NCBI GenBank assembly: GCA_020160955.1
Contig: JAIUOX010000002.1
Location: forward strand, 1 to 64,000
Source: Pseudomonadota bacterium
GTDB lineage: Bacteria; Pseudomonadota; Alphaproteobacteria; Reyranellales; Reyranellaceae
Length of the DNA: 64,000 bases
Reading direction: 5' to 3'
Shown: one piece after another, positions 1 through 64,000 of the stretch
Numbering within the stretch: the first letter of the stretch is position 1
Layout: each line of letters opens with the position of its first letter
Translations under genes and position numbers: made by a program
The notes under the pieces: generated by a model
Databases searched by the model: none
Told to the model about the DNA's origin: nothing
Seen by the model: only the letters and a program-made list of their open reading frames with translations

Positions 1-249
1 GGTGAAGGTCGACTTGCCCCAGAACCGGCGACCTTCCTGGCCGACGATCTCGATCACGACGTCCTTCTCGAACAGGCCCGGCTTGTCGTAGGTGCCGTTG
101 CTCGACGGCCACGTGCCGTCCTTGCCGGCGATGATCGTGTGGGTCTTGCCCGTCCACTTGCCCTTCACTTCCGGATCGGCCGCCGAGGCGAGCCCGGGAA
201 CACCACACACCACCGCGACAGCCAGCACGCGGGAGAACAACCGGTTCAT
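1..249 (-). CDS. secreted protein of unknown function, 3' part outside the window
   Basis: The first 83 residues are present and the reading frame runs off the left edge without a stop. The ATG at 249 opens a clear Sec signal peptide: a short basic start, a hydrophobic core, and a likely cut after LASA before ADPEVKG. The mature part is hydrophilic and rich in Gly, Lys and Thr, with the stretch GKWTGKTHTII, which suggests a small beta-rich periplasmic or surface protein. I do not recognise the family. It is transcribed leftward, as is the STAS-like gene upstream of it. Confidence 0.7.
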   Translation of the reverse strand, partial: MNRLFSRVLAVAVVCGVPGLASAADPEVKGKWTGKTHTIIAGKDGTWPSSNGTYDKPGLFEKDVVIEIVGQEGRRFWGKSTFT

Positions 250-346
250 TCAAACTCTCCGAAAGATCGACGTCCGCGCGACGGACCTCCCGTCGCGCCG
301 GCGGACCTTGCCCGAGCTTTGTTTACCCAAGAAGTGCAATAATCCG

Positions 347-727
347 TCAGGCGGACGGCAGCTTCTGGTCGGCGATCCAGTTGCGCGCGGCGCGCGGCGT
401 GGTGAAGACCTTGATCGGGCGATCGGCGGCCGCCAGCGCGCCGAGCAGCCGGGCGTAGGTCATGGTCTGCTCCGGCGTCGCGACGACCGCCAGCGCCCCC
501 ATGATTCCCTTCTCGTGGTAGCCACGCACCTTCACGGCGAGCTGCATCAGTTGCTCGGGCGTGAACGACGGCGTCGCCTGTCGGGCATCGAGCAGCTTGC
601 GGTAGCCGAGCGCCCGGGCGCCGGCCAGCGTGTCGAGCAGTTCCACCGCCTCGTCGTACGAGACGGGCCCCTCGCCCGTCGCGGTGACGTAGCGCTCGCG
701 AGAATCGATCGTCCATTCAACCGGCAT
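347..727 (-). CDS. SpoIIAA/STAS-like small cytoplasmic protein
   Basis: 126 residues starting MPVEWTIDS. No signal peptide or membrane segment is present. The N-terminal beta hairpin with SRERYVTATGEG, the alternating strand/helix pattern, and the length fit the STAS-like (SpoIIAA-like) fold found in many proteobacterial orphan proteins. The ATG at 727 is preferred over an in-frame ATG five codons upstream because its paralogue at 5139-5510 starts at the matching residue. The two share SRER-VT-TGEG near the N-terminus and a similar C-terminal RAxRW/RAARNW helix. The role is unknown; such proteins usually bind a partner rather than catalyse a reaction. Confidence 0.7.
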   Translation of the reverse strand: MPVEWTIDSRERYVTATGEGPVSYDEAVELLDTLAGARALGYRKLLDARQATPSFTPEQLMQLAVKVRGYHEKGIMGALAVVATPEQTMTYARLLGALAAADRPIKVFTTPRAARNWIADQKLPSA

Positions 728-751
728 GTCCCAGCCTAGCACGGGCGAGAC

Positions 752-1033
752 CTACTGGCTCGACGACAGTTGCTTGACGCAGCCGATCGCGCGTTCGTAC
801 GGCTCGCCATCCGGCGCCTTGTCGAGACAGGTCACCAGGGCTTCCGGCGGCATCGTCTGCTGGACGCAGAACACCCGCATGAAGTCGGCCGCCAGCGCGC
901 TCTTGCGCGCCGGCGTCAGCTTTCGCCACGCGTCGGTCGGCGTGAACATCAACGACATGTCCTGCGCCCGGGCAGCGCTTGCGAGGGCGAGCCCGGCGCA
1001 CAGGCCGAGGGCGGCGGCGCGCCGTCGGCTCAC
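752..1033 (-). CDS. small secreted Cys-containing protein, amine oxidase operon
   Basis: 93 residues beginning at a GTG that overlaps the TGA of the copper amine oxidase gene (GTGA), so the two are translationally coupled. The N-terminus is a typical signal peptide with a likely cut after ARAQ. The mature 70 residues are alpha-helical by composition and carry three cysteines (VFCVQ, VTCLD, IGCVK). I do not recognise a family. The tight coupling suggests a periplasmic partner or maturation factor for the oxidase, but this is inference from position only. Confidence 0.7.
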   Translation of the reverse strand: MSRRRAAALGLCAGLALASAARAQDMSLMFTPTDAWRKLTPARKSALAADFMRVFCVQQTMPPEALVTCLDKAPDGEPYERAIGCVKQLSSSQ

Positions 1034-2979
1034 GGCGCGACCGGCGGCACGTCGAGCGCCGGGTTGCCGTCGAAGAAGTTGAAGGGCCGCAGCCGGAAGC
1101 CGTGCCACAGGCCCGGCATCGCCGGCCAGTCCTCGGCCCGCGGCACGTGGCGGAAGCCGACCACGTACCACAGCACGAGGTCCTGGCGATCGATGCCACG
1201 CTTCGCCTGGGTCCATTTCGGCAGGCCGTCCGGCTCGGGATTCTGGTTGGGATAGTTGCCGGCGGCGTACTTCTCGTCGGCCGCGAACGGCGTCGCCCAC
1301 AGCGTGTAGGCCGAGAAGCCGGCGCGGGCCTGGATCGGGTCGTCGGGCGCCAGGATCGAGGTCGCGGTATGGCCGGGCAGCAGTTGGTAGGAGGTCGGGT
1401 AGCCCATCGCGTTGCGCCGCGTCGCGCTCTCGACGCGGAACTGCGCGGCGTTGAGCGGCGTGGTGATCGGCCCCTCGGTCTCGACCGGCCGGCGTTCGAC
1501 CTGCCACAGGCTGCGGCGCGCGCCCTCGGTCGACAGGCGCCGCGGCACGATGCGATCCTCGACCAGCCGGTTGGCGGTGCCATCGACGTCGAGGTCGAGG
1601 CGGAACGCCATGTAGTGGTCGTGGTTGACGGCCAGCAGGCGCGGCGCGACCAGCGTGCCGTAGGCGGTGTCGGCAGCGCCGGTCGCCGCGTCGATCGCCT
1701 GCGACGCCACGCCCTTGGTGGCGTCGATGCCGTAGGCGCCCAGCCGCACGTCGATGTCGCCGGCCCGGCCGAACACGTAGTCCAGCATGTAGTCGTAGTT
1801 GCCGACCACCGGCGCGGTGCGCACCACCAGCTCGACGCCGGGCCGCGCCTCGTAGGTATTGTTGAACACCTCGTCGTGGCGCCACACCGGGTCGCCGGTG
1901 GCGCGCTCGAACACGCAGACCACGCCCTTCATGCCCACCGGGCGTCCCTTGAGATCGGCGATCGTCGCGTCGAGCAGCACGCCGCTCGCCGGGCAGTCGA
2001 CGCCCGGCCGCAGCGGCGTCGACAGCATGCCGAAGCCGTACTCGCCGATGTCCATGTAGGCGCGGAACGACCAGGTCGGCGCCGGGTCCATGTAGGGCAC
2101 GAACATCTCGCTGGCCGACAGCTGGTAGGCGATGTCGCGCGGCGCCGCGGCGTCGCCGAAGCGGACCAGCGACAGCACGGCGCCCAGCCGCGGCTCGAGC
2201 CGGACGTGGAACGACCACTTGTCCCAGCGCACCACGTTGTCCGAGACGGCGATGTTGTTGCCCTGCGGCGCCGCGATCTGCACCGGTTTCGGCTGCGGCC
2301 GGGAGCGCTCCGAACGCTCGTGCTTGTGGCTCGGCGTCTGCGCCGGCAGGGGCAGCACGCCGAGGTCGAGCAACTGGAGCACCTCGCCGTTGGCGGCGTC
2401 GACGGTCGCCAGCACGTTCTCGATCGGCTTGCCCCACCAGTTGTTGTCGGTGCCCGAGGTCTCGGCGCAGGCGACGTTGAGCAGCCGGCGGCCGCGGAAG
2501 GCCGGCGCGACCGACGGGCCGACCGACAGCGGGAAGCACTCGACGTTCTTGAAGTCGGTGATGCCGCGCTTGGCCATCGCGGCGCGCCAGTCGGCATTCG
2601 CCTTGACGATCTCGCCGGCCGCGAGGAACTCGTCGATCGTCACCGCGGCCTGGCGGTCGAGGACGGGCGTGAAGGACGTCACCTTGCCGGCCGACAGGTC
2701 GAGCCGGGCCTCGCCCACCTTGCCCTTGTCGAGCAGCACCGCGAAGGCGCGCCGCGCGTAGGGCTTGCCCGGGGTCCAGGCGCGAACCTCGGCCTTGTCG
2801 TTCTCCTCGAGCGACAGCGACACGATCTTGCCGCCGTCGGGCAGGTGGCCGGCGGACCGCAGCAGCCCGACCGCGGCCTCGATCTCCGGCGCGGACAGCG
2901 CATCCAGCGGATGCGCCCCGGCGGCATTCGCCGCCCCGAGGGCCACCGCCGCGACCACCAACTTGCTGACCCAGCTCAT
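1030..2979 (-). CDS. periplasmic copper amine oxidase (primary-amine oxidase)
   Basis: 649 residues with a signal peptide ending near GAHPL. Copper amine oxidases oxidise primary amines to aldehydes, ammonia and hydrogen peroxide, using copper and a topaquinone made from an active-site Tyr. The topaquinone motif N-Y-D-Y is at 394-397 with Tyr395 as the precursor. Asp310 in AYMDIGEYGFG is the expected catalytic base. The copper ligands are His453 and His455 (HDH) and a third His at 611. All key residues are therefore present. The start at 2979 has a GGGGAA ribosome site; longer in-frame starts would bury the signal peptide. It overlaps a small secreted gene by four bases. A homologue of tyramine or phenylethylamine oxidase is likely, but the substrate cannot be read from sequence. 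Confidence 0.93.
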   Translation of the reverse strand: MSWVSKLVVAAVALGAANAAGAHPLDALSAPEIEAAVGLLRSAGHLPDGGKIVSLSLEENDKAEVRAWTPGKPYARRAFAVLLDKGKVGEARLDLSAGKVTSFTPVLDRQAAVTIDEFLAAGEIVKANADWRAAMAKRGITDFKNVECFPLSVGPSVAPAFRGRRLLNVACAETSGTDNNWWGKPIENVLATVDAANGEVLQLLDLGVLPLPAQTPSHKHERSERSRPQPKPVQIAAPQGNNIAVSDNVVRWDKWSFHVRLEPRLGAVLSLVRFGDAAAPRDIAYQLSASEMFVPYMDPAPTWSFRAYMDIGEYGFGMLSTPLRPGVDCPASGVLLDATIADLKGRPVGMKGVVCVFERATGDPVWRHDEVFNNTYEARPGVELVVRTAPVVGNYDYMLDYVFGRAGDIDVRLGAYGIDATKGVASQAIDAATGAADTAYGTLVAPRLLAVNHDHYMAFRLDLDVDGTANRLVEDRIVPRRLSTEGARRSLWQVERRPVETEGPITTPLNAAQFRVESATRRNAMGYPTSYQLLPGHTATSILAPDDPIQARAGFSAYTLWATPFAADEKYAAGNYPNQNPEPDGLPKWTQAKRGIDRQDLVLWYVVGFRHVPRAEDWPAMPGLWHGFRLRPFNFFDGNPALDVPPVAP

Positions 2980-3058
2980 GCGACGTTCCCCGGTTGCGTG
3001 ACCACACTGTCCTGCGACGCGCCGATGCTTGGCAAGAAACCTGCCAGCGCGAGAGCCT

Positions 3059-3565
3059 TCACGAGCGGCGGCCCGGGCGCGTGCCGGGCGGTCCCAGCCG
3101 GGGATCGCCCGACGGCGCCGCCGGCTCCAGCGAGACCGCCGAGGCGCAGGCGATCTGCGACCGCTCCCAGCGGCGGGTGGCGGGATCGAACACCGCCAGC
3201 GCACAGCTCGGCTCGGGACGCGACATGCCGACGACCTGCGTGAACCAGAAGCCGCAGCGCCGGCCGGCCGCGTCGGCATCGGCCCGGCAGCGCGCCGGGA
3301 TCCACACGCCGCGCCGGTTGCGCAGGCCGTTCGGCCGGAAATTGTCCTGCCACTCGGCGGCCGCGTCGGGCCGCAGCGACACCTGCCAGCCGGCCAGCAG
3401 GATGGGCTGGGTGAAGGTCACGCGCCGCGACCCGAAGTCGATCGCCGTGACCTGCGCCGGGTAGCGGTCCGGGCGCATGTAGCTGGAATCGGGGGCCGCC
3501 GCGAGGACCGGCGGCGCCGGCAGGCTCGCGACCAGGAACAGGAGCGAAAGCCGGCGCCTCGTCAT
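3059..3565 (-). CDS. secreted protein of unknown function next to amine oxidase
   Basis: 168 residues starting at an ATG followed by [21 protein letters not shown], a signal peptide with cut near LAAA. The mature part is beta-rich by composition and has four cysteines (RCRAD, RRCGF, SCALA, IACAS) that could form two disulfides. It ends in a low-complexity Pro/Gly/Arg tail. It lies 79 bases upstream of the amine oxidase on the same strand, so the three secreted products may be co-expressed. I do not recognise the family. Confidence 0.65.
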
Positions 3566-3701
3566 CGTCTCGACGCCATTCTGGCACGGCGCCTGCGTGG
3601 TGCCACCCGGATTCGCCGCCGGGACCGGACGGTCGCTGGTTCGCCGGCGGTCGCTCGTCCATGCTGCGCCCGCCGACCCACCTCGCACCGGGAGACACGT
3701 G

Positions 3702-4526
3702 ATGCCGACCCTGACGACCGCGGATGGAACCGAGATCTTCTACAAGGACTGGGGCACCGGGCAGCCGATCGTGTTCCACCACGGCTGGCCGCTCAGCGCC
3801 GACGACTGGGATGCCCAGATGATGTTCTTCCTCGAGCGCGGCTACCGCGTGATCGCGCACGACCGGCGCGGCCACGGCCGCTCGACCCAGACCGCGACCG
3901 GCAACGAGATGGACACCTATGCCGCCGACGTCGCCGCGCTGGCCCGCCACCTCGACCTGCGCGGCGCCGTGCATGTCGGCCACTCGACCGGCGGCGGCGA
4001 GGTCGCGCGCTACGTCGCCCGCCACGGCGGCGAGCGCGTCGCCAAGGCGGTGCTGATCGGCGCCGTGCCGCCGATCATGCTGAAGACGCCGGCCAATCCC
4101 GGCGGCCTGCCGATCGAGGTGTTCGACGGCTTCCGCGCCGCCCTGCTGGCCAACCGCGCGCAGTTCTTCCGCGACATCCCGGCCGGCCCGTTCTACGGCT
4201 TCAACCGCCCCGGCGCGAAGGTTTCCGAGGGCGTGATCGACAACTGGTGGCGCCAGGGCATGATGGGCGGCGCCAAGGCCCACTACGACTGCATCAAGGC
4301 CTTCTCGGAAACCGACTTCACCGACGACCTCGCGGCGATCGCGGTGCCGACGCTGGTGATGCACGGCACCGACGACCAGATCGTGCCCTACGCCGACTCC
4401 GCGCCGCTGTCGGTGAAGCTGCTCCGGCAGGGCACGCTGAAGAGCTACGACGGACTGCCGCACGGCATGTGCACCACGCATCCCGATCTCATCAATCGCG
4501 ACCTGCTGGCCTTCATCGCGGGGTGA
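3702..4526 (+). CDS. alpha/beta hydrolase, non-heme chloroperoxidase/arylesterase type
   Basis: 274 residues and no signal peptide. The oxyanion motif [11 protein letters not shown], the GHSTGG nucleophile elbow with Ser95, the acid near GTDDQIVPY and the terminal His in LPHGM give a complete Ser-Asp-His triad. These motifs and the length match the cofactor-free bacterial haloperoxidase/esterase group, whose physiological role is usually ester hydrolysis. The ATG at 3702 follows a GGGAGA ribosome site. It is divergent from the secreted-protein gene at 3565 and is probably monocistronic. Confidence 0.88.
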
Positions 4527-4638
4527 GGACGGGGCGACGGCAGGACGGGCGATCGTCCACCGGCCAGTGTGCGATTCGCCACCGTCGCGAGACGGCGCTT
4601 CGACGAGTATCGGCGCCGTTCACCGAGGGGAAATCGCC

Positions 4639-4926
4639 ATGCCCGTGTCCCGCCGCACCCTGATCGAGCGCATCGACCGGATCATCGCCGCCCTGGAGAA
4701 GGGCCAGCGCGAGCCGGACTCGTGGGAAGGCCGCTGCCTGCGCCAGGCGCTGGCCGACATCGCCCACGGCGACGTCGGCCATGCCGAGGCGATGGTCGGG
4801 CTGGCCCGCACCGCGCCCGAGCTGCGCCCGGTGGGCGAGCCGCCCGGCGTCCCGATGGATGCCGACCTGCCCCGCCTCACCGAGCTGCGGCAGGAGCTGC
4901 AGGTCATGCGGCAGGCGCCGTCCTGA
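4639..4926 (+). CDS. small alpha-helical protein of unknown function
   Basis: 95 residues, MPVSRRTLIERIDRI onward, preceded by GAGGGGAA at good distance. It is rich in Arg, Glu and Leu with heptad-like spacing at both ends (RIDRIIAALEKG and LTELRQELQVM), consistent with a small helical, possibly dimeric cytoplasmic protein. It has no transmembrane segment. The 112 bases upstream separate it from the hydrolase gene. I do not recognise it. Confidence 0.6.
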   Translation: MPVSRRTLIERIDRIIAALEKGQREPDSWEGRCLRQALADIAHGDVGHAEAMVGLARTAPELRPVGEPPGVPMDADLPRLTELRQELQVMRQAPS

Positions 4927-5138
4927 GCACGCAAGCGTACCGTCGACCCGCTTCTGTGAGCCCCATCACACGGTGCGGCGCGCGGTGTTGCTAGGGTTCC
5001 GCCGTCGCGGCGGGGCCGATGACGGTGGGCCGGCGATGCAGGGCCGATGACGCTGGGACAAGACATGAGAGCAGTTGGGCGACGCGCCCCGGGTCCGGGA
5101 CTTTCCCGGCCCTTCGATTCCTCCGGCATGGGTGCATC

Positions 5139-5510
5139 GTGCCGCTTCACTGGGTGATCAGTTCACGCGAGCGGCTGGTCACCGTGACCGGCGAAGGCCG
5201 GGTCGGACGCAGCGACATCGAGGGCTGGCTGGACGTCGTCGACGGCGCCCGGCTGCTGCCCTTCCGCAAGCTGGTCGACCTCGGCGCGTCGACCCTCGAC
5301 CTCGTGGCCGACGACATGATGGCGCTGGGCATCCGGTTCCGGGCGCATCACGCCCGGCCGATGGGACCGCTGGCCCTCGTCCTGCCGCCCGAGGTACCCG
5401 AGACGGTCGAACGCGGTCTCGGCATCCTGGCCGCCGGCGAGCGGCCGATGCGCCTGTTCCGCAGCCTGCCGCGGGCCCGACGCTGGTTGACGACCGCGGA
5501 GAGCGGTTGA
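5139..5510 (+). CDS. SpoIIAA/STAS-like protein, paralogue of 347-727
   Basis: 123 residues from a GTG start (VPLHWVISSRERLVTVTGEG). The GTG is chosen because the resulting N-terminus aligns with the paralogue at 347-727. The upstream extension is low-complexity and has no counterpart. The same strand/helix pattern and length support a STAS-like fold. The two copies lie on opposite strands about 4.4 kb apart and are clearly diverged, so the duplication is old or the copies were acquired separately. Function unknown. Confidence 0.7.
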   Translation: MPLHWVISSRERLVTVTGEGRVGRSDIEGWLDVVDGARLLPFRKLVDLGASTLDLVADDMMALGIRFRAHHARPMGPLALVLPPEVPETVERGLGILAAGERPMRLFRSLPRARRWLTTAESG

Positions 5511-5592
5511 GCGGCGCATCGCCGCTCCTCACGTCCTTTTGCGGGCCGGCAGGCCGGTCGAGCCCTAGGATGGCATCGAGACGGAGTCCTCG

Positions 5593-6360
5593 ATGCCCCT
5601 ATCCCTGCCCCGCGCCATGACCATCGGCGCCACCCTTGCCTGTTGCCTCACCTCGGTGGAAGCCGCGGCGGTGGACGAGATCCAGGTCTATAACGCCGAG
5701 ATCGCGCCGGTCGGCCGCTTCTCGGTCGCCCAGCACCTGAACTACGTGTTCCAGGGCAGCACGGCCGCCGACTTCCCGGGCGGCATCGCCTCCAACCAGA
5801 CGCTGAACGGCACGCCGGAGTTCGCCTACGGCGTCACCGACTGGTTCGAGGTCGGTCTCTACGCGCCGTTCACGCTGACGCCCGAGGGCACCTTCTACTC
5901 GCAGGGTGCCAAGCTGCGCGCGCTGGCGGTGTCGCCCAACGCCGCCGAGCGCAAGTTCTTCTACGGCATGAACGTCGAGCTGAGCTACGTCACGCCGGCC
6001 TTCTCGCAGAGCGCGGTCGGGCTGGAGTTCCGGCCGATCCTCGGCGTGCGCGACCTCGGCTGGGAAGCCATCATCAACCCGATCGTCGACATCGGCTTCG
6101 GCCCCAACGGCTCGGTGCAGTTCGCCCCGGCGGCGCGCGTCGCGCGACAGGTGTGGGACGAGGTCTGGATCGGTGCGGAGTACTACTCGAACTTCGGCCC
6201 GTTCAACTCGTTCGACAACGCCGCCCAGCAGCAGCACAGCCTGTTCGCCGTCATCGACTTCGTCGCCTTCGGCGTCGACGTCAACTTCGGCATCGGCTTC
6301 GGCCTCAACGATCCCGCCGACCAGCTGGTCGCCAAGCTGATCCTCAGCCGGACGTTCTGA
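5593..6360 (+). CDS. outer-membrane beta-barrel protein
   Basis: 255 residues with a signal peptide (MPLSLPRAMTIGATLACC...VEAAA). The mature part is a series of short amphipathic strands rich in aromatic residues and Gly, such as FAYGVTDWFEVGLY and VDVNFGIGFGLN. It ends in a C-terminal Phe (LILSRTF), the usual recognition signal for the BAM insertion machine. The length suits a 10- to 12-strand barrel. It resembles the widespread uncharacterised proteobacterial outer-membrane proteins often called putative MetA-pathway or phenol-degradation porins; I would not name a substrate. It converges with 6366-6695. Confidence 0.75.
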   Translation: MPLSLPRAMTIGATLACCLTSVEAAAVDEIQVYNAEIAPVGRFSVAQHLNYVFQGSTAADFPGGIASNQTLNGTPEFAYGVTDWFEVGLYAPFTLTPEGTFYSQGAKLRALAVSPNAAERKFFYGMNVELSYVTPAFSQSAVGLEFRPILGVRDLGWEAIINPIVDIGFGPNGSVQFAPAARVARQVWDEVWIGAEYYSNFGPFNSFDNAAQQQHSLFAVIDFVAFGVDVNFGIGFGLNDPADQLVAKLILSRTF

Positions 6361-6365
6361 CCCTC

Positions 6366-6695
6366 TCAGCGGTCCTGGCGCAGTTCCGCCATCAGCCGCA
6401 GCAGCCACGCCGGTTCGAGGCGGCCGGCGATCGGCAGGCCGTCGCGGGCGGCGAAGATGCCGACCGCGCGGGCGCGCGCGTACTCGCCGTCCTGGTACTC
6501 GCGGTAGGCCTCGAGCGCGTCGTTCAAGGTCGGCCGGTGGTCGTACTCGAAGGCGCCCGCGCGGTCGTTGCCGCCGCGGTCCTGCCACCACGACACCACG
6601 ACGAAGCCATCGGCCGCGCGCAGCACCGCGGCACGGTCCGACTCGTCGGCCGACTGGCGGCTGGCGCGGCGGGCAAGGGCGTCGTCCGAGGACAT
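6366..6695 (-). CDS. cytoplasmic protein of unknown function next to prophage
   Basis: 109 residues starting MSSDDALARRASRQ, after a GGGAG ribosome site. A longer start at 6728 is possible but lacks a good site. The protein is acidic and aromatic-rich (VVSWWQDRGGNDRAGAFEY), with a helical centre and no membrane segment. I do not recognise it. It lies 5 bases from the convergent outer-membrane gene and 58 bases beyond the 3' end of the phage repressor, so it may be the last host gene before the prophage. Confidence 0.6.
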   Translation of the reverse strand: MSSDDALARRASRQSADESDRAAVLRAADGFVVVSWWQDRGGNDRAGAFEYDHRPTLNDALEAYREYQDGEYARARAVGIFAARDGLPIAGRLEPAWLLRLMAELRQDR

Positions 6696-6753
6696 GGGAA
6701 CTCCCGGTAGAGGGAGCCACCCTGCCACAACTACAGTTATTAAGTCAAGGCGC

Positions 6754-7464
6754 TCAGCTGGTGCGGTTGTACTTGCCGATCACCAGGTGGGCCTTCTGCC
6801 ATTCCTTGCGCGGCAGGGTATAGGTCTTGGCCGGGTTGTACTGGCGCACCGTCCAGCCCTGCGCCGACACCTTGAGCAGGCGCTTGACCAGCACGTAGCG
6901 CGTGCCGTCGGCGGTCTCGCGCAGGAACAGGCAATCGTCGCCCGGCCCGACCGACGCGGTCGGGTTGACCAGCAGCAGGTTGCCGCGCTCGTAGGCGGGC
7001 TCCATGGAGTCGCCCGACACGAAACAGCCGTAGGCCTCGCTGACGCCCTCGAGCCGGGCGTCGCGCGGGATCCACGCGACCGGCTCGTTCGACAGGATCA
7101 TGGCGCCTTCGCTGCCGCCCTGCGCCGAGGAAAACACCTGCATCGGCGCGGCCCGGCCGCCCGGCCGCCCGGCCGCGTCGAGGCGCCGCCGCTTGCCCAG
7201 TTCGGGCAGCGGCAGGACGCTGTCGTCCTCCACCGGCCGCCCCATCCTGTCGCCGCGGTTGCTCTGCAGCCACGTCACCGAGACGCCGAGCGCCTGCGCC
7301 AGCTGCACGATCGACTTGGGCTCGGTGTCGCCGCGCCGCTCGATCTGGGCGATGCCGCCCTGGGTGATCGAATAGCCGGCGCGGGTGACGCGCCGCGCCA
7401 GTTCCGCCTGGGACCAGCCCTTGGCTTCCCGTTCCGTCTTGACCCGCTCGCCCAGTGTCGTCAT
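6754..7464 (-). CDS. phage repressor, HTH-XRE plus S24 autoprotease
   Basis: 236 residues. An N-terminal XRE helix-turn-helix (about 5-65; KGWSQAELARRV and TQGGIAQIERR) is joined by a linker to a C-terminal S24/LexA-type domain. The domain has the nucleophile Ser153 in GDSMEP and the general base Lys194 in YVLVKRLL. Such repressors bind operators as dimers and cut themselves in response to RecA filaments, which releases the lytic operon. It is divergent from the terminase gene with 72 bases between the start codons, and those bases hold a perfect operator candidate. It probably also controls its own transcription. Confidence 0.9.
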   Translation of the reverse strand: MTTLGERVKTEREAKGWSQAELARRVTRAGYSITQGGIAQIERRGDTEPKSIVQLAQALGVSVTWLQSNRGDRMGRPVEDDSVLPLPELGKRRRLDAAGRPGGRAAPMQVFSSAQGGSEGAMILSNEPVAWIPRDARLEGVSEAYGCFVSGDSMEPAYERGNLLLVNPTASVGPGDDCLFLRETADGTRYVLVKRLLKVSAQGWTVRQYNPAKTYTLPRKEWQKAHLVIGKYNRTS

Positions 7465-7486
7465 GACCGGATGCTAGCGCAGTAAT

Positions 7487-7525
7487 TAATGACATTGGTT
7501 ATTGACAATATAACCGTTGTCATTA
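7487..7525. promoter_or_regulatory. nested palindromic operator for the phage repressor
   Basis: Two inverted repeats share one centre at 7506. The outer pair is TAATGACA (7487-7494) with TGTCATTA (7518-7525). The inner pair is GGTTAT (7497-7502) with ATAACC (7510-7515). The block is AT-rich in a GC-rich setting and lies between the repressor and terminase starts. The rightward -35 box sits exactly at its centre, so bound repressor would block RNA polymerase. Confidence 0.8.
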
Positions 7526-7529
7526 TACT
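7502..7529 (+). promoter_or_regulatory. consensus sigma70-type promoter of the virion operon
   Basis: TTGACA at 7502-7507 and TATACT at 7524-7529 are separated by 16 bases. The nearest purine start position, 6-8 bases beyond the -10 box, is the A at 7537, which is also the first base of the terminase small-subunit ATG. The mRNA would therefore be leaderless. There is no Shine-Dalgarno sequence between the -10 box and that ATG. Confidence 0.75.
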
Positions 7530-7536
7530 GCGGCCC

Positions 7537-7998
7537 ATGCCCCGCACCCCCCGATCGACCGCCGGCGCCTCCTCCTACCGCGAGGATCACGCCGAGCAGG
7601 CCCGCAAGCTCTGCCTGCTGCTCGGCGCCACCGACGAGGAACTGGCCCGCTTCTTCGAGGTCCCGGTGGCGGTGCTGCGCGGCTGGCTGGCCGACATCCC
7701 GGCCTTCGCGGCCGCGGTGCGGGCCGGCCGCGACCTCGCCGACGGAGAGGTCGCCGATCGCCTGTACCGGCGGGCGCTGGGCTTCAGCCACGACGCGGTG
7801 CGCATCTTCGCCGATCGCGAGGTTCCCTACGTCGAGCACTATCCGCCGGATACCGCGGCCTGCATCTTCTGGCTGAAGAGCCGCCGCCCGGCGAAGTGGC
7901 GCGACCGGCCGGAGCGCGACGCCTCGGTCGACACCGCGGACCTGCTGGCCGAGCTCGATGCCGCCGGCGAGAGGGCGAAGAATGCTCGCCGCCGCTGA
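7537..7998 (+). CDS. terminase small subunit-like protein
   Basis: 153 residues from MPRTPRSTAGASS. Position immediately before the large terminase, a helix-turn-helix-like segment (ATDEELARFFEVPVAVLRGW) and a C-terminal region with PDTAACIFWLKSRRPAKWRD are typical of small subunits that recognise phage DNA and load the motor. An in-frame ATG at 7489 would start inside the operator and upstream of the -10 box, so it is rejected. The 7537 start is favoured even though it leaves no leader. Its end overlaps the large subunit by 17 bases. Confidence 0.8.
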   Translation: MPRTPRSTAGASSYREDHAEQARKLCLLLGATDEELARFFEVPVAVLRGWLADIPAFAAAVRAGRDLADGEVADRLYRRALGFSHDAVRIFADREVPYVEHYPPDTAACIFWLKSRRPAKWRDRPERDASVDTADLLAELDAAGERAKNARRR

Positions 7999-9472
7999 TC
8001 GCCCCAAGCGCCTGCACGGCGACATCGGCGCCCTGCGCGACGATCCCCTCGCCTACGTGATGTACGCCTTTCCGTGGGACGTGCCCGGCACGGCGCTTGC
8101 CGGCGAGGGCGGTCCCCAGCCGTGGCAGCGCGACATCCTCGAGCAGGTCGGCCAGGGGCTGATGTCGGCGCAGGAAGCGGTCCGCGTCGCGGTCGCGTCG
8201 GGCCACGGCATCGGCAAGTCGGCGCTGGTCTCGTGGCTGGTCCTGTGGGCGCTGTCGACGGTGCGCGACACCCGCGGCATCGTCACCGCCAACACCGAGG
8301 GACAGCTGCGGACCAAGACCTGGCCGGAACTGGCCAAGTGGTTCAACCTCTGCATCAACCGCCACTGGTTCACCTATTCGGCGACCTCGATCGCCTCGAC
8401 GCTGCCCGGCCACGACAAGACCTGGCGGGTCGATGCCATCACCTGGTCGGAGAACAACACCGAGGCGATCGCCGGCCTGCACAACAAGGGCCGGCGCGCC
8501 TTCGCGATCTTCGACGAGGCGTCGGCCATCCCCGACCCGGTCTGGGAAACCATCGAGGGCGCGCTGACCGATGCCCGCACCGACCTGTTCTGGTGCGTGT
8601 TCGGCAACCCGACACGCAACGCCGGCCGGTTCCGCGAGTGCTTCGCGGGCGGCCGCTTCGCCCACCGCTGGAACCCGCTGCAGGTCGACTCGCGCTCGGT
8701 CGAGATGACCAACAAGGCCCAGATCGACGAGTGGGTGCGCGACTACGGCGAGGACAGCGACTTCATCCGGGTCCGCGTCCGCGGCGTCTTCCCGCGGGCC
8801 GGCGCGCTGCAGTTCATCGACGGCGAGCGCGTCGACGCGGCGCGGCGGCGCGAACTGGTCACCGACGACGAGGCGCCGCTGGTCATGGGCGTCGACATCG
8901 CCCGCCAGGGCGGCGACCAGACGGTGATCCGCTTCCGGCGCGGCCTCGACGCCCGCTCGATCCCGGCCGTGAAGTTCCGCCTGCCCGACCTGATGCAGGT
9001 CGCGAGCCGCGTCCTCGAGCAGGTCGAGCTGTACCGGCCGGCCGCGATCTTCGTCGATGCCACCGGCATCGGCTGGGGCGTCGTCGACCGCCTCGCCCAG
9101 CTCGGCTGCGAGGGCCTGGTCGCGGTCGACTTCGGCGGCAAGGCCGACCGCGGCGACGGCGGCGACGCCAAGGCGCTCTACGCCAACAAGCGGTCCGAGA
9201 TGTGGGGCTTCCTGAAGGACTGGTGCCGCGCCGGCTGCCTGCCCGACGACCCCGATCTCGCCGCCGACCTCACCGGCGTCGAGTACGGCTACGACGCCGC
9301 CAACGCGCTGCGCCTCGAGCGCAAGCAGGACATGCGCCGGCGCGGGCTCGCCTCGCCCGACGACGGCGACGCGCTGGCGCTGACCTTCGCCTACCCCGTC
9401 GTGCCGCGGTCGGACTCCGACGACCTGCGGACCGAAGACCTCGTCCGGAGCCTCAAGCGGAGGGTTGTCTGA
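7982..9472 (+). CDS. terminase large subunit (packaging ATPase-nuclease)
   Basis: 496 residues. The N-terminal motor domain has Walker A SGHGIGKSAL with Lys79, and Walker B FAIFDEAS with Asp178 and Glu179. The C-terminal RNase H-like nuclease has the expected acids in GVDIARQGGD, FVDATGIGWG and SPDDGDALALTF. The enzyme pumps DNA into the prohead and cuts it. The ATG at 7982 lies inside the end of the small-subunit gene after a GAGAGGG site. The TGA overlaps the portal ATG (TGATG). The protein looks intact and full length. Confidence 0.95.
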   Translation: MLAAADRPKRLHGDIGALRDDPLAYVMYAFPWDVPGTALAGEGGPQPWQRDILEQVGQGLMSAQEAVRVAVASGHGIGKSALVSWLVLWALSTVRDTRGIVTANTEGQLRTKTWPELAKWFNLCINRHWFTYSATSIASTLPGHDKTWRVDAITWSENNTEAIAGLHNKGRRAFAIFDEASAIPDPVWETIEGALTDARTDLFWCVFGNPTRNAGRFRECFAGGRFAHRWNPLQVDSRSVEMTNKAQIDEWVRDYGEDSDFIRVRVRGVFPRAGALQFIDGERVDAARRRELVTDDEAPLVMGVDIARQGGDQTVIRFRRGLDARSIPAVKFRLPDLMQVASRVLEQVELYRPAAIFVDATGIGWGVVDRLAQLGCEGLVAVDFGGKADRGDGGDAKALYANKRSEMWGFLKDWCRAGCLPDDPDLAADLTGVEYGYDAANALRLERKQDMRRRGLASPDDGDALALTFAYPVVPRSDSDDLRTEDLVRSLKRRVV

Positions 9473-11481
9473 TGCCGCTCGACGACGAAACCCTGATCGC
9501 GCTGCTGCGCCGGGAGGAGGAGGCCGCCGCCGGCTACCAGTCCTCCGCGCTGGCCGCGATCCGCGAGGAGGCGCTCTCCTACTATGACCGTCAGCCCTAC
9601 GGCGACGAGCAGGAGGGCGCCTCCTCGGTGGTGACGTCGGAGTTCGCCGACGTCATCGAGTCGGTGATGCCGGGCCTGATGCGGGTCTTCACCGGCAGCG
9701 ACGACCTGTGCCGGTTCGCGCCGCTCGCGCCGGGGCAGGAACGCTGGGCGCAGGAGGCCAGCGAGTACGTGCCGCACGTGCTGATGCGGCAGAACGACGG
9801 GTTCCGCATCATCTCGGCGCTGCTCAAGGACGCCCTGATGTACCGCCTGGGCGGCGCCACCGTGGACCTCGAGGACGTCGAGGAACGCCGCGCGCTGCCG
9901 GTCAGCGGCCTGACGCAGGACGCGGTCGACCTGGTGGTCGCCGAGGCCCGCGGCGCCGGCCTCGCGGTCAGCCTCGAGCTCGCCGCCGATCCCGGCCTGC
10001 CGACCTTCAGCGGCACCATCCACACGGTCCGCCAGGCCAAGCGCGTCGTGGTCGAGAGCATCGCGCCCGAGGACATCCGCTTCAGCCCGTCGGCGCGCGA
10101 CGAGGACAAGGCCTCCTACCTCGGCTTCATCAAGCGCGTCACCGCCTCCGACCTCGTGAGGCTCGGCCTGGCGCCGGCGGACATCGACGGCCTCGCCAGC
10201 GGGCGCGAGATCACGCCGGAGGAAACCCAGCGCAACGAGGGCGCCCTCGTCGAGGCCGACCGCTCGGGCGACGACGACAGCGAACGGCCGCTCTGGCTGG
10301 TCGTGGCCTACGTCCGGGCGGATGACGACGGTGACGGCATCTCGGAGCGGCTGCGCGTGGTCTATGCCCATGGCGGCGGCGAATCCGGCCGCATCGTCGA
10401 GCGCGTCCCGTGGTCGGGACCGGCCTCGATCGCGCTGGCGACGCCGATCCTGATGCCGCACACCATCGTCGGCCGCTCTCTGTTCGACCAGACCCAGGAC
10501 CTGCAGCAGCTCGGCTCGGTGCTGACGCGCGGCCTGCTCGACAACCTCTACATCGTCAACCGGCCGCGGCCGGTGATCTCCGACCAGGTCAACCTCGACA
10601 GCCTGATCGACTGGGTGCCGGGCAGCCCGATCCGGCTGAAGGCCGGCGCGCGGCCGGGCGACAACCACGTGTCGTGGCTGCAGGTGCCCAACGTGACGCC
10701 GGCCGTGCTGGCGGCGCTCGAGCACCTCGCCACGGTGCGCGAGAACCGCACCGGGGTCAGCCGCTACAACCAGGGCCTCGACGCCGAGAGCCTGAACAAG
10801 ACGCTGGGCGGCCTCGACCGCATCATGTCGGCGGCGCAGCAGCGCCAGGACCTGGTCGCCCGCGTCTTCGCCGAGACCGCGATCAAGCGGCTCTACCGGC
10901 TGGTCTACCGGGCCATCCGGCGGGCCGCGACGGGCCCGGTCGCGTGGTGGACGGGCGCCGGCGGCGCCTTCGCCCACTGCGATCCCAGCCAGTGGCCGGA
11001 GGAACTCGAGCTGTCGGTCGACGTGGTCGGCATCGGCAACCGCGAGCAGGCGCTCGGCCATCTCTCGCTGATCGCGTCGCTGCAGGAGAAGCTGGTCGCG
11101 CTGCAGGGCGGGCGGACCGACGGTCCGTTCGTCACCGCCGAGAACATCGCCAACGGCGCGCGCAAGCTGACCGAGACGCTGGGCTACAAGACGCCCGGCC
11201 TGTTCTTCCAGCCCCCCGAGGCGGTCGCCGCGGCACCGCCCGCCGCCCCGCCCGCGCCACCGCCCGATCCGGCGCTGGCCGCCAGCCAGGCCCAGCTCGC
11301 GCTGCTGCAGCAGGCCGCGGCGGTCGACGCCCAGATCAAGCGCGACAAGGCCGAGGCCGATCTCGCGATCGCCCAGTTCAAGGCGCGGCAGTGGGCCGAG
11401 ATCGAGCGCTTCAAGGCCGGCCTGCGGGCCGAGCTCCGGGAAATCGACATCGTCACCAGGAAGGGAGCAACGCCGTCATGA
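9472..11481 (+). CDS. phage portal protein, podovirus type
   Basis: 669 residues, a size typical of P22/T7-type portals, which form the dodecameric DNA channel and seat the tail. Supporting segments are the N-terminal SSVVTSEFADVIESVMP helix, the tunnel-loop region around NRTGVSRYNQGLDAESLNKT, and a long basic/acidic helical C-terminus after a Pro/Ala-rich linker near residue 585. Position between the terminase and scaffold genes agrees. It starts in TGATG overlap with the terminase and ends in ATGA overlap with the next gene. Confidence 0.9.
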   Translation: MPLDDETLIALLRREEEAAAGYQSSALAAIREEALSYYDRQPYGDEQEGASSVVTSEFADVIESVMPGLMRVFTGSDDLCRFAPLAPGQERWAQEASEYVPHVLMRQNDGFRIISALLKDALMYRLGGATVDLEDVEERRALPVSGLTQDAVDLVVAEARGAGLAVSLELAADPGLPTFSGTIHTVRQAKRVVVESIAPEDIRFSPSARDEDKASYLGFIKRVTASDLVRLGLAPADIDGLASGREITPEETQRNEGALVEADRSGDDDSERPLWLVVAYVRADDDGDGISERLRVVYAHGGGESGRIVERVPWSGPASIALATPILMPHTIVGRSLFDQTQDLQQLGSVLTRGLLDNLYIVNRPRPVISDQVNLDSLIDWVPGSPIRLKAGARPGDNHVSWLQVPNVTPAVLAALEHLATVRENRTGVSRYNQGLDAESLNKTLGGLDRIMSAAQQRQDLVARVFAETAIKRLYRLVYRAIRRAATGPVAWWTGAGGAFAHCDPSQWPEELELSVDVVGIGNREQALGHLSLIASLQEKLVALQGGRTDGPFVTAENIANGARKLTETLGYKTPGLFFQPPEAVAAAPPAAPPAPPPDPALAASQAQLALLQQAAAVDAQIKRDKAEADLAIAQFKARQWAEIERFKAGLRAELREIDIVTRKGATPS

Positions 11482-11753
11482 ACGACGAACGGCAGCAGAA
11501 ATACCGCCGCGCCCGCGAGGTGCTGGCCGACGCGGGATGGTTGTTCGACGACTTCGTCAACGCCGAGATGCGCCGGGTGCTGACCAGCGACCCCGACGAC
11601 ATGACCACGCGCGAGCTCGCCTACAACCGCGCCCGGGTCGCCACCGAGGTCAAGGCTGGCCTCGCCGGCCTGGTCGAGGAGTACGAGGCCGACCTGCAGC
11701 TCAAGGAACGCCGCGATCACCTGAAGGAGAGCCTGCATGCCCGTCGCACCTGA
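11478..11753 (+). CDS. small helical phage protein between portal and scaffold
   Basis: 91 residues, MNDERQQKYRRAREV onward, starting in an ATGA overlap with the portal stop. It is highly charged and helical with no membrane segment. Its last 17 bases overlap the scaffold gene. Short helical proteins occur at this place in many podovirus-like prophages. I do not recognise a function. Confidence 0.75.
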   Translation: MNDERQQKYRRAREVLADAGWLFDDFVNAEMRRVLTSDPDDMTTRELAYNRARVATEVKAGLAGLVEEYEADLQLKERRDHLKESLHARRT

Positions 11754-12765
11754 AGCCGTGCCGTCCGTTCCCGTCGACGAGGCCGTCGACATCGCCGGGG
11801 CCGCCGCCCTGCTGGACGACGAGCGGGCCCGCCACGCGCCCGACATCGACGACGCCGATGCCGATGCGCCGGCCGAGGCCGAGGCGGACACCGCACCGGA
11901 AGCCACGGCGGACGAGACCGGGCCGGACGAGGCCGGGCCGGACGGGGCCGCGTCCGACGACGGCCCGCCCGACTTCTGGAGCGCCGACGACAAGGCGGCG
12001 TGGCGCGAGGTGCCGGAGCCCTTGCGGCCGGTGCTGCGCAAGTACGAGCAACAGCGCATCGCCTTCGTGAACGAGAAGGTGCGCGAGGCCGCCCGGGCCC
12101 GCGAGGAAGCCGCGCAGATCGTCGAGGTCGCCGCGTCGAAGGCCGAGCAGGCCGCGACGTGGTGGGCCGAGAACGGGCCGGCCTTCCAGAAGGCCTTCGC
12201 CGACAAGTGGGCCGGCGTCGACTGGCACCGGCTGGCCGGCGAAAACCCGTCGGAATGGGCGCGGCTGAAGCAGCAGCGCGACGACGAGGCGGCGATGCTG
12301 CACGAGGCCAACCGTCGCGGCGAGGCCGATCGCGAGGTCGCGCGCGCTCGCGCCCACCATGTCCTGCACCAGGCCCGCCAGGCCGAGCACGCGAAGCTGA
12401 GGGACCGTCATCCCGAGTGGTTCGGCGACGACAAGGCGACCGAGACCTATCGCGACCTCGGGCGCTTCCTGCTCGACAAGGGCATCGCGCCCGATCGCAT
12501 CAACGCCATCCACGAAGCGCCGATCATCGAGCTCGCGCTCGCGGCGATGCGCTTCGAGAAGGCCCAGAAGCAGGCTTCGACCGCCGCCCGGTCGGCGGCG
12601 CATTCGACCGCGCGGACGACACCGACCCGCATCGCTCCCGGACCGGCCGGACGCGCCGGCAACCGGGCCACCGATTCGGCCCGGCAAGTCGGGGAGCGGT
12701 TCAGGCAGGGCGGAGGCGCCTCGATCGCGGACGCGGCCGAGCTCATCCGCCTGTCCGGTCTCTGA
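11737..12765 (+). CDS. scaffolding-like virion assembly protein
   Basis: 342 residues. The first 80 are very acidic and Ala/Pro-rich low complexity. A long Ala/Glu/Arg helical region with coiled-coil character follows (about 100-200), and the tail is basic and Ser/Thr/Arg-rich with GRAGNRATDSAR. It sits directly before the coat gene. Acidic N-terminus, helical centre and basic C-terminal coat-binding helix are the hallmarks of capsid scaffolds, which guide coat assembly and then leave. Family membership is inferred from layout, not a named motif. Confidence 0.75.
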   Translation: MPVAPEAVPSVPVDEAVDIAGAAALLDDERARHAPDIDDADADAPAEAEADTAPEATADETGPDEAGPDGAASDDGPPDFWSADDKAAWREVPEPLRPVLRKYEQQRIAFVNEKVREAARAREEAAQIVEVAASKAEQAATWWAENGPAFQKAFADKWAGVDWHRLAGENPSEWARLKQQRDDEAAMLHEANRRGEADREVARARAHHVLHQARQAEHAKLRDRHPEWFGDDKATETYRDLGRFLLDKGIAPDRINAIHEAPIIELALAAMRFEKAQKQASTAARSAAHSTARTTPTRIAPGPAGRAGNRATDSARQVGERFRQGGGASIADAAELIRLSGL

Positions 12766-12792
12766 CCGTCAACATCCCACCAGGAGAAGCAG

Positions 12793-13743
12793 ATGGCTGC
12801 ACCGACCAACACCTTCCTCAGCAGCAACGCCGTGGGCAACCGCGAGTCGCTGCACGGCATCATCACCATCCTCAACAAGGACGAGACGCCGTTCATCAGC
12901 GCGATCGGCTCGGGCGATGCCGACGCCACCTACGAGGAGTGGCAGCTCGACGCGCTCGGCAACGCCGACACGACGAACTCGAACCTCGAGGGCGACGACA
13001 CGACCGCCGCCGCCGTGGCGCCGACCGTGCGCGTCGGCAACCGCACGCAGATCCTCAAGAAGACCTTCACCATCTCCAACACGCAGGAAGCGGTGAAGCG
13101 GGCCGGCCGCGACAGCGAGATCAGCTACCAGACCGCGCTGGCCGGGCGGCGCATCAAGATGGATCTCGAGGCGATCTGCTGCCAGAACCAGGCCTCGGCC
13201 GCGCAGGCCGGCGCCGTGCCGCGCAAGCTGGGCGGCATCGAGTCGTGGCTGGTCAGCAACGTCTCGCGCGGCACCGGCGGCGTCTCGGGCGGCTTCGCGG
13301 CGGGCAACACCGTCGCGCCGACCGACGGCGCCACGCGCGCCTCGAGCGAGGCGTTGCTGAAGGGCGTGATCCGCTCGGCCTGGACGGCTGGCGGCAAGCC
13401 GACGGTCCTGCTGATGGGCGCCGCCCAGAAGCAGGCCTTCTCGGGCTTCACCGGCATCGCCACCCAGTACCAGGAGCCCAAGGGCAAGGCCGCGACCGTG
13501 ATCGGCGCCGTCGACCGCTACGTCTCCGACTTCGGCACCTTCAACGCCATCGCCAGCCGCTTCGTGCGCGGCCGCGAGATCGAGGTCATCGATCCCTCGC
13601 TGTGGCGCCTGCTGTGGCTGCGCCGCTGGAAGAAGGAGGAGCTCGCCCGCACCGGCGACGCCCGCAAGTTCCACGTGATCGGCGAGGTCACGCTGGAGAG
13701 CCGCAACGAGGGCGGCAGCGGCATCGTCGCCGATCTCACCTGA
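12793..13743 (+). CDS. major capsid protein, SU10/DUF5309-like
   Basis: 316 residues, 27 bases after the scaffold gene with an AGGAGAAG ribosome site suited to high expression. Characteristic segments are LHGIITILNKDETPFISAIG near the N-terminus, a helical centre with the QTALAGRRIKMDLEAICCQNQ stretch, and a C-terminal beta region. These match the coat family of phage SU10 and relatives. No maturation protease is fused or encoded nearby, as expected for coats that assemble on a separate scaffold. Confidence 0.85.
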   Translation: MAAPTNTFLSSNAVGNRESLHGIITILNKDETPFISAIGSGDADATYEEWQLDALGNADTTNSNLEGDDTTAAAVAPTVRVGNRTQILKKTFTISNTQEAVKRAGRDSEISYQTALAGRRIKMDLEAICCQNQASAAQAGAVPRKLGGIESWLVSNVSRGTGGVSGGFAAGNTVAPTDGATRASSEALLKGVIRSAWTAGGKPTVLLMGAAQKQAFSGFTGIATQYQEPKGKAATVIGAVDRYVSDFGTFNAIASRFVRGREIEVIDPSLWRLLWLRRWKKEELARTGDARKFHVIGEVTLESRNEGGSGIVADLT

Positions 13744-13802
13744 CGTCGGTCCCGGCGGGGGAGATCCGTCTCCCCCGCCTTCCCGCTCCACCGGAGGAAG
13801 AC

Positions 13803-14024
13803 ATGGCAAGGAAGCCCAGCACCGTCGGCATCGTGATCACCGCGCCCCACCTCTACCTGCCGCTCGACGAGCAGGGCAATGGAAGCGCCGGGTGGCGGGA
13901 CGCGCCGGACACGGTTCGCGTCGAGAAGCGCACCCGTCTCGAGGCCCCCGCCGACCTCGCGCAGTTCCTGTCCGACCGCGACCAGGCGGAGATCCTCGCG
14001 GCGCCGGCCGAGGCGGGCGCCTGA
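13803..14024 (+). CDS. small phage protein after the coat gene
   Basis: 73 residues, MARKPSTVGIVITAPHL onward, with a GGAGGAAG ribosome site. It has a short beta-rich N-terminal half and an acidic helical C-terminus. Its TGA overlaps the next ATG. Small proteins here may be head-decoration or completion factors; I do not recognise this one. Confidence 0.75.
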   Translation: MARKPSTVGIVITAPHLYLPLDEQGNGSAGWRDAPDTVRVEKRTRLEAPADLAQFLSDRDQAEILAAPAEAGA

Positions 14025-14347
14025 TGACCCAGCGGCTGCTCGGCTTCGATCCGGCGACCGGCCTCGCGCAATGGTGGCTCGAGGACGGCGAGGGCGCCTG
14101 GGCGCAGAAGTCGTCGCAGGTGGTCGAGCCGCTGCTCGACCTCAACCGCGAGGCCGCCAACCACTGCGATCCCTACAACGCGGCGCGCGACGTGCGCATG
14201 GTGGCGCGCATCCCGCTGATCGTCATCGCCAAGTGGCGCAACGAACTGGGCGTCGACTACTGGAACCCCGATCACCAGGACAAGGTCGACGCCCTGCTGA
14301 ACGATCCCGACTGGCGCTGGCTGCGCACCGACGGAGGGCAGGTCTGA
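14024..14347 (+). CDS. small phage structural-region protein
   Basis: 107 residues, MTQRLLGFDPATGLAQWW onward. Segments such as YNAARDVRMVARIPLIVIAKWRNELGVDYWN are typical of a conserved small protein seen next to podovirus head genes. It is linked by TGATG overlaps on both sides, so translation is coupled. Function unknown. Confidence 0.78.
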   Translation: MTQRLLGFDPATGLAQWWLEDGEGAWAQKSSQVVEPLLDLNREAANHCDPYNAARDVRMVARIPLIVIAKWRNELGVDYWNPDHQDKVDALLNDPDWRWLRTDGGQV

Positions 14348-15015
14348 TGGCGGCACAGATCACGAGCTACGCGGGCCTCAAGGCCGGCGTGCTGGCCTGG
14401 CTGGCGCGGCCCGGCGACACGCTGCTCGACGGCCGGTTCGACGACTTCCTGCTGAACTGCGAGCGCCGCATGTACTATGGCGCCGCCACCGAGACGCCGG
14501 ACCACCCGCTGCGCTCCGACCCGCTGCGCGTGCCCGAGATGGAAGCGGTCGACCACGCCTTCGCCCTGCCCTCCGGCACGGTGGCGCAGCCGCCCGACTT
14601 CCTCGAGCTGATCGGCGCGCAACTCAACGCGCCGAGCCGGCCGCTGCAGATCGTCAGCCAGCGCACGCTCGACGGCTACGGCGCGCGCAGCGTCGGCGGC
14701 ACGCGGCTGATCGCGGTGTCGGGCACGGCCTTCCGCCTGCTCGACGCGCCGGCCGGCGGCACCGCCACGCTGCGCTACTACCGCCGGCTGGGGACGCCGG
14801 AAGGCGCCAGCGTCAACGCCATCCTCGCCGCCTACCCCGACGTCTACCTCTACGGCTGCCTGACCGAGGCGGCGATCTTCACGCAGGGCGAGGCCGAGGC
14901 ACAGCGCTACCTGTCGCTGTACAACGCCTCGGTCGCCGGACTGAACGCGCGGACGCAACGCATCACGGCGTCGGCGGTGCCGGTCATCCGGCTGCGCGCG
15001 GGCATGCTGCCATGA
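14347..15015 (+). CDS. head-tail adaptor-like protein
   Basis: 222 residues, alpha-helical at both ends with a beta-rich middle. The N-terminal helix LLNCERRMYYGAATETPDHPLR, a central beta region (LPSGTVAQPPDFLEL) and the C-terminal stretch YPDVYLYGCLTEAAIFTQGEAEAQRYLSLYNAS resemble podovirus adaptor/gateway proteins that bind the portal ring and extend the connector. Position after coat and before the gp10-like protein fits. It overlaps its neighbours by 1 and 4 bases. Confidence 0.7.
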   Translation: MAAQITSYAGLKAGVLAWLARPGDTLLDGRFDDFLLNCERRMYYGAATETPDHPLRSDPLRVPEMEAVDHAFALPSGTVAQPPDFLELIGAQLNAPSRPLQIVSQRTLDGYGARSVGGTRLIAVSGTAFRLLDAPAGGTATLRYYRRLGTPEGASVNAILAAYPDVYLYGCLTEAAIFTQGEAEAQRYLSLYNASVAGLNARTQRITASAVPVIRLRAGMLP

Positions 15016-15962
15016 GCGACCCGATGGACTTCCTGACGGGCCGCGCCATGACGTATGGCTACGACGCCAACACGGCGCCGGCCGGCATGCGCGATGTATA
15101 CGCAGCCTTGGCCCGCAACCCTGGCACCTGGTACGGCGACTTCCTGCCTATTGCGGTCGATCCCGATCGGTCATGGCGGCTGGCGATGCCGAACATGATG
15201 CGCGAGGGCTTGTTGGGCGTCGCCGATCTCCTGTCGGGCACGGAAACCGGCGAAGTCACGGCGCGCGGCGCCAGCGCGTTGCTGACGGGCGGCTTCACCG
15301 GCGGCCGCGCATTGGCGCCGCGCGGCGCCGTGGCGACCGGCGGTGCGCGTTCAGCGCTGCCCATGGATGTCGCCAGCCGGGATGCGAGGGCGGAAGCGCT
15401 TGGCTTCCGACGCCTACCGACGACCTACCACGGTACGGTCGACGACATCCGGGAGTTCCTCAGAAATCCACCCGCCCGGACAACCTTTGGGGAGGCAGCC
15501 AAGGCAGCAGCGGTATGGACGGCGGAAAACGCTGCTCTTGCAGGCGAGTTTGCGGCAATGGCGAGCCAGGCACGGGGGGGCGCAACGGGTAGTGGTCAAA
15601 GTATCCTGCCACTTTGGGCTCGGGCTGACCGTGTGGCGAACCTTCGTCTTGATGGGCTGGAGAAGGATCGGGAGATAGCGGCGACTTTGCGTCAGGCATG
15701 GGATGACGGTTTCGATGCTGTGAAGATGTTCAACCATACATCGCCCGGTGGCCTGAAGCACCAGACGATCTGGGCCTTCAGGGAGCCGAACCAGCTTCGC
15801 TCTCCCTTCGCGGCCTTCGACCCGGCCAAGCGCGACAGCGCCGATCTATTGGCCAGCGTGGCAGTTCCGTCACTGGTCGTGCCGGGTTTCGACGTACCGG
15901 TGGAGCAGCCGAAGCAGCCCGTGGGTCTTCGCGTCCCCCTGCCGCCGGACGAGGTGTACTGA
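15012..15962 (+). CDS. phage protein with ADP-ribosyltransferase-like (ART-PolyVal-type) C-terminus
   Basis: 316 residues. The C-terminal half has YHGTVDDIREF (H of an H-Y-E type site), TAENAALAGEFA, a WDDGFDAVKMFNH segment and the ending FREPNQLRSPFAAFDPAKRD. These together are the pattern of ART-PolyVal-type ADP-ribosyltransferase-like domains carried by phages; they would transfer ADP-ribose from NAD, possibly after injection with DNA. The N-terminal 110 residues are unassigned. Codon use between about 15,050 and 15,850 is clearly looser and richer in A/T at third positions than the genes on both sides, so this gene was probably acquired later. Catalytic activity is not proven. Confidence 0.7.
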   Translation: MSDPMDFLTGRAMTYGYDANTAPAGMRDVYAALARNPGTWYGDFLPIAVDPDRSWRLAMPNMMREGLLGVADLLSGTETGEVTARGASALLTGGFTGGRALAPRGAVATGGARSALPMDVASRDARAEALGFRRLPTTYHGTVDDIREFLRNPPARTTFGEAAKAAAVWTAENAALAGEFAAMASQARGGATGSGQSILPLWARADRVANLRLDGLEKDREIAATLRQAWDDGFDAVKMFNHTSPGGLKHQTIWAFREPNQLRSPFAAFDPAKRDSADLLASVAVPSLVVPGFDVPVEQPKQPVGLRVPLPPDEVY

Positions 15963-17422
15963 TGGCCGCAATTCCGTTCGCCGAGTGGCGCCCCGACATG
16001 CCGGCGCTGGGCCCGTGGGCCCGCGAGGCCCGCAATGTCGTCCCTGCCGAGGAAAGCTACCGGCCGCTGAACGCGCTGGCCGGCACCTCGGCGCCGTTGC
16101 CGCAGGCCGCCCAGGGCGCGGCGTGGTTCCGCGGCAGCGACGGCGGCACCCGGATGTTCGCCGGCGACGCCAGCCGGCTCTACCGGCTGTCGGGCACGGA
16201 CTGGAACGACGTGTCGCGCAGCGCCGGCGGCCCCTACGCGCCGGGCGCGGATCACCAGTGGCGCTTCGGCCAGTTCGGCGCGCTCGCGCTGGCGGTCAAC
16301 GGCGTCGATGTCCCGCAGAAGTTCGACCTCGGTGTCGGCGCGCGCTGGACCGCCCTGGAAGGCGCGCCGCCGGTCGCGACCTACCTCGCCACGGTCCGCG
16401 ACTTCGTGGTGCTCGGCAAGATCGGCAACACGCCGCAGCGCATCCAGTGGTCGGGCTTCAACAATGCCGAGACCTGGGGCAGCGCGCTGTCCACCCAGGC
16501 CGACCTGCAGGACCTGCCGGACGGCGGCACCGTCACCGGCCTGGTCGGCGGCGAGTACGGCCTGGTGTTCCAGGAGACCAGCGTGCGGCGCATGACCTAC
16601 GAGGGGCCGCCGGTCGTCTTCCGCATCGACAAGATCGCCAACGATATCGGCGCCAGCGTGCCGGGCAGCGTCGCGGGCGTGCTCGACCTCGCCTTCTTCC
16701 TGCACAAGTCGGGCTTCTACATGGTCCAGGGCGGCCAGTCCGTCGTGCCGATCGGCCGCGGCAAGGTCGACCGCACCTTCTGGGCCGACTTCGACGAGCT
16801 GCACCAGTTCCGCTGCTCGTCGGCGATCGATCCGGTGCGCGGCCTCTATGTCTTCGCCTATCCCGGCGCCGGCTCGACCGGCCGGCCGAACCGGCTGCTG
16901 ATCTACAACTGGCGGGCCGAGCGCTGGAGCCGCGCCGAGCTGCCGTGCGAACTGGTGTTCGGCGGCGCCAGCCAGGACGCCCGCACGCTCGAGCAGCTCG
17001 ATTCCTTCGGCGCGCTGCAGGGCCTGCCCTACTCGCTCGACTCGTCATACTGGATCGGAACGCTGTCGCTCCTGCTGTTCGGCTTCGACACCGATCACCG
17101 CAGCGGGTCGTTCTCGGGCGGGGCGCTGGAGGCCACGCTGGAAACCGGCGAGTTCAACCCGGGCGCCGGCAACCGCTCGGTGATCCGCGGCCTGCGGCCG
17201 CTGATCGACGGCGACCCCGCGGCACTCCAGCTCGGCGCGCGCGAGACGCAGCGGGACACCGTGGCGTACGGCCCGCCGGTCGGCGTGACCGCGGCCGGCC
17301 TGTCGCCGGTTTACGGCTCCGGCCGCTACTTCCGGGTACGCGCCACGATCCCGGCGGCCTCGACCTGGTCGAACGCGCAGGGAATCGACGATATCGATGT
17401 CCGACCGGCGGGTGCGCAATGA
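15962..17422 (+). CDS. gp10-like packaged-DNA stabilisation / tail hub protein
   Basis: 486 residues, almost entirely beta strand by composition, with repeated blade-like units such as ADHQWRFGQFGALALAVNGVDVPQKFDL, VRDFVVLGKIGN and YGLVFQETSVRRMTYEG. This matches the beta-propeller head-completion protein of P22-like phages (gp10), which plugs the portal after packaging and binds tailspike. The start overlaps the preceding TGA (TGATG) and the end overlaps the following gene by four bases. Size is close to that of P22 gp10. Confidence 0.75.
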   Translation: MAAIPFAEWRPDMPALGPWAREARNVVPAEESYRPLNALAGTSAPLPQAAQGAAWFRGSDGGTRMFAGDASRLYRLSGTDWNDVSRSAGGPYAPGADHQWRFGQFGALALAVNGVDVPQKFDLGVGARWTALEGAPPVATYLATVRDFVVLGKIGNTPQRIQWSGFNNAETWGSALSTQADLQDLPDGGTVTGLVGGEYGLVFQETSVRRMTYEGPPVVFRIDKIANDIGASVPGSVAGVLDLAFFLHKSGFYMVQGGQSVVPIGRGKVDRTFWADFDELHQFRCSSAIDPVRGLYVFAYPGAGSTGRPNRLLIYNWRAERWSRAELPCELVFGGASQDARTLEQLDSFGALQGLPYSLDSSYWIGTLSLLLFGFDTDHRSGSFSGGALEATLETGEFNPGAGNRSVIRGLRPLIDGDPAALQLGARETQRDTVAYGPPVGVTAAGLSPVYGSGRYFRVRATIPAASTWSNAQGIDDIDVRPAGAQ

Positions 17423-18183
17423 TGCTGCCCGCGCTGCCTCCCGATGCCGACACCCGCTCGATCACCGAGCGGCTGAACCGGCTGATCCGCGAGTTCAATC
17501 GCGGCGAGCAGGACCTGTTCGCGCCGATCTCGGCGCCCGACACCGGCACCGCCGACGCCCATGCCATCGCGCCGGTTCCCGGCATCGGGCGGTACCTCGT
17601 CCACCAGGTCTTCGCCTTCAAGGCGGCCCGGGCCAACGCCACGCCGGCGCCGACGCTGGCGGTCAACGGGCTGGCGGCCGGCACAATCGTCCTGCCCAGC
17701 GGCGACCCGCTGGTGGCGGGCGACATCGCCGCCGACGGCACGACGACGGTCTCGGTGGCGTCGGTCGAGGACGAGGCGCCGACCTTCCACCTGATGAACC
17801 CGCAGGCCTCGGCGCTCGCCTACGCCGACTCGGTGGGCACCGCCGCCCGCGCCTATGCCGACACGATCGGCGACGCCGCGCGCGCCCATGCCGCGCGCCT
17901 CGGCGTGCGCGCGTGGGCGAACTGGACCGGCGGCACGACGACGATCGGCGCGTCCTTCAACGTGTCGTCGATCACCCGCCTGGGGGGCGGCCGGTACTAC
18001 GTGAACTTCGCCACCCCGGCGCCGTCGGTGGCCTACGTCGCGCTGGCCGCCGGCGACGGTGGACCCGGCGGTTTCACCAGCGCACGCCCCGACACCGCCG
18101 CGCGCGCCTTCGTCTACAGCGCGAACACCCTGGTCCAGGGTTACCAGGATGCCAATCCGTACAGCTTCGCAGCCTTCTGGTGA
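17419..18183 (+). CDS. putative tail fibre/tail appendage protein
   Basis: 254 residues (two adjacent ATG codons at 17419 and 17422). The N-terminal helix TRSITERLNRLIREFNRGEQD suggests a trimeric coiled coil. A beta-rich middle follows with short Ala-rich repeats (SALAYADSVGTAARAYADTIGDAARAHA), and the compact C-terminal domain ends NPYSFAAFW. This architecture fits a short fibre or receptor-binding appendage, but no named domain was recognised. Confidence 0.65.
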   Translation: MMLPALPPDADTRSITERLNRLIREFNRGEQDLFAPISAPDTGTADAHAIAPVPGIGRYLVHQVFAFKAARANATPAPTLAVNGLAAGTIVLPSGDPLVAGDIAADGTTTVSVASVEDEAPTFHLMNPQASALAYADSVGTAARAYADTIGDAARAHAARLGVRAWANWTGGTTTIGASFNVSSITRLGGGRYYVNFATPAPSVAYVALAAGDGGPGGFTSARPDTAARAFVYSANTLVQGYQDANPYSFAAFW

Positions 18184-18188
18184 GCGCC

Positions 18189-18632
18189 ATGAACGTGATT
18201 GTCTGGAGCCAGCCGGACGGCGTGCTGGCCGTCTGCATCCCGAGCGACGGCGCGGCGATCGACGAGGTCGTGGCGCGGGACGTGCCGGCCGGGGCGGCAT
18301 GGCGCGTCGTCGATCCCGCGACCTTCCCGGTCGCCATGACCGATCCGCTGTTCGACGCGGTGCGCCTGACCGGCGATGGCCGCTTCGTGGTCGATCCCGA
18401 CTCGCTGCCGGTGCCCTCCACGGTCACGCCCTACCAGCTGCGCGTCGCGCTGCGCCACGCCGGCAAGCTGCAGGCGGTCGAGGACTGGGTCGCGAAGCAG
18501 GCGCCGGAGATCCAGGACGCGTGGGAGTACGGGCTCGACCGCCCGATCGACCATCCATTGATCCGCGCCTGCGCCGCCGCGTGCGGCCTCGACCTGCCCG
18601 CGCTGTTCCGCGCCGCCGGGAGGATCCGGTGA
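18189..18632 (+). CDS. phage tail-region protein of unknown function
   Basis: 147 residues, MNVIVWSQPDGVLAVCIP onward. The second half, PYQLRVALRHAGKLQAVEDWV ... IDHPLIRACAAACGL, matches the pattern of small proteins often found after tail-fibre genes in alphaproteobacterial prophages. It starts 5 bases after the fibre gene and ends in a GTGA overlap with the GNAT-like gene. No catalytic motif seen. Confidence 0.7.
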   Translation: MNVIVWSQPDGVLAVCIPSDGAAIDEVVARDVPAGAAWRVVDPATFPVAMTDPLFDAVRLTGDGRFVVDPDSLPVPSTVTPYQLRVALRHAGKLQAVEDWVAKQAPEIQDAWEYGLDRPIDHPLIRACAAACGLDLPALFRAAGRIR

Positions 18633-19042
18633 TCGCCACCGCCATCCGGCCCGAGCACCTCGTCGCGGCCTGGCCGGAGCTCGGGCCGCTGGTCGTTCGC
18701 GCGATCCGCTTCACGCCGGACAAGCCCGACGTGTTCGCGCGCCTCGCCGACGGCAGCGCGCAGCTGTGGGCGATCCTCGAGCACGGACGGCCGATCGCCG
18801 CCATCGTCACCGAGATCACCACCGCGCCGGATCGCTGGTGCCGCCTCTGGCTGGTGGCCGGCGCGCGCGTCGCCGACTGGGTCGGCGACTTCCTCGCCCG
18901 GGTCGAGGCGTGGGCCCGCGCCTGCGGCTGCATCGGCCTGTGGGCTTCCGGGCGCGAGGGCTGGGCACGGCTCGCCCGCCGGCTCGGCTGGCGCCGCGAA
19001 GGCAGCGACGCAGGTTTTCCCCGTTGGACATGGAGGTTTTGA
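18629..19042 (+). CDS. GNAT-fold acetyltransferase-like phage protein
   Basis: 137 residues from a GTG that overlaps the previous TGA. The order of strands and helices, and the ending ACGCIGLWASGREGWARLARRLGWRR, resemble a shortened GNAT fold; the usual Q/RxxGxG/A CoA loop is not obvious. Similar small GNAT-like proteins of unknown role occur in podovirus structural operons. It could modify a virion or host protein, or be a structural adaptation of the fold. Confidence 0.55.
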   Translation: MIATAIRPEHLVAAWPELGPLVVRAIRFTPDKPDVFARLADGSAQLWAILEHGRPIAAIVTEITTAPDRWCRLWLVAGARVADWVGDFLARVEAWARACGCIGLWASGREGWARLARRLGWRREGSDAGFPRWTWRF

Positions 19043-20190
19043 TGGGTGGCAGTTCGACTCCGCAGCAGTCCTTCTCGAACAGCTCCAGCACGGCCACGTC
19101 GGGCCCCAACCCGGTGATCGGGTCGCGGCTCGAGCAGCTGACCGGCAGCCTGTGGGACTTCTACCAGCGCAATCCCACCGCGCCGGCCTACTACCCGAAC
19201 GGCACCGTCGCGCCGCAGTCGGCGCAGACGCTGGCGGCCAACAGCGCGCTGTACGACCGCGGCGTCCAGGGCATGGGGTTCGGCATCGACGCCGCCTCGA
19301 AGGGCCAACTCGCCGACACGCTCGGCGGCCGCTACCTCGACCTCGGCGGCAACCCGTACTTCCAGAAGGCCCTCGCGGTCTCGTACCAGCCGCAGGTGGC
19401 GCAGCTCACCAGCGAGATCCTGCCGGCGCTCGACGCCAAGTTCGGTGGCGCCGGGCGGACCGCCTCGGGAGCACACGTCGATTCCACGATGCGCGCGATC
19501 AACGGCCTGCAGCAGGCGCAGGCGAACGCCGCGGCGACGGCGGCGCAGACCGCCTACGACGCCGAACGCGGCCGGCAATACACCGCGATGGGCCTGCTGC
19601 CGGGCCTGCAGCAGGTCGACTACGCGAACCTCGCCGCCCAGGCGCAGGCCGGCGCCAACACCGACGCCTATGCCCAGCGCAAGCTCGACGACGCCAACGC
19701 CAAGTACAAGTACGACCAGACCGCGCAAGCCGACTGGTACACCCAGATGGCGCAGCGCCTGATCGGCATGTACCCCGGCGGCCAGACCACCGGCAGCAGC
19801 ACCACCTCGGGGTGGAGCACGCCGGCCTCGAGCGGTTCGGATGGTCTGCTGTCGGGCATCGTGTCCGGCTTTCCGGCTGGGCGCGGTGGCTTGGCATCGC
19901 CCGGCCTGATGGTGCCGCAGATCGCGCTGGCGACCTTGAGCGATCGCCGGCTGAAGAAGGACGTCGTGAAGGTCGGCCGGCTGGACGACGGCCAGCCGGT
20001 CTACCGCTACCGGCTCGCCGGCCAGCCCAACGCGCAGCTCGGCCTGATGGCGCAGGAGGTCGAGGAGCGCGATCCGTCCGCCGTCGTGACCGACCACCAC
20101 GGCATCAAGCATGTCGACTATGCCCGCGCCACCGCGCGCGCCGTTCCTCGCTCCGTTCCCCGCTCCGCTCCCACGGGAGGCCTGCTGTGA
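19042..20190 (+). CDS. virion protein with C-terminal S74 intramolecular chaperone
   Basis: 382 residues. The start at 19042 is chosen for the strong GGAGG six bases upstream; an in-frame ATG at 19030 lacks one. Residues 1-285 are Ala/Gln/Ser-rich and helical, like internal or ejected virion proteins. The C-terminal part has LSDRRLKKDVVKVG with Ser300 as the expected nucleophile, then YRYRLAGQPNAQLGLMAQEVE. This is the Peptidase_S74/ICA pattern that trimerises fibres and cuts itself off. The combination of helical body and S74 tail is less usual than a fibre shaft. Confidence 0.8.
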   Translation: MGGSSTPQQSFSNSSSTATSGPNPVIGSRLEQLTGSLWDFYQRNPTAPAYYPNGTVAPQSAQTLAANSALYDRGVQGMGFGIDAASKGQLADTLGGRYLDLGGNPYFQKALAVSYQPQVAQLTSEILPALDAKFGGAGRTASGAHVDSTMRAINGLQQAQANAAATAAQTAYDAERGRQYTAMGLLPGLQQVDYANLAAQAQAGANTDAYAQRKLDDANAKYKYDQTAQADWYTQMAQRLIGMYPGGQTTGSSTTSGWSTPASSGSDGLLSGIVSGFPAGRGGLASPGLMVPQIALATLSDRRLKKDVVKVGRLDDGQPVYRYRLAGQPNAQLGLMAQEVEERDPSAVVTDHHGIKHVDYARATARAVPRSVPRSAPTGGLL

Positions 20191-20456
20191 CCACGCCGCC
20201 GCCGATCGATCCGTTCACCGCCGAGTTGCTGACCCGCCTGGCGCAGGGCGCGTTCCACCCGCCCGCGCCGATGCCCCCGCCCGGCCTGTTGCAACCGCCA
20301 GCGGAGCGGCCGTCGGGGCTCGGCCAGCTGGCGGGGCTTGCCCTTGGCCTGCCGGTCTTGCCGGATCCACCGAGCAAGCGCCGCCGCGATTTCCTGGCCG
20401 AGGCGCCGCAGGGCATGTCGCCGGCGCTCTGGCAGATGCTGACCGGAGGATCGTGA
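20187..20456 (+). CDS. small Pro-rich phage protein
   Basis: 89 residues from a GTG in overlap with the S74 gene stop (GTGA). It is rich in Pro, Leu and Gly (FHPPAPMPPPGLLQPP), followed by a short basic stretch and the ending SPALWQMLTGGS. It could be a linker or minor virion protein. It is too short and lacks catalytic motifs for an endolysin. The TGA overlaps the holin-like ATG. Confidence 0.65.
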   Translation: MTTPPPIDPFTAELLTRLAQGAFHPPAPMPPPGLLQPPAERPSGLGQLAGLALGLPVLPDPPSKRRRDFLAEAPQGMSPALWQMLTGGS

Positions 20457-20731
20457 TGGATCCCACCCTCACCGCCGCCGGTCTCGGCCCGTGGACCCAG
20501 CTCGGCATCGTCGGCTCGGTCGTGGTCGCGCTGAGCGGCACCGTGATCCTGCTGTGGCGCGCACTGTCGCAGACGCGCGTCGAGCACATGGCCGACGTGC
20601 GCAATGCCCACGCCCAGACGCTCGACATCACGATCCGCAAGATCGAGAGCGACAACAATCTCGCCCATGCCCTCGAAGGCGTCGAGAAGGTGGTCGCCGC
20701 GGCGCTCGACGCGCTGAAGAGGTCGCCGTGA
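20456..20731 (+). CDS. holin-like small membrane protein
   Basis: 91 residues with one N-terminal transmembrane helix (about 15-36, LGIVGSVVVALSGTVILLW) and a charged helical C-terminus. Size, single membrane span, and position directly before Rz/Rz1 suggest a holin or related lysis-timing protein that perforates the inner membrane. No sequence family was recognised, so the role comes from topology and context. GTGA overlap with the Rz-like gene. Confidence 0.65.
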   Translation: MDPTLTAAGLGPWTQLGIVGSVVVALSGTVILLWRALSQTRVEHMADVRNAHAQTLDITIRKIESDNNLAHALEGVEKVVAAALDALKRSP

Positions 20732-21120
20732 CGCGCCTGCTGGCGATCGTCGCGGCGACCGCGACGGTGGCGACGGGCGCCCTGCTGTGGCGCCTGCTCG
20801 CCGCCCACGAGGCACTGGGCCGCGCCGAGGTGGCGGCCCGGCTGAACGCCGCCGCCGTGACCGCGCTGCAGGAACAGGAAGCGCGCAACCAGCGGCTCGA
20901 GGCGCGGCTCGAGCAGCTGACCGCGGCGCGCGACGCCGCAACCCGGGAGACCGTTCGTGAGATCTACATCCAGCCTTCGAGCGACGCTTGTCGCCGCTCT
21001 CCTGCCATGCGCGCTCTCGACGGCCGGCTGCGCTACCCGCCTGCCGGTGACGACGGTCGACCCGCCGCCGCCGCAACGCCTGCTCACGCCGTGCCGCCGC
21101 CCGGCGGACCGTCCCGATGA
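20728..21120 (+). CDS. Rz-like inner-membrane spanin subunit
   Basis: 130 residues from a GTG start. One N-terminal membrane anchor (VTRLLAIVAATATVATGALLW) precedes a long Arg/Glu/Ala coiled coil (about 30-80). This is the i-spanin design, which with a lipoprotein partner fuses inner and outer membranes at the last step of lysis. A second gene, the partner, is encoded in another frame inside its 3' end. The C-terminal 45 residues are low complexity, probably because that stretch is constrained by the overlapping gene. Confidence 0.75.
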   Translation: MTRLLAIVAATATVATGALLWRLLAAHEALGRAEVAARLNAAAVTALQEQEARNQRLEARLEQLTAARDAATRETVREIYIQPSSDACRRSPAMRALDGRLRYPPAGDDGRPAAAATPAHAVPPPGGPSR

Positions 21121-21247
21121 GGGCGACGACCGCGACCTCGCGGCCTGGGAGGCCGAGACGTGGCGGCGCGGCCACGACTGCGCCGACCGCGTCGACGCCT
21201 GGATCGAGTGGTGGCGGCAGCGGCCGCCGCTGAAGCCCGTGCACTAG
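20957..21247 (+). CDS. Rz1-like outer-membrane spanin lipoprotein, nested in Rz
   Basis: 96 residues in the +1 frame relative to the Rz-like gene, from GTG at 20957; the first 164 bases lie inside it. The signal sequence ends in a lipobox-like STAGC. The mature protein opens with a Pro-rich stretch (VTTVDPPPPQ), as in Rz1 proteins. Overlapping Rz/Rz1 pairs are a classical phage lysis arrangement. The lipobox residue at -3 is Thr rather than Leu, so the exact lipidation site is less certain. Confidence 0.75.
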   Translation: MRSTSSLRATLVAALLPCALSTAGCATRLPVTTVDPPPPQRLLTPCRRPADRPDEGDDRDLAAWEAETWRRGHDCADRVDAWIEWWRQRPPLKPVH

Positions 21248-21267
21248 CATCCCGAGAGGAGACCGCC

Positions 21268-22224
21268 ATGGACATCGGCGCCGCGACCTGGACCGAGAGC
21301 GACAACGCCAACATCACCGCCGCGCCGGACGGCGCGCCCGAGGGCATGGCCCCGTCGGGCGTCAACGACGTGCTGCGCGCCCACCAGGGCGCGATCAAGC
21401 GCTGGTACACCTGGTCTGTGCCGCGCCTCACCGGCGGCACCGGCGCCGCCTACACGCTGCTCTACGGCGCATCGCCGGACCAGCTGCTCGACGGCACGAC
21501 CCACCTCGTCCAGTTCCATGCCGCCAATGCCAGCGCGGCGACCCTCGCGGTCCATGCCCTCGGCACCATCCCGCTGCACTACCGCGCCGCCGGCCAGTGG
21601 CGCGCGGTGCCGCCGCTGCTGTGGGACGCCGACGATGTCTTCCACGTCGCCTACCATGCCGCGAGCGGCGCCTACCGGCTGCTTCACCTGCGCAACCGCA
21701 CCGGCGAGATCCAGGCCCATGCAGGCGCCGCCGTCCCGGCCGGCTGCCTGCCGTGCGCCGGCCAGGCCGTGTCGCGCACGCTCTACGCCGGCCTGTTCGC
21801 GACGCTGGGCACGACCTACGGGGCCGGCGACGGCGCAACCACCTTCAACCTGCCCGACCTGCGGGACCGCGTCGCGGTCGGCAAGGGCGACATGGGCGGC
21901 AGCGCGGCCGGCCGCATCACCGATGCCGTGTCGAAGCTCGATACCGCCGCGCTGGGCGCGGCGGGCGGCGCGCAAAGCAGCGCCATCGCCGTCAGCGGCT
22001 CGACCGGGGGCTCGCTGTCGGTGACGATCGGCGGCACCACCGACGGGCCCGCCGGCACCAACGGGCTGGCCGGAACCGGGGCGGGCGGCTACGCGCCCGG
22101 CCTCTACCACGTCCATGCCTTCAGCGCCGCGGGAACGACCTCGGGCACCCTCTCGGTGAACGCCACGGGGTCGGCCAGTATCGTGCCGCCGGCGCTGGTC
22201 CTGAACTACGCGATCCGCACCTGA
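21268..22224 (+). CDS. tail collar domain protein
   Basis: 318 residues, with an AGAGGAGA ribosome site. The N-terminal third is a beta-rich fibre-like part. The central segment AGCLPCAGQAVSRTLYAGLFATLG ... FNLPDLRDRVAVGKGDMGG is the phage Tail_Collar signature. The C-terminus is Gly/Ser/Thr-rich and ends with NYAIRT, typical of fibre proteins that mediate adsorption. It is the last phage gene and is followed by a hairpin and a convergent host gene. Its placement after the lysis genes is unusual but seen in some small prophages. Confidence 0.85.
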   Translation: MDIGAATWTESDNANITAAPDGAPEGMAPSGVNDVLRAHQGAIKRWYTWSVPRLTGGTGAAYTLLYGASPDQLLDGTTHLVQFHAANASAATLAVHALGTIPLHYRAAGQWRAVPPLLWDADDVFHVAYHAASGAYRLLHLRNRTGEIQAHAGAAVPAGCLPCAGQAVSRTLYAGLFATLGTTYGAGDGATTFNLPDLRDRVAVGKGDMGGSAAGRITDAVSKLDTAALGAAGGAQSSAIAVSGSTGGSLSVTIGGTTDGPAGTNGLAGTGAGGYAPGLYHVHAFSAAGTTSGTLSVNATGSASIVPPALVLNYAIRT

Positions 22225-22233
22225 GGCGCGCGA

Positions 22234-22261
22234 CCCCGACCGACGGCCCCCCCGGTCGGGG
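22234..22261. terminator. hairpin between prophage and convergent kinase gene
   Basis: CCCCGACC (22234-22241) pairs exactly with GGTCGGGG (22254-22261). The loop is 12 bases. No T run follows on either strand, so it may terminate only weakly or act with Rho. It lies in the 40-base gap between two convergent genes. Confidence 0.5.
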
Positions 22262-22264
22262 GCC

Positions 22265-24430
22265 TCAGGACAGCGCGAGATCCTCGTCGTCGAGGCGGGT
22301 GAGGCTGCGCACCAGCAGCGACGGCGGCACCGGCTTGGCGAACCGCGCGATGCCGTGGCTGTAGACTTCCGGCAGGTGGTGCAGCGGGTAGCCCGACATC
22401 ACCACGAACGGCTTGCGCCGCTCGCCCAGCAGGCGCGCGATCGGCTCGGAGGAGCCGTCCTCCAGCCGGATGTCGAGCACCGCCATGTCGCAATCGCCCT
22501 GGCCCAGCAGCTTCAGCGCCTCGTCAGCCGACGACACCGGCCCGATCACCTCGAAGCCCGCCGCCTCCAGCGACTCCTTCACTTCCAGCGCCAGCAGCGC
22601 CTCGTCCTCGGCGACGAGCACGCGGCGCCGCCGGCCCGTCCGCGCGGTGGCCTGCGGGCGGACGCTCTGCGTGATCCGCCCGAGCGGGCACCGAAGGCTC
22701 CAGTCGAGCCCGTCGGGCCGGTAGGACAGGTCGACCTCCGCCCCGAGGCTGTACTGCAGCATCGAGGTCAGCACGATCGTCCCGAAACCCTTGCGCTCCG
22801 GCGGCTCGACCGCGGGCCCACCGACCTCGCGCCAGCGCATCGACAGGCGGGGCGCCGCGCCCGCCTCGCCATCGATCTCCCAGTCGAGATCGACATGGCC
22901 GCCCGGGCACGACAGCGCGCCGTACTTGGCGGCATTGGTCGCCAGCTCGTGGATCGCCATGCCGAGCGACTGCGTCGCCAGCGCGCTGGTGAGATGCAGC
23001 GACGGCCCGGCGAGCGTCACCCGCCCATCGCGCGCCTCGGCGAAGGGCTGGAGATGGGCGCGCAGCAATTCCTCGAGATCGACGCCGGACCAGTCGTTGC
23101 GGATCAGCATGTCCTGGTTGATCGACAGCGAGCGGATGCGCGAGTCGAAGCGCTCCACGAAGTCGCCCGGGTTGCCCTCGCTGGTGTGGCGGGCGATCGT
23201 CATGACGACCGACAGCAGGTTCTTGGAGCGATGGTTGACCTCGCGCAGCAGCAGCCGGGCCCGCTCCTCGCTGCGCCGCAGCGCCTGCTCGGTGGTGCGC
23301 AGCTCGGTCGAGTCGAAGAAGTGGCAGATCACGCCCCAGCGTCCGCCGGGCAAGCGGACGCGGTGCAGTTCCCATTCGTAGGATTCGGTGGCGTCGAGGT
23401 CGTGCCGACGGTGCACGAAGCGCGGGGAGATGTACGATTCGCCGGTTTCCAGCGTGTGCCGGAAATGTCCGACGATCTCGCGCGCGACATCGTCGCTCCA
23501 CAGCACGTGCATGACGTCCGCCAGCGGCCGACCGACCAAGGGCCGGACGTTGCGAAAGGCCCCCTCCTCGGTGCGCCGCGTGGCGTGGGCGATGCGCATC
23601 GCGTCGTCGACCACGTAGAGGCCGAACGGGGAGACTTCGAGCAGCAGGCGAAAGGTCTCGTGGGCATCGCGCAGGGCCTGCTCCTGGTCGCGGCGGGCCG
23701 TGATGTCGGTCGCCGCGCCGAGCCACTCGACGATCCGGCCCTGGCCGTCGAGCAGCGGCACCGCGCGCGAATGGGTCCAGCCGACGCTGCCGTCGGCCCG
23801 CCGCACCCGGTGCTCGAGGTCGAACACCCGGCGCTCGCGGACCGCCGCCTCGATCGCCGCCTCGACCCGCGCCCGCTCCGGCTCGGGGATGTAGCGCTCG
23901 GCCCAGTCCGCGGTCGGCGCGGCGGTGCCCGCGAGAAAGCCGCCGTCGTCGAGCGCCCACATCTCGCGCCAGTCCGGGCTCATGCGATAGGTCGTCCAGG
24001 ACGTCGCGGTCACCAGGGCGCGCAGGCGCTGCTCGCCGTCGGCCAGCGCGACCGTGTCGTCGATGTCGACGATCGCGCCGCGCCACTCCGCGATGGTGCC
24101 GCCATCGTCACGGGCCGGAACGGCGTTGATCCGCACCACCCGGTGACGCCCGGCGCGCGCGCTCCACAGCCGGCCGCGCGCCGCCAGCGCGGTGCCGTCC
24201 TCGAGCGCGCGGCGCAGCGTCGCCTCGAGGTCCGCGCGATCCTCGGGATGAAAGGCCGCCAGCCAGCCACGCTCGCGGTACGTCGCCCAGGCCTGTCCGG
24301 TATAGGCCTCCCACGAAGCCTGCGGTTCGGTCACGAGTCCCGAGGGGTCGATCCACCAGGCGACCGAGACGGACGCCAGGAGGAGCAGGTCGAAGCGCTG
24401 GGGGAGTGGCGTCGCGGCCTTCCTGTTCAT
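22265..24430 (-). CDS. PAS-HWE histidine kinase fused to a receiver domain
   Basis: 721 residues, soluble. Three PAS-like sensor domains (about 25-125, 140-245, 255-370) are followed by an HWE-type kinase with REVNHRSKNLLS, phosphoacceptor His400, and the N-box AIHELATNAAKYGALS. A receiver domain follows (about 605-715) with Asp653 in AVLDIRLEDG. HWE kinases of alphaproteobacteria often sense light or redox through PAS domains, or feed the general stress response. The first PAS lacks an obvious LOV cysteine motif (NCRFLQ). The terminal receiver has no output domain, so it acts as phosphate sink or regulates the kinase. The start at ATG 24430 gives the first PAS directly; longer starts add only low-complexity residues. 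Confidence 0.9.
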   Translation of the reverse strand: MNRKAATPLPQRFDLLLLASVSVAWWIDPSGLVTEPQASWEAYTGQAWATYRERGWLAAFHPEDRADLEATLRRALEDGTALAARGRLWSARAGRHRVVRINAVPARDDGGTIAEWRGAIVDIDDTVALADGEQRLRALVTATSWTTYRMSPDWREMWALDDGGFLAGTAAPTADWAERYIPEPERARVEAAIEAAVRERRVFDLEHRVRRADGSVGWTHSRAVPLLDGQGRIVEWLGAATDITARRDQEQALRDAHETFRLLLEVSPFGLYVVDDAMRIAHATRRTEEGAFRNVRPLVGRPLADVMHVLWSDDVAREIVGHFRHTLETGESYISPRFVHRRHDLDATESYEWELHRVRLPGGRWGVICHFFDSTELRTTEQALRRSEERARLLLREVNHRSKNLLSVVMTIARHTSEGNPGDFVERFDSRIRSLSINQDMLIRNDWSGVDLEELLRAHLQPFAEARDGRVTLAGPSLHLTSALATQSLGMAIHELATNAAKYGALSCPGGHVDLDWEIDGEAGAAPRLSMRWREVGGPAVEPPERKGFGTIVLTSMLQYSLGAEVDLSYRPDGLDWSLRCPLGRITQSVRPQATARTGRRRRVLVAEDEALLALEVKESLEAAGFEVIGPVSSADEALKLLGQGDCDMAVLDIRLEDGSSEPIARLLGERRKPFVVMSGYPLHHLPEVYSHGIARFAKPVPPSLLVRSLTRLDDEDLALS

Positions 24431-24580
24431 CGAGATCCTCGCCGGGGGCGCACACTGGCAGCCGGTCCGGCCATTGGCAAAATCAAAGGCCGGCGCGGTC
24501 GTCGAGGCGCGCACGGCCGGCGCACGTGTCCGGTCCCTTGCGGGCGGGCCCGCGACCCGCCACGGGGCAAGGAATCCGGA

Positions 24581-25555
24581 TCAGAGGAAGACGACGCGCG
24601 CCTCGCGGCCGATGATCTGGGGGAACTGCACGCCGTCGTCGGCCTGGATCTCGACCTCGACCTGGCGGACGCTGGCGACGCCCTTGTCGGCCTCGCTGCG
24701 CTTCTCGCGCTTCACCATGTTCGGCGCCAGCGCGACATGGGCCTTGTAGACCTGCGGGTTGCCGCGGAACGTCACCTCGACCGGCGCACCCTTCTTGAGG
24801 CGCGGCAGGTGGAGTTCGTCGACGGTCGCGAACACCCGCAACTGCTTCATGTCGACGATCTTGGCGATACCGAACTCGCTGACCAGCTCGCCCTCGCGCG
24901 ATCCGACCTGGACGACGACGCCGTCGATCGGCGCCCGCACCAGCGACTGCTCGAGGGCGCGCTGGGCATCCTCCAGCGCCGCCTTGAAGCGCTGGATCTC
25001 GATGGCGTTCTGGGAAAGCTGGATCTCGAGCGAGCGCTTGCTCAGCTCGAGCGACTTGCGCTGCTGCTCGATGCGCTGCTCGGCGAGCGCGACCTCGAGC
25101 TCGCGTTCCTCGCGCGGCCGGCCGGACCGCTCGCGCAGGATCGCGTTGAGGCGCTCCTGCTCGATCGTCGACTTCAGCGAGTCTTCCTGCAGCTTGATGT
25201 CGGTCGCGCTGGTGCCCAGCAGGACCTTCTCGCGCGTCTGCTCGACCTTGCGCAGGTTGTTCTCGGCGATCCGGACGTTGACCTCGTTGGTCGGGAAGCT
25301 GCTCATCACGGCGATGACGTCGCCGCGCTTGACCTTCTGGCCGTCGCGGATGCGCAGTTCCTTGATGACGGCGCCGCCCGCCGGGTCGTTCGAGACCACG
25401 ACCGTGCCGGCCGGCGCCTCGCTGTAGCCGCGCGCGACCAGCGGGCCGGTGGGCGCGATGACCCCGGTGTTGTTGCTCGCCGTCTGCTGGCCGATGGCGG
25501 CCCCGGCCGCCGCCAGGCCCGCCACGACCAGAGTCCCGGCCAAAATGCGCTTCAT
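24581..25555 (-). CDS. HlyD-family periplasmic adaptor protein
   Basis: 324 residues with an N-terminal membrane anchor or signal (MKRILAGTLVVAGLAAAG). A biotinyl-lipoyl half (AVIKELRIRDGQKVKRGDVIAVM) is followed by a long coiled-coil hairpin of about 120 residues. The second lipoyl half is LVRAPIDGVVVQVGSREGELVSE, and a beta-barrel domain ends the protein. Such proteins bridge inner-membrane exporters to outer-membrane channels. No ABC or RND pump is next to it, so its partner is encoded elsewhere or it works alone. The coiled-coil is long compared with RND adaptors and closer to ABC-type adaptors. Confidence 0.85.
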   Translation of the reverse strand: MKRILAGTLVVAGLAAAGAAIGQQTASNNTGVIAPTGPLVARGYSEAPAGTVVVSNDPAGGAVIKELRIRDGQKVKRGDVIAVMSSFPTNEVNVRIAENNLRKVEQTREKVLLGTSATDIKLQEDSLKSTIEQERLNAILRERSGRPREERELEVALAEQRIEQQRKSLELSKRSLEIQLSQNAIEIQRFKAALEDAQRALEQSLVRAPIDGVVVQVGSREGELVSEFGIAKIVDMKQLRVFATVDELHLPRLKKGAPVEVTFRGNPQVYKAHVALAPNMVKREKRSEADKGVASVRQVEVEIQADDGVQFPQIIGREARVVFL

Positions 25556-25712
25556 CGTCGTCGCCAACGCTCGCTATCCCGTCAATTCCGGACGGCCGGC
25601 CCCCGCCGGGACCGCCGTGCCGCAGGTTTGCGCCGAAAACGGCCCCGATTCAATGGGGGCGGACGGCGGACGGGACGAGCATCGCCCCGTTTTGTGGCAG
25701 AAATCGACCGTC

Positions 25713-27833
25713 CTACAGCCTGAGGACCCAGGCCTCGACGTTGCCCTTGCCCTTGACCTCGATCTCGCCGCGCGCCTCGAACGCGAACTGGTCCTTGAGG
25801 GCCTCGTAGACCGGCCGGGTGACCTGGATCATGTCGGGCAGGCCGGCCGATTCCATCCGGCTGGCGAGGTTCACCGTGTCGCCCCACAGGTCGTAGATGT
25901 ACTTGCTCTTGCCGATCACGCCGGCGACCACCGGCCCGCTGTTGATGCCGACCCGCAGCTTCATCGAGACCTTGTACTCCAGCGCGTGCTCGCGCGTGAT
26001 GTGCACCATGCGGATCGCCATCCGCACCATGCGGGCGGCGTGGTCGGGCACGTGCACCGGCAGGCCGCACACCGCCATGTAGGCGTCGCCCACCGTCTTG
26101 ATCTTCTCGATGCCCAGCTCGTGGGCCGCCTCGTCGAACCGGCTGAACAGCCCGTTGAGCAGCGTCACCACCTCGGCCGGCGGCATTTCCGACGACATCG
26201 CGGTGAAGCCGACCAAGTCGGCGAAGGCGACCGTCACCTCGGCGAAGCCGTCGGCGATCCGCCGCTCGCCGCCGCGCAGCCGGTTGGCGATCGGCGCCGG
26301 CAGCACGTTCAGCAGCAGTTCCTCGTTCTCCCGGTTCTTGCCCTCGATGACGATGTTCTTCTCGCTGATCTCGTCGACCATCGTGTTGAACGCGAAGCAG
26401 AGCTGGCCGATCTCGTCGTGGGTCCGCACCGGCACGTGGGCCTTGTGGTCGCCGCCCGCGAAGCGCCGCACACCGGCGGTCAGCTCGCGCAGCGGCCCGA
26501 GCAGGGAGCGCGACAGCCACGCGCCGGCCGCCAGCACGACCAGCAGGGCGATCGCGCCGACGATCAGCAGGTCGCGCTGCAGCCGCGCCACCGGCGCGAA
26601 GGCTTCCGACGCCTCCATGGTGGCGACCAGCCCCCAGTTGACGCCCGAGATGCGCACCGGCCCCCACGACGCCAGTACCGGCACGCCGCGGTAGTCGAGG
26701 ATCTCGCCGGTTCCCTCGACGCCGCCCAGCGCCGCCCGGCTGGCCGCGGTGTCGGCCCTCTGCTGCAGCACGGGCGTGCCGTAGCGCCGGATGTCCTCGA
26801 TGTCGGCATCGCTGGTCTGGCCGCCCTTCAGCCCGGCGAGGTAGCGCTCGCGGTCCTCGAAGAACAGGCGCGGGCTGGAACGCAGGTTGAGGTCGGCGCC
26901 GACCAGGTAGGCGTCGCCGGTCTGGCCGAGCCCCTCGTGCTGCCAGCGACGGTCGCCGGTGACGATCGAGTCGAGCTCGCCGATCGACAGTTGCGCCACC
27001 AGCACGCCGGTGACGACGCCGTTCTCGATCACCGGGGCCGCCATGAAGGCCTCCGGGTCGCCGTCGGACGGCAGGAAGTCGGCGAAGTCCTCGAGGCAGG
27101 TGCGCGACGGGTCGGGCGCCTCGGCGCAGCGCGCGGCGGCGGCGGCGAGGTTCGACTTGCGGTAGGGACCGGCGCGCAGCGAGGTGCCGAACTCCGCTTC
27201 CTTGTCGACCGTGTAGATGACGCGGCTGGTGCGCGGGTCGACCAGCAGCAGGTCGGTGAAGTTCAGCGTCGAGGCCGCCATGCGCAGCAGCGGGTGGAAG
27301 GTCGCGTGGACGTCGCCGTAGGCGCCGGCCGCCGCCTTGTCGAGCAGCTTGCGGCGGTCCCTGGGATGCGGGTTCTGGACGATGTACCAGTCCTGCAGGA
27401 AGTACGGCGCCGGGCGGACGGGCAGGAAGTCCTGGAGCGGCGCATCGGGCCCCAGCAGCCGGCGGACCATCGGCATGTAGTCGGCCTCGTACCAGCCGAC
27501 CACGCGCTGCCGGACGTCATCGGGCAGCGGCCGGGCATCGAGCTCGTCGACGGCTTCGCGGAAGCCGCGCATGGCGTCGATCACCATCTTGGAGGTCGCG
27601 AGCAGGCGCAGGTCGTTGCGCGCGCTGCGGATGTAGTTGGAGACCTGGTGCGCCTTGCTCTCGCGCGTGATGGTCAGCTGGTTGTAGATCGCCTCGCGCA
27701 GCGCGTCGCGCGCCCGCACGTAGCCCAGCACGCCGGTGATCAGCACGCCGGCCGCGCCGAGCAGCAGCAGCACGGCGAACAGCTTCGCCGCCAGTCCGAA
27801 ACGGCTGGCCGGAGGCGGTGAAGCGTCGGTCAT
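25713..27833 (-). CDS. membrane adenylate/guanylate cyclase with CACHE and HAMP domains
   Basis: 706 residues. Membrane helix 1 (about 15-38), a large periplasmic sensor of double-CACHE type (40-405), membrane helix 2 (about 410-430), a HAMP domain (430-490) and a class III cyclase domain (about 510-690). The cyclase has both metal-binding acids in VAFADLVGFTAMSS and KTVGDAYMAVCG, and the DLWGDTVNLASRM segment. It should make cAMP in response to an extracytoplasmic ligand. It starts 4 bases after the RraA-like gene, so it is at the end of the Liv/ChaA/RraA leftward gene string. Confidence 0.9.
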   Translation of the reverse strand: MTDASPPPASRFGLAAKLFAVLLLLGAAGVLITGVLGYVRARDALREAIYNQLTITRESKAHQVSNYIRSARNDLRLLATSKMVIDAMRGFREAVDELDARPLPDDVRQRVVGWYEADYMPMVRRLLGPDAPLQDFLPVRPAPYFLQDWYIVQNPHPRDRRKLLDKAAAGAYGDVHATFHPLLRMAASTLNFTDLLLVDPRTSRVIYTVDKEAEFGTSLRAGPYRKSNLAAAAARCAEAPDPSRTCLEDFADFLPSDGDPEAFMAAPVIENGVVTGVLVAQLSIGELDSIVTGDRRWQHEGLGQTGDAYLVGADLNLRSSPRLFFEDRERYLAGLKGGQTSDADIEDIRRYGTPVLQQRADTAASRAALGGVEGTGEILDYRGVPVLASWGPVRISGVNWGLVATMEASEAFAPVARLQRDLLIVGAIALLVVLAAGAWLSRSLLGPLRELTAGVRRFAGGDHKAHVPVRTHDEIGQLCFAFNTMVDEISEKNIVIEGKNRENEELLLNVLPAPIANRLRGGERRIADGFAEVTVAFADLVGFTAMSSEMPPAEVVTLLNGLFSRFDEAAHELGIEKIKTVGDAYMAVCGLPVHVPDHAARMVRMAIRMVHITREHALEYKVSMKLRVGINSGPVVAGVIGKSKYIYDLWGDTVNLASRMESAGLPDMIQVTRPVYEALKDQFAFEARGEIEVKGKGNVEAWVLRL

Positions 27834-27837
27834 GCCG

Positions 27838-28569
27838 TCAGCTCTTCTTCGGCGTGTAGGCGCCGCCCGACGAGGCGGCGCGCACCTCGGCCGCGGTCTT
27901 GGCCTTGCGCAGGTCGACCAGGCGGCGGGCCTCGTCGTCCAGCATGGCGCGGGCGTTCTTGACCACCGCCGGCGCGTGGACCGCCGGGAACTTCACCGCG
28001 CCGTTCTCGTCCATGTGGATGAGATCGCCGGGCGCCACGTCCATGCCGCCGACCGAGACCGGCACGTTGACCGCCTGCACCGCCATCTCGCCGTGGCCGG
28101 CGGTGACGCCGTCCAGCAGCAGCTGGAAGCGCAGCCTGCGGATCGCGTCGACGTCGCGCGACGGGCCGTTGGAGATCATGCCGACGCAGCCCACGGCCAT
28201 CATCGAGCTGACCATCATCTCGCCGGCGAGGCCGGCCTTCTTGTGGATCTCCGGCGGCCACTTCTGCTGCAGCACCAGGACGGTCGGCTTCTTCATGGCG
28301 TCGAGCGCGTCGATCACGTCCATGAACGACAGGCGGCCGGCGAAGTTGGGGTCGGGCAGGCCGTACACGCAGGTCACCGCGTAGCCGACGATCGGCCCCA
28401 TCTCCGGGTAGATGCAGCGGATCGTGTTGTCGGTGTACCAGTTCTCGGTCCACGGGTTGTACAGCCCGAGGCAGAGCGGGTTCTTCGGGTAGGTCGCGAC
28501 CACGTTGGTGATGGTCGGCGTGTCGATCTTGCGCAGTTCGGCAAAGATCTCGTCGGACAGTTCGGTCAT
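27838..28569 (-). CDS. RraA-like aldolase/decarboxylase family protein
   Basis: 243 residues, start at ATG 28569 after GGGGGA. The family motifs are present: a GxxGM-NGPSRD segment carrying the conserved Arg-Asp pair, and VPVSVGGMDVAPGDLIHMDENGAVKFP near the C-terminus. Enzymes of this group cleave 4-hydroxy-4-methyl-2-oxoglutarate or decarboxylate oxaloacetate; others only bind RNase E. Because it lies beside a solute transporter rather than an RNA gene, a metabolic aldolase is more likely. The extra N-terminal 60 residues (NPWTENWYTDNTIRCIYPE) are typical of the longer metabolic members. Confidence 0.85.
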   Translation of the reverse strand: MTELSDEIFAELRKIDTPTITNVVATYPKNPLCLGLYNPWTENWYTDNTIRCIYPEMGPIVGYAVTCVYGLPDPNFAGRLSFMDVIDALDAMKKPTVLVLQQKWPPEIHKKAGLAGEMMVSSMMAVGCVGMISNGPSRDVDAIRRLRFQLLLDGVTAGHGEMAVQAVNVPVSVGGMDVAPGDLIHMDENGAVKFPAVHAPAVVKNARAMLDDEARRLVDLRKAKTAAEVRAASSGGAYTPKKS

Positions 28570-28646
28570 GGGTCCCCCGGGCGATTTACAGGCTGTTGTT
28601 CTTGCGCGAATGCCGCCGGGCGGCAAGGGCCGGCTCGGCACCCCGG

Positions 28647-29744
28647 TCAGGGCACGAAGACCAGGAAAACGAAGACCGCGAAAAGCACGAGGTGCACGAA
28701 TCCCGGCAGGATGTTGGTCCGCCCGCCGCCGAAGGTGACGAGGCTGACCCCGAAGGTCAGCACCAGCAGCACCGTGTCGGGCATGGTGATGCCGAGTTCC
28801 AGCGGCACGCCCAGCAGCATCGCCAGCAGGCTGACCGCGGGGATGGTGAGGCCGATCGTCGCCAGCGACGAGCCGAGCGCGAGGTTGAGGCTCTTCTGCA
28901 ACTCGTTGCGCCGGGCCGCGCGCAGCGCTGACACCGTCTCGGGCAGCAGGACCAGAAGCGCCACCAGCAGGCCGACCGACTGGATCGGTGCGCCGACCGC
29001 CAGCACCGCGTCCTCGATCGAGCCCGAAACGCTCTTGGCCAGCAGGACCACGGCGACCAGCCCGGCGACCAGGAGGCCGGCGCTTTCCCAGACCCGTGCC
29101 ATCGGCGGGTGGGCGTCTTCTTCCGCCTGCGCGCCGCCGAGGTCGGACAGGAAGTAGTCGCGGTGGCGCACCGTCTGGACGTAGAGGAAGACGCCGTACA
29201 GCAGGATCGTCGCGCCGGCGACGAAGCCCAGCTGCGGCGTCGAGTAGAACGGCCCCGGGGCACTGGTCGTATAGGTCGGCAGCACCAGCGTCAGCGTGGC
29301 GAGCGGCATCAGCACGACCAGGTAGGCGCTGGTGCCGGACAGGCGGAAGCCCTGCTCGCCGTAGCGCAGCCCGCCCATCACGACGCACAGGCCGACGACG
29401 CCGTTGCACACCACCATGATGACCGCGAACACCGTCTCGCGCGCCAGCGTCGGCTGGCCCTCGCCGGCCAGCATGATCGACAGGATCAGCGCGACCTCGA
29501 TCACCGTCACCGCGACGGTGAGGACCAGCGTGCCGTAGGGCTCGCCGGTGCGATGGGCGATCACGTCGGCGTGGTAGACGCAGGCGAACACCGTGGCCAT
29601 CAGCACGACCAGCAGGAACAGCGGCAGCACGACGGCCAGGCCGGCCGGCAACACCGCCGGCTTGGCGAGCGCGGCGGCGACCGCGACGGCCAGTCCCGCC
29701 ACCGGCAGGACCCGCCACGTCCAGCGCTTGCGCGATGTCGCCAC
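28647..29744 (-). CDS. ChaA-like calcium/proton antiporter
   Basis: 365 residues from a GTG that begins one base after the LivM stop codon. There are eleven or so hydrophobic segments in two repeated halves. Each half carries the helix with a conserved acidic residue in the CaCA pattern: VTVAVTVIEVALILSIML in the first and LLVLLPETVSALRAARRNELQKSLNLALGSSLATIGLTIP in the second. This family exchanges Ca2+, Na+ or K+ for protons in the inner membrane. A role in calcium homeostasis is inferred; linkage to an amino acid transporter is unusual. Confidence 0.85.
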   Translation of the reverse strand: MATSRKRWTWRVLPVAGLAVAVAAALAKPAVLPAGLAVVLPLFLLVVLMATVFACVYHADVIAHRTGEPYGTLVLTVAVTVIEVALILSIMLAGEGQPTLARETVFAVIMVVCNGVVGLCVVMGGLRYGEQGFRLSGTSAYLVVLMPLATLTLVLPTYTTSAPGPFYSTPQLGFVAGATILLYGVFLYVQTVRHRDYFLSDLGGAQAEEDAHPPMARVWESAGLLVAGLVAVVLLAKSVSGSIEDAVLAVGAPIQSVGLLVALLVLLPETVSALRAARRNELQKSLNLALGSSLATIGLTIPAVSLLAMLLGVPLELGITMPDTVLLVLTFGVSLVTFGGGRTNILPGFVHLVLFAVFVFLVFVP

Positions 29745-29745
29745 G

Positions 29746-30684
29746 TCAGACCGCCTTGCGGCGGGCCTTCCACCACTCCGACAGCTCGCCGACCAGGCCC
29801 TTGCGGAAGGCCATGACGATGACGACGAAGATGAAGCCCTGGATGACCAGGACGAACTCGCCGGTCGAGGCGAGGTAGTTCTGCATCGTCACGATGACGA
29901 AGGCGCCGACCACCGGGCCGATGATGGTCCCGAGCCCGCCGACCAGCGCCATCAGCACCACCTCGCCGGACATCGCCGAGCTGACGTCGGTCAGGGTCGC
30001 GAACTGCAGCACCATCGCCTTGGTCGCGCCGGCGAGGCCGGCCAGGGCGGCCGACAGCACGAAGGCCAGCAGCTTGTAGCGGTCGGCCTCGTAGCCCAGC
30101 GACAGGGCGCGCTGCTCGTTGTCGCGGATCGCCTTCATCACCTGGCCGAACGGCGAGTGGATGATGCGGTAGACCGCGAAGAAGCCGAACAGGAAGATCG
30201 CCAGCACGACGTAGTACAGGACGCGGTCGTCCTTGGTCGGGATCAGCCCGCCGAGCAGCGGCTTGCGGGCGATGCCCTGCAGCCCGTCCTCGCCGTGCGT
30301 GAACGGCGCCTGCACGCAGAAGAAGTAGACCATCTGCGCGAAGGCCAGCGTGATCATCGCGAAGTAGATGCCCTGGCGGCGGATCGCCAGCGCGCCGGTC
30401 ACGACGCCGATCGCCGCCGCGCCGGCGACGCCTGCCAGCAGGCCGAGCTCGGGCGGCAGGTTCCACGCCTTGACGACGTGGCCGTAGAAGTAGCCCGCCA
30501 TGCCGAAGAACATGGCATGGCCGAAGCTCATCAGGCCGACGTAGCCGAGCAGCAGGTTGAAGGCGCAGGCGAACAGCGCGAAGCACAGCGCCGTCATCAG
30601 GAACACCGGGTAGGCGATCCACGGCGCGGCCAGCGCCAGGACGGCCACGAGGGCGATGACGGGAAGGCGCGAGGTGCTGGTCAT
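29746..30684 (-). CDS. livM: branched-chain amino acid-type ABC permease LivM
   Basis: 312 residues with eight or nine membrane segments. The family-typical core is NLLLGYVGLMSFGHAMFFGMAGYFYGH, followed by the cytoplasmic loop RDNEQRALSLGYEADRYKLLAFVLSAALAGLAG that contacts the ATPases, and GGLGTIIGPVVGAF. It overlaps livH by ATGA and pairs with it to form the channel. Substrates of such systems include branched-chain amino acids but also amides, urea or aromatic acids; the exact one is not readable here. Confidence 0.92.
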   Translation of the reverse strand: MTSTSRLPVIALVAVLALAAPWIAYPVFLMTALCFALFACAFNLLLGYVGLMSFGHAMFFGMAGYFYGHVVKAWNLPPELGLLAGVAGAAAIGVVTGALAIRRQGIYFAMITLAFAQMVYFFCVQAPFTHGEDGLQGIARKPLLGGLIPTKDDRVLYYVVLAIFLFGFFAVYRIIHSPFGQVMKAIRDNEQRALSLGYEADRYKLLAFVLSAALAGLAGATKAMVLQFATLTDVSSAMSGEVVLMALVGGLGTIIGPVVGAFVIVTMQNYLASTGEFVLVIQGFIFVVIVMAFRKGLVGELSEWWKARRKAV

Positions 30685-31562
30685 TTGGTCTGCCCGAACA
30701 GGCCGGCCGGCTTGATCAGCAGGACCAGCGCCATGACGACGAAGATCACCGTGTTCGAGGCCGGCGGGTAGAACACCTTGGTCAGGCCCTCGATCAGGCC
30801 GAGGCCGAAGCCGGTGACGATCGAGCCCATGATCGAGCCCATGCCGCCGATCACCACCACCGCGAACACGACCAGCACCAGGTTGGTGCCCATCAGCGCC
30901 GAGACCTGCTGGATCGGCGCGGCCAGCACGCCGGCCAGCGCGGCCAGCCCGACGCCGAGGCCGTAGGTGAGCGTGATCAGGCGCGGCACGTTGATGCCGA
31001 AGGCCCGCACCAGCGTCGGGTTCTCGGTCGCCGCCCGCAGGTAGGCGCCGAGCTTGGTGCGCTCGATGCCGTACCAGGTGGCGAGGCAGACCACGAGGGC
31101 CGCGATCACGACGAAGCCGCGGTAGGTCGGCAGGAACATGAAGCCGAGGTTGGTGCCGCCCGGGATCGGGTTCGGATAGGGCGCGCCCGACGAGCCCCAC
31201 TTCCACTGGAACAGCCCCTCGATCATCAGCGCGAGGCCGAAGGTCAGCAGGAAGCCGTACAGGTGGTCGAGGTGGTAGATGCGTTTCAGCATCAGCTTCT
31301 CGAGGATCACGCCGAACAGGCCGACGATCAGCGGCGCCAGCACCAGCGAGGCCCAGAACGGCACGTCGAACAGGCCGAGCATCAGCCACGCCGCGAAGGC
31401 GCCCATCATGTACTGCGCGCCGTGGGTGAAGTTGATCACGTTCAGCATGCCGAAGATGACCGCGAGGCCGAGGCTCAGCATGGCGTAGAAGGCGCCGTTG
31501 ATCAGGCCGAGCAGCAGCTGGCCGAACAACGCCTGGGGCGGGACACCGATCAGTTCGAACAT
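30681..31562 (-). CDS. livH: branched-chain amino acid-type ABC permease LivH
   Basis: 293 residues with eight hydrophobic segments. The family signatures GLINGAFYAMLSLGLAVIFGMLNVINFTHG at the N-terminus, RAATENPTLVRAFGINVPR in the coupling loop, and GGMGSIMGSIVTGFGLGLIEG are all present. It lies between the ATPase genes and livM with an overlap on one side and 2 bases on the other, so it is part of one operon. Works in the inner membrane with LivM, LivG and LivF. Confidence 0.93.
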   Translation of the reverse strand: MFELIGVPPQALFGQLLLGLINGAFYAMLSLGLAVIFGMLNVINFTHGAQYMMGAFAAWLMLGLFDVPFWASLVLAPLIVGLFGVILEKLMLKRIYHLDHLYGFLLTFGLALMIEGLFQWKWGSSGAPYPNPIPGGTNLGFMFLPTYRGFVVIAALVVCLATWYGIERTKLGAYLRAATENPTLVRAFGINVPRLITLTYGLGVGLAALAGVLAAPIQQVSALMGTNLVLVVFAVVVIGGMGSIMGSIVTGFGLGLIEGLTKVFYPPASNTVIFVVMALVLLIKPAGLFGQTK

Positions 31563-31564
31563 GG

Positions 31565-32261
<697 letters not shown>

Positions 32262-32269
<8 letters not shown>

Positions 32270-33020
32270 GGCCCGTCCCCACGTAGGCCTCGACGACGGC
32301 CGGGTTGGTCGACACCGACGCGTAGGGTCCTTCCGCCAGGACCTCGCCGCGCGCCAGCACGGTGATCATGTCGGACAGGTCGGCGACGACCGACATGTTG
32401 TGCTCGACCATCAGCACGGTGCGATTCTTCGACACCGTGCGAATCAGGGTGGCGATGCGCTTGATGTCCTCCTGGCCGAGGCCGGCCATCGGCTCGTCGA
32501 GCAGCATCATCTCGGGCTCGAGCGCCAGCGTGGTGGCGATCTCCAGGGCCCGCTTGCGGCCGTAGGGCAGCTCGACCGCCGGCAGCTCGGCGAAGGCCTC
32601 GAGGCCGACCGCCGCCACCAGCTCGAGCGCCCGGGCGTCGAGCTCGGCCAGCACCCGCTCGGAGCGCCAGAAGTAGAAGGAGTTGCCCAGCTTGCGCTGC
32701 AGCGCGACGCGGACGTTCTCGCGCACCGACAGGTGCGGGAACACCGCCGAGATCTGGAACGAGCGCGCGAGGCCGAGGCGGGCGATCGCCGCCGGCGAAC
32801 TGCCGGTGATGTCGCGGCCGTTAAAGTGAATGCGGCCGGCGGTCGGCGTCAGGAAGTGCGTCAGCAGGTTGAAGCACGTCGTCTTGCCGGCGCCGTTCGG
32901 CCCGATCAACGCGTGGATCGTGTGCCGCCTGACCCGCAAATTCACGTTCTTGACCGCCACGAATCCCTTGAATTCCTTGGTCAGTCCGCTGGCTTCGAGA
33001 ATTGTCTCTTGTTCAGCCAT
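32262..33020 (-). CDS. livG: ABC transporter ATPase LivG
   Basis: 252 residues from ATG 33020, after an AGGGGGG ribosome site. Walker A GPNGAGKTT, the LivG-type insertion ARSFQISAVFPHLSVRENV, the signature in the form LPYGRKRALEIA, and Walker B MMLLDEPMAGL are visible. It is the first gene of the leftward livGFHM string. It is divergent from the binding-protein gene at 33146 across 125 bases, where both promoters must lie; I saw no consensus boxes there. Confidence 0.93.
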
Positions 33021-33145
33021 CAACCCCCCTGCTGGATGCGAATAAATCGAAGGATTTGGTCGCTGTCCAGCACTGGCGTCGGGCACCGCCTGTCGCTAGA
33101 TTTCGGCCCTTGCGGGGGGAAGAACCGCTTCGGGAGGACTATCGT

Positions 33146-34369
33146 ATGAAAGTTTCAACCACTGCCCGGTACGCCGGCACGGCCGTCGCGCTGGCCGGCG
33201 CCGCCGCGATCGGCCTGGCCGCCATCGCGCACGCCCAGACGCCGCCGCCGCTGAAGATCGGCGTGATGGAAGGCTTCTCCGGCGTCTACGGCGACCTGAC
33301 CGCCGGCGAGGTCGAGGCGATGCAGATGGCCGTCGAGGATGTCGGCGGCAAGGTGCTCGGCCGCTCGATCGAGATCCTCTCGGCCGACCACCAGACCAAG
33401 CCCGACGTCGGCGCGTCGATCGCCCGGCGCTGGTACGACGTCGACGGCGTCAAGATGATCACCGGCCTCGGCACCTCGTCGGTGGCGCTGGCGGTCCGCA
33501 AGATCGCCCAGGAAAAGGGCCTGATCGACATCAACACCGGCGCCGCCTCGGCCGACCTCACCGGCCCGGCCTGCTCGGAGACCGGCGCCCACTGGGTCTA
33601 CGACACCTACGCGCTGGCGCACGTGACCGGCGAGGCGATGGTCAAGGCTGGCGGCGACTCGTGGTACTTCCTGACCGCCGACTACGCGTTCGGCCACGCG
33701 CTCGAGCGCGACGTCACCGCGGTCGTTAAGGATGCCGGCGGCAAGGTGCTGGGCAGCGTCCGGCACCCGCTCAGCACGCAGGACTTCTCGTCCTTCCTGC
33801 TGCAGGCCCAGGCCTCGAAGGCCAAGGTGATCGGCCTGGCCAACGCCGGCCAGGACACCATCAACTCGATCAAGCAGGCCGGCGAGTTCGGCATCACCAA
33901 GGGCGGCCAGAAGCTGGCCGGCCTTCTGGTGTTCGCGACCGACGTGCAGTCGCTGACCCTGCCGGTGGCGCAGGGCCTGGTGCTGACCGAGGCGTTCTAC
34001 TGGGACCTCAACGACGAGACCCGCGCCTGGACCAAGCGCTACCGCGCCAAGAAGGACAAGCTGCCGAGCATGCTGACGGTCGGCGTCTACAGCTCGACCC
34101 TGCACTACCTCAAGGCCGTGCAGGCCGCCGGCACCGACGACGCCAAGGCGGTGATGGCGAAGATGCGCGAGATGCCGGTCAACGACGTCATGACCAAGAA
34201 CGGCAAGCTGCGCGAGGACGGCCGGCTGGTGCGCGACATGTACCTGTTCGAGGTCAAGTCGCCGGCCGAGTCGAAGGGCAAGGACGACATCTACAAGCTG
34301 GTCGCCACCGTGCCGGGCGACAAGGCCTACCGGCCGATGGCCGAGGGCAAGTGCCCGTTCGTGAAGTAG
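33146..34369 (+). CDS. periplasmic binding protein of the Liv system
   Basis: 407 residues with a Sec signal peptide cut near AHAQ. The type I periplasmic binding fold is shown by LKIGVMEGFSGVYGDLTAGEVEAMQMA, TGLGTSSVALAVRKIAQE, and WYFLTADYAFGHALERD. It captures the substrate for the adjacent LivHMGF permease. Members with this ABC_sub_bind style are often aromatic acid or amide receptors rather than leucine binders. Ribosome site GGGAGG. A strong intrinsic terminator follows. Confidence 0.92.
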   Translation: MKVSTTARYAGTAVALAGAAAIGLAAIAHAQTPPPLKIGVMEGFSGVYGDLTAGEVEAMQMAVEDVGGKVLGRSIEILSADHQTKPDVGASIARRWYDVDGVKMITGLGTSSVALAVRKIAQEKGLIDINTGAASADLTGPACSETGAHWVYDTYALAHVTGEAMVKAGGDSWYFLTADYAFGHALERDVTAVVKDAGGKVLGSVRHPLSTQDFSSFLLQAQASKAKVIGLANAGQDTINSIKQAGEFGITKGGQKLAGLLVFATDVQSLTLPVAQGLVLTEAFYWDLNDETRAWTKRYRAKKDKLPSMLTVGVYSSTLHYLKAVQAAGTDDAKAVMAKMREMPVNDVMTKNGKLREDGRLVRDMYLFEVKSPAESKGKDDIYKLVATVPGDKAYRPMAEGKCPFVK

Positions 34370-34400
34370 ACCGATCGCGGTCCCGCCGGGATCGAACGGA

Positions 34401-34425
34401 AAGGGCGCCTGCGGGCGCCCTTTTT
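34401..34425 (+). terminator. intrinsic terminator after the Liv binding-protein gene
   Basis: GGGCGCC (34403-34409) pairs with GGCGCCC (34414-34420) around a TGCG loop, followed by TTTTT at 34421-34425. It separates the binding-protein gene from the sigma factor operon. Confidence 0.9.
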
Positions 34426-34479
34426 GTTTGCGCGAATGCTGTCGCGATCAAGCTGCACAACGGTTGTGATCTGTTACGA

Positions 34480-34507
34480 TTTACAATTATCGGATGTGCC
34501 ATACACT
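34480..34507 (+). promoter_or_regulatory. possible sigma70-type promoter of the sigma/CHAT operon
   Basis: TTTACA (34480-34485) and TACACT (34502-34507) are 16 bases apart in an AT-rich patch upstream of the sigma factor GTG at 34534. If the factor is autoregulated, a second, unrecognised ECF promoter may lie in the same interval. Confidence 0.4.
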
Positions 34508-34533
34508 CCGGCTGTATCGCCCTGGAGTGCCGT

Positions 34534-35142
34534 GTGTCCCGCAACGAACCCCTGCCTGCCCCCGAGTCGGACTTCGACCTGGTGGACAGCGTGCTGCGGG
34601 GCGCCCCCGGCGCCGTCGAAGCCTTCCACCAGCGCCACGGCCAGTTGATCTACCACTGCATCCGGGCGCGGGCCGGCGGGCAGGAGGCCGACGACATCTT
34701 CCAGGCCTTCTTCGAGCGGCTGGTCCGCACCGGCTACCGCCCGCTGCGCCTGTGGCAGCGCGGCACCTCCCTGCCCGTCTACCTGTCGCGCGTGATCCGC
34801 AACTTCGTCACCGACGTGCATCGCGGCCGGCGCTTCCGCGAGGAGGCGGTCGGCGGGTCGCTCGAACTCGAACCGCTGGCCGGCGGCCAGGACGAGACCG
34901 TCACCGCCGCCACCCAGTTGCGCGACCTCCGCAAGGTCGGCCTGCAGGCGTGGTCGGCCCTGGAGAGCCGCGACCGCCGGCTGGTCTGCGACCGCCTGCA
35001 CCGCGACCTCGACAACGAGACGATCGCCGGGCGGCTCAACCTGGCGCCCGGCACCCTGCGGACCGCGATGTCGCGCGCGCAGGCGCGGTACCTTGCCGAG
35101 GTCCGCCGCCGCGCCCCGGAATTCTTTCCCGACACGGCGTAA
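34534..35142 (+). CDS. ECF-type sigma70 family RNA polymerase sigma factor
   Basis: 202 residues from a GTG with GGAG six bases upstream. Region 2 (about 25-90) has the core-binding and -10 segments QEADDIFQAFFERLVRTG and YLSRVIRNFVTDVHRGRR. Region 4 (about 135-195) has ALESRDRRLVCDRLHRDLDNETIAGRLN followed by a recognition helix. No region 3 or 1.1, as in ECF factors. It is followed by a membrane protein and a CHAT protease in the same direction with 32- and 24-base gaps, so all three are probably one transcript. The target genes are unknown. Confidence 0.88.
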   Translation: MSRNEPLPAPESDFDLVDSVLRGAPGAVEAFHQRHGQLIYHCIRARAGGQEADDIFQAFFERLVRTGYRPLRLWQRGTSLPVYLSRVIRNFVTDVHRGRRFREEAVGGSLELEPLAGGQDETVTAATQLRDLRKVGLQAWSALESRDRRLVCDRLHRDLDNETIAGRLNLAPGTLRTAMSRAQARYLAEVRRRAPEFFPDTA

Positions 35143-35174
35143 CGCCGGGCCGCCCGGCACCGTCTTCCCTACAA

Positions 35175-36077
35175 ATGAGAAAATCCTGCACGCCGGTAGG
35201 GCCCCCGGATCGCGACGATGCGGCACCTCCCGAAGACCCCGTGATGCTCAGCATCCTGCGCAACGGCGGCCAGGGCTGGGCGCCACTGGCGCCCGACGAG
35301 GAACGCCTGCTCGACGACTGGGCTTCCGGCCAGCTGGCGCCGGACGGTCCCGCCGCGGCGATGGTGGCGGCGCTGGTGAGACGCAACGTGCTGGCCGCCG
35401 AGCGCCTGCTCGAGCGACGCCTGCTCGACCTCGCGGGCCGCGGGCCGGCGGCGCCCCCGCTGGCCGCCGCGACGATTGCCGCCGCGACCATGACCGCCCC
35501 GGCCGGGCGCGTGGCCCTGCCACCCCCGGCCCTGCCCGGTCGACCGCCCTGGAGCGTCTGGCCGTGGCGCTGGCCCTCGCTGGCGGGGGGCCTGGCCGGT
35601 GGATTGGTCCTCGCCTCGGTGCTGGCCATCGGCGGCGTGCCGCTGCTGCGCGAGGCGATGCGGGGCGAACCGCCGCTGCAGGTCGCGCTGGTGTCGATCG
35701 GCGACCGCGGCGCGCTGTTCGAACCGACCGACATCCGGATGCGCGGCGGCGAACGCGCGCCCGTGCCGGTCGGCGAGCGGCGCTTTCGCGACCTCGAGAT
35801 CCCGGCCGACGCGGTGAAGCGCCTGGTCGCGGACGGCGCGCGCGACGGAACGGCGGCCGACGCCGCTGCCGTGCTGCCGCTCGGCCCGCGCCGCGATCCC
35901 ACGCGCGTGCTGGTCGACGCCGCGCTGCGGGCCCGCGCCGACACCAGCCCCGAGGGCACGCGCCTGCCGGTGCGGCTGTACGACCTCGACGACCCGCGCG
36001 CCGTCGAGCTGCGGGCGGCCCTCGGCGTCTCGCCACGCCCCGGCGAACGGCTCTTCCTGCTGACGATGCGCCCATGA
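35175..36077 (+). CDS. single-pass membrane protein, putative anti-sigma factor
   Basis: 300 residues if the ATG at 35175 is used; neither it nor the GTG/ATG at 35241/35244 has a clear ribosome site, so the start is uncertain. A cytoplasmic N-terminal helical region (about 40-100; DEERLLDDWASGQLAPDG ... RRNVLAAERLLERRLLDL) is followed by a Pro/Ala-rich linker, one membrane helix (about 133-156), and a periplasmic C-terminal domain of about 145 residues. This topology and its place right after an ECF sigma factor are those of a membrane anti-sigma factor. No zinc-binding HxxxCxxC motif is present. Not recognised as a named family. Confidence 0.65.
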   Translation: MRKSCTPVGPPDRDDAAPPEDPVMLSILRNGGQGWAPLAPDEERLLDDWASGQLAPDGPAAAMVAALVRRNVLAAERLLERRLLDLAGRGPAAPPLAAATIAAATMTAPAGRVALPPPALPGRPPWSVWPWRWPSLAGGLAGGLVLASVLAIGGVPLLREAMRGEPPLQVALVSIGDRGALFEPTDIRMRGGERAPVPVGERRFRDLEIPADAVKRLVADGARDGTAADAAAVLPLGPRRDPTRVLVDAALRARADTSPEGTRLPVRLYDLDDPRAVELRAALGVSPRPGERLFLLTMRP

Positions 36078-36101
36078 AGGGGCGACCATGAGGGAGAAGC
36101 C

Positions 36102-38906
36102 GTGAAGCGGCCGCCGGCGCGCCGCCTGCTCGTCGTCGTGGCGCTGCTCGCCGGGCTCGTGCTGGCCCGCGCCCCGCCTGCCGCCGGCCAGGACGAGCCC
36201 CTGGCCACCGCGACCGGCGGCGTCGCGCAGATGCTGGCCGCGGGACGAACCCTCGACGTCACCGCCGCGCTGGTCTCGGGATTCGCCACGCTGCCGCCGG
36301 CCGAGCACGAATCGTGGTTCTTCTTCGCGGCCATGACCTGCCTCTCGCTCGAATCGACCGACTGCGCGGCGGCAGTGCTCGGCCTGCCGCTCGTCCTCGA
36401 GTTCACGCCCGAGCGCGTCTACCCGCAGACGGCCGGCGCGCTGATCCTGCTGACGGCGTGGTTCAGCGCCGCGATCGGCGAGGATCGCGGCGCCCGCCGG
36501 CTGGCGGAGACCGGCATTCCCAAGGCGCTGGCGACCCCGCTGTCGCGCCCGGTGCTGTACGCCGAGTTCGCCCTGCTGGCGGCGCAGCAGGCGCGCCGGG
36601 CGAACAACTTCGCCCTCTCGCGCAGCTACCTCGACCGCGCGCTGGCGACCACGCTGTCCTTCCAGGACGAACGCCACGCCGCGACCGGGCTGGTGCTGCG
36701 CATCATCCGGCAGCACGTCGCCAACTACGATGCCGAGCGGGCGCTGCGCCTGTTCGTGGCGGCCGAGACGCTGTTCGAGACGGTGCCGCGCGCCAGCCTG
36801 CAGTATGTCCAGTTGCTGCGCCTGCGCGCCGAGCTGAACGGCTATCGCGGCGATCCGCGGGCGGCGTCGCAGGACCTGCTGCGCCTGGTCGATCGGCTGG
36901 ACGACCTGCAGCTCGAGCCCGGCGTCCGCGAGACGATGCGGGCCGATGCCTACTCGCAGCTGATCGTCCTCGAGACGCTGGCCGGCGAGCGCGACGTCGC
37001 CCGCGCGTTCCTGCTCCTGCACCCGCTGGCGGAGCGTCGCGCCGGGATCCACGCCCGCGGCCGCTTCGCCGACGCCACCGAGTTCTGGTTCGCCGTGACC
37101 GAGGAGTTCATCCACGGCGACGGCGCGCGCCTCGGGACCGATGGCTGGCGGGCGCTGCTCGAGCAGCCGATCGACTGGACGACCCACGACGACGATCGCG
37201 AGCAGGCCGAGGCCTTCGCCCGCCTCGCCGCCAGCGTGAACCGGCTGCGCCGCGGCGAGCCCGGGGCCCGGGCCAGCCTTCTCGAGGCCGCCCATCGCCG
37301 GCTGGCGACGCTGCAGCGGCTGCATCGCCAGTCGGTCTTCGCCTCGCCGCTGCCGTCGTGGCCGGATCGCCTGCTGCTCGAGATCGCCGCGACGGCAACG
37401 ATCGCCGCGCCGTCACCCGATCTCGGCCTGCTGCTCGGGGTCCACGTCGTGCTGGCGCGCTCGCTGCACTCGCGGTCCGACGACACGCTGGCCGCCTTGG
37501 CCCGCTATCGCACCGACGCCGGTCGCCGCGCCGTGCAGGGCCTCTACGTCACCGACCTGCAGCGCATCGACTGGGAGACCGCGGCGCTCGAGGCGCTCGG
37601 CCGGCGCCTGCTCGGACCGCCCGGCACGGCCGCCGACCGCGCCGCGATCGTCTCTGCGGCGGGCGACTTCACCCGGCGCCAGGCCAGCCTGCGCGCCGCC
37701 CTGGTCACCCCGCCCGGCGGCCAGCCCGAGGGCGAGCGGGTCGGCATCCGTGCCCTGCAGCACCGGCTGCAGCCCGACGAGGCCCTGCTGTTCTACGTGC
37801 CGATGCTGGACGGCCAGCTCGCCAAGGTCTGCCTGCGCCGCGACCGGGCGATGGCGCGCTCGGAACCGATGGACAACGAAGACTTCGCGCAGGCCCGGCG
37901 GCTGGTCGCCGCCCTGCTGTCCGACGAGCCGCCGTCGCCCGACGACGACCGCCGGTTCCCGGTCGCGGCCGCCGTCCGGCTGCACCGCATCCTGCTCGGC
38001 GACCTCGAGCCCTGTCTCGACGGGGCGCGGCGCGTCCACCACGTGCCGCCGCGCGGCCTCGAGCGCCTGCCGCCCGGCATCCTGCTGGCCGAGCCGCCGC
38101 CGCTGCTCGGCGACCGTCACGACCTGCGCGCGGCGCACTGGCGCGTGCGCGACCTCGCGTTCGTCCAGGAGACCTCGATCAGCGCCTTCCTCGCCGCGCG
38201 CCGGCTCGCCGGCACGCGCACCGCCCGCCTCGACTACCTCGGCGTCGGCGACCCGGTGCTGGCGGCGCCGGTGATCGGCAGCGCCTTGCCCGAACTGCCC
38301 GAGGCCTCGCAGGAACTGCAGGCGGTGGCCGGCCTGTTCCCGGCCGACCGGGCGCGGGTGCTGCGCCGCGCCGACGCCACCGAGCAGCGGCTGGGCGAGG
38401 CCCCCGCCGGGGACTACGACATCCTGCACTTCGCGACGCACGGCCTGACACGCCACGACCTGCCCGACCTCGCCGAGCCCGGCCTCGTCCTGACCGCGGC
38501 CGCCGGCAGCGACGGCTTCCTGCCGGCATCGCGGATCGCCACCTGGCCGCTGCGCGCCCGGCTGGTCGTGCTGTCGGCCTGCAACTCCGCCCGCCACGAC
38601 CCCCTGCTCGGCGATCGCGGCATCCAGGGCCTCGCCACCGCCTTCACCCTGGCCGGCGTGCCGTCGACGATCGCCGCCCTGTGGCCGGTCGACAGCGCGC
38701 TGGCGCGCGACACCATCGTCGCCACCTTCGCCGCGGCGCGCGGCGGGGGCAGCGGGGGCGGCGTCGCGATCGCCGACGCGCTGGCCCTCGCGCAGCGGCG
38801 CCACCTCGACGGGCCGACGCCGCGACCGCTGCTGCATCCCCGCTTCTGGGCCGCGCTGGTGGTGATGGGCGACGGCGCGATGACGCTGGCCGCCGCGACG
38901 CCCTGA
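36102..38906 (+). CDS. secreted TPR-CHAT caspase-like protease
   Basis: 934 residues from a GTG, with AGGGAG upstream. A signal peptide (MKRPPARRLLVVVALLAGLV ... AAGQ) places it in the periplasm. Residues of about 100-460 form helical TPR-like repeats (RRANNFALSRSYLDRALATT, YDAERALRLFVAAETLF). The C-terminal CHAT domain (about 640-930) has the catalytic His780 in HFATHG and Cys827 in VLSACNSA, plus GIQGLATAFTLAGVPSTIAALW, so it should be an active caspase/separase-like peptidase. Third gene of the sigma/membrane-protein operon. Related TPR-CHAT proteins serve as regulated proteases; an exported one with a sigma factor is noteworthy. Confidence 0.88.
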   Translation: MKRPPARRLLVVVALLAGLVLARAPPAAGQDEPLATATGGVAQMLAAGRTLDVTAALVSGFATLPPAEHESWFFFAAMTCLSLESTDCAAAVLGLPLVLEFTPERVYPQTAGALILLTAWFSAAIGEDRGARRLAETGIPKALATPLSRPVLYAEFALLAAQQARRANNFALSRSYLDRALATTLSFQDERHAATGLVLRIIRQHVANYDAERALRLFVAAETLFETVPRASLQYVQLLRLRAELNGYRGDPRAASQDLLRLVDRLDDLQLEPGVRETMRADAYSQLIVLETLAGERDVARAFLLLHPLAERRAGIHARGRFADATEFWFAVTEEFIHGDGARLGTDGWRALLEQPIDWTTHDDDREQAEAFARLAASVNRLRRGEPGARASLLEAAHRRLATLQRLHRQSVFASPLPSWPDRLLLEIAATATIAAPSPDLGLLLGVHVVLARSLHSRSDDTLAALARYRTDAGRRAVQGLYVTDLQRIDWETAALEALGRRLLGPPGTAADRAAIVSAAGDFTRRQASLRAALVTPPGGQPEGERVGIRALQHRLQPDEALLFYVPMLDGQLAKVCLRRDRAMARSEPMDNEDFAQARRLVAALLSDEPPSPDDDRRFPVAAAVRLHRILLGDLEPCLDGARRVHHVPPRGLERLPPGILLAEPPPLLGDRHDLRAAHWRVRDLAFVQETSISAFLAARRLAGTRTARLDYLGVGDPVLAAPVIGSALPELPEASQELQAVAGLFPADRARVLRRADATEQRLGEAPAGDYDILHFATHGLTRHDLPDLAEPGLVLTAAAGSDGFLPASRIATWPLRARLVVLSACNSARHDPLLGDRGIQGLATAFTLAGVPSTIAALWPVDSALARDTIVATFAAARGGGSGGGVAIADALALAQRRHLDGPTPRPLLHPRFWAALVVMGDGAMTLAAATP

Positions 38907-39014
38907 AAGGCATGCAGGACGACTGAAATACGTCGCGGTTGAATACGCATAATTACTGCTGTTTGATGCCGGCGCAGGCCCGGCCAACGGGCGAGAAAAA
39001 AGGAAACGCCCGCG

Positions 39015-40316
39015 ATGACGACCGACCAGCGCCCGCTCAAGGGCGCCTGGGGCATGACCGCCCTGCTGCTGCTGTTCATGCTGATCAACTTCGCCGACAA
39101 GGTCGTGGTCGGCCTCGCCGCGCGGCCGATCATGGCCGACCTCCACCTGACGCCTGAGCAGTTCGGCCTGCTGGGCTCGTCGTTCTTCTTCCTGTTCGCG
39201 ATCTCCGCGGTGATCGTCGGCTTCATCGCCAACCGGGTGCAGACGCGGCACACGCTGCTGGTCATGGCGATCATCTGGTCGCTGGTGCAGTTCCCGATGC
39301 TGGGCACGGTGTCGCTGGAGCTGCTGATCGCCTGCCGCATCGTGCTCGGCGCCGGCGAGGGCCCGGCCAACCCGGTCGCCCTGCACTCGATCTACAAGTG
39401 GTTCCCCGACCACCTGCGCGGCCTGCCGACCGCGATCATCGCGCAGGGCTCGGCGCTGGGCGTGATCGTCGCCGTGCCGACGCTCAACTGGATCATCGTC
39501 ACCTACAGCTGGCACTGGGCGTTCGGCGCGCTGGGCATCGCCGGCCTGTGCTGGGTCGCGCTGTGGCTGGTGTTCGGCCGCGAGGGCACGCTGGTCGACA
39601 AGCCGCACACCTTGGCCGAGGGCATGGTCGAGCGCATCTCCTACTGGCGCCTGCTCACCTGCCCGACCATCCTGGCCGCCTGCGCCGCCGGCTTCGCCAG
39701 CTACTGGGGCCTCGCGCTCGGCCTCACCTGGTTCACCTCGTACCTCGTCGACGGACTGGGCTACAGCCAGACCGTGGGCGGCAACCTCACCATCCTGCCG
39801 TGGGTGTTCGGCATGGTCGTCGTGCTGACCGGCGGCTGGCTGTCGCAACGCCTCAAGAAGGCCGGCGTGTCGAGCCGCCTGTCGCGCGGCGCGCTGGCCT
39901 CCGCCACGGTGTTCATCGGCGGCTGCATCCTGCCATTCGTCGGCAGCATGCCGACGCCCGGCCTCAAGGTCGCAGCCCTGGTCGTCGGCGCCGCCATCGG
40001 CAGCACGATCTACGTCGTGACGCCGATGATCGTCAGCGAGCTGACGCCGCAGCCGCAGCGCGCGGCGATGCTGGCGATCGTCACCTCGCTGGTGACGCTG
40101 GCCGGGGTGATCGCGCCGCTGGCGATGGGCGCCGTGATCCAGCAGGCCGCCTCGCCGGTCGCCGGCTACGAGAAGAGCTACGTCATCCTCGGCGTGCTGC
40201 TGCTGGTCGGCGGCCTGGTCGGGTTGCTGTTCATCCGGCCCGAGCACGACCGGGCCCGGCTGGCGGCGCATGCCACCGCGGTGCCGCTGGCCGGCACCGT
40301 CGCGGCCCGCGCCTGA
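39015..40316 (+). CDS. MFS transporter, anion:cation symporter type
   Basis: 433 residues with twelve hydrophobic segments. The N-terminal NFADKVVVGLAARPIMADLHLTPEQFGLLGSSFF and the GAGEGPANPVALHSIYKWFPDHLRGLP segment are typical of the ACS/sialic acid-hexuronate branch of the major facilitator superfamily, which imports organic acids with protons. An AGGAAA ribosome site precedes the ATG. It is 108 bases beyond the CHAT gene in an AT-rich gap and probably has its own promoter. The substrate is unknown. Confidence 0.88.
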   Translation: MTTDQRPLKGAWGMTALLLLFMLINFADKVVVGLAARPIMADLHLTPEQFGLLGSSFFFLFAISAVIVGFIANRVQTRHTLLVMAIIWSLVQFPMLGTVSLELLIACRIVLGAGEGPANPVALHSIYKWFPDHLRGLPTAIIAQGSALGVIVAVPTLNWIIVTYSWHWAFGALGIAGLCWVALWLVFGREGTLVDKPHTLAEGMVERISYWRLLTCPTILAACAAGFASYWGLALGLTWFTSYLVDGLGYSQTVGGNLTILPWVFGMVVVLTGGWLSQRLKKAGVSSRLSRGALASATVFIGGCILPFVGSMPTPGLKVAALVVGAAIGSTIYVVTPMIVSELTPQPQRAAMLAIVTSLVTLAGVIAPLAMGAVIQQAASPVAGYEKSYVILGVLLLVGGLVGLLFIRPEHDRARLAAHATAVPLAGTVAARA

Positions 40317-40323
40317 CCTCCGC

Positions 40324-41193
40324 CTAGCCCTTGACCGCGCCGGCGGTCAGGCCCGACGACATGAACCTGCGGAAGGCGTAGTAGATCAGCGCCGGCGGCA
40401 GGGCATAGAGGAAGCCGGCGGTCATCAGCAGCTCCCACGGCGAATCGTCGGCCGACAGGAAGTTGCCCAGCGCCACCGGCAGGGTGATCGCCGTGTCCTT
40501 CGACAGCAGCAGGAAGGCGTAGAGGTACTCGTTCCACGCCAGCAGCAGCGCGTAGGTGCCGACCGCGATCATCGACGGTACCATCAGCGGCAGGTAGATC
40601 ATGCGGAACAGCTGGAACGGCGAGGCGCCGTCGATCATCGCGGCCTCGTCGAGTTCCTGCGGCAGCTTGTCGGAGGCCTGGCGCAGGATCCAGATCGCGT
40701 AGGGCGAGGAGATGGTGGCCATCGCCAGCACCAGCGACCAGTCGTTGTTGAGCAGGCCGTACATGCCCATCGTCTTGTACATCGGCACGGCGAGGAACGC
40801 GGCCGGGATGAAGTAGGTCAGCAGCGCGAGGTTCATCACCACCCGGCCGCCCTTGAAGCGCAGCCGGCTGATCGCGAAGGCCGCGGCGGTCGCGACGCCC
40901 AGCGTGATCGCCGCGGTGCCCACCGAGATCACCAGCGAGTTGAACATCTGCAGCCAGAAGTGGTTCAGGAAGTGGTGGCGCTGGCCGATCACGGTGGCGA
41001 AGTTGCGCAGCGTCGGGTCGGTCGGCCAGAGCTGGCCCGAGAACGCCGCGTCCTTCGGCGAGATCGCGAACAGGACCATGTGGTAGATCGGGATCAGCGT
41101 CCACAGCAGCAGCGGGATGCCGACCAGCAGCAGCGCCGCCTCCAGCCCGGCCTCGCGCCGGATCTTCCTCCAGTTCAGGGGGCTCCAGTTCAT
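40324..41193 (-). CDS. sugar ABC transporter permease, MalG type
   Basis: 289 residues with six membrane helices. The coupling motif EAAMIDGASPFQLFRMIYLPLMVPSMIAVGTYALLLAWNEYLYA is the EAA loop of carbohydrate-type permeases, and the C-terminal SSGLTAGAVKG is typical of MalG-like proteins. It overlaps the MalF-type gene by ATGA. No MalK-like ATPase follows; the next gene is convergent, so the ATPase must be supplied from elsewhere. Confidence 0.92.
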   Translation of the reverse strand: MNWSPLNWRKIRREAGLEAALLLVGIPLLLWTLIPIYHMVLFAISPKDAAFSGQLWPTDPTLRNFATVIGQRHHFLNHFWLQMFNSLVISVGTAAITLGVATAAAFAISRLRFKGGRVVMNLALLTYFIPAAFLAVPMYKTMGMYGLLNNDWSLVLAMATISSPYAIWILRQASDKLPQELDEAAMIDGASPFQLFRMIYLPLMVPSMIAVGTYALLLAWNEYLYAFLLLSKDTAITLPVALGNFLSADDSPWELLMTAGFLYALPPALIYYAFRRFMSSGLTAGAVKG

Positions 41194-42068
41194 TTCGACA
41201 GCCGCTTCATGAGCACCCAGACCAGCGGCAGGATCAGCGGCAGGGCGCAGACGATGGTCGCCATGGCGAGCCCGACCTGGTCGAGGCGCAGGTAGCGGAT
41301 GCCGAGCGTCGCCAGCACGTGGGTGAGGTCGGCCGGGCCGCCGCCGGTCAGCAGGTAGACGCTGTTGAAGTCGCCGACCGTGAAGATCATCGAGAGCAGC
41401 GTGCAGGTCGCGTAGAGCGTGCTCATCGACGGCCACGTGATGTAGCGGAAGCGGTGCCAGCCGCCCGCCCCGTCGACCGAGGCGGCCTCGTAGAGCTCGT
41501 GCGGGATGGCCAGCCGGCCGGCCAGCAGGATCAGCGTCCAGAACGGCAGCGACTTCCAGATGTGGACGGCCATGGCGAGGCACAGCGCCAGCGTCGGGTC
41601 GTTCAGCCAGTTCGGCCCGTCCTCGGCGGTCAGGCGGAAGATCAGCTGGTTCACGACGCCCCACTCGGGGTTCAGCATGAACCGCACCGACAGGATGGTC
41701 GGGATCGACGGCACCGCCCACGGCAGCACGAACAGCACGGCCAGCACCTTCACCCACCAGCGCCGGTTGGTGAAGAAGCCGGACAGGAACAGCGCGATCG
41801 CCATCTTGAGGTTGATGGCGACGATCAGGAACACCAGCGTGTTGACGACGGTGCGGGCGAAGATCGGGTCGGCCGCCAGCTGGATGTAGAGTTGCGGATC
41901 GCGCGCCAGCCAGAAGCTGTAACCGACCGGGAAGACGACGAAGCCCGCGAAGATCGCGACGTAGGGCGCGACGAAGATCAGCCCCCAGGCCTGGCGGGCC
42001 GAGAGCGAAAAAAGACCCCGCCGGGAAGGCTCCCGGCGGGTCTCGGTGTCGACGGCGGTCGCGGTCAT
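41190..42068 (-). CDS. sugar ABC transporter permease, MalF type
   Basis: 292 residues, six membrane helices. The EAA loop is YEAASVDGAGGWHRFRYITWPSMSTLY, and the periplasmic NPEWGVVNQLI segment is typical. The ATG at 42068 has no clear ribosome site, and the first 20 codons contain a strong intrinsic terminator (42008-42042). The true start could therefore be later, though no better-placed ATG or GTG precedes the first membrane helix. Pairs with the MalG-type permease. Confidence 0.88.
   Translation of the reverse strand: MTATAVDTETRREPSRRGLFSLSARQAWGLIFVAPYVAIFAGFVVFPVGYSFWLARDPQLYIQLAADPIFARTVVNTLVFLIVAINLKMAIALFLSGFFTNRRWWVKVLAVLFVLPWAVPSIPTILSVRFMLNPEWGVVNQLIFRLTAEDGPNWLNDPTLALCLAMAVHIWKSLPFWTLILLAGRLAIPHELYEAASVDGAGGWHRFRYITWPSMSTLYATCTLLSMIFTVGDFNSVYLLTGGGPADLTHVLATLGIRYLRLDQVGLAMATIVCALPLILPLVWVLMKRLSK
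42008..42042 (-). terminator. intrinsic terminator inside the 5' end of the MalF-type gene
   Basis: On the minus strand GACCCGCCGGGA, a four-base loop, and TCCCGGCGGGGTC (one bulged base) are followed by six T. The hairpin lies between 42,042 and 42,014 and the T run ends at 42,008, inside the coding start of the permease. It should stop most transcripts from the binding-protein gene. Confidence 0.85.
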
Positions 42069-42087
42069 GCGAGGCGCGGAGCCGCGA

Positions 42088-43455
42088 TCAGTTCGCGACT
42101 TCCTTGATGCGCACGATCATCTCGTCCACGGCCTTGTCGACCGGGACCTTCTCGCTGACCACGCGGTTCATCGCCTTGGCCCAGACGTTTTCGTTGTTGA
42201 GGATCGTGAACTTCCAGTTCTTGGTGAACTCGAAGGGCAGCGTGCCGGCCATGAACTGGTCGTAAACCGCCTTGCGGTGCGGATCGGCCTGCCAGAACGC
42301 GCTCTTCTGGCTCTCCTTGGTGACCGGGAACCAGCGGCCGAGGGCGCCCTCGACGTACGGGCGGAGGTTCTCCTCCTCCATCAGGAACTTCAGGAAGTCG
42401 CGGGCGCGTGCCTTGTTCTTCGACTCCTGGAAGATCACGCCGACCTTGACCGCGGCGCGGTAGACCATCGGCGTGCCGTCCGGCTTCTTGGGGAAGCCCG
42501 AGGTGGCGATCAGCTCGTCGTAGGCCTTGCGGCCGGCGGCGCGCTGCTCCGGCGTGAGCTGCGGGTTGTTGGCGTCGTCCAGCCACTTGGCGGCGATCGA
42601 GATCGTGTAGTTGTGCGTCATCACCGTCGTGCGGTTGTGGAAGGCGACGTTGTTGTCGGGGTCCTTCCAGGTCGTCGACGAGGGCGGCGTGCAGCCCTTC
42701 ACGTAGACGTCGGTGTAGTCCTTGAGCGCGTTGATCAGACCGGCCCGCACCTTCGGGTCGTCGACCAGCAGCTTGCCGGAATCGTCGACCAGCTTGACGT
42801 TGTAGGCATCGACCCAGCTCAGGAACGACTGGAACGAGTCGGTCGACTCGACGCCCATCGGGCTGCCGATGCCGTAGACCCGCTGGCCGGTCGCCTTGCG
42901 CACCGCCGGCTGGACCTTGTCGCACCAGAAGGACCAGTACTCCTTCCAGGTGCCGGGAATCTCGCTCTCCTTGATGCCGGCCTGGGCCAGCATGTCCTTC
43001 CAATACTGGATGTGCAGCGTCTGCTGCTTGATCGGGAAGGCGTAGTAGGCCTTCTTCTTGGCCTTGTCGTTGAACAGGAACGCCGTCTCGACGGTGTTCG
43101 GCGAGAAGCGTCCCAGCATCGGCTGGATGAGGTCGGAGATGTCCTCGAGCTTGCCGTCGAACGCCCACTTGCTGGCGACCTGGACGTCGTAGGTGTCCGA
43201 GTAGGCGATGTCCGGCACCGTGCCGGCGTCGAGCGCGGCGACCGACTTCGGGATCATGTCCTGCACCGCGTACTGCGACAGGTCGATCTTCACGCCGGTC
43301 TTGGCCTCGTACTTCTTGATCGCCTCGAACAGGGCGTCGTCCTCGGACTTGTAGAAGCCCTTGACCCACCACACGGTGAGCTTTTCCTGGGCGTAGCCCG
43401 GCGTCGCCGACACGGCGAGCGCAGCCGCAACGGCGGCAGCCAATACGCGTCTCAT
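42088..43455 (-). CDS. sugar ABC transporter extracellular binding protein
   Basis: 455 residues with a signal peptide cut near GYAQ. Type I-like sugar-binding features include KLTVWWVKGFYKSEDDALFEAIKKYEAKTGVKID, PDIAYSDTYDVQVAS, and a terminal RRVVSEK region. It delivers substrate to the MalFG-type permeases directly downstream (19 bases). The terminator in the next gene implies far more binding protein than permease, as is usual for such systems. Substrate unknown; the size fits a di- or oligosaccharide or glycerol-phosphate receptor. Confidence 0.9.
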   Translation of the reverse strand: MRRVLAAAVAAALAVSATPGYAQEKLTVWWVKGFYKSEDDALFEAIKKYEAKTGVKIDLSQYAVQDMIPKSVAALDAGTVPDIAYSDTYDVQVASKWAFDGKLEDISDLIQPMLGRFSPNTVETAFLFNDKAKKKAYYAFPIKQQTLHIQYWKDMLAQAGIKESEIPGTWKEYWSFWCDKVQPAVRKATGQRVYGIGSPMGVESTDSFQSFLSWVDAYNVKLVDDSGKLLVDDPKVRAGLINALKDYTDVYVKGCTPPSSTTWKDPDNNVAFHNRTTVMTHNYTISIAAKWLDDANNPQLTPEQRAAGRKAYDELIATSGFPKKPDGTPMVYRAAVKVGVIFQESKNKARARDFLKFLMEEENLRPYVEGALGRWFPVTKESQKSAFWQADPHRKAVYDQFMAGTLPFEFTKNWKFTILNNENVWAKAMNRVVSEKVPVDKAVDEMIVRIKEVAN

Positions 43456-43509
43456 CGTTTCCTCTTTCGTTGTCTGTCGTCCCGTCCCCGGACGTGTTGA
43501 GAGTCGATA

Positions 43510-44319
43510 TCAGTCCGCTCTGCGGGAGTCGAGGAAAGAGCGCAGCAGCCCGGCGCAGCGCGCATCGTGTGAAAAAGGCAGGCCGTGGCGCGCCCGGCCG
43601 ATCACGTTGAGCTCGGCATCGGGCAGCAGCCGGTGAAGCTCGGCCATCACCGGCACCGGGATGAACGGGCTGCCGTCGGGATGCAGCAGCAGGACCGGGC
43701 AGGCGATGCCGCCCAGCCGGTCGCTTAGGTCGGTACCGACCAGCACGCCCAGCGCGTTGAGGATCGAGTCGGGCGTCCAGCGTTCCTGCTCGGCGGCGAA
43801 CCACGCCCGCCGCGCGTCGCTCAGCGCCCCGTCGTGGAAGCGGTCGCGCATGAAGATCTCCGACCACTGCCGCACGCCGCCCTCGGCCAGCTGCCGGCGC
43901 CACGCCTCGACCCGCTGGATCGAGGCGCCGAGATGGGCGCCGTTGCTGACGGTCAGCGTGGCGACCCGCTCGGGCCGCGCCAGCGCGGCGGCCAGCACCA
44001 CGGTGCCGCCGATCGATTCGCCGACCAGGTGGAAGCGGTCGAGCCCGGCCGCGTCGGCGACCGCGAAGACGTCGTCGACCAGCCGGTCGAGCGACCACGC
44101 GAAGTCGGCCGGCGGGATCGTCGAGCGGCCGTAGCCGCGCATGTCGAACGTCACCAGGCGATGGGCGTCGGCCAGCGCCGGCAGCCAGCCGGTCCACAGG
44201 CCGGCGCTGGCGCCGATGCCGTGGTGGAACAGCACCGGCAGGCCGGGCCGCGTCCACGGCACGAGGCGGTCGACGATCTCGTAGTGCAGCGGCCCGTGCG
44301 GCGTCGCGGCGAGCGGCAT
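43510..44319 (-). CDS. alpha/beta hydrolase, enol-lactonase-like
   Basis: 269 residues. The HHGIGASAGLW oxyanion loop, GESIGG nucleophile elbow with Ser102, acid near HPDGSPFIPV and His in RARHGLPFSHD give a plausible triad. Length and motifs are those of 3-oxoadipate enol-lactonase/carboxylesterase enzymes. It starts 2 bases after the Bug receptor stop, so both are one operon; the hydrolase may act on the compound bound by the receptor. Confidence 0.82.
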   Translation of the reverse strand: MPLAATPHGPLHYEIVDRLVPWTRPGLPVLFHHGIGASAGLWTGWLPALADAHRLVTFDMRGYGRSTIPPADFAWSLDRLVDDVFAVADAAGLDRFHLVGESIGGTVVLAAALARPERVATLTVSNGAHLGASIQRVEAWRRQLAEGGVRQWSEIFMRDRFHDGALSDARRAWFAAEQERWTPDSILNALGVLVGTDLSDRLGGIACPVLLLHPDGSPFIPVPVMAELHRLLPDAELNVIGRARHGLPFSHDARCAGLLRSFLDSRRAD

Positions 44320-44321
44320 GG

Positions 44322-45293
44322 TCAGTCGGCGCGGATGCCGGCGCCCTGGATCACCTCCGCCCACTTGGCGCGGTCGGCGGCGATCGTCTTCTTCATGTCC
44401 TCGGGCGAGCCGATCAGCGAGTCCATGCCGTTCTCGACGAAGCGCTTCTGGACGTCGGGCTTGGCGACCGCGGCGCGCAGCGCGGTGTTCCAGGTCCCGA
44501 CGAGGCCGGCTGGCAGTCCCTTCGGCCCGACCAGGCCGAACCAGTTGACCACCGAGAAGCCGGGCAGCGTCTGGGCGATGGTCGGCACGTTGGGAAACAG
44601 CGGCGAGGAACGCGGCGAGCCGAACGCCACCGGCACGAGGCCGCCGCCGGCGATCTGGCCGAGGAACTCCGGCATGTTGCCGAACATCATGTCGCACGTG
44701 CCCGACACCATGTCCTGGATCGCCGGCGCGCCGCCGCGATAGGGCACGTGCAGCAGGTTCACGCCGGCCATCTTCTTGAACAGCTCGGCGGCGAGATGCT
44801 GCGAGGTGCCGTTGCCGGTCGAGGCATAGGTCAGCTTGCCGGGGTTCTTCTTCGCGTAGTCGATCAGCTCGGGCACGGTGCGGAACGGCACGTGCTTGCC
44901 GACCACCAGCAGGTTGTAGACGCCGGCCACCAGGCCCATCGGCACGAGGTCGGTGTCGACGTTGATCGGCAGCTTCTGGCCCGGCATCACCGGCGAGACG
45001 CAGAACGCCGCCATCGGGCCGAGCCCGATGGTGCGCCCGTCCGGCGCGGCGTTGGCGACCGTCTCGAGGGCGATGAAGCCCGACGCGCCCGACTTGGTCT
45101 CGACGATGACGTTCTGGCCGACCTCGGGCTTCAGGGCCTCGGCGAGGATGCGGCACAACAGGTCGGCGGTGCCGCCGGGCGGGAAGCCGCACAGCAGCCG
45201 CGCATCGCCCGGCACGGCGGTTTGCGCCCGCGACACGGCCGGCGCGAGGGCCAGGGAAGCGGTCACACCGCCCAGCAAAGCACGACGTTTCAT
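44322..45293 (-). CDS. Bug/TctC-family periplasmic receptor
   Basis: 323 residues with a Tat/Sec-like signal (MKRRALLGGVTASLALAP ... SRAQ). The family core LLCGFPPGGTADLLCRILAEALK, GLGPMAAFCVSP, NPGKLTYASTGNGTSQHLAAELF and VPYRGGAPAIQDM is present. These receptors bind carboxylates for tripartite transporters or act as orphan sensors. No TctA/TctB genes are near. First gene of the pair with the hydrolase; divergent from another receptor 32 bases away. Confidence 0.9.
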   Translation of the reverse strand: MKRRALLGGVTASLALAPAVSRAQTAVPGDARLLCGFPPGGTADLLCRILAEALKPEVGQNVIVETKSGASGFIALETVANAAPDGRTIGLGPMAAFCVSPVMPGQKLPINVDTDLVPMGLVAGVYNLLVVGKHVPFRTVPELIDYAKKNPGKLTYASTGNGTSQHLAAELFKKMAGVNLLHVPYRGGAPAIQDMVSGTCDMMFGNMPEFLGQIAGGGLVPVAFGSPRSSPLFPNVPTIAQTLPGFSVVNWFGLVGPKGLPAGLVGTWNTALRAAVAKPDVQKRFVENGMDSLIGSPEDMKKTIAADRAKWAEVIQGAGIRAD

Positions 45294-45325
45294 TTCGTTT
45301 CCTCCCGAAGCGCGCGAAGCCTAGC

Positions 45326-46324
45326 ATGGTTCGCATGAGCCTGCTCCGCCGTCGCCACGCCCTGGCCGGTCTCGCCGCCCTCTCGCTCCCGCCGGCCCTC
45401 CGGCCGGCCTCGGCGCAATCGCCCGAGTTCCCCGACCGCCCACTGCGGCTGGTCGTCGGCTTCCCGCCCGGCGGTCCCAACGACCTGCTGGCGCGCATCG
45501 TGGCGCCCGGTATCGGCGAGCGGCTGAAGCGCTCGCTGGTGGTCGAGAACCGCGCCGGCTCGAACGGCGAGATCGCCGCCGCCGCGGTCGCCAAGGCGCC
45601 GGCCGACGGCAGCGTGATCATGCTGGCCTCCAACGGCTCGACGACCGTGGCGCCGGCGCTCAACAAGAACCTGCCCTACGACGTGCGGACCGACTTCGTC
45701 GCGGTGGCGCCGATCGGCATCAACCCGATGCTGCTGGTGGTCCGGCCCGACCTGCCGGCGCGCGACGTCCAGGAACTGCTGGCGCTGGCCCATGCAAAGC
45801 CCGGCAAGCTGAACGGCGCCTCGGCTGGCGCCGGTGGCGCGACCCACCTCGCGCTCGAGCTGTTCAAGTCGATGGGCAAGGCCGACATCGTGCACGTGCC
45901 CTACAAGGGCGGCGGCCCGGCGATGGCCGACCTGATGGCCGGCATGGTCGATGTCTATTTCGGCGGCCTGTCGACCGCCCTGCCGCATGTCCGCGCCGGC
46001 AAGCTGCGGGCGCTCGGCCAGACTTCGCTGCAGCGGTCGGCGGCGGCGCCCGACATCCCGACCATCGCCGAGTCCGGCCTGCCGGGCTACGAGGCGGCGA
46101 TCTCCTACGGCATCTTCCTGCCGGCCGGCGCCGCGCCGGGGCTGGTCGACCAGTTGCACGCCGCGGTCGACGCCACGCTGCGCTCGCCCGAGGTCGCGAA
46201 GAAGTTCGTCGAGCTGGGCGCCGACCCGCAGTTCGGCACGCCGAAGGAATTCGCGGCCTACGTGGCCGACGACAAGGCGAAGTGGGCCCGCCTCGCGAAG
46301 GAGGCGGGCCTCAGCGCCGACTGA
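45326..46324 (+). CDS. Bug/TctC-family periplasmic receptor, second copy
   Basis: 332 residues; an alternative ATG is at 45335 and neither has a strong ribosome site. Signal peptide ending PASAQ. Family segments LVVGFPPGGPNDLLARIVA, LASNGSTTVAPALNKNLPY, VPYKGGGPAMADLMAG and the C-terminal EVAKKFVELGADPQFGTPKEFAAYV are present. It is clearly related to, but not a recent copy of, the divergent receptor at 44322-45293. Its stop is directly next to that of the convergent NIPSNAP gene. Confidence 0.9.
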   Translation: MVRMSLLRRRHALAGLAALSLPPALRPASAQSPEFPDRPLRLVVGFPPGGPNDLLARIVAPGIGERLKRSLVVENRAGSNGEIAAAAVAKAPADGSVIMLASNGSTTVAPALNKNLPYDVRTDFVAVAPIGINPMLLVVRPDLPARDVQELLALAHAKPGKLNGASAGAGGATHLALELFKSMGKADIVHVPYKGGGPAMADLMAGMVDVYFGGLSTALPHVRAGKLRALGQTSLQRSAAAPDIPTIAESGLPGYEAAISYGIFLPAGAAPGLVDQLHAAVDATLRSPEVAKKFVELGADPQFGTPKEFAAYVADDKAKWARLAKEAGLSAD

Positions 46325-46651
46325 CTACTTGACCGACGAGAACGCGGTCGGGACGAGGAACTGGTTCTTCACGTTGGCGACGATGGCGCCGTCCTTCTCG
46401 GTCTCGGCGCGCTTGGCCAGCCATTCCGGGTCGGCGGCGAAGGCGTTCCACTTCTGCTCGCGCTCGGCCAGCGACTCCCAGACCAGCATGTAGTGCAGTT
46501 CCTGGTTCGAATCGCCGACCAGCGTCGTCCAGAAGCCGGCCTGGCGGATGCCGTGCTTGTCCCACAGCTTCAGCGTGATGGTGGCGAAGCGGTTGAGCAA
46601 CGCCGGCAGGCGGCCCGGCACGCACGCGTAGATGCGCTGTTCGTAGATCAT
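46325..46651 (-). CDS. NIPSNAP family protein
   Basis: 108 residues, starting MIYEQRIYACVPGRLPALLNRF, with the conserved WDKHGIRQAGFWTT and Y-x-LVWES-LAEREQKW segments of the NIPSNAP fold, a dimeric alpha-beta barrel of the ferredoxin type. Its role in bacteria is unclear; such genes often sit in degradation clusters. It follows the MBL-fold gene by 12 bases on the same strand, so they are likely co-transcribed. Confidence 0.88.
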   Translation of the reverse strand: MIYEQRIYACVPGRLPALLNRFATITLKLWDKHGIRQAGFWTTLVGDSNQELHYMLVWESLAEREQKWNAFAADPEWLAKRAETEKDGAIVANVKNQFLVPTAFSSVK

Positions 46652-46663
46652 CTGGTTTCCTCC

Positions 46664-47551
46664 TCAGAATGCGCCGTCGAAGCGCGGCACGAAGCCATCG
46701 GCCTTGTGGTCGATGTGGCAGGTGAAGGGCGCGCCGAAGTGGCACGGCATCAGGCGCGCGCCCGACCCGGCGCAATGCTCCAGCGCCATGCGGCGGCTCC
46801 GGCGGGCGCCCTCGGCGTCGGCGCAGGCGAAGCTGTTCCACTCCGGGTGATAGACCTGCAGCGCGTGGTGCAGGATGTCGCCGCAGAACAGCGCCTTGTC
46901 GCCGCGCGAGTCGAACTTGATGGCGATCGTGCCCGGCGTGTGACCCGGCGCCGGCGCGATCTCGAGGTTCTCGTCGAGCCGCGCCGCGCCGTCGATCATC
47001 CGCGTCAGCCCGGCCTCGACCACCGGCAGCACCGAGTCGCGGAACGAGCCGCCGTTGACCGGGCCGGTCTTCGGGTCGGCGTCGAGCTTGCTGTAGTGGT
47101 CATAGTCGGCCTTGCTGAACACGTACTCGGCGTTCGGGAAGGTCGGCACCCAGCGGCCGTTCTCGAGCCGCGTGTTCCAGCCGACATGGTCGACGTGCAG
47201 GTGGGTGCACATCACCATGTCGACCTGGCCGGGATCGACCCCGGCCGCCTTGAGGCGGGCGAGGTAGGGCGTCTCCATCAGGTGCCACTTGGGCCGCGCC
47301 GGGCGCGACTTGTGGTTGCCGACGCAGGTGTCGATCAGGATGCGCTTGCCGCCGATCGTGATCAGCCAGCTGTGGACGCTGAGCTTCAGGAAGCCGCTGG
47401 CCTCGTCGTAGTGGTTCGGCACCAGCCAGGACCGGTGTTGGTCGACGACCGCGGGCTGCCAGTCGGGAAAGAACGTCCTGGCCTCGAAGTTGGGCTCGTA
47501 GGATTCCTCGATGCGCTGCACCGTGGCCGCGCCCAGCTTCAATTCCGTCAT
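46664..47551 (-). CDS. MBL-fold metallo-hydrolase
   Basis: 295 residues. The metal motif THLHVDHVG, a further His in APAPGHTPGT, Asp in LFCGDILHH and a final His in GAPFTCHIDHKADG give the full binuclear metal site of the metallo-beta-lactamase fold. The type is that of quorum-lactonase-like or aryl-ester hydrolases with longer N-terminal part. Cytoplasmic. Operon with the NIPSNAP gene; substrate unknown. Confidence 0.88.
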   Translation of the reverse strand: MTELKLGAATVQRIEESYEPNFEARTFFPDWQPAVVDQHRSWLVPNHYDEASGFLKLSVHSWLITIGGKRILIDTCVGNHKSRPARPKWHLMETPYLARLKAAGVDPGQVDMVMCTHLHVDHVGWNTRLENGRWVPTFPNAEYVFSKADYDHYSKLDADPKTGPVNGGSFRDSVLPVVEAGLTRMIDGAARLDENLEIAPAPGHTPGTIAIKFDSRGDKALFCGDILHHALQVYHPEWNSFACADAEGARRSRRMALEHCAGSGARLMPCHFGAPFTCHIDHKADGFVPRFDGAF

Positions 47552-47599
47552 TCAGTCCTCCCCGGACGCGGGGAGATTAGCGGCACGGGGCCGCCAACG

Positions 47600-47623
47600 A
47601 AAAGGCCGCCGTTTCGCGGCGGC
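47600..47623 (-). terminator. intrinsic terminator after the small membrane-protein gene
   Basis: Read on the minus strand, GGCCGCCG (47623-47616) pairs with CGGCGGCC (47611-47604) around a four-base loop and is followed by TTTT. It ends transcription of 47653-47961 before the MBL-fold gene. Confidence 0.8.
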
Positions 47624-47652
47624 CTCTCTCGCAATTCCGTGGGAAGGCGCGG

Positions 47653-47961
47653 CTAGAACGGCAGGCGCTGCGCCTCGATGCGCTCGAGGTGGCGCTGCTC
47701 CAGCAGCGCGACCGCCGCGCTGCCGGCCGGCACCACCAGCAGGAGCACGATGAAGTGGACGCCCAGCGCCCAGCCTTCGAACAGGTCGGGCATCACGGCA
47801 CCGACCGAGACGGTGACGATGAAGAACAGGATGGAGAACGCCACGCCGCAGGCTGCCCCCATGAGGGCGACGACCAGGCGGGTCGAGACCATGGTCCGAC
47901 CGATGATGAAGCTGAGGCCGAAAGCGGCGCCAGCAGCAACGATGGCGGTGATGCTTTCCAT
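47653..47961 (-). CDS. small inner-membrane protein, unknown
   Basis: 102 residues with three or four membrane helices (about 5-25, 28-52, 63-85). A GTG at 47970 is in frame, but the ATG at 47961 has the better spacing from AGGAGGAG. The helix VVALMGAACGVAFSILFFIVTVSVG is Gly/Ala-rich. The C-terminus is charged and helical (LLEQRHLERIEAQRL). Not recognised. It is divergent from the amidase and has its own terminator. Confidence 0.7.
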   Translation of the reverse strand: MESITAIVAAGAAFGLSFIIGRTMVSTRLVVALMGAACGVAFSILFFIVTVSVGAVMPDLFEGWALGVHFIVLLLVVPAGSAAVALLEQRHLERIEAQRLPF

Positions 47962-47999
47962 GATGGCCACTCCTCCTCTACGCTCTCGACTGTGAGAAT

Positions 48000-48016
48000 T
48001 CGAAGGCCGACTTCGA
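48000..48016. promoter_or_regulatory. inverted repeat, possible operator before the amidase
   Basis: TCGAAG (48000-48005) and CTTCGA (48011-48016) flank five bases in an unusually AT-rich 110-base gap between divergent genes. CATAAT at 48026-48031 could be a -10 box for the amidase. A TetR gene lies downstream of the amidase and could bind here. Confidence 0.4.
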
Positions 48017-48070
48017 CCTTACAAACATAATGTTGACCGGATTCGCAAAGTTTGAACCACCAAAAAACGC

Positions 48071-49492
48071 ATGCCTGACCATTCATCTAGCTATCTTTCC
48101 GCATCCACACTCACAACTTCCTACGCCCGCGGCACGCTTTCGCCGGTCGAGTACGTGGAATCCATGCTTAAGCGTTCAGCGAAGGTGCAACCTTCTCTGA
48201 ATGCCTTCGTCCTGGTCGACGAGGACAGGGCCCGCGCCGCGGCCCGCGAGTCCGAGAAGCGCTGGCGCGAGGGCCGGCCGCTGTCGCCGCTCGACGGCGT
48301 GCCGACCACCATCAAGGACACCACGCCGGTCAAGGGCTGGCCGACGCGCTACGGCACCCACGCCACCGACGAGACCCCGGCCGCCGAGAATGCGGCCGTC
48401 ACCGACCGCTTCCTCAATGCCGGCATGGTGCTGATCGGCAAGACCACGACGCCGGAATTCGGCTGGAAGGCGCTGACCGACTCGCCGCTGCAGGGCACGA
48501 CCCGCAGCCCGTGGAACCTCGCCCGGTCGCCCGGCGGCTCGTCGGGCGGCGCCTCGGCCCTGACCGCGGCCGGCGTCAACCCGTTCAACCACGGCAACGA
48601 CGGCGGCGGCTCGATCCGCATTCCCGCCGCCCATACCGGGCTGGTCGGCCTCAAGCCCAGCTTCGGGCGCATCCCGCAGTATCCCGCCGATTCCCCGTTC
48701 GCCGACGTCATCAGCCAGGGCGTGCTGGCGCGCAGCGTGCTCGACACGGCGATGGCGCTGAACGTGCTGGCCGGCCCGGACGAGCGCGACTGGCGCTCGC
48801 TGCCGGCCGATCCGCGCGACTACACGGTCGGGCTGGACGACGGCGTGCGCGGCTGGCGGATCGGGCTCAGCCTCGACTTCGGCCATGTCGAGCCCGACCC
48901 CGAGGTCCGCGCCCTGGTCGCCGCCGCGGCGCGCCGCTTCGAGGCGCTGGGCGCCACGGTCGAGGAGGTCGGGCCGCTGATCGAGCCGCTGCAGAACAGC
49001 TTCGAGGTGCTGTGGATCGGCAGCTTCGCGGTGCGCCTGCGCCAGATCCCGACCCAGCTGCACGGCAAGCTCGACCCGGGCTTCCGCGCCGCCGCCGAGA
49101 AGGGCATGGCCTTCACGCTCGCCGACTACGCGCGCGGCTACGAGGCCAAGTCGAAGCTCGCCCGCGACCTCGCCCTGTGGCATCGCCAGTACGACCTGCT
49201 GCTGGCGCCGGTCACGCCGACCGCGCCGCCGCCGGTCGAGACGCTCTACAACTCCGACGCCTTCCCGCGCTGGACCAAGGGCGCGCCCTACACCCTGCCC
49301 TGCAACCTGACCGGCCAGCCGGCCGCCTCGATGCCGGCCGGCCTGACCGCCGACGGCCTGCCGGTCGGGCTGCAGCTGATCGGGCCGCCGCGCGCCGACC
49401 ACAAGGTGCTGCGCGCCATGCGGGCCTACGAGTCGGCGCTCGACTGGCGCTGGCCGCAGCCGCGGGTCGAGGCGACGCTGAAGGCGATGTGA
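48071..49492 (+). CDS. amidase, amidase-signature family
   Basis: 473 residues. The Ser-cisSer-Lys triad is visible: Lys82 in PTTIKDTT, cis-Ser157 in GGSSGGA and Ser181 in DGGGSIRIPA. The SPGGSSGGASALTAAG signature is complete. These enzymes hydrolyse aliphatic or aromatic amides, in some cases nylon oligomers or carbamates. Codon use in the first 40 residues is looser than later. The next gene, a TetR regulator, starts two bases beyond its stop. No signal peptide, so cytoplasmic. Confidence 0.92.
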   Translation: MPDHSSSYLSASTLTTSYARGTLSPVEYVESMLKRSAKVQPSLNAFVLVDEDRARAAARESEKRWREGRPLSPLDGVPTTIKDTTPVKGWPTRYGTHATDETPAAENAAVTDRFLNAGMVLIGKTTTPEFGWKALTDSPLQGTTRSPWNLARSPGGSSGGASALTAAGVNPFNHGNDGGGSIRIPAAHTGLVGLKPSFGRIPQYPADSPFADVISQGVLARSVLDTAMALNVLAGPDERDWRSLPADPRDYTVGLDDGVRGWRIGLSLDFGHVEPDPEVRALVAAAARRFEALGATVEEVGPLIEPLQNSFEVLWIGSFAVRLRQIPTQLHGKLDPGFRAAAEKGMAFTLADYARGYEAKSKLARDLALWHRQYDLLLAPVTPTAPPPVETLYNSDAFPRWTKGAPYTLPCNLTGQPAASMPAGLTADGLPVGLQLIGPPRADHKVLRAMRAYESALDWRWPQPRVEATLKAM

Positions 49493-49493
49493 G

Positions 49494-50138
49494 ATGGCGG
49501 CGTCGAAGCGACGGGTCGACGTCCCGGGCCGCATCCTCGACGTCGCCGAGGACCTGTTCGGGCGTTCGGGCTACGGCGGCACCACGACGCGCGCCATCGC
49601 CAGCCGGGCGCGCATGAATGTCGGCCAGCTGCACTACTACTTCGACTCCAAGCGGGCGATCTTCGAGGCGGTGGTGCAGCGGATCGGCGGCGAGGTCACC
49701 GAGCGCCGCCGCCGGCTGCTGCGCGAGGCCGAGGCGCGCTACCCGCGCCGCGTCGTACCGCTCGAGGTGCTGGTCGACGCGCTGGTGCGCTCGATCCTGC
49801 TGCCCGAGCCGACCGCCGGCAGCCGGCGCAAGCCGATGCGCCTGCACGCGCGCCTGTTCACCGATCCCGACGAGACGGCGAGCGCGGTGCGCGCCGGCAT
49901 CTACGACGAGACCAACGCGCTGTACGTCGCCGCCGTGCGCCGCGCCCTGCCCGGCGTGCCGGCGCGCACGCTGTACTGGCGCTACTACTTCATGATGGGC
50001 GCCTACGTCTGGACGCTGCTGCAGCCCGGCCGCCTCGAGGCGATCAGCCAGGGCCGCTGCGATCCCGCCGACATGGAGCAGGCGGTGCGCGAGATCGTGC
50101 CGTTCCTGTGCGCCGGGCTCGCCGCGCCTACTTCGTGA
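49494..50138 (+). CDS. TetR-family transcriptional regulator
   Basis: 214 residues. N-terminal helix-turn-helix (about 10-60) with LDVAEDLFGRSGYGGTTTRAIASRARMNVGQLHYYFDSKRAIF, then a helical ligand-binding domain containing RLHARLFTDPDETASAVRAGIYDE of the CerR/YbiH-like type. Starts one base after the amidase stop, so it is likely coupled and may control this gene set. Its last 11 bases overlap the convergent VOC gene. Confidence 0.9.
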   Translation: MAASKRRVDVPGRILDVAEDLFGRSGYGGTTTRAIASRARMNVGQLHYYFDSKRAIFEAVVQRIGGEVTERRRRLLREAEARYPRRVVPLEVLVDALVRSILLPEPTAGSRRKPMRLHARLFTDPDETASAVRAGIYDETNALYVAAVRRALPGVPARTLYWRYYFMMGAYVWTLLQPGRLEAISQGRCDPADMEQAVREIVPFLCAGLAAPTS

Positions 50139-50571
50139 CGCGGCTCTTCAGGCGGCAACGGCACTTGTCGTACTGGTGCAGCTCGACGAGGTTGCCGCAC
50201 GGATCGTTGAGGAACAGCTGTTCGGCATCGGGCCCGGTGGCGCCCTTCAGCGACCAGTAGTCGGCGCCGAGGCGGTCGAGCTCGGCCTTGGTCTCGACGA
50301 TGTTCTCGACACCGAAGGCGACGTGCGGCGCCGTCGGGTCCTTGCCCGGCCCCTGGGCGAAGCGTGACGGCAGGTCGCCGCCGATCAGGTGGATCTGGCC
50401 GACCTCGCCGACGTTGATCCACATGCCCGGGATGCCCGGGATCTCCGGCCGACCCTCGTCCTTCCTGAGGCCCAGCACGTCGGCATAGAAGCTCTCGAGC
50501 GCGCCCATCGACCTGTCGTCGGCGTCGATGCGCACGCCGGCGTGATGGATCTCCATGATCTTGATCGCCAT
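50128..50571 (-). CDS. VOC-superfamily (glyoxalase-like) protein
   Basis: 147 residues. Two beta-alpha-beta-beta-beta units: MEIHHAGVRIDADD ... FYADVLGLR and APHVAFGVENIVETKAELDRLG ... LFLNDPCGNLVELHQYD. Metal ligands would be His10 and Glu near the C-terminal NLVELH, typical of dioxygenase or lyase members. Reaction unknown. It is divergent from the monooxygenase gene and shares its 150-base promoter gap. Confidence 0.82.
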   Translation of the reverse strand: MAIKIMEIHHAGVRIDADDRSMGALESFYADVLGLRKDEGRPEIPGIPGMWINVGEVGQIHLIGGDLPSRFAQGPGKDPTAPHVAFGVENIVETKAELDRLGADYWSLKGATGPDAEQLFLNDPCGNLVELHQYDKCRCRLKSRVTK

Positions 50572-50660
50572 GCCGTTTCCTCCAGTTGCGTCTTGTTGGC
50601 CAAAGTATTGCGAACGGCTTCGCCGCCCGTCAATTCGGTCAGCGGATTAGGTCGCTTGAC

Positions 50661-50688
50661 CAAAACGCATTCCTTGCGCATCGTTTTG
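50661..50688. promoter_or_regulatory. inverted repeat in a divergent promoter region
   Basis: CAAAACG (50661-50667) and CGTTTTG (50682-50688) are separated by 14 bases in the gap between the VOC gene and the monooxygenase gene. It is an AT-rich, operator-like palindrome; the regulator could be the nearby TetR protein, which is an inference. Confidence 0.4.
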
Positions 50689-50722
50689 AGAACCAATCAA
50701 ACCGTGCCGCCGGGAGGAACTG

Positions 50723-51970
50723 ATGCGGACGACAGCAGCCGCCGACTGGAGCCGGTCGGCCTCGTTGCCCGACAAGCCGGTGTCGTTCACCGGCGTGAGC
50801 TACGCCGAGATGCTCGACCGCGCCCGCGCGCTGGTGCCCGCGATCGCGGCCCGCGCCGGCGAGTGCGAGCGCCAGCGCCGCCTGCCGGTCGAGACCGAGA
50901 AGGACCTGCACCGCACCGGCCTGTTCCGCATGGTCCAGCCGGCCCGGGTCGGCGGCGCCGACCTCGACATCGGCATCCTGGTCGACACCTGCGCCGAGAT
51001 CGCGCGCGTCTGCCCGTCGACCGCCTGGAACCTCGGCAATCTCGCCAGCCACCACTGGATGCTGGGCTACTTCGATCCGGCGGTGCAGGAAGAGCTGTGG
51101 AGCGGCTCGCCCGACGTGTTGATCGCCACCTCGCTGGTCTTCCCGGCCGGCCGCGGCCGCAAGGTCGAGGGCGGCTACGAGGTGACCGGCCGCTGGCCGC
51201 TGTCGTCGGGCGTCGACAACTGCGACTGGAACATGCTCGCCTTCATGGTGCGCGAGAAGGACGACGGCCCGCCGGTCGACCAGCGCTTCGCCCTCGTGCA
51301 CCGCTTGCAGTACGAGATCATCGACACCTGGCACGCGGTCGGCCTGTCCGGCACCGGCTCGAAGGACGTCGAGATCAAGGGCCTGTTCGTGCCCGACCAT
51401 CGCACCGGCTCGGCGTGGGCCATGACCGGCAAGCCGCACCCCGGCTCGCAGGTCAATGCCGCCTCGCCGCTGCTGCGCCTGCCGATGCTGGCGCTCGGCC
51501 CCTACGTTCTTTCCGGCATCATGCTGGGCTGCGCGCGGGGCGCCTACGAGAACGTCGTCGGCGCGGCGCGCAAGCGCAACGCCACGGTCACCGGCCTGCC
51601 GGTCGGCGCCAGCCAGACGGTGCAGATCAAGGTCGCCGAGGCGGCCGTCCGGATCGACACCGCCGACATGATGATGAGGAACGTCTGCGAGCACGCCATG
51701 GCGGCGGCCAGGGCCGGCCGCGAGGCGAGCCACGAGGACAAGCTGCGCTACCGGCGCGACGCCTTCTTCTCCGTGCGGATGTGCTTCGAGGCGGTCAACA
51801 TCCTGATGGGCATCGCCGGCTCGAGCGGCCTCTACATGTCGAACGCCATGCAGCGGCTGTTCCGCGACGCCCATGCCGCCAATGCCCACGTCATGTTCTC
51901 GACCGACGTCCAGGGTGCCCTGTACGGCCAGCACGCGCTGGGCATGGCGGGGCCGCCGCCGCTGATCTAG
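50723..51970 (+). CDS. acyl-CoA dehydrogenase-fold flavin monooxygenase (DszC/HsaA-like)
   Basis: 415 residues with a GGGAGGA ribosome site. The three-part acyl-CoA dehydrogenase fold is seen: a helical N-terminus (HRTGLFRMVQPARVGGADLD), a beta-rich middle (GGYEVTGRWPLSSGVDNCDW), and a helical C-terminus (GIAGSSGLYMSNAMQRLFRDAHAANAHVMFSTD). The catalytic Glu of dehydrogenases is not apparent, and the segments match FMNH2-dependent hydroxylases such as DszC or HsaA. A separate flavin reductase would be needed; none is visible nearby. It precedes a Liv transporter in the same direction, suggesting shared substrate use. Confidence 0.82.
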   Translation: MRTTAAADWSRSASLPDKPVSFTGVSYAEMLDRARALVPAIAARAGECERQRRLPVETEKDLHRTGLFRMVQPARVGGADLDIGILVDTCAEIARVCPSTAWNLGNLASHHWMLGYFDPAVQEELWSGSPDVLIATSLVFPAGRGRKVEGGYEVTGRWPLSSGVDNCDWNMLAFMVREKDDGPPVDQRFALVHRLQYEIIDTWHAVGLSGTGSKDVEIKGLFVPDHRTGSAWAMTGKPHPGSQVNAASPLLRLPMLALGPYVLSGIMLGCARGAYENVVGAARKRNATVTGLPVGASQTVQIKVAEAAVRIDTADMMMRNVCEHAMAAARAGREASHEDKLRYRRDAFFSVRMCFEAVNILMGIAGSSGLYMSNAMQRLFRDAHAANAHVMFSTDVQGALYGQHALGMAGPPPLI

Positions 51971-52038
51971 CGTCTCGACACGCCAATCAAGAAGACAAGC
52001 AACAAGACGAAAGAACCAACGATCCGGAGGAAACGCCA

Positions 52039-53187
52039 ATGTCCCTGTCTTCATTCGCGCGATTGACCGGCGCCGCGGCGCTGGTCGGCCTGTCCGCCTT
52101 CGCAGCCCCCACCGCGCCGGCCAGTGCCCAGACCTCGGGCGATCCGATCAAGGTCGGCGCCATCGTCTCGGTGACCGGCGCCGGCGCCGGCCTCGGCGGC
52201 CCCGAGCGCGCCGGTCTCCTGCTCGCCGAGAAGGAGATCAACGCCAAGGGCGGCATCAACGGCCGGCCGCTCAAGATCATCGTCGAGGACGACGCCTCGA
52301 ACCCCGACACCGCGCTCAGCAAGGCCAACGACCTGGTGTTCAACCAGAAGGTCGTGGCGCTGCTCGGCCCGTCGCTGACCGCCAGCACGGTCGCGGTGGG
52401 CGGCGTCACCCACGCCAACAAGATCCCGCAGATCGCCTTCACCGGCATCGGCCCGGCGGTCGAGCGCGAGCGCAAGTGCCTGGCGCACGTCCTGCCGCCG
52501 CAGAAGCTGAACGCCCAGGCGCTGCTCGAGTACGCCAAGAACATCAAGGCGACCAAGATCGGCGTGCTGCACGACGCCGGCTACGGCAACGTCGTGCTGG
52601 CCGAGCTGAAGCCGATGGCCGACAAGTACGGCGTCAAGCTGGTGGCGATCGAGAAGTTCGAGATCGGCGCGACCGACACGACGACGCAGGCGGCCAAGGT
52701 CAAGGCGTCGCAGCCGGACGCGATCTTCATCATCGCCACCTCGGCGACGCCGTTCCGCAACATCAAGCAGATCCAGGCGACCCAGCCGATCGTCGCGGCC
52801 ATCGGCTCGTCGTCCTACGACTACGTCAACGCCATGGGCCCGGCGGCCGACAACATCGTCATCCCCGAGTTCCTGGTCGGCGAGGATCCGCTGCCGCACC
52901 AGAAGGCGTTCGTCGAGCTGTTCAAGCAGACCTACAACAGCACGCCGAAGAACTACGAGGCGGCGGCCTACGATGCCGCGAACATCATCGCGGCGGCGAT
53001 CAAGAAGGTCGGCCCCGACGCCGGCGGCGAGAAGCTGTGCGCGGCCATGAAGACGCCGTACTCGGGCGTGCTGGCCAACTACGACTTCTCGGCCGACGAC
53101 ATGACCGGCATCCCGGTCGGCAGCTACATCTACTCGAAGCTGGTCGGCGGCAAGTACACGCGCACGCCGTTCCGCGTCACCCAGTAA
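52039..53187 (+). CDS. periplasmic binding protein of the second Liv system
   Basis: 382 residues with GGAGG ribosome site and a signal peptide cut near ASAQ. Type I binding fold: IKVGAIVSVTGAGAGLGGPERAGLLLAEKEINAKGGINGRPLKIIVEDD and IAFTGIGPAVERERKCLAH. The SSS/TGxG pocket and the length are those of LivK-like receptors. A long stem-loop follows the stop and may stabilise or limit read-through to the permease genes. Confidence 0.92.
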   Translation: MSLSSFARLTGAAALVGLSAFAAPTAPASAQTSGDPIKVGAIVSVTGAGAGLGGPERAGLLLAEKEINAKGGINGRPLKIIVEDDASNPDTALSKANDLVFNQKVVALLGPSLTASTVAVGGVTHANKIPQIAFTGIGPAVERERKCLAHVLPPQKLNAQALLEYAKNIKATKIGVLHDAGYGNVVLAELKPMADKYGVKLVAIEKFEIGATDTTTQAAKVKASQPDAIFIIATSATPFRNIKQIQATQPIVAAIGSSSYDYVNAMGPAADNIVIPEFLVGEDPLPHQKAFVELFKQTYNSTPKNYEAAAYDAANIIAAAIKKVGPDAGGEKLCAAMKTPYSGVLANYDFSADDMTGIPVGSYIYSKLVGGKYTRTPFRVTQ

Positions 53188-53198
53188 CCGCCGGAGAC

Positions 53199-53225
53199 GC
53201 CGCGGCAGCCTGGCGCTGCCGCGGC
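53199..53225 (+). other. perfect stem-loop between binding protein and permease genes
   Basis: GCCGCGGCAGC (53199-53209) pairs without mismatch with GCTGCCGCGGC (53215-53225) around a five-base loop. No T run follows. It probably stabilises the upstream message or partly blocks read-through, giving more binding protein than permease. Confidence 0.65.
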
Positions 53226-53249
53226 GCACCCGCGCTTTCCCAAGTTGCC

Positions 53250-54134
53250 ATGACCCTCAGCCTCGTCCTGCAGGCAATCTTCGCCGGCGTCACGAACGGC
53301 ATCGTCTATGCCCTGGTCGGCATGGGCCTGTCCGCGATCTTCAAGGGCAGCCGCGTGATCAACGCCATGCAGGGCGAGTTCAGCGTCGTCGGCGCGATGA
53401 CGACGGTCCTGCTGCTGACCAAGGCGGGCTGGCCCTACCCGGCCGCGATCGCCGCCGGCGCGCTGGCCGGTGCCCTGCTCGGGGCCGGGCTGGAGCTCGC
53501 CTTCGTGCGCCACATGGCGCGCAAGAACGCCAGCGAGGACAGCTTCCTGCTGCTGACCATCGGCCTCGCCCTCACCCTGTCGGCCGGCACGCTGTTCTTC
53601 GTCGGCCGCGACGGCTACCTGCTGCCGCCGTTCGGCGAGGGCGTGCTGATCGTGCTCGACGCGGTGATCCAGTTCCACGCGCTGTGGCTGATCGCCATCG
53701 GCATCGGCGCCACGCTCGCGCTCCGCGCCTTCTTCCATCGCACCTCGGTCGGGCTGTCGATGATGGCGGCCTCGATCGACGCCGACGGCGCGGCGACCAC
53801 CGGCATCAACGTGGCGCGCATGCGCACCTACACCTTCTTCCTGGGCGGCCTGCTGGGGGCGCTGGGCGGCATCCTGGTGACGCCGCTGGTCGCGGTCGAC
53901 TACCAGCTCGGCCTCAACCTCACGCTGAAGGGCTTCGCCGCCGCCGTGCTGGGCGGCCTGACCAACCCGCTGGGCGCCGCGGTCGGCGGCCTGACGCTGG
54001 GCCTGGTCGAGTCGCTGGCGATCATCGGCATCTCGTCGAGCTACAAGGACGTCGTCGCCTTCACGGTGCTGATCGTCATCATGATCCTGATGCCCAACGG
54101 CATCCTCGGCCGGGCCGGCCGGCGGGGAGGCTGA
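53250..54134 (+). CDS. livH: branched-chain amino acid-type permease LivH, second system
   Basis: 294 residues with eight membrane segments. Signatures FAGVTNGIVYALVGMGLSAIFKGSRVINAMQGEF, MMAASIDADGAATTGINVARMRTYTF and GGLTNPLGAAVGGLTLGLVESL are present. The family's usual NFAHG is replaced by NAMQGE. Forms the inner-membrane channel with LivM. The start at 53250 has no clear ribosome site; translation may depend on the upstream stem-loop region. Four bases separate it from livM. Confidence 0.9.
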   Translation: MTLSLVLQAIFAGVTNGIVYALVGMGLSAIFKGSRVINAMQGEFSVVGAMTTVLLLTKAGWPYPAAIAAGALAGALLGAGLELAFVRHMARKNASEDSFLLLTIGLALTLSAGTLFFVGRDGYLLPPFGEGVLIVLDAVIQFHALWLIAIGIGATLALRAFFHRTSVGLSMMAASIDADGAATTGINVARMRTYTFFLGGLLGALGGILVTPLVAVDYQLGLNLTLKGFAAAVLGGLTNPLGAAVGGLTLGLVESLAIIGISSSYKDVVAFTVLIVIMILMPNGILGRAGRRGG

Positions 54135-54138
54135 GGCC

Positions 54139-55107
54139 ATGACCTCTTCCCGGCCCCTGTCGTCCTACGTGACGCTCGGCCTCGCCCTCGTCGTCTGGGC
54201 GATCCTGCCCTTCGTCGTGCCGCGGCACGTCGCCGACCTGCTGGTCTTCACCGGCATCTACACCATCGCCGGGCTGGGCATCGGCCTGCTGCTCGGCCAT
54301 TGCGGCATCGTCAACCTGGCGCAGGCCACCTTCTATGGCCTCGGTGCCTATGCCAGCGCCTACTGCACGGTGATGATGGGCCTGCCGAGCATCGTGGGCT
54401 TCGTCGTCGGCGCCGCCATCAGCATGGCGCTCGCCTACGTGATCGGCCGCCCGATCCTGCGCCTCACGGGCTACTTCCTCGCCCTGGGCACCCTGGCGCT
54501 CAGCGCCATCGCCAGCGCCCTGTTCTTCGAATGGGACTGGCTCACCGGCGGCACACTGGGCATCGGCGGCATCCCCAAGCTCGACCTGTTCGGGTTCGTT
54601 CTTGACCGGCCGTCGCGCTACTATTTCTTCGTCTGGATCGTGGCCTTCGCCTGCATGGCGGCGGCGCACAACCTCGTCGACAGCCGCAGCGGCCTGATGC
54701 TGCGCGCCATGCGCGATTCGAGCACCGCCGCCGCCGCACTGTCCGTCGACCTGCAGTCGTTGCGGACACGGGTCTTCGTGGTCTGCGCCCTGTTCGGCAG
54801 TCTCGCGGGCAGCCTGTTCGCCCATCATGCCTCGTTCGTAAGCACACAGAGCTTCACGGTCGACCGATCCATCAGTTTCCTCCTGATCCCGGTGATCGGC
54901 GGCGCCACGTCCATCCCCGGGATCGTCGTCGGCGCCCTGTTCGTGACCTTCCTGCCGGAGTTCCTGAGCAAGCTGGGCGACATCCACCAGATCCTGTTTG
55001 GCCTCGCCCTCGTTGCCGTCGTCGTCCTGCTGCCCGACGGATTGATGGGTGCCTTCGGTCGTCTCTGGACGCGGCTTGCCGCACGGCAGGGCAACCATGT
55101 CCGCTAA
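54139..55107 (+). CDS. livM: branched-chain amino acid-type permease LivM, second system
   Basis: 322 residues, eight or nine membrane helices. GLGIGLLLGHCGIVNLAQATFYGLGAYASAY, the loop RDSSTAAAALSVDLQSLRTRVFVVCALFGSLAGS and IGGATSIPGIVVGA are family-typical. Codon use drifts in the second half (after about 54,590) from strongly GC-biased to looser, and stays so through the following genes. Overlaps livG by 11 bases. Confidence 0.9.
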   Translation: MTSSRPLSSYVTLGLALVVWAILPFVVPRHVADLLVFTGIYTIAGLGIGLLLGHCGIVNLAQATFYGLGAYASAYCTVMMGLPSIVGFVVGAAISMALAYVIGRPILRLTGYFLALGTLALSAIASALFFEWDWLTGGTLGIGGIPKLDLFGFVLDRPSRYYFFVWIVAFACMAAAHNLVDSRSGLMLRAMRDSSTAAAALSVDLQSLRTRVFVVCALFGSLAGSLFAHHASFVSTQSFTVDRSISFLLIPVIGGATSIPGIVVGALFVTFLPEFLSKLGDIHQILFGLALVAVVVLLPDGLMGAFGRLWTRLAARQGNHVR

Positions 55108-55858
55108 CGCCATCCTCGCCCTGAAGGAGGTCGGCCATTCGTTCGGCGGCCTCGCCGTGCTGCGGTCTGTCACGTTCGACGTCCCGGAAGGCGGCATCAT
55201 CGGCCTGATCGGCCCCAACGGCTCGGGCAAGACGACGCTCTTCAACATCGTGAGCGGCTATATCCGTCCGCTTGCCGGCACGATCACCTACCGAGGCGCA
55301 CCCCTGGTTCGCGAGTCGATCCAGCGGCGCGGCACGGCAGGCCTCGTGCGCACCTTCCAGACGCCCCAGGTCTTCGAGCAGATGACCGTGCTCGAAAACA
55401 TCATGGTGGGCTGCACCAAGCTCACCCGCACGACGATGCTGCAGGACCTTCTGCGCACGCCGGCCGCCCGCGGACAGATGCGCGAGATCCGCCAGCGCGC
55501 CGAAGCCGCCTGCGAGCATTTTCAGCTCGGCACCCTGCGCGACCTGCCGGCCGCCAGCCTGACGGCCGGGCAACGCCGCATCCTCGAGATCGCCCGCGCG
55601 GTCGTGGGCGAGCCGCGTCTTCTCCTGCTCGACGAGCCCTCGTCCGGCCTGAATGCGCAGGAGATCGACAATCTGCGCGAGTGGATCGTCCGCCTTAACG
55701 AACAGGGCATCACGGTCCTGCTAGTCTCGCACGATATGGGACTGATGACGGTGGCCCGCACCGTGCACACGCTCTATTTCGGCGAGATCATCGCCAGCGG
55801 CGACATGGCGGCAATCCAGCGCGACCCGCGGGTCCGCGAAGTCTATCTCGGGGTCTGA
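55097..55858 (+). CDS. livG: ABC transporter ATPase LivG, second system
   Basis: 253 residues from ATG 55097 inside the livM 3' end. Walker A GPNGSGKTT, LVRTFQTPQVFEQMTVLENIMVG, a signature in the form LTAGQRRILEIAR, and Walker B LLLLDEPSSGLNAQE are visible. Codon use is looser than in the livG at 32,262-33,020, which is diverged from it. The LivF start (GTG 55861) is two bases after its stop. Confidence 0.92.
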   Translation: MSANAILALKEVGHSFGGLAVLRSVTFDVPEGGIIGLIGPNGSGKTTLFNIVSGYIRPLAGTITYRGAPLVRESIQRRGTAGLVRTFQTPQVFEQMTVLENIMVGCTKLTRTTMLQDLLRTPAARGQMREIRQRAEAACEHFQLGTLRDLPAASLTAGQRRILEIARAVVGEPRLLLLDEPSSGLNAQEIDNLREWIVRLNEQGITVLLVSHDMGLMTVARTVHTLYFGEIIASGDMAAIQRDPRVREVYLGV

Positions 55859-55860
55859 TC

Positions 55861-56577
55861 GTGCTGGAAGTGATCTCCGTTTCCGCCGGCTACGGCGCCC
55901 TCACCGTCCTGAACGACATCTCCCTCAAGGTCGGCGATGGCGAGGCCGTCGCGCTGGTCGGCGCGAATGGCGCCGGCAAGACCACGCTCGTGCGCACGAT
56001 CTGCGGCCTCCTGCGCGCGCGCAGCGGGCGCATCGTCAAGAACGGCACGGATGTCACCGCGACGCCGCCCCATGATCTCGCGCAGCACGGCCTTGCCGTC
56101 GTACTCGAGAACCGCCGCCTGTTCGGCGAACTGTCGGTCCGCGAGAACCTCGTTCTGGCGGAGACGGTCGGCCGCAAGGTCCGGCGCGGCGACAGGCGCT
56201 TCGCCTGGGACGAAGTGACGGCGCTGTTCCCCGTCGTGAAGGAGCGCCTCGACTCTCCTGTCGAGCTGTTGAGCGGTGGCCAGCAGCAGATGGTCGCGAT
56301 CGCCCGGGCCCTGCTCCTGCAGCCCGACCTACTGATCATGGACGAGCCTTCGACCGGCCTCGCCCCCAAGGTCGTGAAGGACATCCTGCTCGTGATCAAA
56401 GCCCTTCGCGAGCGGGGCATGGGCCTTCTGCTGATCGAGCAGAATGTCGGCATCGCGGCCGAGATCACCGACCGCGCCTATGTCATGGCCGTCGGAAGCA
56501 TCGTTCACGAGGTCGGGCCCGGCGAATGGCAATCCTTCCTCAAGGACGAGCGCCTGATACGGGCTTATCTCGGGTAG
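55861..56577 (+). CDS. livF: ABC transporter ATPase LivF, second system
   Basis: 238 residues from a GTG start. Walker A GANGAGKTT, Q-loop region AVVLENRRLFGELSVRENL, signature LSGGQQQMVAIARAL, and Walker B LLIMDEPSTGLAPK, then LLIEQNV, are all present. It ends the second Liv operon and converges with the NRPS gene 15 bases away, with no hairpin between them. Confidence 0.92.
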   Translation: MLEVISVSAGYGALTVLNDISLKVGDGEAVALVGANGAGKTTLVRTICGLLRARSGRIVKNGTDVTATPPHDLAQHGLAVVLENRRLFGELSVRENLVLAETVGRKVRRGDRRFAWDEVTALFPVVKERLDSPVELLSGGQQQMVAIARALLLQPDLLIMDEPSTGLAPKVVKDILLVIKALRERGMGLLLIEQNVGIAAEITDRAYVMAVGSIVHEVGPGEWQSFLKDERLIRAYLG

Positions 56578-56592
56578 AATCCCGGCGGCAGA

Positions 56593-59500
56593 CTAGAGGA
56601 GCATGCCGCGGATCGTCTCACGCATGAGCGAAGCCATGCGCTCCACGGATTCGCGCCGATGATTTGGCCGCGTGTAGAACAGCTTCATCCGGAAGCAGCC
56701 GTCCATGACATAGGCGTAGACATGCAGGTGATAGTCGGCCTGGTTTTCGGCGGCGACCGTGTCGGGCAGGTCCATCAGCGAAGGCGCCGTCGGCTGGAAC
56801 AGCGTCCCGTCGTAATTCTCCTCCCAGACGTCGCCGATATACTGAAAGAGCGTCTTCACCTGGTCGAAACGCGCCAGTTCGGCAGTACGTGGATCGTCCG
56901 AGAAGTAGCGCAGCGCGCTGTGCGCCAGGCCGTTGTCGGGAATGGCGCGATACTGTTCGGCCGTCCGATCCAGCACCCGAGCCAGCGCCGCAGCCCCTTC
57001 GAGCGGTCCGTCGGGCAAACGCACGGTGATCGGCGTATGGGTGATGAACCATCCGACCGTTCGCGAGACATCGGTGCCGGGAATGCAGGTTTCGCGGCCA
57101 TGCGCGACCTTGTGGAAGACGAGATTGCGCTGGCCCGAGATCCGGTGGGCCGTAAGCGCCAGGCCGGCCACGATGGCGTGAATCAGCGTCGGCTGGAACC
57201 CGCCGGCCAGACGGCCACGGATGTCGTCGACCTCGTCGCGCGACAGGATCTCGAAGCCGAGGAGAGCGATGTCGCGTTGCAGGGCGCCCGCATCGGCATC
57301 GTCCTCGGGAAACGGATGGACGTCGCGCGCCTGCTCCAGCCAGTAGGCCCATTGAGCGCCCGCCGCCGGCCCACGCGCATAGTCGACGACCCGGTCGACC
57401 CATTGGTGAAAGGGCGTCGTCGGCGCAGGCAAAACGGGACGACGGCCCGCCGCGAGCGCCGTGTAGGCCGTGCGCAGATCTTCCAGCGTGACCTGCAGCG
57501 ACATGGCGTCGGTGACAAGCTCGTGCATCGTGAAGAAGAAATGATGGTCCGTCCCCGCCGGGTCCTCGAACAGCCCGACCGTCATGACCGGGCCGTTGTC
57601 GATGTCGAGAGAATCGTGCAGGCGCGCGACCTGCGTTTCGATGAAGGCAAGCCGGGCCCCTTCGTCGCCGGCTGGCAGCTGGAAGGCATGGATCGGCACA
57701 TCGAATACGTCGGGACTGCTCTGGTACCGCTGGTGAAATTCGCCATCGGCCGAGCGGCGGAAACGCAATCTCAGCGCATGGTGGTGCTCGATGACGACGC
57801 GCAGAGCCTGCCGGAGAGTTGACGGATCGAGCAGCGTCGGCAGCCGTGCGATGAACCCGACATTGAACTTGTTGGGGTTCGGGCGAGCCCAGGTGAAGTA
57901 GTAGCGCTGCATCGGGCTGAGCGGCGCGTCCCCTTCGGGCACGGATGCGTCGATCTCGAGGGCCTGCGCCGTGCGGGCGCGGCGCGCCAACGCTTCGAGT
58001 GTCGGGTGCTCGTAGAGGTCGCGCGGCGTCAACGCATAGCCTGCCTCCCGCGCCAGAAGGCTCACGCGAAAGGTCAGGAGAGAATCCCCGCCCAGCGCGA
58101 AGAAATCGTCCGTGACGCTCACCGACCTGAGGCCGAGCGTTTCGTGCCAGATGCGGACCATGTCCTTCTCCACGGAATCCCGGGGAGCGACGATGTCCTG
58201 ACGGATGTCGAAATCGGGCGGCAGGCGGAGGCTCCTGCGGTCCAGCTTGCCGTTGGGCAGGCGCGGCAGGTCGTCGGCCACCGCCACGAAGTGGGACGGC
58301 ACCATGTAAGGAACAAGCCGTTGGCCCAGGAAGTCGCGCAGAGCCGACGATTCGACATCGGTTGTCTCGGCATCCGGGCTGCGAACGTAGAAGGCGACGA
58401 GCTGGCGTCCGCCCTCGGTGTCGATCGCACTCACCGCACAATCCCGAACGGCGGGATGGGTGGCGAGCGTCGTCTCGATCTCGCCGGGTTCGATGCGGAA
58501 GCCGCGCAGCTTGATCTGAAAATCGCGCCGGCCGATATAGTCGATCTCGCCGTCGGAACGCAGCGACACCAGATCTCCGGAGCGGAACAATCGGACATGG
58601 TCCGCTTCCGCCGCCGTCGCGAAGGGGTTCCGAATGAACTTCTCCGCCGTCAGGCTCGGATTGTTGTGATAGCCGCACGCGAGTCCCGGGCCGGAGACGC
58701 AAAGCTCGCCCGGCTCTCCGACCGCGACCGGCCGCAGCTCCTCGTCGAGGACATGAACGCGCATCTGGCCGAGCGCCTTGCCGATGGAGACGATCTTGCC
58801 CTTGAGGGCGTCCGGACCGACCACGCAGCAGGTCGCATCGGCCGCCATTTCCGAGGAGCCGTAGAGGTTGAGGACCGTGGCGTTCGGCGCGAGTTCGTCG
58901 ATGCGCCGGGCGAGGCTGCTGGGCAGCAGTTCGCCGGACGAGGTGACGTAGCGCAGCGCATCGAGACGTGTGCCGGCATGGCGGGCCGCATCGATCAGGG
59001 CCGCCAGCAGCGACGGCACCACGATGATTCGCGTCACGCGTCGGCGGGCCAGCAGGTCGAGAAGCGCCAGCGGATCGCGCGCCGTGACGTCGTCGGCGAT
59101 GACACTGGGAATGCCCTTCAGCAGGCCGCCGAACATTTCCCAGACCGAGTCGACGAAGTTCAGGGCGGTCTTGTTACAACACAGCTCGTCGGCGGCAAAC
59201 GGGAAGGCGTCCCACATCCACTCGAACCGGCTGAGCATGGCGCGATGGGGGCCGAGGACACCCTTGGGCGTTCCCGTGGAACCGGACGTGTAGAAAACAT
59301 AGGCCAACGGATCGGCATGCCCCTCGGCATCGCGCCTGACGGGCCGTGGCCGATCGTCAGACGGCGCGGCTGCCAGAAGCTCATCGAGGCAGAGGGTCCC
59401 GGCTGTCGCTTCGGCAAGGAAGGAAAGCCTGTCGAGCAGCGGGCGCGTCGTGAGGACCAGCGGCGCCGCGGTGTCCCCCAACATGAACTGCAGCCGGCTT

Positions 59501-59793
59501 TCCGGATACGAGGGGTCGAGCGGAACCCAGGCGCCGCCCGCCTTGAGGATGCCCAATGCGCCGGCCGTCGCCTCGATTCCGCGCCCCAGGGCCAGGCCGA
59601 TCATCGTATCGGGCGGCAGGGTCGCGTCGGGCGGCAGGCCGCGGCTTGCGAGGATGGCCTGGGCGATGATCTCGGCGGCGCGGTCCAGTTCGCCGAAGCT
59701 GATGTGACGCTCTCCGGCATACAAGGCAATGGCTTCGGGCGTCCGGTCGGCCGCCTCTTCGAAGAGGCGATGGATCAACTTCGGCGTCGGCAC
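56593..59793 (-). CDS. NRPS module: adenylation, carrier and epimerisation-like domains
   Basis: 1066 residues. Adenylation domain (about 10-505) with FYTSGSTGTPKG, NLYGSSEMAADAT, LFRSGDLVSLRSDG and LPNGKLDRRSL. Pocket residues read VDWVVSLADK by alignment to GrsA; Asp is shifted to the second place, as in beta-amino acid codes. A carrier domain has Ser571 in LGGDSLL. The C-terminal 460 residues resemble epimerisation/condensation domains, with VGWFITHTPITV and FQYIGD. The active site reads HELVTDA (His757, Glu758) where HHxxxDG is expected, so it is probably altered or inactive. No thioesterase. Three bases separate it from the exporter gene upstream. It may make a beta-alanyl or similar conjugate. 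Confidence 0.88.
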   Translation of the reverse strand: MPTPKLIHRLFEEAADRTPEAIALYAGERHISFGELDRAAEIIAQAILASRGLPPDATLPPDTMIGLALGRGIEATAGALGILKAGGAWVPLDPSYPESRLQFMLGDTAAPLVLTTRPLLDRLSFLAEATAGTLCLDELLAAAPSDDRPRPVRRDAEGHADPLAYVFYTSGSTGTPKGVLGPHRAMLSRFEWMWDAFPFAADELCCNKTALNFVDSVWEMFGGLLKGIPSVIADDVTARDPLALLDLLARRRVTRIIVVPSLLAALIDAARHAGTRLDALRYVTSSGELLPSSLARRIDELAPNATVLNLYGSSEMAADATCCVVGPDALKGKIVSIGKALGQMRVHVLDEELRPVAVGEPGELCVSGPGLACGYHNNPSLTAEKFIRNPFATAAEADHVRLFRSGDLVSLRSDGEIDYIGRRDFQIKLRGFRIEPGEIETTLATHPAVRDCAVSAIDTEGGRQLVAFYVRSPDAETTDVESSALRDFLGQRLVPYMVPSHFVAVADDLPRLPNGKLDRRSLRLPPDFDIRQDIVAPRDSVEKDMVRIWHETLGLRSVSVTDDFFALGGDSLLTFRVSLLAREAGYALTPRDLYEHPTLEALARRARTAQALEIDASVPEGDAPLSPMQRYYFTWARPNPNKFNVGFIARLPTLLDPSTLRQALRVVIEHHHALRLRFRRSADGEFHQRYQSSPDVFDVPIHAFQLPAGDEGARLAFIETQVARLHDSLDIDNGPVMTVGLFEDPAGTDHHFFFTMHELVTDAMSLQVTLEDLRTAYTALAAGRRPVLPAPTTPFHQWVDRVVDYARGPAAGAQWAYWLEQARDVHPFPEDDADAGALQRDIALLGFEILSRDEVDDIRGRLAGGFQPTLIHAIVAGLALTAHRISGQRNLVFHKVAHGRETCIPGTDVSRTVGWFITHTPITVRLPDGPLEGAAALARVLDRTAEQYRAIPDNGLAHSALRYFSDDPRTAELARFDQVKTLFQYIGDVWEENYDGTLFQPTAPSLMDLPDTVAAENQADYHLHVYAYVMDGCFRMKLFYTRPNHRRESVERMASLMRETIRGMLL

Positions 59794-59796
59794 CGA

Positions 59797-61053
59797 TCAT
59801 TCTCCTTTGAGCTGTGCAACCGATTGCACGGACCGCATCGTGGCGAGGCCAGCGCTTGCGAACATGGCGACGAGGGCCAGGACGAACGGCGCCATGTAGT
59901 CCACGCCACTGAGCACGCCGGCCGCGATGGACGAACTGCCCCAGGCGAGCGCCGTGACGGAAATGGATATTCCCAGGATCCACCCCTGCCGGTCGCTTTC
60001 GACGGCATCGGAGAACTGGGTGATGATGGCGCCGTAGGCAATGGACACGACGGTCGCCAAGGGGAAGGCGATGGCCCATTGCACGTTGAGATCATGCGAC
60101 CAGAACGACACCACCATGAGCGCAGCCGTGCCCCAGAGACTCCACGCGGCAATCGTCCGCGCCGCGATACGCTTCTGCAGCCACGGCAGGCAAAGGCCGT
60201 AGGCGGCACAGAATCCTACGCCGAGGAGCCCCATCATCAGCGAGACGGTGCCGGTATCCACGTCGAAGCGCTCGAAGAGGAGCGAGGGCAGGAACAGGAA
60301 ATAGGCGCCCCAGGCCACCTGCATGCAGGCGAATATCACGACGATGCGCCGGATCACCGGATCGACGAGCGCCGCCCGGAAGCCGCGCACGCCCATCAGC
60401 AGGTCGACGTCCTTGAGGCTCATCCGCCGGACATGTGGACGTGGCGGTTCGCGGTACCAGATCAGGATCAGCGCCACGGCCAGCAGCGCAAGCAATGCGG
60501 TGACGCCGATCGGAATGGTGAAATCGACCACGGACGGCCGCTCGGCATGCGCCATGGCGCCGCCGATCAACGGCCCCAGGATGAAGCCGACCGAAGAGGC
60601 GAACAGACACAGGCTGAGGGCCAGCGGCTTCGTCTCCTCGTTGCTCTGGTCGACGGCGGCGGCCTGGGCGACCGCCTGACTGCCTGCCATGGCGCCTCCC
60701 AGGATGCGGCCGAGCAACAGAAGGGCCACGATGCTGAACAGAATAGCGCCGCCGATCAGCACGAAGCTTGCCGCCACGCCGATCAGGCACGCAACCAGAA
60801 CCGGCCGCCGACCTATGCGGTCCGATATCTCGCCCAGGACCGGCGCCATGTAGAGCATCATCAGCTCAAAGACACCCAAGGAAACGCCATAAACGATGTA
60901 GCGGATGCTCTGGCCCTGCCCCGTCATGAGGATCGGATTGTCGCTCACGAGCGCGGCAGCAAGGACCGGCACGACGATCGTGTAGCTGATGCTGTCGATC
61001 AGGATGGCGGCGAGCAGCGGCACCAGACGGAGCACGAAGCGCACGGTCGTCAT
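59797..61053 (-). CDS. MFS exporter (drug:H+ antiporter type) linked to the NRPS
   Basis: 418 residues with twelve hydrophobic segments. Motif A is GEISDRIGRRPVL after helix 2, and LCLFASSVGFILGPLIGGAMA resembles motif C of 12-helix drug antiporters. The ATG at 61053 is followed by the first membrane helix after a short basic start; a longer form lacks support. As the upstream gene of a two-gene operon with the NRPS, it probably exports the NRPS product or protects the cell from it. Confidence 0.85.
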   Translation of the reverse strand: MTTVRFVLRLVPLLAAILIDSISYTIVVPVLAAALVSDNPILMTGQGQSIRYIVYGVSLGVFELMMLYMAPVLGEISDRIGRRPVLVACLIGVAASFVLIGGAILFSIVALLLLGRILGGAMAGSQAVAQAAAVDQSNEETKPLALSLCLFASSVGFILGPLIGGAMAHAERPSVVDFTIPIGVTALLALLAVALILIWYREPPRPHVRRMSLKDVDLLMGVRGFRAALVDPVIRRIVVIFACMQVAWGAYFLFLPSLLFERFDVDTGTVSLMMGLLGVGFCAAYGLCLPWLQKRIAARTIAAWSLWGTAALMVVSFWSHDLNVQWAIAFPLATVVSIAYGAIITQFSDAVESDRQGWILGISISVTALAWGSSSIAAGVLSGVDYMAPFVLALVAMFASAGLATMRSVQSVAQLKGE

Positions 61054-61109
61054 CGCGCTACCCTCGCGGGCCGGCCGGGCCGGCAACGGTCGTCAGTCGA
61101 CAGATGCAG

Positions 61110-61136
61110 CGCGTCGCCATGCCGAGAAGCGACGCG
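61110..61136. other. stem-loop between sugar porter and exporter genes
   Basis: CGCGTCGC (61110-61117) pairs with GCGACGCG (61129-61136) around eleven bases, just after the sugar porter stop on the minus strand. There is no T run. It may weakly end that transcript or be an mRNA end structure. Confidence 0.45.
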
Positions 61137-61163
61137 TGCGATCCATTGGCGGCCGGCAGCCAC

Positions 61164-62543
61164 CTAAGCGGTTCGAGTGGCGGCCACCGACTCCTCGCGC
61201 CGCATCGCCCCCAGAGCTTTACCCGACATGAGATGGTTCTCGATGGCCTCCAGCGAGTGCCCGGTGGTCTCCGGCACGCGTGTCAGCGTAAAGGCGATGC
61301 CGCCCAGGCAAATGACGGCAAACACCGTGAAGGTGAAGGCCAACCCTGGGCCGGCAAGCATCAGCGGAAAGGCGAAGACCACCAGGAAGTTGAAGCCCCA
61401 GTTGCTGAGCGACGCCATGCTCATGCCCGGACCACGCACCCGCAGCGGAAAGATCTCCGACATCAGCAGATGCGGCAGCGGTCCGACCGCAATCGCAAAG
61501 GAAGCGATGTAGAGCAGCAGCATGGCGATGATCACCCAGGACGGCACCGCCTGCGGGAAGATCACGCCGACGGCGATGACCAGCATCGTGAAGGCTGCGC
61601 CGAAGAAGCCGATCACCAGCAGCGGACGCCGACCAACGCGGTCGATCAGGAACATCGCGACGATGGTCGTAAGCACGTTGACCGCCCCGACGCCCACCGT
61701 GGCCAGCATCTGCGTACGAACGCTGTCGAAGCCGGCGTGGCTGAAGATCTCGGGGGCATAGTAGATCACGGCATTGATGCCGCTCAGTTGCTGCAGGAAG
61801 AACAGCCCCGTACCGACGATCAGCGCCGGCCGGATCGCCGGTTCGAGGAGCGCGCGATAGCCGACCCGCCGGCCGAGTTCCTCCTTCGCGGCACGGACCA
61901 TCCCGACCAGCTCGCCGTCGACGTCCCAGGCGGGTCCCCGCAGTCGAACGAGGGCGGCGCGGGCCTTCTCGGGAAAACCCTTGAGGACCAGCCATCGCGG
62001 CGATTCAGGCAGAAAGACAAGCCCGACCAGGAAAAGCGCGCCCGGCACGACGCCGAGGCCGAACATCACCCGCCACGTACCGTCGCCACCGAGCAGCAGG
62101 CCGGTGAGATAGGACATGAGAATGCCGACGGTGATCGCGAGCTGGTAGGTCGAGACCAGCGCGCCGCGGATGCCGTGCGGCGCGCATTCGGCGATGTAGA
62201 GCGGAGCGGCGACGGCAGCCGCGCCGATTGCGAGACCGAGCACGAAACGGGCGCCGATCAGCATCCACAATGCGGTGATGCTGGCTGCCACCAGCGCGCC
62301 GACCATGAACAGGGCGGCGGCGGCCATCAGCACGGAGCGCCGCCCGAAACGGTCGGTTATCCGGCCCGCCATGCACGCCGCGACCAGCGCCCCGAGCGGC
62401 ACCGCCGACGTCATGAAGCCGACGACCAGCGGATTCATGGGAAAGTCCTTGCTGAGGGATGCATGCGCGACGGCGATCACACCCTCGTCGTAACCGAACA
62501 GAAAGCCGGCGATCGCTGCGATAAAAGCCAGGAAGTAGATCAT
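61164..62543 (-). CDS. MFS sugar porter
   Basis: 459 residues, twelve membrane helices. Sugar-porter signatures are complete: GRITDRFGRRSVL, FLPESPRWLVLKG, QQLSGINAVIYYAPEI, DRVGRRPLL and VPETTGHSLE at the C-terminus. It should import a hexose, pentose or polyol with protons. It shares its direction and 36-base spacing with the porin gene upstream, so both may be one uptake operon. Codon use is looser than the left part of the window. Confidence 0.9.
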   Translation of the reverse strand: MIYFLAFIAAIAGFLFGYDEGVIAVAHASLSKDFPMNPLVVGFMTSAVPLGALVAACMAGRITDRFGRRSVLMAAAALFMVGALVAASITALWMLIGARFVLGLAIGAAAVAAPLYIAECAPHGIRGALVSTYQLAITVGILMSYLTGLLLGGDGTWRVMFGLGVVPGALFLVGLVFLPESPRWLVLKGFPEKARAALVRLRGPAWDVDGELVGMVRAAKEELGRRVGYRALLEPAIRPALIVGTGLFFLQQLSGINAVIYYAPEIFSHAGFDSVRTQMLATVGVGAVNVLTTIVAMFLIDRVGRRPLLVIGFFGAAFTMLVIAVGVIFPQAVPSWVIIAMLLLYIASFAIAVGPLPHLLMSEIFPLRVRGPGMSMASLSNWGFNFLVVFAFPLMLAGPGLAFTFTVFAVICLGGIAFTLTRVPETTGHSLEAIENHLMSGKALGAMRREESVAATRTA

Positions 62544-62579
62544 GGGAGGACCCGTTGTTTGCTGGATCGACGCATCGCG

Positions 62580-63914
62580 TCAGAAGCTGATCACACTCTT
62601 GAGACCGAAGACGACAATGTTGACGTTCTGGCTGCCCGCGCCCGGCGTGGCGATGTACTGAACGTTTGGACGGATATGGAGGCCGGGCACTGGAGCAATG
62701 GTGTAGTAGAGTTCCACGACATACTCCGAGTTCCTGACCGGCACCGGCCCGAGCCCCAGCGCATTCTGCATGTTCTGCAGATCGGTGAGCCGGCTGTTGA
62801 CCTGGGTCGTGCCTACGGCAAGGCCGATCGAATCGTGCGGCCGCGAGGAGAAAGGGCCAGTGTAGATGAGGCCGGCGGCGATCTGGAAGTTGGTCACCGA
62901 TGTGGCGGCATCGGCGATGGCCGCATTCAGGAACAGCTTCAAGCCGGCATCCTTGTCGCTCGAACCGTTGCGCGTGACCTGCTGCTGGAAGGTCAGAAAG
63001 CCGCCGTAGAGCCCGGTTCGCTGCAACGCGGGCAGGCCCGTCAAGGCGGCATAGCCCCCGTTCACGTCGAGAACGACATCGTTCAGTTTCGACGTCGAAT
63101 ACCACGCTCCGATCTTGTAGCTGCCGGGTAGACGGCCATTGTCGAAGGTCGGCAGCCAGGCCAGCTCGAACGGCAGCAACACGCCGGTCGAGCCGGAGTA
63201 CCAGACCGGCCAGAGCTTGTTCTCGTATCCGAGATACTGCTCATTCTGGTCGTAGGCGCCGGCCTGGACATAGCCGAAGCCGTCGATCGCCACCCTGGCG
63301 CGGGCACCCCACTGGCTGATCGGCCAGTTGTAGATGTAGTTGCCGACAAGGTTGCCGGGCTGCGAGCCGCAGAAGGTCAGGTTCTGGAAATGGCAGGAGA
63401 AGAGCGCGAAGGAATCGCCCATCGAAGTTCGCCCCCAGCGCACATTGAGCATGTCGCCGAACAGACGGTGCTCAAGGTAGAGCTGGGTAAGGCGCACGGT
63501 CTGCCCGCGGCCGTAGACTTCCTGGACGAGCTGCAGCGTGTCGAGGCCTGCATCCTCGGCGAGATTGCGGCCGGCGCGCTCGGTGTAGGTGATCTGCAAC
63601 AGCGAGTTCGGCAGAGTGATCAGCTTCTCGAGGTCCAGCGTTGCCCCGACGGCGACCTGGTCGGTATAGGTCGCCAGGGATTTGCTGCCGCCCGCGGCAT
63701 TGTAGGCAAGCTCGCTCACATAGCTGAGCTGGAAGTCGACGCCTTTTTCGTAGAGGTGCGGGCGCAGCCCTCCCCAGGTGCCGAGCAGCCACGGCTCCGA
63801 GGGAGCCGTCGTCCTCTGGGCCTGCGCGACCCCGCAGGTGAGCAGCGCGGAGACGGCTGCGATCAGGATTGCGCCGACGCGCCACACATATGCCCCCACT
63901 CCACCAGACGCCAT
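62580..63914 (-). CDS. OprB-type carbohydrate-selective porin
   Basis: 444 residues from ATG 63914; an ATG nine codons earlier (63941) is also possible. The signal peptide is cut near VAQAQ. The mature barrel shows EPWLLGTWGGLRPHLYEKGVDFQLSYVSE, a hallmark of the OprB family, strands rich in aromatic residues, and a C-terminal Phe (LKSVISF). It admits sugars across the outer membrane and pairs logically with the sugar porter 36 bases downstream. The remaining 59 bases to the window edge hold no recognisable feature. Confidence 0.88.
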   Translation of the reverse strand: MASGGVGAYVWRVGAILIAAVSALLTCGVAQAQRTTAPSEPWLLGTWGGLRPHLYEKGVDFQLSYVSELAYNAAGGSKSLATYTDQVAVGATLDLEKLITLPNSLLQITYTERAGRNLAEDAGLDTLQLVQEVYGRGQTVRLTQLYLEHRLFGDMLNVRWGRTSMGDSFALFSCHFQNLTFCGSQPGNLVGNYIYNWPISQWGARARVAIDGFGYVQAGAYDQNEQYLGYENKLWPVWYSGSTGVLLPFELAWLPTFDNGRLPGSYKIGAWYSTSKLNDVVLDVNGGYAALTGLPALQRTGLYGGFLTFQQQVTRNGSSDKDAGLKLFLNAAIADAATSVTNFQIAAGLIYTGPFSSRPHDSIGLAVGTTQVNSRLTDLQNMQNALGLGPVPVRNSEYVVELYYTIAPVPGLHIRPNVQYIATPGAGSQNVNIVVFGLKSVISF

Positions 63915-64000
63915 CGACAGCTCGTCTCCCTGCTCAACCATACCGCCAAAGAAGGCGGCGCTATTGCGCCGCCATCGCCGTCTGCCCTGCTTCCATACCT

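Follow-up and report, generated by a model that had tools for sequence, protein, structure and literature searches.

Alphaproteobacteria commonly have exported caspase-fold proteins, few of which, to our knowledge, have known roles. The membrane anti-sigma factors of the RpoE-RseA-DegS/RseP and RskA-SigK types are known to be released by proteolysis. In the type III-E system, Csx29, Csx30 and CASP-sigma are parts of an RNA-guided CRISPR complex with Cas7-11, and CASP-sigma binding motifs are present in its own locus (PMC10028731). In the ECF54 group, whose model member is from Geodermatophilus, the neighbours are CHAT, subtilase or carboxypeptidase genes and proteolytic control was proposed; the group is described as having no anti-sigma factor (PMC8999054). 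The linkage of an ECF sigma factor to a CHAT protein is therefore not new as such.

The locus described here lies in the window, by which we mean the whole stretch of 64,000 nucleotides that was analysed. The source genome, a 5.1 Mb assembly of 210 contigs, is that of a soil bacterium with relatives including Reyranella and Rhodospirillales. Three plus-strand ORFs in series encode an ECF sigma factor, a one-span membrane protein and a CHAT-family peptidase (Table 1), separated by 32 bases between the sigma and membrane-protein genes and 24 bases between the membrane-protein and CHAT genes; place and spacing are as given in the initial annotation of this DNA. Like the type III-E system, the triad encodes together a sigma factor, a probable sigma inhibitor and a protease of the TPR-CHAT kind, but here the inhibitor is a membrane protein and the protease carries a signal peptide. 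Reading the ORFs that flank the triad gave no recognisable Cas gene, and the window has no Rfam match, which agrees with the earlier description of the trio as occurring without CRISPR. With the triad protease exported, the comparison with Csx29 is one of logic only. As in ECF54, an ECF sigma gene adjoins a CHAT gene, but a membrane anti-sigma candidate is present in every triad-type locus examined, which sets the triad apart from ECF54 as described. An ECF sigma factor and a one-span, probable anti-sigma factor with a cytoplasmic helical domain are shared with the RseA and RskA systems, whereas the periplasmic domain of the triad protein belongs to no known family and the co-encoded protease is of the caspase fold and not DegS-like.

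Table 1. Features of the triad locus, with positions in the window
Feature	Position	Strand	Basis or remark
Intrinsic terminator	34403..34426	+	GC-rich hairpin (GGGCGCC...GGGCGCCC) then TTTTT, read from sequence
Tentative housekeeping-type promoter of the sigma gene	34480..34507	+	TTTACA, 16 bases, TACACT; read from sequence
ECF sigma factor, 202 aa	34534..35142	+	GTG start; profile comparison, family models
Sigma-type promoter motif GTAACG-N16-CGTCT	35139..35165	+	overlaps sigma stop codon, ahead of membrane-protein and CHAT genes
One-span membrane protein, probable anti-sigma factor, 300 aa	35175..36077	+	start codon uncertain
Cytoplasmic helical domain, residues ~20-106, probable anti-sigma domain	35232..35492	+	AF2, hhalign
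Transmembrane helix, residues ~137-161	35583..35657	+	hydropathy, AF2
Periplasmic alpha/beta domain, residues ~166-300, no known family	35670..36074	+	AF2
R188-x-R190, candidate cleavage site	35736..35744	+	alignment, AF2
Exported CHAT-family cysteine peptidase, 934 aa	36102..38906	+	GTG start; PF12770 E 6.1e-42
Signal peptide, residues 1-29 (...LLVVVALLAGLVLARAPPAAG, then Q)	36102..36188	+	hydropathy 3.29; all orthologues
Helical solenoid, residues 33-450, TPR-like	36198..37451	+	AF2 pLDDT mostly 72-90, Foldseek
CHAT peptidase domain	37968..38873	+	PF12770, residues 623-924
Catalytic His780	38439..38441	+	invariant
Catalytic Cys827	38580..38582	+	invariant

The sigma factor was identified by its profile, which matched E. 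coli sigma-E over residues 8-190 and so confirmed the earlier assignment. It consists of regions sigma2 and sigma4 only, as in ECF sigma factors, and is distant from the family models: the match to TIGR02937 (2.9e-10, 40 bits) just missed the cut-off of 42.9 and Pfam region 2 was below cut-off. The terminator closes the upstream transporter gene and separates it from the triad, which is flanked by transporter and metabolic ORFs. TAnAnT elements similar to the tentative promoter of the sigma gene were found in the orthologues.

The membrane protein was predicted by AF2 to consist of helices at residues 22-106, a span helix at 142-162 and an alpha/beta domain that reaches to the C-terminus, with pLDDT mostly 69-94 from residue 201 onward. 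The transmembrane hydropathy maximum of 2.17 has the same position in every orthologue. This is the layout of RskA-type proteins (N-terminal helical domain, one span, extracytoplasmic domain) and agrees with the anti-sigma layout proposed earlier, although the RskA_C domain (PF10099) was not detected, the membrane protein having no Pfam match. When residues 43-151 were compared by hhalign with an RskA-family anti-sigma factor of another alphaproteobacterium, which adjoins its own ECF sigma gene, a probability of 83-84% was obtained from this one profile comparison, against 0.1-0.2% for three control proteins. The protein is thus probably an anti-sigma factor, and it would bind the sigma factor through its helical domain. 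The periplasmic domain had no Pfam or PDB match, and Foldseek with the membrane protein returned nothing of value. R188 and R190 are invariant across all aligned membrane proteins and lie in a coil of low AF2 confidence, preceding a variable linker.

The third protein had been described as a TPR-CHAT protease with an intact dyad and an export signal. It has a CHAT domain with the His-Cys dyad and is a putative peptidase; PF12770 matches no other gene of the assembly. His780 and Cys827 were invariant in 9/9 aligned full-length homologues and in every copy long enough to contain them. The TPR part of the description held only half-way: Pfam detected no TPR, and the predicted solenoid had TPR proteins among its PDB neighbours. 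Foldseek listed separase, Rap, MalT, LGN and Csx29 (8gu6), the best E value being 0.003 and none below 0.001. The CHAT domain was poorly modelled by AF2 because the alignment was shallow, and no sequence relation to solved CHAT structures was found. Hydropathy predicts an N-terminal signal sequence in every copy that includes the N-terminus. The mode proposed for ECF54, with a cytoplasmic CHAT protein acting on the sigma factor, was rejected on this ground. Once exported, the protease would be in the same compartment as the C-terminal domain of the membrane protein. The full-length orthologues (L032:12048-13220, L034:11400-12578, L037:12669-13847 and others) extend at the C-terminus by about 390-400 residues that the window protein does not have; by weak PDB matches to propellers, this extension is probably a beta-propeller.

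The triad is a real and conserved unit. Co-conservation, the check suggested in the initial annotation, was found: ten genus genomes (Reyranella-type Alphaproteobacteria, among them Reyranella soli) have the triad, all with the same gene order. CHAT orthologues were found in nine other genomes of the genus, and each was preceded by the sigma and membrane-protein genes; two of these nine loci are cut by contig ends. The recurrence of the trio in nine other genomes is not chance. Among 76 genomes of the order, the membrane protein was found in the ten genus genomes and in G070, and in no other. G070, of a different genus in the same family, carries the sigma/membrane pair without CHAT; a transposase-like gene stands directly behind its membrane-protein gene (L066:2985-3590), a search of the genome gave no CHAT relative, and behind the transposase there was no CHAT remnant above noise. 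The same profile found 18 other CHAT loci in the family, and the pair was absent from all of them. Within the genus, the sigma factor is 63-71% identical to that of the window; the membrane protein (41-47%) and full-length CHAT (41-46%) are less so, and syntenic neighbour genes are about 77-90% identical. The sigma factor is 63-75% identical in Reyranellaceae and 50-55% in Hyphomicrobiales. In the orthologues there is no gap between the membrane-protein and CHAT genes, the start codon of the second overlapping or abutting the stop of the first.

The triad is found in one syntenic block, at varying positions inside it, and no further gene was seen to accompany it in all loci. In the window (34534-43455) an MFS gene and a sugar ABC block follow it, and in other genomes it lies on the opposite side of the same block, showing that it has changed place in a neighbourhood that is conserved. 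Neither the membrane protein nor the sigma factor gave a new triad when used as a query across the class; the single weak match, G258, was an ordinary RskA-type anti-sigma factor and was kept as a comparison. No relative of the sigma factor or the membrane protein was found on plasmids. When genome contigs were searched with CHAT alone nothing was found, and the sigma alignment gave matches. The genomes used are mostly metagenome assemblies.

At the sigma stop codon, a motif GTAAC-N17-CGTC was observed in 13/13 loci, with a spacer of exactly 17 bases and variable sequence; the first element was GTAACG in 12 of the 13. We take this to be the form of an ECF promoter, as in sigma-W/X/M-type promoters. 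No such motif was found upstream of the sigma gene. Within the window alone the motif is not outstanding, as 1.7 chance matches are expected when one mismatch is allowed. Among 65 genomes of the genus, GTAACG-N16-CGTCY had 10-16 sites in each of the ten triad genomes and 0-7 sites in the 55 others, and these counts separated triad-bearing from triad-free genomes completely (Mann-Whitney p 2e-7, per Mb 4e-7). The control with a reversed pattern was far weaker (p 0.02). Because the motif was discovered at the triad loci, one or two of the sites in each genome do not count as independent; leaving out the locus sites, the triad-bearing genomes still have at least 8. G070 had two sites only, both at its own locus. 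The triad sigma factor would read GTAACG-N16-CGTC(T/C), a motif that is conserved and enriched in triad-bearing genomes. The genes after the motif include one for a small exported protein divergent from the sigma gene; lipoproteins, an exported peptide rich in proline and exported proteins rich in cysteine are encoded there as well, and several of these families, mostly without a Pfam family, recur between genomes. In the source genome 1 of the 12 other sites (L168) is clearly in the recurring secreted families and several look incidental; since most are not clearly before such genes, the regulon is uncertain there.

CHAT and C14 peptidases both belong to clan CD of the cysteine peptidases. 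The sigma/membrane pair was also found in two genomes of the Hyphomicrobiales group, G456 and G591 (completeness not given), with exported C14 caspases alongside and not CHAT. In G591 the CHAT slot of the operon is taken by an exported C14 caspase (PF00656, 1e-40), whose AGHG and DACRD motifs are intact; an order-wide search around this genome returned G591 alone. In G456 the exported caspase gene is adjacent, divergent and outside the operon. The protease family was changed and the pair was kept, which speaks for a role of an exported caspase-fold protease in the function of the pair. The promoter motif was also found within about 250 bases upstream of caspase genes, two in G591 and three in G456, where the genome has seven C14 matches; by our own estimate, 3 of 7 would occur by chance at about 1e-9, given 11 sites in 4.5 Mb. 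Exported pseudo-caspases with TPRs and the dyads F-S and Y-S are encoded beside the pair at L065:2763-4193 and L095:8000-9916, and an OmpA-like gene is also conserved at the pseudo-caspase loci of both genomes. The Rhizobiales orthocaspases and pseudo-orthocaspases are likewise exported C14 proteins, and the F-S and Y-S pseudo-variants that stand beside the pair in G591 and G456 are known from that order (PMC6426788).

Taken together, the locus is best explained, with a probability of about 0.6, as an ECF sigma/membrane anti-sigma switch that commands an envelope regulon in which an exported caspase-fold protease is included. The sigma factor appears to turn on the anti-sigma factor, the protease and other exported proteins, in what looks like a new envelope-response circuit. 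The motif ahead of the membrane-protein and CHAT genes and ahead of unlinked caspases makes the protease look like a regulated product, and the sigma factor probably has the CHAT protease among its targets. In the resting state, the membrane protein would hold the sigma factor at the inner membrane by its cytoplasmic helical domain. A putative envelope signal would act on the periplasmic domain and free the sigma factor, which would then engage the GTAACG-N16-CGTC(T/C) promoters. Transcription from the motif inside the operon would yield more anti-sigma factor, as a brake, and more protease, and about ten further promoters per genome, many before small exported proteins and lipoproteins, would be used. 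The protease would act as a regulated output on a presumed substrate in the periplasm or outside, and it may also cut the anti-sigma factor, reinforcing the response.

The initial annotation had instead proposed that, when the envelope is damaged or attacked, the exported CHAT protein cleaves the membrane protein in its periplasmic part and so releases the sigma factor. In this model CHAT would be the activating site-1 protease, perhaps cutting after R188-x-R190, and an intramembrane protease would finish the cleavage. The tie of the CHAT gene to the anti-sigma gene, down to overlapping or abutting codons in the orthologues, fits this model, as do the shared compartment and the switch from CHAT to C14 with the membrane protein kept. 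An invariant Arg-x-Arg in a low-confidence coil also fits, as orthocaspases cleave after basic residues (PMC6426788). G070 can be read in two ways: without CHAT it keeps the motif only at the locus itself, as the cleavage model would have it, and yet the pair exists there without the protease. A sigma-type promoter ahead of CHAT, and likewise of caspases at unlinked loci, is against cleavage as the trigger, and the G456 caspase is divergent and outside the operon. We regard the model as doubtful, and the evidence favours the protease as a regulated output. It is tentatively conceivable that both families serve as an exchangeable site-1 protease, CHAT in one order and C14 in another, which would be induced by the sigma factor and give a self-amplifying envelope alarm.

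CHAT and caspase domains occur in bacterial defence, and the triad might be a suicide or anti-phage module, in which caspase-fold proteases raised by the sigma factor and exported would damage an attacker or the cell itself. The membrane protein and CHAT, at about 42% identity, are indeed far less conserved than their neighbours at 77-90%, but no defence genes were recognised around the locus, PADLOC matches were weak and the recurring targets are small exported proteins without a family, so that this reading is very improbable. That the CHAT gene is a chance neighbour unrelated to the pair is strongly disfavoured by the order kept in 10/10 triads despite differing places in one syntenic block and by the C14 substitution in G591, even though 18 other CHAT genes of the family stand apart from such pairs and a second CHAT gene of this clade is present in G044, about 7 kb from the triad of that genome.

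A narrow ECF sigma family is here linked to exported caspase-fold proteins and probably drives them, which offers a handle on their timing and partners. If it is true that the protease cuts the anti-sigma factor, Csx29-type logic would operate outside CRISPR and on the far side of the membrane. The promoter motif and the target list make the output and cleavage ideas directly testable. In the parts of the literature that were searched, which lay outside the main ECF classification, no unit of ECF sigma factor, membrane anti-sigma factor and exported caspase-fold protease was described, nor was the motif, and the parts of the Rhizobiales orthocaspase literature covered made no link to an ECF sigma/anti-sigma pair.

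The second CHAT gene of G044 (L036:3080-7120) encodes a protein with a signal sequence, is located upstream of the triad and has neither a sigma/membrane pair of its own nor the motif. In the source genome, a motif site was found just upstream of each of two DUF559 genes (L164:3662-3988 and L167). Another site lies 8 bases before a gene for an M50 site-2-type protease (L161:3426-4103); this site is probably incidental, yet it is of interest for anti-sigma proteolysis.
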